Shown one piece after another: positions 1 through 33,603 of a stretch of DNA of 33,603 bases (positions within the stretch are counted from its first letter, which is position 1; each line of letters starts with the position of its first letter). A model generated the notes under the pieces. The model ran no database searches. It saw only the letters and a program-made list of their open reading frames with translations, and was not told the DNA's origin. This DNA comes from Lentisphaerota bacterium (GTDB lineage: Bacteria > Verrucomicrobiota > Lentisphaeria > Victivallales > Victivallaceae): positions 1 to 33,603 of the forward strand of contig SUVY01000026.1 of assembly GCA_015061775.1 (NCBI GenBank), given 5' to 3'. The translations under genes were made by a program, and so were the position numbers.

Positions 1-19
1 ACTTTTCCACATACAATAT

Positions 20-56
20 CTCCGTTCACTCCGTTCAACTCCGTTCTTCTCCGTTC
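20..56. repeat. Short tandem repeat, four CTCCGTTC units
   Basis: The octamer CTCCGTTC occurs at 20, 29, 39 and 49, separated by 1, 2 and 2 bases, giving a period of 9-10 bp. No gene can be assigned to bases 1-118. The stretch may be the tail of a feature outside the window or a decayed repeat. Nothing indicates a function. Confidence 0.7.
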
Positions 57-118
57 GGGAGCCTTCCGTTTTCTCAAGCCGGACTGCGTGGCTTGGCTTC
101 TTTCAAACAATAGACAAA

Positions 119-165
119 GGCTGTTGCACACCTCTTTCAAGGTTTTGAAACAGCCCCCCTTTTTT
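119..165 (+). terminator. Probable rho-independent terminator of an upstream unit
   Basis: GGCTG (119-123) pairs with CAGCC (151-155). Inside it, TTTCAA (135-140) pairs with TTGAAA, and a T tract follows at 160-165. The left arm carries a bulge of about 11 nt, so the hairpin is imperfect. It lies just upstream of the etfB promoter, where it would insulate that operon from a gene to the left of the window. Confidence 0.5.
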
Positions 166-177
166 ATACTCAGGCAC

Positions 178-205
178 TTGAAAAATCCGCCTGTTGTGTT
201 ATATT
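178..205 (+). promoter_or_regulatory. Promoter of the etfBA-acd-rpoZ operon
   Basis: The -35 box TTGAAA (178-183) is 16 nt from the -10 box TATATT (200-205). The same architecture precedes eleven other units here. Transcription would start near 212, giving a 5' leader of about 110 nt. Confidence 0.75.
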
Positions 206-211
206 ATGTCC

Positions 212-231
212 CGTGATGATTTATCATCATG
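212..231 (+). other. Hairpin at the predicted 5' end of the etf mRNA
   Basis: TGATGA (214-219) and TCATCA (224-229) form a perfect stem around TTTA. It is extended by one G-T and one C-G pair to 212-231. It begins almost exactly at the predicted start site, so it could stabilise the transcript or act as an operator. A weaker GATG/CATC stem follows at 241-254. Function is inferred only. Confidence 0.45.
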
Positions 232-320
232 ACCAGGAGAGATGTTTTATCATCTTTCATTGAAAAGTTTTTGACGTTAATTCAAACAACGAACAATATT
301 CCAGAAGGAGGGCAAAAATC

Positions 321-1205
321 GTGGGTCTCAAGATACTCGTTTTTGTCAAACAGGTTCCGGACACCCAAAACATTTCCGGAGACGCAATGACCCCGGAGGG
401 GACTGTCAACCGTGCGGCGCTGCCCGCAATCTTCAACCCTGAAGATCTCAATGCACTTGAACTGGCTCTCCAGCTCAAGGACACCTACAATGCCGAAGTC
501 GCAGTTGCGACCATGGGTATGCCTGCCGCCGCCGAAGTGCTGCGTCAGAGCCTCTACCGCGGAGCCGACCGTGCAGTCCTCGTGACTGACCGCGCTCTCG
601 CCGGAGCCGATACCCTCGCAACCAGCTACACGCTCTCATGCTGCGCCAAAAAAATCGGCAAAGTTGATCTCATCCTCTGCGGCAGACAGGCTATCGACGG
701 AGACACCGCCCAGACCGGTCCCCAGATCGCAGAGAAGCTCAACATTCCGCAGCTCTGTTATGTTGAGGAGGTCAAGGAGATAAAAGACAACAAGATCGTT
801 CTGCGCCGCGCCATCGAAGGCGGATACGAGATCCTCGAGTCCCCCATGCCCGCGCTGCTCACGGTCATCGACAGCAACCTTCCGCGTCCTGTCAACGTGA
901 AGAGCCTTATGAAGAACAAGCGCGCTAAGACTTCGAGCGAAGTCCGTGCGGCGTTCAAAGACGATCCCGCCGCGGCGGATGCAGAAATCGCCAGACTTGC
1001 AGGCAAAGGTCTGCTTATCGAAGAGTGGAGCGCAGCCGACATCGAAGCCGATCCCGAGCGCATCGGTTTTGCCGGAAGTCCCACCAAAGTCAAACAGGTG
1101 CAGAGCGTCATCCTGACCGCCGGAGATGCCAAAACGGTGGAACCCACCGCTGAGGCGATTTCCGAACTTATGCACGAACTCATCAGCGATCATACCCTGG
1201 GGTGA
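321..1205 (+). CDS. etfB: Electron transfer flavoprotein beta subunit
   Basis: This 294-residue protein is the beta subunit of the heterodimeric electron transfer flavoprotein, a cytoplasmic FAD/AMP-binding carrier that exchanges electrons with acyl-CoA dehydrogenases. The N-terminus KILVFVKQVPDT and the family signature GRQAIDGDTAQTG (residues 121-133) are diagnostic. The length is slightly above the usual 250-265. The start is GTG, chosen because AAGGAGG lies at 305-311 and the family N-terminus begins there. It is the first gene of a tight operon with etfA, acyl-CoA dehydrogenase and rpoZ. Family knowledge leaves open a classical or an electron-bifurcating ETF; I cannot decide this from sequence alone. 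Confidence 0.96.
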   Translation: MGLKILVFVKQVPDTQNISGDAMTPEGTVNRAALPAIFNPEDLNALELALQLKDTYNAEVAVATMGMPAAAEVLRQSLYRGADRAVLVTDRALAGADTLATSYTLSCCAKKIGKVDLILCGRQAIDGDTAQTGPQIAEKLNIPQLCYVEEVKEIKDNKIVLRRAIEGGYEILESPMPALLTVIDSNLPRPVNVKSLMKNKRAKTSSEVRAAFKDDPAAADAEIARLAGKGLLIEEWSAADIEADPERIGFAGSPTKVKQVQSVILTAGDAKTVEPTAEAISELMHELISDHTLG

Positions 1206-1210
1206 GCAAT

Positions 1211-2233
1211 ATGTCTGAAAAAATCGGAAACGTCTGGGTCTTCATCGAACAGGAGGCCGGTAAAATCGCCAACGTCAGTCTCGAACTGGTTTGCAAAGCC
1301 CGCGAACTTGCTGACCGTCTCGGCGTCAAAGTCGAAGCTCTGCTGCTGGGAGACAATGTCGCCCATCTGAGCGATACTCTCTTTTCTTACGGCTGCGATA
1401 AGGTCATCCTCGCGGAAGACCCCAGGCTGGAACCCTTTACTGTTCTGCCTTATGCCAAAGTCATCATGAAGCTCATCCTTGAGAAGAAACCGAATATCCT
1501 GATGTTCGGAGCCACCCTCAAGGGCAGAGAGCTTGCTCCGCGCGTCTCATCCGAGAAGAAAGCCGGACTCACCGCCGACTGCACCGATCTGCAGATCGAC
1601 GACTTTACTGATGTCCGTACCAAAGTGACCTACAAGGATAAGCTCATGCAGATCCGTCCTGCTTTCGGCGGAAACATCATCGCGACCATCGTCAACTCCT
1701 GGGATGATCCCCAGATGGTCACTGTCCGCGAGGGCGTGATGAAGCTCGGAACTCCCGATCCCTCCCGCAAGGGCGAGGTCGAGAAGGTCTCTGTCGAGCT
1801 GACTGAAGCCGACACTGTGGTCAAAGTCATCGAGCGCATCCGCGCCGACAAAGAGATCGATCTCCAGGCTGCCCAGATCATCGTCGCCGGAGGTTACGGA
1901 GTCGGTTCCAAAGAGAACTTCAAGCTCATCGAAGATCTCGCTGAGGCTCTCGGCGGCGAAGTCGGCGCAAGCCGCGCTGCGGTCGATGCCGGCTGGATCG
2001 ATCACGATCACCAGATCGGTCAGACCGGTGTCACTGTCAGACCCCGTCTCTATATCGCCTGCGGAATTTCCGGTGCCATCCAGCACAGCGCAGGTATGAG
2101 CGACTCCAAGAAGATCATCGCCATCAATACCGATCCCGATGCTCCCATCTTCAGCTGCGCTCACTACGCGATCGTCGGAGATCTCAACACGGTCATCCCC
2201 ATGATGATCAAAGCTTTCAAAGCCAAGCAGTAA
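1211..2233 (+). CDS. etfA: Electron transfer flavoprotein alpha subunit
   Basis: This 340-residue alpha subunit carries the FAD of the ETF dimer. The N-terminal domain is followed by the C-terminal FAD-binding domain (about 219-340), with AGGYGVGS, TGVTVRPRLYIACGISGAIQH (about 272-292) and AINTDPDAPIF, all typical of EtfA. A GTG at 1202 overlapping the etfB stop would add three residues. I prefer the ATG at 1211 because GGGGTGAG lies just upstream of it, while the GTG has no ribosome site. The gene follows etfB by 5 bp, consistent with translational coupling and 1:1 subunit production. Confidence 0.95.
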   Translation: MSEKIGNVWVFIEQEAGKIANVSLELVCKARELADRLGVKVEALLLGDNVAHLSDTLFSYGCDKVILAEDPRLEPFTVLPYAKVIMKLILEKKPNILMFGATLKGRELAPRVSSEKKAGLTADCTDLQIDDFTDVRTKVTYKDKLMQIRPAFGGNIIATIVNSWDDPQMVTVREGVMKLGTPDPSRKGEVEKVSVELTEADTVVKVIERIRADKEIDLQAAQIIVAGGYGVGSKENFKLIEDLAEALGGEVGASRAAVDAGWIDHDHQIGQTGVTVRPRLYIACGISGAIQHSAGMSDSKKIIAINTDPDAPIFSCAHYAIVGDLNTVIPMMIKAFKAKQ

Positions 2234-2248
2234 GAGGAGTTTACACAA

Positions 2249-3961
2249 ATGGGTAACTTTTTCAAAGATAATCCGGATCTGATGTTCACATTGGAGCATC
2301 TTGATCTTGCTCCCGTTGCCGAGCTGGTCGAAAACGGCTACAAACACGCCGAAGAGTTCGACTATGCTCCCGAGAACTTTGCCGACGCTCTCGACAACTA
2401 CCGTCAGGCTCTCAAGGTCGTCGGAGAGATCGCCGCAGACCGTATCGAGCCGCGCTCCCGCACCGTTGATGCAGAGGGACCGAAGTTCGAGAACGGCAAA
2501 GTGACCTACCATCCGCTCACCACCCAGAACCTCAAGGATCTGGCGGACGCAGGTCTCATGGGCGTCATGCTCGAGCACCGTTTCGGAGGTCTCAACTTTC
2601 CGGTTTCAGTCTATACCATGATGACCGAGATCGTCTCCCGCGCCGATGCGAGTCTGCAGAACATCTTCGGACTTCAGGACATCGCCGAGACCATCAGTTT
2701 CTTCGGCAACGAAGAGCAGAAGCAGCAGTACCTTCCCGGATTTGCCACCGGCGAATTCGACGGAGCTATGGATTTGACCGAGCCCGACTACGGCAGCGAT
2801 CTTCCCGGAGTCCGTCTGAGAGCATGGCAGGATGAGAACGGTCAGTGGTATCTCAACGGAATGAAGCGTTTTATCACCAACGGATGCGCTCAGGTGCACC
2901 TGGTGCTCGCCCGTTCCGAGGAGGGAACCACCGATGCCCGCGGATTGTCCATGTTCATCTGCGAAGCCTGTCCCCAGCTGGTCGTGCGCCGCATCGAGAG
3001 CAAAATGGGTATCCACGGAGTTCCGACCTGCGAACTTCAGTACAATGATGTTCCCGCCCAGCTCTGCGGAAAACGCAAATTCGGTCTTATCCGCTACGTT
3101 ATGAGCCTGATGAACGGAGCACGCGTCGCTATCAGTGCGCAGGCTGTCGGTATCGCCGAAGCCGCCTACCGTGCCGCCCGTCAGTATGCTTCAGAGCGTG
3201 AGCAGTTCAAAAAATCCATCGACAAATTCCCGGCGGTTTACTCCATGCTGAGCTCGATGAAGACCCGTCTCACCGCTGCCCGTGCGCTGCTGTACGAGAC
3301 CACCAGAGTCGTCGATCTGCGCAACAGCCTCAGCCGTCTCGTCGATGCCGGAGAGGCTACTCCTGAGCAGCGCGCCGCCCAGAAATACTATGAGCGTCTT
3401 GCCGCGGCACTTACTCCGATGTGCAAAGCCCTCGCCACCGAAGTCAGCAACTCCGTCGCCTACGACAACATCCAGATCCACGGCGGAACCGGTTACATGC
3501 GTGACTTCAACGCCGAGCGTTTCTACCGTGATGCCCGTATCACCAATATCTATGAGGGAACCACTCAGCTCCAGATCGTCGCCGCTATCGGAGGCGTCAT
3601 GCAGCACGTCCTCGACCAGAGGATCGGAGAGCTCGCCGCAGTTCCGGTCAACGCCGAACTTGCCGTCCTCAGAGATAAACTCATGGCTAAGAAGCCCGAG
3701 CTTGACGAGGCTGTGCAGTTTGTTTCCGACCGAAAAGATGCAGAGTACCACGATCTGGTTGCCCGCAGCCTGGTCGAGATGGCGACCAACATCTTCGTCG
3801 GACTTCTGCTTATCCGCGACGCTGCCAGCGATGAGAAGCGTGCTGCGATCGCCGAGCGTTACGTGCTCGATGCCATCCGTGACTTCGACCGCAACAAAGC
3901 GTACGTGGTCTCCGGAGATGACCGTCTGATCAACAACCGTCGTGACATTATCGACTACTGA
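2249..3961 (+). CDS. Acyl-CoA dehydrogenase, long form
   Basis: This is a 570-residue flavoprotein dehydrogenase that introduces a trans-2 double bond into acyl-CoA and passes electrons to ETF, whose two subunits are encoded directly upstream. Family marks include DLTEPDYGSD with the following substrate loop, the RQYASEREQFKKSI segment, the IQIHGGTGYMRDFNAERFYRDARI block and YEGTTQLQ (435-442), where Glu436 is the expected catalytic base. The protein is about 180 residues longer than the common 380-residue type. The extra length is mainly a C-terminal helical region after about 450, as in the ~590-residue subfamily. GAGGAG precedes the ATG. Acyl chain length cannot be predicted. Confidence 0.93.
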   Translation: MGNFFKDNPDLMFTLEHLDLAPVAELVENGYKHAEEFDYAPENFADALDNYRQALKVVGEIAADRIEPRSRTVDAEGPKFENGKVTYHPLTTQNLKDLADAGLMGVMLEHRFGGLNFPVSVYTMMTEIVSRADASLQNIFGLQDIAETISFFGNEEQKQQYLPGFATGEFDGAMDLTEPDYGSDLPGVRLRAWQDENGQWYLNGMKRFITNGCAQVHLVLARSEEGTTDARGLSMFICEACPQLVVRRIESKMGIHGVPTCELQYNDVPAQLCGKRKFGLIRYVMSLMNGARVAISAQAVGIAEAAYRAARQYASEREQFKKSIDKFPAVYSMLSSMKTRLTAARALLYETTRVVDLRNSLSRLVDAGEATPEQRAAQKYYERLAAALTPMCKALATEVSNSVAYDNIQIHGGTGYMRDFNAERFYRDARITNIYEGTTQLQIVAAIGGVMQHVLDQRIGELAAVPVNAELAVLRDKLMAKKPELDEAVQFVSDRKDAEYHDLVARSLVEMATNIFVGLLLIRDAASDEKRAAIAERYVLDAIRDFDRNKAYVVSGDDRLINNRRDIIDY

Positions 3962-3979
3962 TAAAGGAGAGTACACAAC

Positions 3980-4222
3980 ATGAATAACGAGTATTTCGCC
4001 AGAGCGAAGAAAGTTATCGCCGATCCCCAGATCCTGGCTGTTGTCGCTTCAAAGCGCGCCCGCCAGCTTGCTGTGGGAAATGCCCGCCCGATGATCAAAT
4101 GCGACAGTCCCAATCTGTTGGACATCGCACTTCTGGAAATCGCCGAGGGCCTGTTGAGCTATGAGTTCACCGACGAGGCTCCTGCTGCTGCCGCAGAGAA
4201 AGAGCCTGCCGATGCCGAGTAA
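3980..4222 (+). CDS. rpoZ: RNA polymerase omega subunit
   Basis: This small acidic protein of 80 residues matches the omega (RpoZ) core. LAVVASKRARQLAVG followed by P, then ALLEIAEGLLSYEF, aligns with the E. coli pattern LVLVAARRARQ...G...P...IALREIEEGL. Omega wraps the C-terminus of beta-prime and helps assemble core RNA polymerase. The tail (about 66-80) is Ala/Glu-rich, as in other omegas. AAAGGAGA lies before the ATG, 18 bp after the acyl-CoA dehydrogenase stop, and a terminator follows, so it is the last gene of the etf operon. rpoZ is more often beside gmk or spoT, so this setting is unusual. The assignment is from recalled alignment of a short protein. Confidence 0.85.
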   Translation: MNNEYFARAKKVIADPQILAVVASKRARQLAVGNARPMIKCDSPNLLDIALLEIAEGLLSYEFTDEAPAAAAEKEPADAE

Positions 4223-4242
4223 GTTCAGCAGTCTTTAAGCAG

Positions 4243-4276
4243 AAACGCCGTCCCCAGTTTTCCGGACGGCGTTTTT
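4243..4276 (+). terminator. Rho-independent terminator of the etf-rpoZ operon
   Basis: AAACGCCGTCC (4243-4253) pairs perfectly with GGACGGCGTTT (4264-4274) around a 10-nt loop, and the right arm runs into a T tract. It lies 20 bp after rpoZ and about 47 bp before the next start. Confidence 0.92.
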
Positions 4277-4322
4277 GTATCATTATTCAAATTTACCACA
4301 GATCTTACAGGGTAGAGTTATT

Positions 4323-6980
4323 ATGCTGAGAGAAGAGTTTTCTGTTCCTGTGCCTCCGTTTCCTCAGGGAGAGCCTGGTTTTATCGAAGATTTGAAGTCA
4401 TACGATCCGCGCAGGGCGCATTGGAATACCCAAGCGGATATTCCGGAAGAAGTGTATTTACTTTCCGGAAAATGGCAGATCAACAAATCATTTCCCGACC
4501 CTGAAAATCTGCTGGATACCGCGTACAGCGCGATCGAACGTTTTGCTGCTGCAAATGTTCCTGAGTCAGAGCGTCAAATCAAAATAACTTCTCAGAAATG
4601 CGATACTTTGGGGGCAGAGGAGTATTCTGTCAGTGTAACTCCCGAAGGAGTTTTTCTGAGGGCATCAGATACTGAGGGATTGCGGAGAGCTGTCTATTTC
4701 TTTATAGATATGTGCCGCAGTTCAAAGGTACCGGCATTGAAGTTCCAGGAGATCACCCGCAAGCCGTGGCTGAAAAACCGTATTTCCCGCTGCTTTTTCG
4801 GACCGATCAAACGTCCTCCGTTTTACCGTGATGAGCTTACGGATGATATAGACTACTACCCTGAGCCGTACCTCGACCGCCTCGCGTCAGAAGGGGTGAA
4901 CGGAATCTGGCTCACCATCGTCTGGAAAGAGCTCGCTGAAACAGAGTTTTTCCCTGTCGATGAGTTGCGCGCCAAGCGCATTGAAAAACTCAAGCGCACC
5001 GTGGAAAAGTGCCGCCGCTACGGAATAAAGGTCTGGGTGTTCTGCATCGAGCCCGCCTCTTGGAACTTGACAAGCACTCCTCCGTTTGAAGATATGCGCG
5101 GAAAAGGCAATGTAGGAAATGCCTTCTGCATAGCTTCTGAAAATTCTCAAAAATACGTTACCGAGAGCGTTTACAGTATCTTCCGCGACACTCCCAACCT
5201 CGGAGGAATGATGCTCATTTCGCTCGGCGAGCGTCCCACTTCGTGTCTGAGTTTTCTCAACTACATCAATGGAGGCGTTCAGGATTGTAATTGCGAATGT
5301 GGTCTGTCCCACGGCGGAATTCTCAACAAAGTTCTCTCCTGCATCCGCGCCGGAATAAAGAAAGCCGGCAGCGATGCCCAGGTCTTGAGCTGGCTTTACA
5401 ATCCGCTGGCAAATCAGATATCCGAGTGGTGGTTTACGATTCCGGAAGCGATCGGCGGAGACCACATACTTGCGTTCAACTTTGAGTCCGGCTGCAGCAA
5501 GAAACAGGACGGAAAAGTCGTTTCCGGAGGAGACTACTGGCTCTCATCCATCGGTCCATCCGACCGCTTCGGACGCATTGCCGCCGCCGCCAAAGGGCAT
5601 TGCGAGCTTGCCGCAAAAATCCAGGTAGGCTGTTCGCACGAGCTTGCGACCATCCCCTTTATGCCGGTTCCGGGAAACCTCTACGAAAAATACCGCGCGA
5701 TGAAACGCCTCGGGGTCACCAATGTTATCCAGTGCTGGTATTTCGGAAACTACCCCGGCTTGATGAACCGCGCCGCCGGAATGTTGGCTTTCGAGGATTT
5801 CAAGCTGGATCAGCACGATTTTCTCCACCGTCTTGCGCTTCCTGACTGGGGAGCAGCCCATGCGGAAAAAGCCGCCCGTATGTGGCAGGATTTCGGAAAC
5901 GCCTACTCCAATTATCCGATGGATATCCAGTTCCAGTATTATGGACCGATGCACGACGGAGTGGTATGGCCTCTGCACCTCAAACAGGTCATGAAATCGC
6001 TTCCGCGCAGCTGGAAGCCCGATACCGCTCCCGCCGGAGATGCGATAGGCGAGTGCCTTTGCAGTTTCAAACTCACCAATGCTGTGACGTTGTCGCAGAC
6101 GCTTGCCGGAGAGTGGAGCCGTGCGGCAGGGGGCGTTTCTGAGCTGCGGAAAGCGTTTTCCGATGATCCGGCGCGCCAGAGAGACTGTGATCTCTATGAG
6201 GCGTTGGATATCCTGTTCAACTCCGGAGCAAGGATTTTGCAGTTTTATCACTTGAGAAGCCGTCTGTTCGACGCTCCGAAAGGAAGTAAAAAACTGCTGC
6301 TCGAGATGAAGCGCATAGTCGAAGCCGAGAAAGCCGCTTCCGCGCGGATGATCGAGCTGTGCGGGAGCGATTCCAGACTCGGATACCACTCTGAAGCCGA
6401 GGTATTCAAATTCTATCCGGAAAAACTTGCCTGGCGAATATCCCAGCTTGAAACTCTTGCTCCGCTCTTTGATGAGCTTTTGGCAGCAACTCCGCAAGAG
6501 GCCGCCCGTATGCTTGAGTGGAGCGGTACTGAATTCAAACTCAACACCCGGTATCGGGCATCTACTTTTGAGTGGGAGTGCCGTGTCAATGAGCTTGGGT
6601 TTGAGATCGAGTTTGAAAACGCTCCTCTGCCGTCCGGTTCTGCCGAAGACCAGCAGTTCGTGCTGCTCATGGACGAAAAGGGAACCGAATTTCCGCAGGA
6701 GTTCGGAGTCCATGACGAAGGAACTCCTTACGGATACAACGATAAGAGTCTCGGAATAGAAGTCGAGCATATCTCCGGAACCCGGCGCATAGCCCGCGTT
6801 CCGTTGAGCAAGCTCAACTATGCTGAAGCCGTCTTTATCGGAGTTCTCCGCAGATGGCGCGATGCCGGCGGAACGTACTATTATGACACCCTTCCGGCGG
6901 GAGACGGACTTTTCGATCCGCGCCTCAATTTCAACGGACTTTTCTCAGCTGATAAGCTGGGCAAACTGTTTTTGGAGTGA
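4323..6980 (+). CDS. Putative glycoside hydrolase, GH20/GH67/GH163-like architecture
   Basis: This 885-residue protein has no signal peptide. The region around residues 60-150 (EEYSVSVTPEGVFLRASDTEGLRRAVYFFIDM) is the alpha/beta N-terminal domain found before GH20, GH67 and GH163 catalytic barrels. A TIM-barrel-like region follows (about 150-520), with GVNGIWLTIVWKEL and LISLGERPTSC. Where GH20 enzymes carry the catalytic Asp-Glu pair, this one shows Gly-Glu (Glu303). A C-terminal helical and beta region completes it. The ATG at 4323 is chosen over a TTG at 4275 that lies within the upstream terminator; the ribosome site (AGGGTAGAG) is weak. The likely role is intracellular trimming of amino-sugar or uronate oligosaccharides, but family and substrate are uncertain. 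Confidence 0.7.
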   Translation: MLREEFSVPVPPFPQGEPGFIEDLKSYDPRRAHWNTQADIPEEVYLLSGKWQINKSFPDPENLLDTAYSAIERFAAANVPESERQIKITSQKCDTLGAEEYSVSVTPEGVFLRASDTEGLRRAVYFFIDMCRSSKVPALKFQEITRKPWLKNRISRCFFGPIKRPPFYRDELTDDIDYYPEPYLDRLASEGVNGIWLTIVWKELAETEFFPVDELRAKRIEKLKRTVEKCRRYGIKVWVFCIEPASWNLTSTPPFEDMRGKGNVGNAFCIASENSQKYVTESVYSIFRDTPNLGGMMLISLGERPTSCLSFLNYINGGVQDCNCECGLSHGGILNKVLSCIRAGIKKAGSDAQVLSWLYNPLANQISEWWFTIPEAIGGDHILAFNFESGCSKKQDGKVVSGGDYWLSSIGPSDRFGRIAAAAKGHCELAAKIQVGCSHELATIPFMPVPGNLYEKYRAMKRLGVTNVIQCWYFGNYPGLMNRAAGMLAFEDFKLDQHDFLHRLALPDWGAAHAEKAARMWQDFGNAYSNYPMDIQFQYYGPMHDGVVWPLHLKQVMKSLPRSWKPDTAPAGDAIGECLCSFKLTNAVTLSQTLAGEWSRAAGGVSELRKAFSDDPARQRDCDLYEALDILFNSGARILQFYHLRSRLFDAPKGSKKLLLEMKRIVEAEKAASARMIELCGSDSRLGYHSEAEVFKFYPEKLAWRISQLETLAPLFDELLAATPQEAARMLEWSGTEFKLNTRYRASTFEWECRVNELGFEIEFENAPLPSGSAEDQQFVLLMDEKGTEFPQEFGVHDEGTPYGYNDKSLGIEVEHISGTRRIARVPLSKLNYAEAVFIGVLRRWRDAGGTYYYDTLPAGDGLFDPRLNFNGLFSADKLGKLFLE

Positions 6981-6991
6981 CTTCCAGCGTC

Positions 6992-7019
6992 TTGCAATAA
7001 GAGTATTTGATGCTATATT
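6992..7019 (+). promoter_or_regulatory. Promoter of the symporter-GT2 unit
   Basis: TTGCAA (6992-6997), 16-nt spacer, TATATT (7014-7019). It lies just after the preceding stop codon and about 40 bp before the symporter start. Confidence 0.7.
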
Positions 7020-7060
7020 AAAGAAAGTTACAACTGTTTGAAAATACAAAAGGATAAAAA

Positions 7061-8368
7061 ATGTTAAACTGGTATCGCAGAATTCCGCTGATATATCTCA
7101 ATCTCGGAGCTTTCGTCTTCGGCTGCATCGCAGGTCTGGTGCTTTACAAGCTCGGTATTTCCCGCGGAGAAGGTTTTCTGACCGGAGCGGTTTCGATACT
7201 CTCTCCTTTCGGAGTGGTGCTTGTAAACATGCTTAAAATGATCGTCATTCCGATCATCTTCTTCTCACTGGTTTACGGAGCGGCGAGTCTTCCGACCAAG
7301 ACCTTCGGTAAAATGGGGCTCGGAGTCTGCATGTGGTATTTGTTCACCTCCCTCTACGCCGCCGTGTTCGGAAGCGTGATCGCCATGCTTTTCAACCCCA
7401 AACTCAGCTCAGCAAGCGAGCTTGCCGGCAAACTCATGGGGCAGGTCGATGCCATGAAGAGTTCCGCTGGAAGCACCGGAAATGCCTTTCTCAACGTCAT
7501 TTACAGTCTCTTTACCAACCCCTTCAAAGCGCTTGCCGACGGAAATTTTCTGCCGATCATCGTTTTTGCCATCCTCTTCGGACTTGCCGCGCGCACCGTA
7601 CTTGACAGTTCGACCGATGAGCGAACTACCCGGATCATCAGCTCCATGCTCGATATGATCGAGGCGATGCAGAAGACGATCTTCAAGATCATCGAGTGGG
7701 TGATGCTCTATTTCCCCATCGGAATTTTTGCTCTGACCGCCTGTAATTTTGCGGTTTACGGAGTGACGCTTTTCCAGTCCTATTTCCAGGTCGCGCTCTG
7801 CGTTGTTTGCGGAATTCTGCTGATGCTGCTGGTCTGTTATCCTGTGTTCGTGCTGATTATCTGCCGCAAGAATCCCTATCCGATACTCTGGAAACTGCGT
7901 GAGCCTATCCTGACGGCGTTTGTTACACGTTCAAGCGCGGCGACGCTTCCGGTGTCGATGCGTACAGCCAAAGAAAAACTCAAGGTGAGAGATGAGCTTT
8001 CCGGATTTACCCTGTCGCTCGGAGCGACGGTCAATATGGATGGAGTTTGTATCCACCTGCCGGTATTTGCTGTTCTTGCCGCCAATCTGTTCGGTTTTGA
8101 AATGACCGCGACCCAGGTGTTCCTCATGGTCATCGGAGTAGTCTTTGCATCAGTCGGAGCGGGCGGAGTTCCCGGAGGCAGTATATTCCTGCTCTTCATG
8201 GTTCTGGAGTTCTTCCACCTTACCCCGACCCAGGTATCGACCGTCATCGCTCTCGCGCTCGGAATCAATCCTCTGCTCGATATGTTCGAGACCGCCTGCA
8301 ACGTCGCCGGAGACAACATCGGCACATACGTTGTCGGTGACCGCATGGGCATGATAGACAAAGAGTAA
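7061..8368 (+). CDS. Dicarboxylate/amino acid:cation symporter (DAACS family)
   Basis: This 435-residue inner-membrane carrier has about eight membrane helices and two re-entrant hairpins and uses Na+ or H+ gradients to import amino acids or dicarboxylates. Recognisable marks are the serine-rich hairpin (TRSSAATLPVSM), GATVNMDG, SVGAGGVPGG and DMFETACNVAGD (407-418). In GltPh and GltP the last motif reads DMxRTxxN, where Arg holds the side-chain carboxylate of glutamate or aspartate. Here that position is Glu410, so the substrate is probably not an acidic amino acid; SstT-type Ser/Thr carriers also have Glu there as I recall. AAAGGA precedes the ATG. A GT2 gene begins one base after the stop. 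Confidence 0.9.
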   Translation: MLNWYRRIPLIYLNLGAFVFGCIAGLVLYKLGISRGEGFLTGAVSILSPFGVVLVNMLKMIVIPIIFFSLVYGAASLPTKTFGKMGLGVCMWYLFTSLYAAVFGSVIAMLFNPKLSSASELAGKLMGQVDAMKSSAGSTGNAFLNVIYSLFTNPFKALADGNFLPIIVFAILFGLAARTVLDSSTDERTTRIISSMLDMIEAMQKTIFKIIEWVMLYFPIGIFALTACNFAVYGVTLFQSYFQVALCVVCGILLMLLVCYPVFVLIICRKNPYPILWKLREPILTAFVTRSSAATLPVSMRTAKEKLKVRDELSGFTLSLGATVNMDGVCIHLPVFAVLAANLFGFEMTATQVFLMVIGVVFASVGAGGVPGGSIFLLFMVLEFFHLTPTQVSTVIALALGINPLLDMFETACNVAGDNIGTYVVGDRMGMIDKE

Positions 8369-8369
8369 G

Positions 8370-9275
8370 ATGCCTGATATATCAGTCATAATTCCGGTCT
8401 ATAATACCGGAGAGATATTGCTGGAAACGGTCAACTCGGTTCTGGAACAGAGTTATTCCGGCTTTGAACTCATCATCGTTGACGATGGCTCAAACCCTGA
8501 AACTCAAAAAATAATATCTTCATTGCAGGATGACCGCATAAGGGTGATCCGTCAGGAAAACTCCGGGGTCGCCTCTGCGCGCAACACCGGAATTTCCGCT
8601 GCGCAGGGCAGATATATCGCGCTGCTCGACCATGATGACCTGTGGCACAAAGATAAACTAGGCATCCAGAAAAAGCTGCTTGACGAAGATCAGGACGCGG
8701 TTCTGGTTTATTCATCCGTTGAGCCGTTCGGATCATCGGATACCATACAGATCCCGGATTACCCTGTCATAAGCGGTAACGTGTTTCTCTCGGAGCTTGA
8801 GCAGAATAAGATACACAGTACGAGCTGTGTGATGTTCAGGCGCAGTACTGTCATGGAAAATGCGGTCAGATTTGTTACTGAAATGGTTCCCTGTGACGAC
8901 TGGCATTTTTATTTGCACCTTGCCCGGTTCGGAAAATTTCTCCACTCAGCGGCGGTTCCGGTATATTACCGTCTGCACAGCGGAAATCAGAGTTCCAATG
9001 TGGCAAAGATGTACCATGCCGGATTACGGGTGCTCGACGATACTGTAAATAATGCCGGAGTGATATCTTCTGAAACATCTGTTCCAATCAGCGAGATTTT
9101 GCAAACCGCAAACCGTCACAAAGCAAAACACCTCCGCGGACTGGCTAATAAAGCTTATGCCGGGCGCGATTACCGTGCGGCGTGCGGATACATCCGCTCG
9201 GAGCTCAAGAGCTGTTTTTCTTTCAAAGCGTGTGCGATTTATTGTGCGGTGAAAATAATGTCGCTTTTCAGATAA
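8370..9275 (+). CDS. Family 2 glycosyltransferase
   Basis: This 301-residue GT-A fold enzyme transfers a sugar from a nucleotide donor, probably onto a surface glycan. SVIIPVYNTGEILLETVNSVL, LIIVDDGS (35-41) and the metal-binding DHDDLW (Asp87-x-Asp89) are typical GT2 motifs; the lipid or polypeptide acceptor is unknown. The last ~30 residues are basic and hydrophobic, suggesting membrane association. It starts one base after the symporter stop, so it is translationally coupled, although the two products have no obvious functional link. A palindromic repeat element follows the stop and may end transcription. Confidence 0.9.
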   Translation: MPDISVIIPVYNTGEILLETVNSVLEQSYSGFELIIVDDGSNPETQKIISSLQDDRIRVIRQENSGVASARNTGISAAQGRYIALLDHDDLWHKDKLGIQKKLLDEDQDAVLVYSSVEPFGSSDTIQIPDYPVISGNVFLSELEQNKIHSTSCVMFRRSTVMENAVRFVTEMVPCDDWHFYLHLARFGKFLHSAAVPVYYRLHSGNQSSNVAKMYHAGLRVLDDTVNNAGVISSETSVPISEILQTANRHKAKHLRGLANKAYAGRDYRAACGYIRSELKSCFSFKACAIYCAVKIMSLFR

Positions 9276-9281
9276 AATACA

Positions 9282-9449
9282 GGCTTTGTTCCCTGTGTTA
9301 AGAGATAGTCAAACAGCTTTTTGAGTAAATTATATAAGTTTTCCGCTTTTCTTGAAGTGGGAAGGGGGGCGGGGGAAGGGCGAAACCTCTTTTCTCGTGA
9401 AAAGAAGTTTCGCCCGTCCCCCGCATCATCTACCAGCATCAGGAACCGC
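9282..9449. mobile_element. MITE-like palindromic element, copy A (degenerate)
   Basis: This non-coding element of about 168 bp lies between two convergent genes. Its core is a 26-bp stem (9369-9394 with 9399-9424) around the loop TCGT with two mismatches. It is the reverse-oriented relative of the element at 26161-26332: both contain the GCTTTTCTTGAAGTGGG segment, the same core palindrome and related ends. The left end GCTTTGTTCCC is conserved; the right end (TAGATGATG side) has decayed and no target duplication is evident. As a long GC-rich hairpin between convergent genes it could act as a bidirectional terminator. Confidence 0.7.
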
Positions 9450-9457
9450 GTCAAATT

Positions 9458-11719
9458 TTACAACGCTTCACCGAAGGGGATGAAGAGGATGTGACCTCCG
9501 GTTTTTCCGTTGCGTTTGCCGATGGAAAAGAGTCTCCACAGAAAGGATGTGCGTTCACTTTCTCCCTCTTTTACGTGGGATATGAAGGGAAACACTATCG
9601 TTTCGCTGCGGTCAGACTCTTTGCGGAAACGGTAGAGCAGATGGAGAATGTGGGTCGATTCTTTGTTGCCAGACTTGCTTCCTCCGGCGAGGATGTGGCA
9701 GAAGTGCCAATGGTAATTGCCGTTGTAGAAGTTTTCTTTCCGGAAAAAGAGACCGTTTCCGATATCCTCTTTCCAGCGCGTGACGGAGAGTTTTTCGAGC
9801 AGTTTTTCGACCTCTTTTTCAGATTCTTTACGGTTGGAAAATGCTCTGTCAGGTATATTCACTCCGAGCTGTGATGCTTTTTCCTGCACCTCACGGCGGG
9901 TGTCGTTGAGTTTTTTCTCTCTTTTGACCAGATTTTCCTCTTCTGCTTTCAATTCTTCAAGGCGGATGAGCTTTTTGTAATGCTCGATTTTGTTTGCGGT
10001 TTTCCAGGCAAGGGCATTTTTTCTGCGTCCGGCAAGGAGCGTTCTCTCTTTTTCCAAAGACTGGAATGCGGTTCCGAGTTCAAGCAGATTTTTCCGGACG
10101 AATTCTGCGGCTTTGTGATCGACTCCCTCTTTAGCCACGGTAAAAGCGAATTTTCCGCGATAGAAGAGCCCCAGTGCGGCATATTTGTTTATTTCTTCGA
10201 CAGTCTGGTATTTTCCGCTCCATTGGCAGTCGCTGCTGTATATCTTTTTGTTTAGTTTGCTTTTTTTGCGGGAGTTTTCCCAATAGATCACAGGAGGCAG
10301 CACCGCCGCTGCCGATTTATCGTAAGTCCGCTCAGACCACGACAACAGCGGCATCGAGAGAAAGAATGAGCGGTCTTTGGAAAAACTTGTTCCGCTCAGC
10401 AGTATGGGGAATACGTATTTGCTTTTATCCGGAGTTTTTGAGCAGTAGAAAAATGGTCCGGCAAGAAACGAACTGAAAGTGCTGGTTTCAAACTGCTCCT
10501 TTTGGGCAAGTTCGCTTTTGTAGATATTGAAAGTATTCCAATCCACCACCTCTTTGGGGAGCCGACAGTCCGGAGAGATTTTTTTCAACTCTTTTTCCAA
10601 TCTCGGAACAGCTTCTGAAAAGGGTTCGTTGTGCCGATACGCTTTGAGTCCGGAAAATATTTCAAATCTTTTGCCTGTGTAGTTTTGCCAGGTGCGGGCT
10701 CCGGATAAGAGAAACGGCAGATATATTCTGTTGTCCCGTGCGTGGTGAGACCAAAATCCCTGCGGGGAAAACGGAGTCGGAAAAACGCTCTCCTTTGAGT
10801 AGAAAAGCAGACCGAACAGCAGGTTTTGCCAGGAGGAGTTTTCACTTTTCGAGCGCATCGCAAGAAAGGGCCCCGCCATATAAAAGCTGTCTTTTCCATC
10901 TGAGCTGTTGGTTGCATGGAACAATGGAATCACTCCGAACGTGTCGCCGGTGACAACGGGACTTGTTTTAAATATCTGCTCTTTCAGCGTATCGAGCTCT
11001 TTTGCCGTTTCCGGCAGCTTGCCGGGAGCGTTGTCTTTCCGGTAACGGTAACTCCACTCATTGCGGAAGGCGTCGGTTATTTTTCTGTGGGAAAATATCC
11101 ATCCGTGCGGAGTATCCGGTTTTTTCACTTCGGTGCTCTTTTCTCCGTAGGCGAGGCAGCAGAAGAAACTTGAGTCTGTGCGGAACGGAAGTTGCGGAGT
11201 AAGTTTTCGGGTGTTTACCGAGCGGATAAAGAGCGGAGTATAATAGTATTTCTTTGTAGTATCGCTCCAGCTCTGATAGGTGAGGGGAATAAATCCGAAG
11301 CCGCGTTTTTCCCAGACGAAATTGGCTATCCAGCCGCTTTTGTCTGAAGTGTTCCACGCGGAGAGCGGAAACAGTACGGAGCAATCGTCTCCCTCCTTGT
11401 TGAAGAGCGGCCGCACAGCAAATCCGTAAGGGTCGCTGTCGATCATCGGCCAGAGGGCGCACCAGTAGTTGTTTGACGCAAAGAAGAAGGGCCAGACATT
11501 GACTAAAGTATCGTTCAAGCCGGCAACTTTTGAGCGGGATATCCTCTGATCACTGCCGAGAGCACGGCTTTTAGCCTGATATTTCCGGCTGCGTATGCGG
11601 TAGGATTTGGGAGCAGAGTATTCATCGATGACCCCTCCGGACATACGGACGGCGCGCTCACTTACTGCGCAGGAGCATAACAGAAGCAGCGGAATAATAT
11701 ATATGATACACTTTTTCAT
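9458..11719 (-). CDS. Uncharacterised lipoprotein with beta-rich body and coiled-coil insert
   Basis: This 753-residue protein has a lipoprotein signal peptide (hydrophobic 5-14, then LCSC with lipid-modified Cys17). The body is rich in aromatic beta-strand-like segments with recurring 'W/F-P-F/L-F' phrases (WPFFFAS, ILFIPFGEAL). Residues ~536-649 are a charged, heptad-like coiled coil of Lys/Glu/Leu. I do not recognise a named family. The repeated strands would fit an envelope-associated beta-sheet protein, but that is inference. AGGAAT precedes the ATG. It is a monocistronic unit with its own promoter, divergent from the HD-domain gene. Confidence 0.8.
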   Translation of the reverse strand: MKKCIIYIIPLLLLCSCAVSERAVRMSGGVIDEYSAPKSYRIRSRKYQAKSRALGSDQRISRSKVAGLNDTLVNVWPFFFASNNYWCALWPMIDSDPYGFAVRPLFNKEGDDCSVLFPLSAWNTSDKSGWIANFVWEKRGFGFIPLTYQSWSDTTKKYYYTPLFIRSVNTRKLTPQLPFRTDSSFFCCLAYGEKSTEVKKPDTPHGWIFSHRKITDAFRNEWSYRYRKDNAPGKLPETAKELDTLKEQIFKTSPVVTGDTFGVIPLFHATNSSDGKDSFYMAGPFLAMRSKSENSSWQNLLFGLLFYSKESVFPTPFSPQGFWSHHARDNRIYLPFLLSGARTWQNYTGKRFEIFSGLKAYRHNEPFSEAVPRLEKELKKISPDCRLPKEVVDWNTFNIYKSELAQKEQFETSTFSSFLAGPFFYCSKTPDKSKYVFPILLSGTSFSKDRSFFLSMPLLSWSERTYDKSAAAVLPPVIYWENSRKKSKLNKKIYSSDCQWSGKYQTVEEINKYAALGLFYRGKFAFTVAKEGVDHKAAEFVRKNLLELGTAFQSLEKERTLLAGRRKNALAWKTANKIEHYKKLIRLEELKAEEENLVKREKKLNDTRREVQEKASQLGVNIPDRAFSNRKESEKEVEKLLEKLSVTRWKEDIGNGLFFRKENFYNGNYHWHFCHILAGGSKSGNKESTHILHLLYRFRKESDRSETIVFPFISHVKEGESERTSFLWRLFSIGKRNGKTGGHILFIPFGEAL

Positions 11720-11756
11720 TGGCTGTATTCCTGTTTAAAAGTTACCTGTCTGGGGT

Positions 11757-11785
11757 AATATACATTCATTATATATCAATAGCAA
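11757..11785 (-). promoter_or_regulatory. Promoter of the 753-aa lipoprotein gene
   Basis: On the minus strand TTGCTA (11785-11780), 17-nt spacer, TATATT (11762-11757), about 38 bp upstream of the ATG. It is back to back with the HD-gene promoter. Confidence 0.7.
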
Positions 11786-11806
11786 GTGATTTCTCTTTAA
11801 CGGCAC

Positions 11807-11834
11807 TTGAAAATATTTCAATATGTGCTATTTT
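11807..11834 (+). promoter_or_regulatory. Promoter of the HD-domain gene
   Basis: TTGAAA (11807-11812), 16-nt spacer, TATTTT (11829-11834). The -10 deviates by one base from the window's TATATT consensus. The leader would be only about 15 nt. Confidence 0.6.
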
Positions 11835-11853
11835 TAGCATCCGGAGGATTTAT

Positions 11854-12498
11854 ATGAACGAACAACTGGAACTTGTGGCAGCTCAGCAGTTTGCCGCTGA
11901 AAAACTCGGCGGTTCAGGTGGCTGTCATGATCTCGATCATACCAAGCGCGTACTCGCCAATGCGGAATCTCTGCTTGCGGAAACTCCGCAGGCCGACGCT
12001 TTTTGTGTAAAAATGGCGGTATGGCTTCACGATATCGCGCGTCCGCTCGAGGACGTGGAAAATGGAAAAGTCTGTCACGCCCAGCTCGGAGCCCGTCTCG
12101 CATCAGAGTATCTTTCCGGCAGAGATATTCCGGAAAATACCCGTGAAGCTATCTGCCGCGCCATCGAACGCCACCGTTTCAGAGGTAAGTTCTATCCGGA
12201 AGCCATCGAGGAAAAGATCGTATTCGACGCCGATAAACTCGACTCATTGGGAGCCGTCGGTATTGGCAGAGCGTTTCTTTTCGCCGGAAAATGCGGAGCA
12301 AGATTGCACAACACGAAAGAGGAGGCTCTCTCTTCAGAAGCGTACTCCATCGAGGATACCGCTTACCGGGAGTATCTGGTGAAACTTCATCGGCTGGTTG
12401 ACGTCATGCAGACAGCCCCCGCCCGCCGCATCGCGCAGGAGCGCAGCAAATTCATGCAGGAGTTTTTCCGTCAGCTCGACCTTGAAACAGGCTTGTGA
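11854..12498 (+). CDS. HD-domain metal-dependent phosphohydrolase
   Basis: This 214-residue cytoplasmic protein of the HD superfamily has the metal-ligand pattern His25/His29 (CHDLDHT), the signature HD at 59-60 (VWLHDIARP) and the distal Asp in FDADKLD (124-130), all in the order typical of single-domain HD hydrolases such as YedJ-type proteins. The substrate is unknown; relatives act on nucleotides or other phosphoesters. The ATG at 11854 with GGAGGA at 11843-11848 is clearly preferable to an upstream TTG-started extension, which would run back across the promoter. The stop is one base from that of the convergent glycosyltransferase gene, and no terminator is visible. Confidence 0.88.
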   Translation: MNEQLELVAAQQFAAEKLGGSGGCHDLDHTKRVLANAESLLAETPQADAFCVKMAVWLHDIARPLEDVENGKVCHAQLGARLASEYLSGRDIPENTREAICRAIERHRFRGKFYPEAIEEKIVFDADKLDSLGAVGIGRAFLFAGKCGARLHNTKEEALSSEAYSIEDTAYREYLVKLHRLVDVMQTAPARRIAQERSKFMQEFFRQLDLETGL

Positions 12499-12499
12499 C

Positions 12500-15400
12500 T
12501 CAGGAGCGTTTTTTAAAGACGTTATTGAGTTTGAGAGCAGCCTTGACGGCAAAAGTTTTCCGCTCCTCTTCGAGCTGCTGATTTGCCTTGTTTGCTGAAT
12601 CGAGAGCCGCCTGAGTCTTTGCCAGCTCCTGCTTCAAAGATTCGAGCTGCTGATTGACTTGCGACAGCTGTGTTTCGCGCTCGGCTATGTTGTTTTCATA
12701 CTGTTTTGCGCGTTCCTCAAAAAGTCTTGCGTCTGCGGACAGTTTTTCCTCAGCCATCTCAGCGCGCTTTACATTGTACTCATAGGCTTCGCGGAAATAC
12801 TTTGCCTCTTTCTCGTTATATTCACAAGCTTCGCGGAAAGTTTTTGCCTCTTTCTCATTATATTCGCATGCCTTGCGGTAATTTTCGATATCGACGTCGC
12901 GCTCGTCCAGAAGTTTCTGATAATGGGCGGTTTCCGAAGCAAGTTTCTGAGCGAGAGACTTTGCCTCTTTTTCATTATATTCGCTTGCCTTGCGGAAATT
13001 TTCGATATCTTTGTCGCGCTCCTCGAGAAGTTTCTGATAATGGGCGGTTTCCGAAGCAAGTTTCATCGCGAGCGTTTTTGCGTCCTGCTCGTTGTACTGG
13101 TTTGCCTTGCGGTAGTTTTCGATATCTTTGTCTCTCTCCGCAAGGAGTTTCTGATAATACGCCGTCTCAAATACCAGCTTGTCGGACAGCTCTCTTGAGC
13201 CGTTGAAGAGGGCGATAAATATATCCTCTCCGTCGCGCATTATGGATTTGAGCGCAATAGAAATATCTTCGGCTTCGGGTGTAGTGTCATCCAGAGGAAG
13301 ATTTTTTTCAGTTGCTTCAAAAACGGTTTTCCAATCTTTTTCAAACGGATGGTCAACGAAGCAGGCGAGGGTCTTTTTGCCTTCGCGTCCGAGCTTGTCG
13401 GCGAGTTCCGGGTTTTTCAGCAGGCGGACAGTTTCCTGCGCGAGTGACTTCCAGTCGCCCTGAGCAACTTGAATGTGTCCTGCTGTCCGGCGGAAGAGTT
13501 CGATATTTGGCAGTTCATAAGAGAGCACCGCAAGCGCATTTGCTTTTGCTTCAAATACCGTAAGCGGAAAACACTCTGCTTTCGATGTGGATATATACAA
13601 CGCCGCGCTCTGATAGTAATTTGCGATATCCTTCACAAATCCGGCAAGTACGACGTTATCTTTCAGATTTTTTTCATCTATGGTTTTCAATAACGCAGTA
13701 TAAACGGGGTCATCAGAAGTTTCCGGACATCCGGCGATGATGAGACGCGCGTCAGGAATTTCTTTGACGACTTCTTCGAGAGCAAATACGGCGTCAAGCG
13801 GAGCTTTTTCCGGGCTTATTCTGCCCACCCACAATATATCACAGTTTTGAGTTTTTTCCCGGGGCGCAGCTTCAGTCTCCGCCGTCAGGATGTTTGGAAT
13901 ATACTTCGCATTGCATCCGAGGGTCTTCCACCAAGCATGATCCACTCTTGAGAGCGTGACGAGCCCGTCGGCAAATTTCCAAGTGCGCAGAGCGGTGAAT
14001 TTTGTGAGAGAAAACATATCCATCGCGCAGTATTCGTGCGTTTGCATGATGAAATGCGCTCCGGCGAGTTTAGCCGCGCACAGATCCCAGATCGCGTGCT
14101 GTTCGAGGGAGTCATTGTATAAAACGATATCTATGTTTTCTTCGGAAATAAACTCTTTCCACTCTCTTACTCTCGACGCTATGCAGTCGGCTTCGGCAGT
14201 CCGCAGTCTTCCGGAGGAAAACACTTTGACTTTAGTCTGCTCCGGGATATTATAGCAATTTTCTCCCGGCTCCTCATCGGTCAGGAGAATTGTTTTGTAC
14301 CCCATATCGTTGAGTTTTTCAAGCAGATTGGATATGGTTCTTTCCACTCCGCCCGTGTGCATCCTGAAATAGAACACCGCGACGGTCGATATCTTCTTAC
14401 TGCTGCGCGGAAGCGCGTCCGGAGCAAGCTGAGCGATGAACTCAAGCTCTCTGGAAAAATATTTTTCAGCGAGCTTTATCAACTCTTCTTCGCTGTTTAT
14501 CGTCAGCGCCGGAGCAGGTGTCTCTTGCACGGGAGCAAAAGGCTCTTTGACGGGAAGCGTTTCCTGTTGAACAGCGATTTTGTTTTCGCTTATCAATTCA
14601 AGTCTGCGGCATTTTTCTTCGAGATTGGTGATCGCGTCCGCCTGCATCTGACACCACTTGACGAGCTCCTGCTCGTGGAGCAGTAGCCCCGGAATATCGT
14701 GAGCTTTGACATCCAGAACCTTGTTTTCATGCGCAACAGCTTCCGAAGCGGCTTTGGGTGGAATTGATTTTCTGAACTCTTCGAGCGAAGAAAAACCCTT
14801 CTTATTAAGATAAAAGTTGAGGTGATACTCCCTTATTTCCTGCTCAGACGGGAATGACAAACGCCATTTGTAATACTCATAGTTGAACATGAGCTCATAC
14901 GGAATGATGTAGTTGAGATAGAGAAAATTGAGCTCGTTTATATGTCCGTCTTCCGCGATTTTTCCAGCGAGCAGATCATCTGAAAGTATGGAAAAGGGAC
15001 TGTCTCCCATGACCATCACCGGCTTATCAAACAGCGAGGCTTCGAGCGCCATGCTGGAATTTATGGTGACAAGCTGCTTTATGCGTTTGAAAAAGTGCAC
15101 CGTGGACGGAGAACGGTCAAGGCGCGACGTAAAATAACTCTTGGCTGCGGGGTGGCTGCGGAAAAGGACGTTCTCTTCTCCGAAGTGGAAGTTCACAAAC
15201 TGCTGCAGCTCCTGATTGTTGAAGCCTTTTGAGTAGGCGATGATATTGCTGTCATCATCCACCTGACCGGCAATTCCGGTCTCATAGTCGATGTTTTCTT
15301 CTATGGAGTCGGTTCTTTGGAACTCCTCTTCGCTCATAAAGAGGGCGAGCAGCTCACGTTTGGAGAGCAAATTGCCAGACAGTTCGTCTTTGGATTTTTC

Positions 15401-15970
15401 AAAACGCCTTGCGGCTTCGGTATTTCCGTTGACGCCGGACAAATCCCAGTAGGCGGTCTGCAGATACTGCGGCTTGCGGGTGGGACCTATTTCGGTGTGG
15501 ATGACCGGTATTCCGAGCTCTCTGCCGACATGATCTGCGGAGGGCAGATTGCAGCTGAGCAGCATAGCTTCGACCGGCTCTTTTTTACTGATTTCGGCAA
15601 TGGTTTCCCTCAAAAACTGCATGAGGGGCTCATGGGGCTCAGTCATGAGGTATTTCCAGACAAGATTGTTGGATTTGAATTTTTCTTCAAGATCCGCAAA
15701 GAGTTTCTGGTCGATATTTATGATGTTTTGAGCCGCAACGGTGTTGTTGTCCGGAATGGAATATTCGAGTTTTTCGAGGGTTGCGGGGGCTTTTTCCCAG
15801 CAGTCTTCGGGCAGAGAATCCGGATAGATGAGATTTTTCTCCCAGCCGGTGAACGTGAAGTGTTCGAGGTCTCCGCGGAAATCGCTGAGCTGTTTGTAGA
15901 AAAACCAGAGCTGAGCTCCGAAAAGTTTGTGATATCTTGCGTTGCAGGGCAGTAAAATCGATAAAATCAT
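12500..15970 (-). CDS. Two-domain glycosyltransferase with C-terminal tandem-repeat coiled coil
   Basis: This is an 1156-residue fusion. Residues 1-405 resemble a GT-B capsule-type (KpsC/KpsS-like) domain: paired Rossmann-like halves and NSSMALEASLFDKPVMV (304-320). Residues 430-520 are a linker. Residues 527-880 are a GT4 domain with GGVERTISNLL, ILWVGRISPEKAP (712-724) and the EX7E nucleotide-sugar motif Glu799/Glu807. Residues 925-1140 are a coiled coil built from 39-residue repeats (SETAHYQKLLEERDKDIENF) and then 14-residue repeats ending YNEKEAK. It starts 9 bp after the Wzt stop (GAGGAAACTT ribosome site) and ends a Wzm-Wzt-GT operon, so it probably builds the exported glycan at the inner membrane. 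The coil may scaffold the assembly or measure chain length. Confidence 0.85.
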   Translation of the reverse strand: MILSILLPCNARYHKLFGAQLWFFYKQLSDFRGDLEHFTFTGWEKNLIYPDSLPEDCWEKAPATLEKLEYSIPDNNTVAAQNIINIDQKLFADLEEKFKSNNLVWKYLMTEPHEPLMQFLRETIAEISKKEPVEAMLLSCNLPSADHVGRELGIPVIHTEIGPTRKPQYLQTAYWDLSGVNGNTEAARRFEKSKDELSGNLLSKRELLALFMSEEEFQRTDSIEENIDYETGIAGQVDDDSNIIAYSKGFNNQELQQFVNFHFGEENVLFRSHPAAKSYFTSRLDRSPSTVHFFKRIKQLVTINSSMALEASLFDKPVMVMGDSPFSILSDDLLAGKIAEDGHINELNFLYLNYIIPYELMFNYEYYKWRLSFPSEQEIREYHLNFYLNKKGFSSLEEFRKSIPPKAASEAVAHENKVLDVKAHDIPGLLLHEQELVKWCQMQADAITNLEEKCRRLELISENKIAVQQETLPVKEPFAPVQETPAPALTINSEEELIKLAEKYFSRELEFIAQLAPDALPRSSKKISTVAVFYFRMHTGGVERTISNLLEKLNDMGYKTILLTDEEPGENCYNIPEQTKVKVFSSGRLRTAEADCIASRVREWKEFISEENIDIVLYNDSLEQHAIWDLCAAKLAGAHFIMQTHEYCAMDMFSLTKFTALRTWKFADGLVTLSRVDHAWWKTLGCNAKYIPNILTAETEAAPREKTQNCDILWVGRISPEKAPLDAVFALEEVVKEIPDARLIIAGCPETSDDPVYTALLKTIDEKNLKDNVVLAGFVKDIANYYQSAALYISTSKAECFPLTVFEAKANALAVLSYELPNIELFRRTAGHIQVAQGDWKSLAQETVRLLKNPELADKLGREGKKTLACFVDHPFEKDWKTVFEATEKNLPLDDTTPEAEDISIALKSIMRDGEDIFIALFNGSRELSDKLVFETAYYQKLLAERDKDIENYRKANQYNEQDAKTLAMKLASETAHYQKLLEERDKDIENFRKASEYNEKEAKSLAQKLASETAHYQKLLDERDVDIENYRKACEYNEKEAKTFREACEYNEKEAKYFREAYEYNVKRAEMAEEKLSADARLFEERAKQYENNIAERETQLSQVNQQLESLKQELAKTQAALDSANKANQQLEEERKTFAVKAALKLNNVFKKRS
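12758..13171 (-). repeat. In-gene tandem repeats encoding coiled coil
   Basis: Three 117-bp units (13171-12842, the last shortened) encode 39-residue repeats. Two 42-bp units (12841-12758) encode 14-residue repeats sharing YNEKEAK or a variant. Unit identity is high at the DNA level, so slipped-strand changes in copy number could alter coil length in frame, because 117 and 42 are both multiples of 3. Confidence 0.85.
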
Positions 15971-15979
15971 AAGTTTCCT

Positions 15980-17269
15980 CTACTGGACATCGATTTTGAA
16001 GTTTTCCGGATTTACTGTCAGAAGCGCGCTCGTGGTATCCAGCGGATCGCGTTTGATCGTCTGCAAAGAGGCGGCGTTGAACGGACGGTCATAAAAATCC
16101 TGAGAGAGCTTGTCGGGTTTTATGCCCATGCTGAAGAAAAAGAGTCCGAAAACCGGCATGACGAATTCCCATTCGACCGTTCCGCGCTGTCCTGCTTTGA
16201 GGGCGGGCAGAAATTTCTGAAAATTGACCAGGTTGGTGGAAAAGATATCATTTCCGCGGTTGTCGCGGCAGAGAACTCCGATCTGAGCACCCTCCGGAAC
16301 GTCGCGGTTGGCGGATATACTTATGACCAGTTTGACTTTGTCGCCAACAAAACAGTCGTTGATAAGGTGACCTTTGAGATCATAGAAATCCAGGGCGGTA
16401 ACTTCGACGTCCATGTTTCCTGAGCGTTCTGTAACCTTTTTGCTGAAATCAGGGTCTATTCTGAAGAGCTGAGCTGTATGCGCTTCTCCCTGCTGCTCCA
16501 GAGCCTGCAGCCTTGCCCGCTCTGCGGAGTAAGCGTTGGTGGAGTCGTTCTGATACATTTCGCAGACGTCTTTTGCGTCACCGAAGGCGGCGAGCTCACC
16601 CTGCTTGAGGTAAACAGCTTTTGAGCAGAGGGATTTCACCAGCGCGATATCGTGGCTGACAAACAGGATGGTAGTTCCGCGGTCAACGAGTTTTTTCAGG
16701 CGGTCGAAACACTTTTGCTGGAAGAATATATCACCCACAGAAAGAGCCTCATCGACGATGAGGATATCCGGGTCGAGCATGATCTGGACGGCGAATGCCA
16801 GACGCACGAGCATACCGCTCGAATAGGTCTTGACCGGCTGGGAAATAAAGTCTCCGATATCGGCAAAGTCAATGATCTCCTGATACTTTCTGTTGATATC
16901 GTCTCCTGTGAAACCGAGGACGGCGGCGTTCATAAATACGTTGTCTTTTCCGGAAAACTCAGGATTGAAGCCGCTGCCGAGCTCAAGGAGAGCGGTTATT
17001 CTTCCGTTTGTGGTGATGGAGCCTTCGGTCGAACGTAAAGTTCCTGTGATGATCTGGAGCAGGGTGCTTTTACCTGCTCCATTTCTGCCGATGATGCCGA
17101 CACACTCGCCGCGTTTGATTTCAAAGTTGACGTTTTTCAGAGCCCAGAATTCGCGGTAGAATTTTTTTCTTCCGGCGCAGAGCATCTGCCACAGCCGGTG
17201 GGCGGGCTTGTCGTATATCTCAAAGCATTTGGAAATGCCGTTGACGGAAATGGCGCAATCAGAGTACAT
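15980..17269 (-). CDS. wzt: ABC transporter ATPase for surface polysaccharide export (Wzt-like)
   Basis: This 429-residue ATP-binding subunit drives export of O-antigen-like polysaccharide across the inner membrane together with the adjacent permease. Walker A GRNGAGKST (61-69), signature YSSGM (149-153), Walker B DILIVDE (168-174) and switch His206 are intact. After a linker, residues ~280-429 form an extra beta-sandwich domain of the Wzt C-terminal type, which in E. coli O9a-type systems binds the finished chain end. The start is ATG at 17269 with AAAGGA upstream; a longer frame to 17350 would lie within the permease gene. It overlaps the permease stop by 11 bp. Confidence 0.9.
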   Translation of the reverse strand: MYSDCAISVNGISKCFEIYDKPAHRLWQMLCAGRKKFYREFWALKNVNFEIKRGECVGIIGRNGAGKSTLLQIITGTLRSTEGSITTNGRITALLELGSGFNPEFSGKDNVFMNAAVLGFTGDDINRKYQEIIDFADIGDFISQPVKTYSSGMLVRLAFAVQIMLDPDILIVDEALSVGDIFFQQKCFDRLKKLVDRGTTILFVSHDIALVKSLCSKAVYLKQGELAAFGDAKDVCEMYQNDSTNAYSAERARLQALEQQGEAHTAQLFRIDPDFSKKVTERSGNMDVEVTALDFYDLKGHLINDCFVGDKVKLVISISANRDVPEGAQIGVLCRDNRGNDIFSTNLVNFQKFLPALKAGQRGTVEWEFVMPVFGLFFFSMGIKPDKLSQDFYDRPFNAASLQTIKRDPLDTTSALLTVNPENFKIDVQ

Positions 17270-18086
17270 CAGCAAATCCTTTCTGAGTTTTGTTGAACCA
17301 TGCAAATCCGAGCAGGAAAACCACAACTCCCACGGCGAGAGAAATGGCAAAAAAGTTCCAATCCGGAGTCTGCGCGTAGAGCAGGACTTTTCTTGTCTCT
17401 TCGATGATAGTGGTGAGCGGGTTTATCTGCAGATAGACCCGGAATCGCTCAGGAACCGCCTCGACGGGATAGAAAATCGGAGTTACAAAAAAGAGCACCT
17501 GCAAAACGACTCCGAGGATGTACGGAGTGTCGCGCAGATAGACTGTGAGCGATGCCACAAAGTAGGATATTCCGAGCGTGAAGAGAAAAAAGGGAAACAG
17601 CACCACAGGAAGATAGAGCATGGTCCAGCTTATGTTTCCGTAGATGAAAACGGCTCCCGCCAGCAGCAGCGCGAGCCACACCGCTCCCTGCACGAAGCTC
17701 GACAGTACCTGGGCGAACGGCAGCAGCGGAAGCGGAAAGACTACCTTTTTGACATAGTTTGGATTCAATGTTATCTGGATAGCCGACATATTGACTGCGT
17801 CGGCAAAGATCGAGTACACCGTCATTCCGCAGAAGAGGATGATGGCGAAAGAGCCTTTGGAGGGACCGACTCCGGTGCCCCAGCGCGACTGAAAAACGAC
17901 GCTGAAAACGAAGGTGTATATGCAGAGCATCATGAGCGGATGGATGATATTCCAGAGGATACCGAGGATGGAGCCCTGATACTTTGATATGACATTGCGC
18001 CTGACCAGCTGTTTGAGCAGCGCGCGGTTGCGGAACAACAGCTGTAATCCGGGCAGTGGATTGAGAATATTTATGATTTTGCCCAT
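17259..18086 (-). CDS. wzm: ABC-2 type polysaccharide exporter permease (Wzm-like)
   Basis: This 275-residue membrane subunit has about six transmembrane helices. The amphipathic N-terminal segment RNRALLKQLVRRNVISKYQGSILGILWNIIHPL is a hallmark of ABC-2 polysaccharide permeases (Wzm/KpsM/TagG group). NPNYVKKVVFPLPLLP and the C-terminal FFVTPIFYPVEAVPE block are also typical. ATG at 18086 with AGGAG 12 nt upstream is chosen over a TTG at 18119. It is the first gene of the exporter-glycosyltransferase operon and lies downstream of a promoter overlapped by a long palindrome. The long Wzt C-terminal domain argues for O-antigen-type rather than teichoic acid export. Confidence 0.9.
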   Translation of the reverse strand: MGKIINILNPLPGLQLLFRNRALLKQLVRRNVISKYQGSILGILWNIIHPLMMLCIYTFVFSVVFQSRWGTGVGPSKGSFAIILFCGMTVYSIFADAVNMSAIQITLNPNYVKKVVFPLPLLPFAQVLSSFVQGAVWLALLLAGAVFIYGNISWTMLYLPVVLFPFFLFTLGISYFVASLTVYLRDTPYILGVVLQVLFFVTPIFYPVEAVPERFRVYLQINPLTTIIEETRKVLLYAQTPDWNFFAISLAVGVVVFLLGFAWFNKTQKGFADVL

Positions 18087-18112
18087 AATAGAGAAAAACT
18101 CCTGATAAAAAG

Positions 18113-18167
18113 GGTACAAACATTGCTATTTATATATTACGTCATATATAAGATAGCATTTTGTACC
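18113..18167. promoter_or_regulatory. 55-bp imperfect palindrome at the wzm promoter
   Basis: GGTACAAA (18113-18120) is mirrored by TTTGTACC (18160-18167). Inside, TGCTAT-x-TATATAT arms repeat on both sides, with one 2-nt insertion. The palindrome covers the predicted -10 box and 5' leader of the wzm unit, a placement suited to an operator or an mRNA hairpin. No regulator gene is nearby. Confidence 0.6.
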
Positions 18168-18178
18168 GTTTTTTTCAA
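18150..18178 (-). promoter_or_regulatory. Promoter of the wzm-wzt-GT operon
   Basis: On the minus strand TTGAAA (18178-18173), 17-nt spacer, TATCTT (18155-18150). The -10 lies inside the long palindrome. Confidence 0.6.
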
Positions 18179-18235
18179 GCAGCCGGGCATATTACAGGCA
18201 AAAAACCTTATTCACTTCCGCAATAAAAAGCATAC

Positions 18236-18263
18236 TTGCATTTACACTCAGTTGTGGTATATT
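18236..18263 (+). promoter_or_regulatory. Promoter of the two-gene membrane protein unit
   Basis: TTGCAT (18236-18241), 16-nt spacer, TATATT (18258-18263). It is divergent from the wzm promoter, about 48 bp before the ATG at 18311. Confidence 0.7.
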
Positions 18264-18310
18264 ATGAAAATATATCTATAAGGGAAATCATCAACTTCAG
18301 GAGCAATAAA

Positions 18311-19549
18311 ATGCGTTCAGCAAAGGATAACGGCAGTGAAGAATGCCGCGAAGGGATTTTCAGTTCGCTCGGAGAGGATTTTTATAGTATTCCAGCGTGG
18401 ATGAAAATTCTTATTTTCGCGCTGTGTGTATATGCCGGATGGTGTGTGTACTGCGATTATTTCAACGTAAAACAGAGTCGGGATATCTTTGCGTATGAGG
18501 TAGAGTTTGCTTATCCTCCGGAGTTAGGCAAGACGTTCGCAGATGAGATACGAAAAATCAATAAGTCAAGTGAGCTCAAAGCGCTGCGTTCACAAAAAGT
18601 TTTTTCTGCACAATTCATTGAGAGCATCAGCAAAAAAGAACCGGAGTCTCTGCTTGAGCTTGCAAAATTCTGCAAAGGTGACTCCAGATTTTCCCGGCAT
18701 TACGCCGATCTGCTTTTGTTGTCTGCTGCATACGGAAATATCGAGGCGTTGAATACTTATGTCGCAGAGGTAAAGGGCGACAGCGGCAAACTTATGAAGC
18801 TTATCGACGGGCGTATGGAGCAGAAAAAAAACAATAAAACTGAATTTTCCGATGATGAGAAAAAGGTTTACAATAAGATAGCTGAAACCATCTATCTTGA
18901 GTTGGATGCTGTGCGTCAGCTTGATATGCTCAAACGCAATCTTATTGAAAAATATCCCGACGCATTTTTTATTTCTGTTGTGCAGAAGCGGTGTAAGAAA
19001 ACTTCAATAACCCATCCGGAAAAAATCTCCGCAAACGCTTTGAGTCTGATCTCGATAAAAAATCTGTCAAACAAAAGTTTTGTGTGCAGTACATTTGATA
19101 TCTACTCCGAAAAGGGCAAAAGACTGCGATTCATATACGATACGTGCCAAGAAATCGCCGGAGCAAGACAGGAACTCAAAAAGCTCAAAGCCGGCAAAAG
19201 CGGCGGTACCGGAGCTCCGGATATCGATCTTATGGAAAAAGAGGGCGAATTGAGTATTGTTATCATGAATGGCAAAAAGGCGATAAATGGACGTCTCAGG
19301 GATGTATTCTGGTATCGCAGTTATTACGGATGGCACAATGGCAGACGGCAATACTCCTGGAGTTGTTCATACAGCGGCAAGACAGTTTCAGCCCGTTCAA
19401 TAGCAGAATTGCACAGCAAGCCCGGAAAGTATTGGGTTTTGGGTTACAGCGGAGACTACAAATCCTGCTTTATCAAATATGTTGATATTTCTGAAGATAG
19501 TACACAAAAGGTATTGACTCTTAAAGCAGAAGATGTTATAACATTTTGA
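18311..19549 (+). CDS. Uncharacterised single-pass membrane protein
   Basis: This 412-residue protein has a short N-terminal cytoplasmic part, one transmembrane helix at about 30-50 (ILIFALCVYAGWCVYC) and a large soluble part. The middle (about 95-190) is helical, with SLLELAKFCKGDSRFSRHYADLLLLSAAYGNIEAL, reminiscent of helical-repeat domains. The end (about 300-412) is beta-rich with many aromatic residues. The ATG at 18311 with AGGAG is preferred; a TTG extension would start at the promoter's -35 box. The next gene starts 10 bp downstream and also encodes a single-pass protein, so they probably act together. Family unknown to me. Confidence 0.75.
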   Translation: MRSAKDNGSEECREGIFSSLGEDFYSIPAWMKILIFALCVYAGWCVYCDYFNVKQSRDIFAYEVEFAYPPELGKTFADEIRKINKSSELKALRSQKVFSAQFIESISKKEPESLLELAKFCKGDSRFSRHYADLLLLSAAYGNIEALNTYVAEVKGDSGKLMKLIDGRMEQKKNNKTEFSDDEKKVYNKIAETIYLELDAVRQLDMLKRNLIEKYPDAFFISVVQKRCKKTSITHPEKISANALSLISIKNLSNKSFVCSTFDIYSEKGKRLRFIYDTCQEIAGARQELKKLKAGKSGGTGAPDIDLMEKEGELSIVIMNGKKAINGRLRDVFWYRSYYGWHNGRRQYSWSCSYSGKTVSARSIAELHSKPGKYWVLGYSGDYKSCFIKYVDISEDSTQKVLTLKAEDVITF

Positions 19550-19559
19550 CGGTGATAAA

Positions 19560-20174
19560 ATGAGTGAGATCGTTATAAATTGTCCGAATTGCCAGTTCCA
19601 GTTGACCGTTGACAGCCAGCTTGCAGGAGAAAAAGTTCTCTGCCTCAAGTGCGGAAATTCGTTTGCGGTCGAGATACCTGAGCCTGAAAAACCGGAGCAG
19701 CCTGAGATGCCCAAAGCGGTTGCTCCTGTGACCGTGGCTCCGAAGGCTGTTCCGCCCAAGGCAGTAGTTCCTGTAAGTGAAGTTAAGACTGCGTCAGTTG
19801 TTCCTGAGTCAAAAGTATCGACTGCTCCAATAGTGACCGCAGACGATCTGCGCGAAGACGGTTTCCGTTTGCGCCTCTGGTATTTTATCGCCGTTCTGCT
19901 GGCGGCTGCGTTCTTTTTTATCGTACATCATGAGATACAGCGGGCGAAACTGCGCAATCTGCGCTATACCGTTGAGTGCAGAAGCTCCATCCGCAAAATC
20001 AACGACAGGATAAAAAACCTTCCGAAGTCCCAATACTACACCATCGATCATATCTGGAGACATTGCAAGGGCAGCGAGCTTCGCTTCAACTGTCCGGACA
20101 ACGGAAAGGCATACAAGTTGTATCCCGAAGGAAAGAGACAGAAAGTTTACTGTGAGAAACACGGAAAATTCTGA
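19560..20174 (+). CDS. Zinc-ribbon single-pass membrane protein with pseudopilin-like tail
   Basis: This 204-residue protein begins with a CxxC-N16-CxxC zinc ribbon (Cys8, 11, 28, 31) of the MJ0042 type, which appears to sense or bind something on the cytoplasmic side. A Pro/Ala/Val-rich linker (35-95) follows, then one transmembrane helix at ~106-123. The outer domain (124-204) has CPDNGKAYKLYPEG and a final CEKHGKF, similar to the Cys-rich ends of PVC-type pseudopilins (CP-G-Y ... C-x-x-HG). It follows the preceding gene by 10 bp with GGTGA as ribosome site. Function unknown; the operon partner is another single-pass protein. Confidence 0.78.
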   Translation: MSEIVINCPNCQFQLTVDSQLAGEKVLCLKCGNSFAVEIPEPEKPEQPEMPKAVAPVTVAPKAVPPKAVVPVSEVKTASVVPESKVSTAPIVTADDLREDGFRLRLWYFIAVLLAAAFFFIVHHEIQRAKLRNLRYTVECRSSIRKINDRIKNLPKSQYYTIDHIWRHCKGSELRFNCPDNGKAYKLYPEGKRQKVYCEKHGKF

Positions 20175-20222
20175 GTTTAGACCAACGCAGGATTGATGTA
20201 CTTAACGCAATAGAAAACGCTG

Positions 20223-21344
20223 TCAGAACTTCCAGTTCAGATAGTGGAGTTTTGCTCCGTCTTTGTCTGAGTGTTCATACCAGAGCGTAAAGAGCGAACC
20301 ATCCGCAAGTTCCACCGTTGATGGATAACCCATATCGCGTTTTTTTCCGCTTTCGCTGAGGGTGAACTCATTTCCCCATGTGCGTCCTGAGTCATGAGAT
20401 ATCCGCGCTCTGATGGAGTAGGGCTCCTGACGCCAGGTGTAGGTCATGATGAGCTTGTCTTTTCCAAACACCTGCAAGTGGGTCGGAAATCCTTTGCCGA
20501 TAAGGTGAGGCTGGCTCCAGGTTTTTCCTGAATCGGCAGACTCCGACTGCCAAGTCTCTCCGAGTCCTGAGGTGTTGTGGTTTCTGTATTGAACGATAAG
20601 CGTTCCATCCGGAGCTTCGACGCCATGTATCTCATGAATGAGCCGCCTGTCGTGTCCCAACGGAAGTGGAATGGTTGAGGCAATCTGCCATGTGAGTCCG
20701 TTGTCTTTGGAAAATGCGGCACAGAACGCCGCCGTGGCAGTTATTTCACCTGCGAGGCTTCCCTGCTTCTGCCCGGGAAAGAAGAGCGTGCCGTCTTTCA
20801 TCAATACCGGTCCATGCGGACTGTAAACAGGAGTGCGGTATTTTCTGCTCCATGTTTTGCCTCCGTCAACCGAGCGGCGCATCCAGAAACCGTGTTCTTT
20901 TTTCAAGGTGAGCAGATTGATTTTTTCTGCGGTTTCTTTCCATTGAGAGTTGAGTTTTTTGCTCCTGAATATTGCAGAAGTGCTGGTGAAGTAGTTGACG
21001 AGCAAACTTCCGTCCGCCGCCTGACAGACTCCTGCGTCACGGTCATCGAGGGGACCTGAAGAGAGGGCTTTGGGACCGCTCCAGGTTTTTCCGTCGTCCC
21101 CGGAAACATACATCCAAATTCTTCCGTAGGGGCAGATATGTTTCTGGCGGTTTCCTGAGCACACGGCAATAAGTTTGTTGTCTTGCGTTCTTGTGACGGT
21201 CGGCCAGCCGTGATAGGTCGGGTGGTCTATTTTGCCTTTGCGGATAACGGTTATTTTCATGGTGTTTTGCTCCTGTTGGGCATTTACGGAAGTCAGGGTG
21301 GAAAAAGCTGCTCCGAGCAGCAGTATTTTGCAGAGATTTTTCAT
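20223..21344 (-). CDS. Secreted sialidase-fold (BNR repeat) protein
   Basis: This 373-residue protein has a signal peptide (cleavage likely after Ala22, SVNA) and a six-bladed propeller marked by five Asp boxes: SGDDGKTW 81-88, SVDGGKTW 158-165, SKDNGLTW 212-219, SADSGKTW 269-276 and SHDSGRTW 316-323. Such proteins are often called exo-sialidases, but a clear F/YRIP motif and arginine triad are not obvious, so it may act on another glycan. AAAGGG precedes the ATG. It has its own promoter facing away from the DUF6259-like glycosidase, suggesting shared control of glycan breakdown. Confidence 0.83.
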   Translation of the reverse strand: MKNLCKILLLGAAFSTLTSVNAQQEQNTMKITVIRKGKIDHPTYHGWPTVTRTQDNKLIAVCSGNRQKHICPYGRIWMYVSGDDGKTWSGPKALSSGPLDDRDAGVCQAADGSLLVNYFTSTSAIFRSKKLNSQWKETAEKINLLTLKKEHGFWMRRSVDGGKTWSRKYRTPVYSPHGPVLMKDGTLFFPGQKQGSLAGEITATAAFCAAFSKDNGLTWQIASTIPLPLGHDRRLIHEIHGVEAPDGTLIVQYRNHNTSGLGETWQSESADSGKTWSQPHLIGKGFPTHLQVFGKDKLIMTYTWRQEPYSIRARISHDSGRTWGNEFTLSESGKKRDMGYPSTVELADGSLFTLWYEHSDKDGAKLHYLNWKF

Positions 21345-21380
21345 GTATGCCCTTTCAGCAGATGTTGTTTACTGTTGGTT

Positions 21381-21408
21381 AATATACCCCTGCAACAGGT
21401 TTTGTCAA
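21381..21408 (-). promoter_or_regulatory. Promoter of the sialidase-fold gene
   Basis: On the minus strand TTGACA (21408-21403), 16-nt spacer, TATATT (21386-21381), about 37 bp before the ATG. It has the best -35 match to the general consensus in the window. Confidence 0.8.
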
Positions 21409-21452
21409 GAGTGAATGTTCCTGCGAAATATTCCAAGTGCAGCAATTTATTC

Positions 21453-21480
21453 TTGAAAAGTCCATTTTTTATAGTATATT
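21453..21480 (+). promoter_or_regulatory. Promoter of the DUF6259-like glycosidase gene
   Basis: TTGAAA (21453-21458), 16-nt spacer, TATATT (21475-21480), about 36 bp before the ATG. Its -35 box is 44 bp from that of the divergent sialidase-fold gene. Confidence 0.78.
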
Positions 21481-21515
21481 TATCCTCAGACCACAAATCT
21501 GCGTGAGGAGCTATT

Positions 21516-23567
21516 ATGTCGATACAGCTTGAAAATGGAAAAATCCGTCTTGAGTGGGATGAAAACGGTGTTTTGACCGGATTGACCAATCTTGAAACTC
21601 AGAACAATATCATAAACAGCTGTCAGCCATGCAGAATAATTCTCGGTCATGAGAAGTTTCTTGAGTTTGAAGCGTTTCCGACAGGAGTATGCCGCGCCGA
21701 AAGCGCAGATGGCTTTGCTGCGTTCCATTACGACAAAGTTACAGCTGAAACAGGTGATGTCTATGATATATCGCTTGATTTGAAAACTATTCTTGACGGA
21801 AATGATATCCGCTGGAGCGTTTCGGTTGTCAACAACACCTGTGACGTGACGGTAAGAGAGGTGCATTATCCAGTTATATCCATCCGCAATCCGGCTCCTC
21901 CGCTCAGGGTGCATAACTCTGATTTTGTGAGTACGACATACCCTGATCTTCCTGCTATGCTGAATGCGAATTTTACCAAATATATGGCTCCTGATCACAA
22001 GTATATCCGCCACACCAAGCTCTACCCGGGACAGCATTGCTCTCTCAACTTTTTTATCCTTGATTACGGCAAAGAGATACTCTATTACGGATGCCATGAC
22101 CCTGAGTTCCTTTTTACCGGACACGGATTTGAGATGGATAAGGATAAACGGATAAACTGTTTTATGGCGCGTATGCCGTTTGTTGCTCCGCATGGCTCAA
22201 TGAGTGAGAGCGTGGTTGTGACTTCACTTATATCCGACAGCTGGCAAGCAGGAGTTCAAAAATACCGCAAATGGGCGGACAGCTGGTTTGTTGCTCCGAC
22301 TGTTCCTGAGCATATCAGAAACTCTTTCGGCTGGCAGAGGTGCATCATGCACCATCAGTACGGAGAGTATTTCTTCCGTTACAGCGACCTGCCTGAGATA
22401 CTCAGCGCAGGACTTCCTTCAGGAGTCGATACCATTTTCCTCTTCGGATGGACGAAAGAGGGTATGGATGCGGGATATCCCGCCTATACTCCCGACCCTG
22501 ATTGCGGAGGTTTTGACGAGCTGCGGAAAAACATCCTCAAAGTCCGCGAAATGGGCGGTCATGTGATAATCTATTTCAACGGACAACTGATAGATACCGC
22601 GTCAGACTTCTACCGCTGCGGAAACGGGCAGGCGGTATCCATCAAACGCGCGGACGGAACCGAACACCGCGAGTTTTACAATTTCAGCAACACAGGAGTC
22701 TTTACCCGCATCTTCGGAAACAAGACCTTCACCGTTGCCTGTCCCGCGTGCAGAGAGTGGATAGATATCCTCAAAGAGCATATCGACAAAGCCTACGCCC
22801 TCGGCGCAGACGGAGTCTTTTTCGACCAGCTCGGATACGGCAGTTACCCCTGCTGCGACCCGACGCACGGGCATCCTGTTCCGTTCACAGGTTTGATGCA
22901 GTCCAAGAGAGAGCTTTGCCGTGAACTCTATGAGTACGCGAAGAGCAAAAGTCCTGATTTCGCCATCGGAATAGAGTGTCCGACCGACCAGACGGCGCAA
23001 TATGCCGACTTCGTGCACGTTTTCGGCAATACGGCTCAAGTCTGGAATCCTGACTTCAGAAAGAATGGTACGCGTCCCAGATTGAAGTGTGAGGCACCGC
23101 TTTTCAGCGCGGCGTTTCCTGAGGTCTATCTCACTGACCGCGAAATACGCGACGACAGCGATGTGGAGTTCCCTGTGAACCAGCTGCTTATCCAGCAGCG
23201 GCGCAGCGATGTGGAAATCTACCGCTGCCGCGCCAATATTACAGCCACTCCGCACTACAAAGAGTATCTGAAGCTCGTCAATGATTTGCGTTCACGCTAC
23301 AAGGATATCCTGCTCAACGGACAGATGACCGGAGCACGTGAAGTCGTATGCAGCGACCCCGTTGTTATCTGCAACGCGTTCCGCAAGGATGGACAGCTTG
23401 CCGTCGTTATGACCCAGAGTTCAAAAGACTCCGTCACCGCGGAGTTTGTGATAAAAGATCACGAGGTCATAGAATACGCTTCAGCCCGCAATGATGTATC
23501 GTTGACAGGAAACACCATAACGCTGCCCTGCGACTCCGTTGCGGTCATTCTCTGCCGCAAGGTGTGA
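21516..23567 (+). CDS. Putative glycoside hydrolase, DUF6259-like
   Basis: This 683-residue protein has no signal peptide. An N-terminal beta-sandwich (1-250) precedes a TIM-barrel-type catalytic region with GVDTIFLFGWTKEGMDAGYP, GGHVIIYFNGQLIDT, ACPACREWIDILKEHIDKAYALGADGVFFDQLGYG and IGIECPTDQTAQYADF. A C-terminal beta domain ends it. The order fits the DUF6259 group of putative alpha-glycosidases; Asp437 in FFDQLGYG is the best candidate nucleophile and the Glu of IGIECP a candidate acid. GAGGAG precedes the ATG. The 3' end overlaps the convergent 343-aa gene by 23 bp. Substrate unknown. Confidence 0.78.
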   Translation: MSIQLENGKIRLEWDENGVLTGLTNLETQNNIINSCQPCRIILGHEKFLEFEAFPTGVCRAESADGFAAFHYDKVTAETGDVYDISLDLKTILDGNDIRWSVSVVNNTCDVTVREVHYPVISIRNPAPPLRVHNSDFVSTTYPDLPAMLNANFTKYMAPDHKYIRHTKLYPGQHCSLNFFILDYGKEILYYGCHDPEFLFTGHGFEMDKDKRINCFMARMPFVAPHGSMSESVVVTSLISDSWQAGVQKYRKWADSWFVAPTVPEHIRNSFGWQRCIMHHQYGEYFFRYSDLPEILSAGLPSGVDTIFLFGWTKEGMDAGYPAYTPDPDCGGFDELRKNILKVREMGGHVIIYFNGQLIDTASDFYRCGNGQAVSIKRADGTEHREFYNFSNTGVFTRIFGNKTFTVACPACREWIDILKEHIDKAYALGADGVFFDQLGYGSYPCCDPTHGHPVPFTGLMQSKRELCRELYEYAKSKSPDFAIGIECPTDQTAQYADFVHVFGNTAQVWNPDFRKNGTRPRLKCEAPLFSAAFPEVYLTDREIRDDSDVEFPVNQLLIQQRRSDVEIYRCRANITATPHYKEYLKLVNDLRSRYKDILLNGQMTGAREVVCSDPVVICNAFRKDGQLAVVMTQSSKDSVTAEFVIKDHEVIEYASARNDVSLTGNTITLPCDSVAVILCRKV

Positions 23568-24576
23568 ACTCAGGGCGGAGTATTCTGTGCCATTGGGAGC
23601 GTCTTACCGGAGATTTTGTTTGGTAATATGCGATCGCTCCGGCAAAGCTTCCGCAGCAGACGATATCAGCGCGCTCCAGCTCTTCCTCGATGAATGGAAC
23701 GCTGATGTTATTGTCATTTCCCGAAGAGTAAACTCTTTGCAGAAAGCCGAAAAGAGCGTCGGTTGCTGTTCCTTCAAGCGGAGTTTTGACTGTTTTACCG
23801 TCATAGCTCAGTATGAAACACTTGTCTTTCTCTTTGCAGAATATTTCCGGAGTTCCGAATGCCTCTGCCAGCATTGCGTAATCAGCCTGAAACGCCTCGA
23901 TATCGACGGGCGAACTCGTGTTCGGTGCAAGCTCGATGCACAATCCGTCGGCGCGGTAATCTGCCGGAGTGTATCTGCTTTCAAAATCTTCGTCCGGAGC
24001 AAACGGTCCGCATCTCAGCGCGATATGCTTGACTTTGTACCGCAGCAGTTTGGATATCATTTTTCTGCGCAGCTCTTTCTGCACCTTACGGCTGCGGTTG
24101 AATTCGTACCATTTTCCCAGACGGTTGCGGTTTTCTTCAAGTGAGAGAGCTGGATTCCAGAAAGGCAGTATCAGCAGTACTGAGCTGGATGAGTTCAGGA
24201 GTCTTTCAAGTTGTCCATCTCCGGGAACATAGACTGAATCCGGAACAAACGGCTCATGATCTCCCTGCGAATGCAGCATTGCGAAAACGGCGTCTTCAAT
24301 GTCTTCACACCGTTTGATAACGCAGTCAAATCCCAGTCCGAAACAGAACATCTCATCATCTTTCCAAACACAGGGAGAGCCTGAGTGCTTAGCCAGATAT
24401 TCCTCTTTGGAAATGAGTTCCAGATAGCGTTTTTTATCTCCTATCAACATTGGAGCAGTCCAGTTGTTATATGGCATCAACACGAAATCGTCATCTGCGG
24501 GCAGGATATCGTCCCAATCTGAAAAATCTCTTTTTTCCCAGCAGAAACGTCCATTGACACATACTGTCATCTTCAT
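23545..24576 (-). CDS. Uncharacterised 343-residue protein
   Basis: This soluble-looking 343-residue protein has no signal peptide or membrane helix. It opens with MKMTVCVNGRFCWEKRDFSDWDDILPADDDF, rich in Asp and Trp, and later shows RADGLCIELAPNTSSPVDIEAF and a final CCGSFAGAIAYYQTKSP. I recognise no family. The ATG at 24576 has AAAGGTGA immediately upstream and is preferred to a longer non-ATG start at 24618. Its tail overlaps the convergent DUF6259-like gene by 23 bp. Codon choice looks native, so it is probably a real, lineage-restricted gene. No clear promoter match was found upstream. Confidence 0.7.
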   Translation of the reverse strand: MKMTVCVNGRFCWEKRDFSDWDDILPADDDFVLMPYNNWTAPMLIGDKKRYLELISKEEYLAKHSGSPCVWKDDEMFCFGLGFDCVIKRCEDIEDAVFAMLHSQGDHEPFVPDSVYVPGDGQLERLLNSSSSVLLILPFWNPALSLEENRNRLGKWYEFNRSRKVQKELRRKMISKLLRYKVKHIALRCGPFAPDEDFESRYTPADYRADGLCIELAPNTSSPVDIEAFQADYAMLAEAFGTPEIFCKEKDKCFILSYDGKTVKTPLEGTATDALFGFLQRVYSSGNDNNISVPFIEEELERADIVCCGSFAGAIAYYQTKSPVRRSQWHRILRPEFTPCGRE

Positions 24577-24664
24577 AAAATCACCTTTCTTTTGTTGTAC
24601 ATTAAAACAATAACTCAAGTTTTGGAAAAGTAAAGTGCTGCGGTTTTTTTTTGAATTTTTTTTC

Positions 24665-24693
24665 TTGAAAAATTTCTGAAAATGCTGTATATT
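24665..24693 (+). promoter_or_regulatory. Promoter of the alkaline phosphatase gene
   Basis: TTGAAA (24665-24670), 17-nt spacer, TATATT (24688-24693), 48 bp before the ATG. No PhoB-like box pair was recognised. Confidence 0.78.
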
Positions 24694-24740
24694 ATTTAAG
24701 TTTATCTAACTGCTAATAGCAAGAAAGGAATAGAAAAACG

Positions 24741-26069
24741 ATGCGTAAGTACATGTTGTTTGTTGTTGCGCTGCTGGTGTTTGCAGTGTCGGCAGCGGAA
24801 GTCCGCCCCAAGTACCTCTTCCTGCTGATCGGTGATGGAATGGGACCGAATATCGTCAAGTTCTATCGTGACCAGATGGGCAAGACCTCTTTTGACAAGA
24901 TGGGTGAACCAGTCCCCACCGGAACCAATAACTGTTTCGGAAAAACCACAGATTCAGCCGCCTCCGGAACTGCTCTCGCCTGCGGAGTCAAGACCTACAA
25001 TGGCTCGATGGCAATGGATAAAGACAAGCGTCCTCTGACCAGCCTTGCCAAGATCCTCAAGAAACGCGGCATGAAAGTCGGAATCATCTCGAGCGTCTCC
25101 ATCAATGACGCCACTCCCGGAACCCACTATGCCAACCGTGTTTCCCGCAAAGACAGAGAGGGCAGCTTTGCTGACCTTGTTGCCTCAGACTTCGACTTTT
25201 TCGGAGTTTCATCTATCTCCTCTTCCAAAAACATGAAGTTCAACGACCTTATCGCCAAACTCAGCGAGGGCGGATTTACTGTCAGCCGAGGCCCGAGAGC
25301 ATTTGCCAAGATGAAAAAAGGCGGAAAGAACCTTTTTTTCAATTCGACCCAATGCGCTGGCAAAGACGGAATCACCCATCCGAAACCGTCTCTCGCTGAT
25401 GTGACCGGCAAGGCGATCGAGCTTCTGGATAACCCCAACGGATTTTTCATGATGGTCGAAGGCGGAGCGATCGATCACCACAACCATTCCAACAATGTGT
25501 CCGGAATGATGAACGAAATGATCGAATTTGACCAGGTGATCTCCACCGTTCTCAAGTTCGCTGAGAAGCATCCGGATGAGACTCTGGTCATCGTCACCGC
25601 CGACCACGATACCGGCGGAATCCAGATCAATGGAAAAGTTCCTGCCGGATTCTGGAAGGCTCAGACTTTGAGCTATGGCCGCATCGACAGCGCGATCCAG
25701 AAAATGCGCAAAGCCAAAAAATCCAAAGAGGAGATCATCTCTTTTGTCTGCCAGAAAGTCGGCATAAGCGATCTTAATGCCGAAGAGAAAAAGGCAGTCG
25801 AAGCTGGCGCAGACCGTTTTATGAGCGGCAAGAAGACCAAAGAGCGCAGCATGTACGGTGCATATAACCCGCTGGTCATAGCCGTAATGAGAGTGCGTGA
25901 CGCCCGCAACAACTACCGCTACACCACTTTCGGCCACACTCCGACCAAAGTCCCGACCTTTGCTGTCGGAAACGGAAAAGAGCTTTTTACCGCTCCGCAG
26001 GAAAACAGCGATATTCCGCGCCGTATAAGCGTTGCCGCAACGGGAAGCGATCTGCTCGAAAAGAGATAA
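24741..26069 (+). CDS. Secreted alkaline phosphatase
   Basis: This 442-residue enzyme has a signal peptide (residues 1-19, ending VSAAE) and hydrolyses phosphomonoesters outside the cytoplasm. Metal and catalytic residues of the family are all present: Asp32 (GDGMG), nucleophile Ser72 in TTDSAASGTAL, Asp123/Thr125 (INDATPGTHY), Glu240, Asp245 and His249 (VEGGAIDHHNHSNN), Asp288-His289 (TADHDTGG) and His399 (FGHTPTKVP). The length equals the E. coli-like class. AAAGGAATAG precedes the ATG. It is a single-gene unit with its own promoter and a strong terminator. Confidence 0.93.
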   Translation: MRKYMLFVVALLVFAVSAAEVRPKYLFLLIGDGMGPNIVKFYRDQMGKTSFDKMGEPVPTGTNNCFGKTTDSAASGTALACGVKTYNGSMAMDKDKRPLTSLAKILKKRGMKVGIISSVSINDATPGTHYANRVSRKDREGSFADLVASDFDFFGVSSISSSKNMKFNDLIAKLSEGGFTVSRGPRAFAKMKKGGKNLFFNSTQCAGKDGITHPKPSLADVTGKAIELLDNPNGFFMMVEGGAIDHHNHSNNVSGMMNEMIEFDQVISTVLKFAEKHPDETLVIVTADHDTGGIQINGKVPAGFWKAQTLSYGRIDSAIQKMRKAKKSKEEIISFVCQKVGISDLNAEEKKAVEAGADRFMSGKKTKERSMYGAYNPLVIAVMRVRDARNNYRYTTFGHTPTKVPTFAVGNGKELFTAPQENSDIPRRISVAATGSDLLEKR

Positions 26070-26111
26070 AAGGTCGCATGGCGTTCAGCTGAACGCATAT
26101 ACAAATCATTT

Positions 26112-26155
26112 GCAGCAGTTTCAGTTCCAGAGAACGGAGACTGCTGCTTTTTTTT
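26112..26155 (+). terminator. Rho-independent terminator after alkaline phosphatase
   Basis: GCAGCAGT (26112-26119) pairs with ACTGCTGC (26140-26147), with an inner GTTC/GAAC stem, followed by eight T at 26148-26155. The T tract abuts the repeat element's flanking duplication. Confidence 0.9.
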
Positions 26156-26160
26156 AGTTT

Positions 26161-26332
26161 AGCTTTGTTCCTGATATGGGTAGATGATGTGGGGGAAGGG
26201 CGAAACTTCTTTTCACGAGAAAAGAAGTTTCGCCCTTCCCCCACGCCCCCAACCCACTTCAAGAAAAGCGAAGTACTTTTAACAGATTATTCATAAGCAA
26301 TTTGATTATCTCCCCATACCGGGAACAAAGCG
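26161..26332. mobile_element. MITE-like palindromic element, copy B (intact, with target duplication)
   Basis: This is a 172-bp non-coding element. Its ends are 28-bp imperfect inverted repeats (AGCTTTGTTCCTGATATGGG at the left; its partner at 26332-26305 differs at five or so positions). The octamer TTTAGTTT directly repeats on both sides (26153-26160 and 26333-26340), as expected of a target-site duplication. The core holds a perfect 26-bp stem (26189-26214 with 26219-26244) around the tetraloop ACGA. It contains no ORF, so any movement needs a transposase encoded elsewhere. Related copies lie at 9282 (reverse orientation) and 31179 (one end only). It lies between a terminator and the next promoter. 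Confidence 0.78.
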
Positions 26333-26369
26333 TTTAGTTTAAAACGCGGAGTCGGCATAATTTTTTGAA

Positions 26370-26398
26370 TTGAAAAATCAAGTTGTGTGCAGTATATT
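26370..26398 (+). promoter_or_regulatory. Promoter of the GATase-fold/glycosidase operon
   Basis: TTGAAA (26370-26375), 17-nt spacer, TATATT (26393-26398). It begins 30 bp beyond the mobile element's flanking repeat. The leader is about 62 nt. Confidence 0.78.
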
Positions 26399-26466
26399 AT
26401 TCCGTATGCTTTTGAGCTGAATAAATATTGAAAGACAAGAAAGATTTTTTTGCAAAGGAGATATAT

Positions 26467-27618
26467 ATGAAAAGAGATGTGTTGAGATTTTTTGTTCCGG
26501 TGCTGCTGCTCGGAGTGATGGTATGCAATGTTTGCCGAGCCGATGGAGCGGATAAAAAGTCAACCTCAAACAAACGTCTCAAAGTCGGATACTACATTGC
26601 CGCCGGAAGCGCAAGCGGAGGAGTCCACCATATAGCCCGTATGCTCTATTACTCTCCGCAGTTTGAAGTCACATTGCTCGATGGACAGGATCTGCGTGAC
26701 GGCAAACTTGAAGGTCTTGACCTTTTCATTATTCCGGGCGGTGACAGCGAGAGCCAGTACCGCATGATGCAGGAGTCCGGAGCCGAAGCCATACGCAAGT
26801 TCGTCCGCGAAGGAGGAGCATATTACGGAATTTGTGCCGGGTTCCATTGCGCCATCAATAAGCCGACAAGAGTGCGTCTCCTTCCCTATGAGCATATTCC
26901 GGGCGGTTTCGGAAATGTCGCCGATCTCCGCATCCAGCTCTCCGAAGAGGGCGGAAAACTTCTGGATATCGCTTCCGGCAGTTACATCGTCCGCTACTCA
27001 CAGGGACCGATCGTCCGACCGGGAAAATCCGTCGGAGAGAATTCTTCCAAGACCCTCGCAGTCTATAAAGGCAATATCACTCCGCTCAACCGCCGCGGAA
27101 TAGATATGTATGACACTCCGGCGATCATTTACGGAGAGTACGGCAAAGGCAAAGTCATCGCAACAAGTTTCCATCCTGAGTCATATTCAAACACCCGCCC
27201 GATCTGGCTGGGATGCGTCTATGCCGTTACGGGAGTCAAGGCGAAACCGGTATATCCCGCGAAAAATCTCCGTCCGGTGCGCGTGGCGTTCTACACCGCG
27301 GCTGTGGCTGGAAAAAACTATCTGCGCGAGATGCTCGAGCTTGACCGCCACCCGGATATAGACGTGAGATTTATCGCATTCGGAGATTTCAAGTCCGATG
27401 CGCTCGACCACGTTGACGTTCTGGTGCTTCCGGATGGACTTGCGGAAAAGTATAAGCGCACTTTTTCCAAAAATCATTGGCTGCTGAAAAAGTTTATGAA
27501 TCAGGGAAAACTTGTCTTGGCATCCGAAAAGAGTTTGGAGTTTCTTCCCAAGCACAAAAATCTCAAGTGCGTAAAATTGGGAGACTCCTACGTCGGGCAG
27601 GTTCTGTCAGTAAAATAA
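26467..27618 (+). CDS. Secreted glutamine-amidotransferase-fold protein with duplicated half-domain
   Basis: This 383-residue protein has a signal peptide (hydrophobic 8-20, cleavage near Ala26). Residues 38-250 form a class I glutamine amidotransferase-like (BPL_N/DJ-1-type) domain with IIPGGDS (88-94), nucleophile Cys123 in YGICAG and SFHPESY, giving a possible Cys123-His236-Glu238 triad. Residues 270-383 restart the same fold (VRVAFYTAAVAG... VLVLPDG parallels LKVGYYIAAGSA... LFIIPGG) but lack the Cys elbow. The ATG at 26467 with AAGGAG is chosen. A glycosidase gene follows after 50 bp. An extracellular peptidase- or amidase-like role is possible; activity is unproven. Confidence 0.8.
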   Translation: MKRDVLRFFVPVLLLGVMVCNVCRADGADKKSTSNKRLKVGYYIAAGSASGGVHHIARMLYYSPQFEVTLLDGQDLRDGKLEGLDLFIIPGGDSESQYRMMQESGAEAIRKFVREGGAYYGICAGFHCAINKPTRVRLLPYEHIPGGFGNVADLRIQLSEEGGKLLDIASGSYIVRYSQGPIVRPGKSVGENSSKTLAVYKGNITPLNRRGIDMYDTPAIIYGEYGKGKVIATSFHPESYSNTRPIWLGCVYAVTGVKAKPVYPAKNLRPVRVAFYTAAVAGKNYLREMLELDRHPDIDVRFIAFGDFKSDALDHVDVLVLPDGLAEKYKRTFSKNHWLLKKFMNQGKLVLASEKSLEFLPKHKNLKCVKLGDSYVGQVLSVK

Positions 27619-27668
27619 CAGACTGCGTGCAAAAACAAGGCAGGTAAAGTAAAAACAAGGAGAGTATC

Positions 27669-29390
27669 ATGCAGTTGATCCGCTGCGTCATGTTGGACGA
27701 CACCGTTCAAAATATTTCTATACCGGAGCCGGAGGATATACTGGTCATCAGCAAAAAAACGCTTCCCGGAAATATCAAATATATCGATGTTCTGCCGGAC
27801 TATTTTACGGCTGATACCGGAGATGATGGATTTATGCTGATTCCGAGCGTTGAGGGGTCCCATCTCTCAGGCTTGACGTTTTTCCGCTCCCGGGAAAACT
27901 GCGAAGAGATCTATCCGGATAGTTCCATGCCGCTTTACGCCTGCCGGAGAGCCGGCAATACGACTCTTGCCATCGTTACCGGAATGAAGTTCGACTACTC
28001 CCTCGTATGCGGAGTCCGGGATGGAAAATACTATCTCTATCCCCGTTTCCGGCTGGATGGAGCAGAAGCCTATGAGGATATAGAGATAAGATTTTTGCGT
28101 TTCAGCGGGAGTGTCCGCTATCCGGAACTTGCGCGCGCATACCGCAAATTTCAGCTGGAAAACGGCAACTGCCGCACTTTGCGCGAAAAAGCCGCAGAAC
28201 GCCCCGTCCTCAAAGAGTATGCCCAGACCATCGAGTGCCGCATACGTCTTGCGTGGAAACCCGCTCCATCGACGGTCGATGACCAGATAATCGGAGTCAA
28301 TGAGCCTGAGGTGCACGCGGAGTTGACGCTCCGTGATGTGGATGATATCATATCCGAATTCCACCGGCAGGGTATCGACAAGGTGAATTTCTGTCTGGTC
28401 GGCTGGAATGTCAGCGGTCATGACGGAAGATTTCCTGATCTGTTTCCTGTGGAACCCAAATGCGGAACGCTTGAAGAGTTGAAAGCCCTTGTCGCTCACG
28501 CAAGATCGATGGAGTATTTGATCACAGCCCACACCAATTTGATCGAAGGTTACAGTATAGCCGGGCGTTTCGATCACAACTATGTGTTGAAGAAGCCAGA
28601 CGGTTCCGACCACCGCGGCGGCAACTGGAGCGGAGGCAAGTCATATCTTCTTTGTCCTGAAATGGCTTATAAACACTATCTGGATAAGGATATTGAGGAT
28701 TTGAAACAAATCGGCTTCCGCGGAGAGCATTATTTTGATGTGTTTTCGATCTATCAGCCGTTTTCCTGCTCGCACCCGGAGCATCCTCTGAACCGCAAAG
28801 AGGTCGCCGAGTGGCGTTGCCGCATCATGCAGAAGGCGCAGGAGGCTATCGGCTGCATCGGCTCAGAGGGCAGCTGGGATTTTGCCGCAGGAGTGATAGA
28901 TTACGTACTCTATTCGGCGTTTTTCCTCAAGGAAAGAATTGTATTTAAGATGTGCGATGAGTATGTTCCGTTCTGGAATTTTGTTTACCACGGAATCACG
29001 CTTTATAACTGCTGTGCCCCCACCGTAAACGCGAACATCAAAAACGACCGTATGCTGAAAGTCATCAATTACGCCTGGGGAGGCCGTCCGTTGAATTACG
29101 TGAACTCAAGGTTCATTGTCGGAAAAAATCCGTGGGGAAATGAAGACCTGCGTTATTTCCCGGTCGAACAATTCCGCGAAAACGTTGCCGTGATACGGAA
29201 GGACTATGATTTCTACTGCGGCATCAGGGATCTGCAATACGAATTTATAGAGGATTACGAGGTGTTGCCAAACGGAGCATTGAAAACGGTTTACTCCAAT
29301 GGAGCAGTCATGCTCTCAAATCCCACCGAAGAGGAGCTGGAAACGCAAGGACATAAACTTCCTCCGTTCAGCAATATCGTAATCAGATGA
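27669..29390 (+). CDS. Putative glycosidase, DUF5696/GH101-like barrel
   Basis: This 573-residue protein has no signal peptide. An N-terminal beta region (1-190) is followed by a TIM-barrel-type region: DVDDIISEFHRQGIDKVNFCLVGW, HARSMEYLITAHTNLIEGY, RGEHYFDVFSIYQPFSCSHP and CIGSEGSWDFAAGVIDYVLY. The layout recalls the DUF5696 group, distantly related to endo-alpha-N-acetylgalactosaminidases (GH101); Asp357 (YFDVFS) and Glu400 (GSEGSWD) would be the nucleophile and acid. AAGGAG precedes the ATG. It is the second gene of an operon with the GATase-fold protein. Family match is from memory, so function is tentative. Confidence 0.7.
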   Translation: MQLIRCVMLDDTVQNISIPEPEDILVISKKTLPGNIKYIDVLPDYFTADTGDDGFMLIPSVEGSHLSGLTFFRSRENCEEIYPDSSMPLYACRRAGNTTLAIVTGMKFDYSLVCGVRDGKYYLYPRFRLDGAEAYEDIEIRFLRFSGSVRYPELARAYRKFQLENGNCRTLREKAAERPVLKEYAQTIECRIRLAWKPAPSTVDDQIIGVNEPEVHAELTLRDVDDIISEFHRQGIDKVNFCLVGWNVSGHDGRFPDLFPVEPKCGTLEELKALVAHARSMEYLITAHTNLIEGYSIAGRFDHNYVLKKPDGSDHRGGNWSGGKSYLLCPEMAYKHYLDKDIEDLKQIGFRGEHYFDVFSIYQPFSCSHPEHPLNRKEVAEWRCRIMQKAQEAIGCIGSEGSWDFAAGVIDYVLYSAFFLKERIVFKMCDEYVPFWNFVYHGITLYNCCAPTVNANIKNDRMLKVINYAWGGRPLNYVNSRFIVGKNPWGNEDLRYFPVEQFRENVAVIRKDYDFYCGIRDLQYEFIEDYEVLPNGALKTVYSNGAVMLSNPTEEELETQGHKLPPFSNIVIR

Positions 29391-29411
29391 ATAAGCTCCC
29401 GGGATGATCTG

Positions 29412-30287
29412 TTACCTGCAGATGGGGCATCCGATGCTGGGGTCGTAGTAATAGTTGTGTCTGGGACACTTTGCCGTTGTGGTTTTTCCTGAGCCGTAAT
29501 CCGGCTGACGGCACCACGCACAACCGCTCCCGAAACGTATATCGTAAGTTTCTCCGTGTATGGAACATCTGCGGGTAGTCGAAGATGTTCCGCCTCCGGA
29601 TGAGCTGTAATTGTATGAAGGGGCAGAGTAGGAGCTGCCTGCGCTGTTGGAAAAGGTGCTGATATAGAGGTCGGTCATCGCGTTCATAAATCTGATTCGG
29701 GATTCGCAATACTGTTTGACTCGGACATTGACTTCCGGTTTTACTCTTTTCCATCCATTGCACACGTTGCATTTCAGGACGGTTGGAACGTTTTTTTTGC
29801 CTTGAAAACACGATTTGCAGATTTGTTTTCCATTGATACAATGGAGGCAGGGGATTGTGTATCTGTAAACGAAAGTTTTTCCTGAGCCGTTGCATGAAGG
29901 GCATTTGCCGACAAAACCTTTGCCGTTGCAATCATTGCACCGGACTTCTTTTGTTCCGTTGATTTTTCCGGCACCTCCGCACCATAAACACGTTTCGCGG
30001 AAAAAGATGCTGTTTAAAATGCAGATGATGATAATCAGGAAAAATACAGCAGCGGCGGAAAAGGTAATTCCCAGTATCTTTTTGAATTTCGGAGACCTGA
30101 CGTCTAATTTGCCGCCCAGTTTAGCGTTGATTTTATCCAGCGGCAACTTTTCATATAAAAGATTTGCTGTGTTTGCGATTTTTGTGCACAGCGGATAGAG
30201 AAAACTCCAGATCATTTTCGAGAAGTAAATGATTTTGTTCCGCGTTGATTTCCAGGTGGCGTTGTTGAATTTTTCTCTGTTTTTCAT
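29412..30287 (-). CDS. Membrane protein with DnaJ-type zinc fingers
   Basis: This 291-residue protein has a basic N-terminus and one strong transmembrane helix at ~71-95. After it come repeated CxxC pairs (100/103, 117/120, 129/132, 147/150, 157/160, 173/176), several as CxxCxGxG, the motif of the DnaJ cysteine-rich domain. A Ser/Tyr/Gly-rich linker and two further Cys/His clusters follow, CSIHG...CAWC (241-259) and CPRH...CPIC (274-290). There is no J domain, so it is not a co-chaperone in the usual sense; it may bind unfolded protein or metal. It lies 38 bp after the thioesterase gene and is probably co-transcribed; the ribosome site is weak. Confidence 0.78.
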   Translation of the reverse strand: MKNREKFNNATWKSTRNKIIYFSKMIWSFLYPLCTKIANTANLLYEKLPLDKINAKLGGKLDVRSPKFKKILGITFSAAAVFFLIIIICILNSIFFRETCLWCGGAGKINGTKEVRCNDCNGKGFVGKCPSCNGSGKTFVYRYTIPCLHCINGKQICKSCFQGKKNVPTVLKCNVCNGWKRVKPEVNVRVKQYCESRIRFMNAMTDLYISTFSNSAGSSYSAPSYNYSSSGGGTSSTTRRCSIHGETYDIRFGSGCAWCRQPDYGSGKTTTAKCPRHNYYYDPSIGCPICR

Positions 30288-30325
30288 TTTTCTGCTTTTT
30301 TCTCTGTGATTTGCGCTGTATTGGG

Positions 30326-31048
30326 TTAATAGCCAAGTGCTGCCGTGGAAAATTCAGCAACGGCGTAAGAGATTCCCTCCCGGGATCGCATATCAACCGT
30401 GATTTTGCCGTCAGGAAGATGGTATAATACAGGGTAAATAAAATCTCCTGCCTTCGCCTGCTGCTTATACTCCATGCGTACCCGGTTCCAGGAGAACTCT
30501 TCCGGAATTACATCTGCGGCAATCGAAAAATAGTAAGGACTGCTCAAGTGCCCGTTGGGATCGAGCAGCGACCGTTTTACTTCAAATGCGGACATCTCGG
30601 TTCCGGCGATTTGAGGAATGGGGATTTTTCGCGGCAAACACTCCATCGGCTCGGCGTCATCAAATTTTATATTGAATTCTTCCGGAGAGACTTTGACAGC
30701 TTTCAATGCATTCAAATCGAAAAAAGCTCCGGTCGCATTGGCGATAAGACAGAGATTTTCCGACTCATCATAGATGGTTATGCGCCGCAAACCGTAAATG
30801 GATTTGCAGCCGTAAATTTTCACCGCAGTTGAAATATTTTCCCGGAAAGACGGAAAACGCAAAACATCTATCTGAATAGAGGATAGAAAAATAGCGATTC
30901 CTTTACCCAGTAAATATTGTTTCAATCCGGCTTCCTGATGCTCCTGAAACTGACAGCAGTCGGTCATAAGGGCAACCGCCTCATGTAACTTCAATCTGCC
31001 GTCTGCTCCGCACCGGGTAAAAGTCAGTTCATTTTTCATCTCATACAT
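30326..31048 (-). CDS. Acyl-ACP thioesterase (FatA/FatB-like)
   Basis: This 240-residue cytoplasmic hotdog-fold enzyme releases fatty acids from acyl carrier protein. The N-terminal hotdog holds AIFLSSIQIDVLRFPSFRENISTAVKIYG...GLRRITIYDE, the FatA/B pattern. The second hotdog carries LLDPNGHLSSPYYFS, matching the family's D-x-N-x-H-x-N/S motif, with Asp163, Asn165 and His167 as catalytic residues. The ATG at 31048 with GGAG 8 nt upstream is preferred over a GTG at 31057 and an internal ATG. No promoter resembling the window consensus was found upstream. The zinc-finger membrane protein gene follows. Confidence 0.85.
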   Translation of the reverse strand: MYEMKNELTFTRCGADGRLKLHEAVALMTDCCQFQEHQEAGLKQYLLGKGIAIFLSSIQIDVLRFPSFRENISTAVKIYGCKSIYGLRRITIYDESENLCLIANATGAFFDLNALKAVKVSPEEFNIKFDDAEPMECLPRKIPIPQIAGTEMSAFEVKRSLLDPNGHLSSPYYFSIAADVIPEEFSWNRVRMEYKQQAKAGDFIYPVLYHLPDGKITVDMRSREGISYAVAEFSTAALGY

Positions 31049-31178
31049 AAAAAGCACTCCAAATTAAAAGCCCTGGCACATCAGGAATCAGAGCCATTTT
31101 TGACTTTTCGGCAGTGTCCCGATTTTTGTGAAAACTTGTCGAAATCGATGAGAAACACCATTTTGTTTTATATTTAAG

Positions 31179-31207
31179 CATCATCTCCCCATATCGGGAA
31201 CAAAGCT
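31179..31207. repeat. Solo terminal repeat of the MITE-like family, copy C
   Basis: These 29 bases read in reverse complement as AGCTTTGTTCCCGATATGGG followed by GAGATGATG. They differ from the left end of copy B at only two positions. No core palindrome or second end is found within 250 bp, so it is a remnant or a separately used terminal motif. It lies between the thioesterase and GH10 genes. Confidence 0.72.
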
Positions 31208-31294
31208 TATCATAAAAAACAGCTTTGAAGTTAAACGGAACAATGCTTGATCCCATCTGTACAATTATCCGTACAAGTAATATATGGCAAATTT

Positions 31295-32788
31295 CTATTT
31301 CAAATATTGTTCGATCGTCTGGATATTTCCCTGGTCATCCAGCCAACTCAAACGGTAGTTGCCCCTGAAGCCGCGGAAAGCAATTTTTCCGTTGTTGTCT
31401 GCTTTGCATACCAAATTTGTACGCCACTCTTTGTTGATAAGGTCATTCAACGTAAAATATACAAGTTTAGGCTGCATGTCGCGGGTGAAAAGTCCGGAAG
31501 TCGATGGTTCTCCGGGAGCACCGCAGTTATCGACCACGTTCCACCAGGTAATTCCCATCATCGGCTTGGTACTGAACCACAGACGGTAGAGGTTGCGGGC
31601 GATCTCCGCCTGAATGATCTCACCTTTCCGGCTGTTTTCAGGAGCGGTAATGGTGATTTCAGAAAGATGGATGGGAAGATTTGCTCTGCTGAGCCGTTCC
31701 ATGGTGGAATTTACTTCATCCGGAGACTGTCTGGTGCTTTTCCCATCGGCAATATCCTGACAGATTTGCGGGTCAAAGAGGTGCATTTGTGCGCCCATGA
31801 TGTCGATTTTACATCCTCTTTGGAGCAAGTTATTGACCTGATTGGGATAATCGTCGCGCATATTGTAGTCATTGATATTGAATTTTGCTTTTTCCGGAAG
31901 AACGCTTTCAGCAATCTTGAAACTGCGGTAGGCATAATCTCCGGGCATTGGGCCATACCAGCTTTTGCAGATTTTTGAACCGGGAATCATATTATTCAAA
32001 CCGAAATCGGTCGCGCTTTCGTTTACAACATCCCAACTGTCGATTTTGTCTCCGTAGCGGACGGCTATTTCCATAATGCGCTTTGCCATAAGGGTATTGA
32101 GAAGAGTGGCATATTCGTCGCCGAGGGCTTCCTCGACCTCTTGGGCAGACATACCTTCAAAAGCAGCTCCCGTAGCATTGCTGGGCAGTACGCCGCTTCC
32201 TGATTTGCGTTTCATATCGGTTTTTTTGCGGAACTGTTCCGGTAATTTTTCGATCAGCCAGTCCGGAATCTGCCAGCTGTTGCTTCCCCATGTCAGAGTG
32301 TGACCATGCAGACGTATGCCTTTGGAGAGGCAGAATTCCACGACCGGGTCGGTCGGAGGCCGCCGCCAATGCGGTTCGAGGTAGGGAGTCGGGCATTTGT
32401 TCCAGAAAAATTCGCTGTCCCTCCAGGAGGGGCGGAAGCGGGGCTTGCCTTCTTCCAATTCCAATTGTTTCCAGTAAAACGCGATGGTGGCGGAGTTGAA
32501 AAGAGAGCCGTACAACTCTTTGTACCGGTCGTTGCGTTCACAAGTTCCAAGCTGGTCAAAGTTGAAAATGTGAGCTCCGAAAATAAAATCGTGGGATATC
32601 TGCTCAGCCTTGATCTCTTTTCCGGCAGCGGAGTCCGGAAGTTGAAATTCGCCATCCGCCTTGCGGTTAGCCTCAATATCGGCATCGATTTTTTTCTGAA
32701 CACCACTGTTCCACATTGCCCGGTATTCATCGGAAAACGCGGCATCGATTTCAGCTTGTGAAACTTCAGGTTTTGTGTAGTTGGTCAT
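31295..32788 (-). CDS. GH10 family endo-beta-1,4-xylanase-like enzyme, cytoplasmic
   Basis: This 497-residue protein has a (beta/alpha)8 GH10 domain. Family marks are FIFGAHIF (68-75), GHTLTWG (162-168), WDVVNE with acid/base Glu257, NINDYN (304-309), MGAQMHLF (331-338), nucleophile Glu377 in IHLSEITI and GITWWNVVD (412-420). There is no signal peptide or carbohydrate-binding module, so it probably cleaves imported xylo-oligosaccharides or another short beta-glycan inside the cell. AGGA lies about 10 nt before the ATG. It is a single-gene unit with a good promoter whose spacer is a perfect palindrome. Confidence 0.92.
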   Translation of the reverse strand: MTNYTKPEVSQAEIDAAFSDEYRAMWNSGVQKKIDADIEANRKADGEFQLPDSAAGKEIKAEQISHDFIFGAHIFNFDQLGTCERNDRYKELYGSLFNSATIAFYWKQLELEEGKPRFRPSWRDSEFFWNKCPTPYLEPHWRRPPTDPVVEFCLSKGIRLHGHTLTWGSNSWQIPDWLIEKLPEQFRKKTDMKRKSGSGVLPSNATGAAFEGMSAQEVEEALGDEYATLLNTLMAKRIMEIAVRYGDKIDSWDVVNESATDFGLNNMIPGSKICKSWYGPMPGDYAYRSFKIAESVLPEKAKFNINDYNMRDDYPNQVNNLLQRGCKIDIMGAQMHLFDPQICQDIADGKSTRQSPDEVNSTMERLSRANLPIHLSEITITAPENSRKGEIIQAEIARNLYRLWFSTKPMMGITWWNVVDNCGAPGEPSTSGLFTRDMQPKLVYFTLNDLINKEWRTNLVCKADNNGKIAFRGFRGNYRLSWLDDQGNIQTIEQYLK

Positions 32789-32870
32789 GATTCAAAATTC
32801 CTGTGTTTTGCGCCTGCCGCATCTGGCTGGACAACTTTTTCTAAAAGATCAGAGCAAATGATTTTGAATT

Positions 32871-32898
32871 AATATAACCTCAGCCGGCTGAATTGCAA
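32871..32898 (-). promoter_or_regulatory. GH10 promoter with palindromic spacer
   Basis: On the minus strand TTGCAA (32898-32893), 16-nt spacer, TATATT (32876-32871). The spacer contains the perfect 12-bp palindrome TCAGCCGGCTGA (32880-32891), a likely operator position for a repressor. The leader is about 75 nt. Confidence 0.75.
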
Positions 32899-32950
32899 AT
32901 GCCGAAATAAACTTTCTCAGGAATAGGTTCTGCAAGTAAAATCAAGAGAC

Positions 32951-32978
32951 AAAAAATCCAGCCATAAAGGACTGGATT
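32951..32978 (-). terminator. Minus-strand terminator downstream of the hairpin array
   Basis: AATCCAG (32955-32961) pairs with CTGGATT (32972-32978), with an inner CC/GG pair. Read on the minus strand, the stem is followed by a T tract (32956-32951). It would end transcripts coming from the tRNA-Pro side. Bases 32979-33046 hold nothing recognisable. Confidence 0.7.
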
Positions 32979-33046
32979 GCAGGTCATAATATAGTGCGGA
33001 TAGCGTTGTATTGCAAACGGATAAACTCTCATTTTCCATTTTCTCA

Positions 33047-33237
33047 TCATCCGTCGCACGAAGTGCTATGGATGACAGGTCATACGGAGCGTAAGCGAAG
33101 TGCTTCATAGCGGAATGAAATGGAGCTGCTTCATCTGAAAAGGCGAATATATGAAGCGCACCTGCGGTGCATGAAGCACGGCTGCGCCGTATGAAGCGGC
33201 ACTGCGTGCCATGAAGCGAAGCCTTTTCAGGCTTCAT
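33047..33237. repeat. Structured element with ATGAAGC/13-bp hairpin array
   Basis: ATGAAGC occurs at 33151, 33171, 33191 and 33211, exactly 20 bp apart. The gaps are 13-bp hairpins: GCACC-TGC-GGTGC, ACGGC-TGC-GCCGT and GGCAC-TGC-GTGCC. CTGAAAAGGC (33135-33144) pairs perfectly with GCCTTTTCAG (33221-33230), closing the array into a multibranch fold. GCTTCAT, the complement of ATGAAGC, flanks it at 33128 and 33231. A further hairpin, TCATCC-gtc-GCAC-GAA-GTGC-tat-GGATGA, lies at 33047-33075. The hairpins differ in sequence but keep 5-bp stems and the TGC loop, which suggests that structure is conserved. No credible ORF. Confidence 0.8.
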
Positions 33238-33238
33238 G

Positions 33239-33268
33239 TTTTTTTGCCTTGGAATCAAGGCAAAAAAA
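33239..33268 (-). terminator. Terminator of tRNA-Pro
   Basis: Seven T plus GCCTTG (33239-33251) mirrors CAAGGC plus seven A (33256-33268) around a GAAT loop. On the minus strand it starts directly after the encoded CCA and ends in a T tract. By symmetry it could also act on the plus strand. Confidence 0.85.
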
Positions 33269-33347
33269 TGGTCGGGATAGAGAGATTCGAACTCTCGACC
33301 TTTTGACCCCCAGTCAAACGCGCTAGACCAGGCTGCGCTATATCCCG
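33269..33347 (-). tRNA. tRNA-Pro (anticodon GGG)
   Basis: This is a 79-nt cloverleaf on the minus strand. Acceptor CGGGATA/TATCCCG, discriminator A and encoded CCA (33272-33269); D stem GCGC/GCGC with AGCCTGGT in the loop; anticodon stem TTTGA/TCAAA with loop CTGGGGG, anticodon GGG; T arm GAGAG-TTCGAAT-CTCTC. It reads proline codons CCC and CCU. Confidence 0.95.
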
Positions 33348-33377
33348 ACATTGTGTCTTTATTGGTGACACTTTTCT

Positions 33378-33406
33378 AATATACAGCTTATATGGGGAAA
33401 ATGCAA
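33378..33406 (-). promoter_or_regulatory. Promoter of tRNA-Pro
   Basis: On the minus strand TTGCAT (33406-33401), 17-nt spacer, TATATT (33383-33378), about 30 bp before the mature tRNA 5' end. It shows that the TATATT-type promoter also serves stable RNA. Confidence 0.75.
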
Positions 33407-33487
33407 ATCATATTTCGCTGCTTTTTGCTTTTTTTATGCAATAAATTTCCGCTTTTGGGGAATAATGTCTCAAAAGTTGTGAAACAA

Positions 33488-33603
33488 TCAGACCGGCGGC
33501 GGCGCCCCGTGGTCAATCTCGCGCCTTGCAGCTGCGCCGCGGCGGTCATGTACAAAAGTACACTCCCTTGCTATGCTCACCGCAAAACGCGACCTTGCCT
33601 CAC
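33488..33603 (-). other. GC-rich segment at the window edge with partial open frame
   Basis: Base composition switches from AT-rich to strongly GC-rich at about 33490. An open minus-strand frame enters from beyond the edge and stops at 33488 (38 codons, ending HGAPPPV), but the Arg/Ala-rich translation looks non-protein-like. Inside are an imperfect GC-rich inverted repeat (GACCG... with ...CGGTC, 33491-33547) and a TGTAC-AAAA-GTACA hairpin. Probably the start of a dispersed repeat or structured element continuing outside the window. Confidence 0.4.

What the first reader, a model, noticed from the sequence alone, without database searches (positions are those of the whole stretch)
33047..33237. 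20-bp-period array of ATGAAGC alternating with 13-bp hairpins beside tRNA-Pro
Four ATGAAGC copies exactly 20 bp apart are separated by three hairpins with different 5-bp stems but the same TGC loop. The whole is enclosed by a perfect 10-bp helix. Different stems with preserved pairing look like compensatory change, hence a structured RNA or a recombination substrate. It sits just past the tRNA 3' end, a favoured integration site, and has its own downstream terminator at 32951. I have an unverified impression that similar repeats occur in other gut-type bacterial genomes, which would imply horizontal spread.
Basis: partly seen in the sequence, partly recalled or inferred. Interest (0 to 1): 0.66.

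Follow-up and report, generated by a model that had tools for sequence, protein, structure and literature searches.

The report
tRNA-tail mobile element with hairpin array
The hairpin array beside this tRNA is a worn copy of a small, apparently undescribed mobile element that inserts behind tRNA genes in many gut bacteria, usually carries one gene for a four-helix-bundle protein, and explains the orphan "Gut-1" RNA family.

Summary
The array is real. Four ATGAAGC linkers lie 20 bp apart between three fully paired 13-bp hairpins, inside a 10-bp helix, 31 bp from tRNA-Pro(GGG). It belongs to a dispersed family. All eight array sites in the same genome lie just 3' of a tRNA. Orthologous tRNA-Pro and tRNA-His sites in sister species are empty or filled, so these are insertions between the tRNA CCA end and its native terminator. 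Complete copies run array, promoter, then one gene for a four-helix-bundle protein (PF05635, related to 23S-rRNA intervening-sequence proteins and Avd). The window copy lacks this gene. The same layout occurs in Clostridia: 51 of 63 loci have a tRNA on the same strand within 500 bp upstream (0.8% expected), any isotype. Hairpin stems differ but pair (4.54 of 5 versus 1.78 in controls). The protein gene is under purifying selection, and the protein's N-terminus tracks the linker's first base. Rfam Gut-1 matches in clostridial genomes are the same arrays, often behind tRNA or tmRNA genes. Reverse transcriptase and Y1 transposase do not reliably co-occur. I infer that the protein binds the folded array and drives insertion; the chemistry is unknown. 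No description was found in the open-access library searched.

The parts
33269..33347 (-). tRNA-Pro(GGG), the target gene
   Evidence: ARAGORN; Rfam tRNA 65.3 bits
33239..33268 (.). Palindrome T7GCCTTG-GAAT-CAAGGCA7 between tRNA CCA and array; end of the element next to the tRNA
   Evidence: Sequence; present in most filled sites, absent from empty sites
33102..33237 (.). Hairpin array: linker ATGAAGC/GCTTCAT in two opposite halves
   Evidence: 11 matches in the same genome
33135..33144 (+). Left arm of the enclosing 10-bp helix (CTGAAAAGGC); right arm at 33221-33230
33221..33230 (+). Right arm of the enclosing helix (GCCTTTTCAG)
33158..33170 (+). Hairpin 1 GCACC-TGC-GGTGC
33178..33190 (+). 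Hairpin 2 ACGGC-TGC-GCCGT
33198..33210 (+). Hairpin 3 GGCAC-TGC-GTGCC
33109..33127 (+). Outer-half hairpin AGC-GGAATGAAATGGA-GCT with G/A-rich inner part
   Evidence: Sequence; varies with kept outer pairs in other copies
33084..33101 (+). Outer-half hairpin AC-GGA-GC-GTAA-GC-GAA-GT (GNRA-type loop)
   Evidence: Sequence
33047..33075 (+). Extra hairpin at the left edge of the array, shared by some copies only
33218..33245 (+). Terminator-like hairpin plus T7 at the right end of the array on the plus strand
32988..33017 (-). Promoter-like TTGCAA-17-TATATT, matching the place of the promoter of the missing protein gene in complete copies
   Evidence: compare
32951..32978 (-). Displaced native terminator of tRNA-Pro; right-hand flank of the insertion

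Best explanation
The array is one end of a small mobile element (about 0.7 kb when complete) that inserts directly behind the CCA end of tRNA and tmRNA genes. A complete element is [palindrome or terminator][array of linkers and hairpins][promoter][one gene for a four-helix-bundle protein of the S23/IVP/Avd family]. The window copy is a relic that kept array and promoter and lacks the gene. Shown: dispersed copies, tRNA targeting, empty and filled sites, the same layout in two phyla, variable but paired stems, selection on the protein. Inferred: a ring of the protein grips the repeated linkers of the array folded as RNA or single-stranded DNA and brings it to the tRNA end, where insertion is completed with host enzymes; the element's own terminator keeps the tRNA functional.
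For: 8 of 8 array sites of the genome follow a tRNA. Empty and filled orthologous sites at tRNA-Pro and tRNA-His, with the native terminator displaced and at a clostridial tRNA-Trp. Array next to the protein gene in at least 11 loci of related genomes. 51 of 63 relatives with a same-strand tRNA within 500 bp upstream, 0.8% expected. Stem pairing 4.54/5 versus 1.78/5. dN/dS mostly below 0.15. Protein fold matches S23/IVP proteins and Avd. Linker class follows the protein tree; first linker base matches N-terminal S1/R4 in all 72 rows but one that has K for R.
Against: No movement was observed. No catalytic activity is known for this protein family. The recognition evidence rests on only four well-supported independent contrasts (p 0.125). 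A few copies sit behind other genes, not tRNA (L206, L124, L294, L295). Genomes are mostly draft and metagenome-assembled.
Confidence: 0.7

Rival explanations
1. The arrays are noncoding RNA genes with a regulatory role, as Rfam files Gut-1, and the four-helix-bundle protein is their binding partner; spread is by ordinary transfer of tRNA-linked islands.
For: Paired, variable stems; Rfam lists Gut-1 as an sRNA; the plus strand ends in a terminator-like site.
Against: Empty and filled sites at one tRNA, several copies per genome at unrelated tRNAs, tandem copies and mixed types at one site (38-based note, 54, 75) are what insertion gives; no promoter for a plus-strand RNA is known here.
Confidence: 0.15
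2. A retroelement: the protein, like Avd, hands the folded array RNA to a reverse transcriptase supplied in trans, and the cDNA is joined at the tRNA end.
For: Fold similarity to Avd and Avd-reverse transcriptase complexes (4DWL, 8UB7); structured-RNA genes are the targets; inverted copy of at least 3 tRNA-end bases beside the tRNA in 24 of 111 array-bearing versus 7 of 104 array-less tRNA ends.
Against: Reverse transcriptase (PF00078) found in only 3 of 17 element-bearing genomes; many are incomplete, so absence is not firm.
Confidence: 0.2
3. REP/RAYT-like or IS200-like: hairpin repeats moved as single-stranded DNA by a Y1 transposase, with the four-helix-bundle protein only accessory.
For: Hairpins with very stable DNA loops (GAA, GCA, GNRA); Y1 transposase genes occur in some of these genomes.
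Against: Full-length-like Y1 matches in few of 17 genomes, the rest partial or none; the gene that sits next to the array is the four-helix-bundle gene, not a transposase.
Confidence: 0.07
4. Ends of integrative elements placed at tRNA genes by tyrosine recombinases.
For: tRNA 3' ends are their usual sites; a gene that reads like a tyrosine recombinase lies beyond the tRNA fragment beside the array in L048 (not tested against a family library).
Against: One family at many tRNA isotypes; no tRNA 3' fragment at the far end of the elements, including 33 kb of window; no integrase in the complete element.
Confidence: 0.06

Closest known systems
23S rRNA intervening sequences (IVS) with an S23/IVP reading frame, e.g. 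Coxiella burnetii (PMC4990558)
   Same: Protein of the same Pfam family; insertion in a structural-RNA gene; repeats just before the reading frame; called a selfish element by its authors
   Different: Lies inside rRNA helices and is cut out of the transcript; heptamer repeats, not hairpin arrays; reading frame decaying in Coxiella, here under purifying selection
Gut-1 RNA, Rfam RF01706 (PMC2864571)
   Same: Same plan of linkers and hairpins; its matches in clostridial genomes sit behind tRNA and tmRNA genes
   Different: Filed as a noncoding RNA of unknown host; linker RUGAAAU instead of AUGAAGC; window scores 29.8 bits, under the cut-off of 50
Avd of diversity-generating retroelements (PMC10053308)
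   Same: Four-helix-bundle fold, TM-score 0.72-0.76
   Different: No reverse transcriptase or template/variable repeat in the element; only 15-18% identity
REP sequences with RAYT transposases (from general knowledge)
   Same: Dispersed hairpin repeats linked to one gene
   Different: No Y1 transposase beside the arrays; tRNA-end target; array of many hairpins
tRNA-targeting integrative elements with tyrosine recombinases (from general knowledge)
   Same: Insert at tRNA 3' ends and keep the tRNA intact
   Different: No integrase in the element, no tRNA fragment at the far end, many isotypes, under 1 kb

Membership tests
PF05635 / TIGR02436 four-helix-bundle (S23/IVP) proteins, for the gene of complete copies | Score over the curated cut-off | tested here: met
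   8 of 8 alignment members match; example 88.9 bits against cut-off 33.8
Gut-1 RNA (RF01706), for the window array | Score at or over the gathering cut-off of 50 bits | tested here: not met
   29.8 bits, E 0.0011; same plan, different linker
23S rRNA IVS elements | Located inside a 23S rRNA gene | tested here: not met
   Behind tRNA or tmRNA genes
23S rRNA IVS elements | Element contains an S23/IVP reading frame | tested here: met
   Complete copies; absent in the window copy
REP/RAYT | Y1 transposase gene linked to the repeats | tested here: not met
   Linked gene is PF05635; PF01797 patchy in 17 genomes
Diversity-generating retroelement | Reverse transcriptase with the Avd-like gene | tested here: not met
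   No reverse transcriptase in 14 of 17 element-bearing genomes; none in the element
Tyrosine-recombinase element at tRNA | Duplicated tRNA 3' fragment at the far end of the element | tested here: not met
   None for these elements in the stretches held; duplications found belong to other small insertions
Mobile element in general | Presence/absence at orthologous sites | tested here: met
   tRNA-Pro, tRNA-His, clostridial tRNA-Trp
Mobile element in general | Observed movement | not testable with these tools
   Needs living strains

The most novel reading that the evidence does not exclude
A new class of mobile element whose only protein is an Avd-like four-helix ring that reads the repeated linkers of a folded hairpin array and inserts the element behind tRNA/tmRNA CCA ends without a known transposase, recombinase or reverse transcriptase of its own. 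The orphan S23/IVP proteins and the Gut-1 RNA would then be two halves of one system.
Probability: 0.45. Interest if true: 0.92.

Novelty: categorically new. Interest (0 to 1): 0.82.

Why it matters
It gives a home to two orphans: the four-helix-bundle S23/IVP proteins, which have solved structures but no known function, and the Gut-1 RNA, known only from gut metagenomes. It points to a way of moving DNA with no recognised transposase, aimed at the ends of tRNA genes and spread across Lentisphaerota and Bacillota of the gut. The apparent linker code (G with N-terminal SKLR, A with other N-termini) makes the protein-array contact directly testable.

Tried and rejected
Phage and plasmid collections: no match. 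Cargo-carrying cassette: dropped, because L121 shows the element ending right after the four-helix-bundle gene, followed by the native terminator, so downstream genes are native. Integration with tRNA duplication: the only tRNA 3' duplications found flank other, smaller insertions. RT-5 RNA match: 17 bits, not significant. Distant PF05635 proteins of the SIPSNIAEG kind (L088-L102) have no such arrays, though several have short tandem repeats before the gene, so the array is a trait of some subfamilies. A formal covariance model was not built; the re-pairing control was used instead. Literature: ten full-text searches gave no description of tRNA-adjacent four-helix-bundle elements; subscription journals and preprints are not in that library.

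Full report
Observation. The stretch folds better than all shuffles as RNA on both strands and as plus-strand DNA. An outer half lies to the left, where the linker appears in the other orientation between further hairpins.

A dispersed family at tRNA ends. The own genome holds further copies, and each of its eight array sites is directly 3' of a tRNA: Pro-GGG, Pro-TGG, Val, Leu, His, Gln, Phe and Ser. A second array type, with linker GTGAAG, follows tRNA-Arg(CCT), tRNA-Gln(TTG) and tRNA-Ser(TGA). Related genomes hold many more (29 of 60).

Insertion shown by empty sites. Behind the orthologous tRNA-Pro(GGG), species G024, G023 and G021 have no array; the window, G011, G016, G029, G001 and G031 have one; G033 has a GTGAAG-type array with a remnant of the first kind. 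Behind tRNA-His seven species are empty. In L121 the order is tRNA, T-run, palindrome, array, promoter, protein gene, T-run, native terminator. A clostridial tRNA-Trp shows the same polymorphism with several linker classes.

The protein. In complete copies the array is followed by a promoter and a gene of about 119 codons for a four-helix-bundle protein (PF05635, TIGR02436). The window copy keeps the array and the promoter but not the gene; a copy with the gene stands at the same tRNA in L172/L280. The gene is under strong purifying selection (dN/dS mostly 0.03-0.12). Its model (pLDDT 90.7) matches the S23 proteins 2RLD and 2GSC, each solved with five chains, and, more weakly, Avd.

Two phyla. 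A scan of 84,980 species found at least 579 relatives; the best 80 come from Lentisphaeria and Clostridia, nearly all gut or rumen assemblies, 63-92% identical to the query. Of 63 loci with enough upstream sequence, 51 have a tRNA on the same strand within 500 bp upstream, at a median distance of 278 bp, over 15 amino-acid types, and none on the opposite strand. The tRNA density of the rest of these contigs predicts 0.8%, so the binomial probability is about 1e-95. Several of the 12 exceptions have tRNA 3' fragments (L170, L218, L222, L246) or tandem arrays with the tRNA further off (L193).

Structure and recognition. The 56 distinct hairpins between ATGAAGC linkers use 24 different left arms; the outer five positions pair in 4.54 of 5 cases on average, against 1.78 when arms are re-paired at random. 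Linker classes ATGAAG, GTGAAG, ATGATG and GTGATG follow the protein tree (5 changes, shuffled mean 33). Across clades, S1 and R4 (K in one row) near the protein's N-terminus go with a linker that begins with G in 38 of 38 rows, and no row with A shows them. With the N-terminus left out of the tree, four supported independent contrasts agree in nearly all pairings (p 0.125, the least possible with four). So direct reading of the linker is suggested, not proved. More distant four-helix-bundle proteins have yet other linkers: AATTTAGCT, ATGAATTG and GTTATATT.

Gut-1. Rfam Gut-1 is described as a noncoding RNA seen only in human gut metagenomes (PMC2864571). Its consensus has the same plan with linker RUGAAAU. 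It is over its cut-off in 102 of 295 genomes of the order of one clostridial host. Of 30 loci read, about 20 lie beside a tRNA or tmRNA (L318 and L319 for tmRNA), and L325 has the protein gene in place. I read Gut-1 as the array of one branch of this element family.

Mechanism. Shown: presence/absence at orthologous sites, target, parts, and a structure that is kept in single-stranded form. Inferred: the protein, probably a ring of five as in its solved relatives, holds the linkers; whether RNA or single-stranded DNA is used is open. Reverse transcriptase is found in 3 of 17 element-bearing genomes and well-matching Y1 transposases in few, so neither is a likely constant partner; draft genomes limit this. 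The hairpin beside the tRNA carries an inverted copy of the tRNA end in 24 of 111 array-bearing versus 7 of 104 array-less sites, which may be a trace of the insertion reaction or of selection for a terminator.

Against known kinds. IVS elements in 23S rRNA are nearest: same protein family, a structural-RNA target, repeats before the gene (PMC4990558). The site, the array and the intact gene differ. REP/RAYT, diversity-generating retroelements and integrase-borne tRNA elements each fail a defining feature tested here. The claim of novelty rests on searches of an open-access library only.

Noticed in passing
L047, L055, L058, L077, L142, L253, L255, L269 (behind tRNA-Pro, Leu, Thr, Tyr, His): A different, smaller kind of insertion (about 100-230 bp) flanked by an exact or near-exact copy of the tRNA 3' end (20-48 nt), sometimes between the tRNA and a hairpin array.
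   Followed up: partly
L294, L295: A four-helix-bundle element with linker ATGAATTG sits at the end of a gene whose last residues read like the 23S rRNA methyltransferase RlmD (from memory, not tested), beside an inverted copy of that gene end.
   Followed up: no
L346, L350: Arrays with linker ATATCAT/ATGATAT behind a clostridial tRNA-Trp, a further linker class.
   Followed up: no
L121, L122, L264, L274 (also start of it in L146, L147, L154): A conserved noncoding stretch of about 300 nt (..GGCTAATTGAAAACTG..ACCGACCAAGTAAAAACG..) recurs downstream of these elements; no Rfam match. Possibly an undescribed RNA.
   Followed up: partly
G380, G389 (genomes): The last 46 nt of tRNA-Trp recur exactly at many places in one genome, as if spread by an element that carries a tRNA 3' half.
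   Followed up: no
L088-L102: Other PF05635 genes are often preceded by short tandem repeats (e.g. GCAATAG, GGTTATA), as reported for the Coxiella IVS reading frame.
   Followed up: no
window 12843-13158: Tandem repeat with a period of 117 bp inside the large minus-strand ORF 12500-15970.
   Followed up: no
L048 3944-5032: An ORF that reads like a tyrosine recombinase ends beside a 3' fragment of tRNA-Val, which is followed by the array; not checked against a family library.
   Followed up: no
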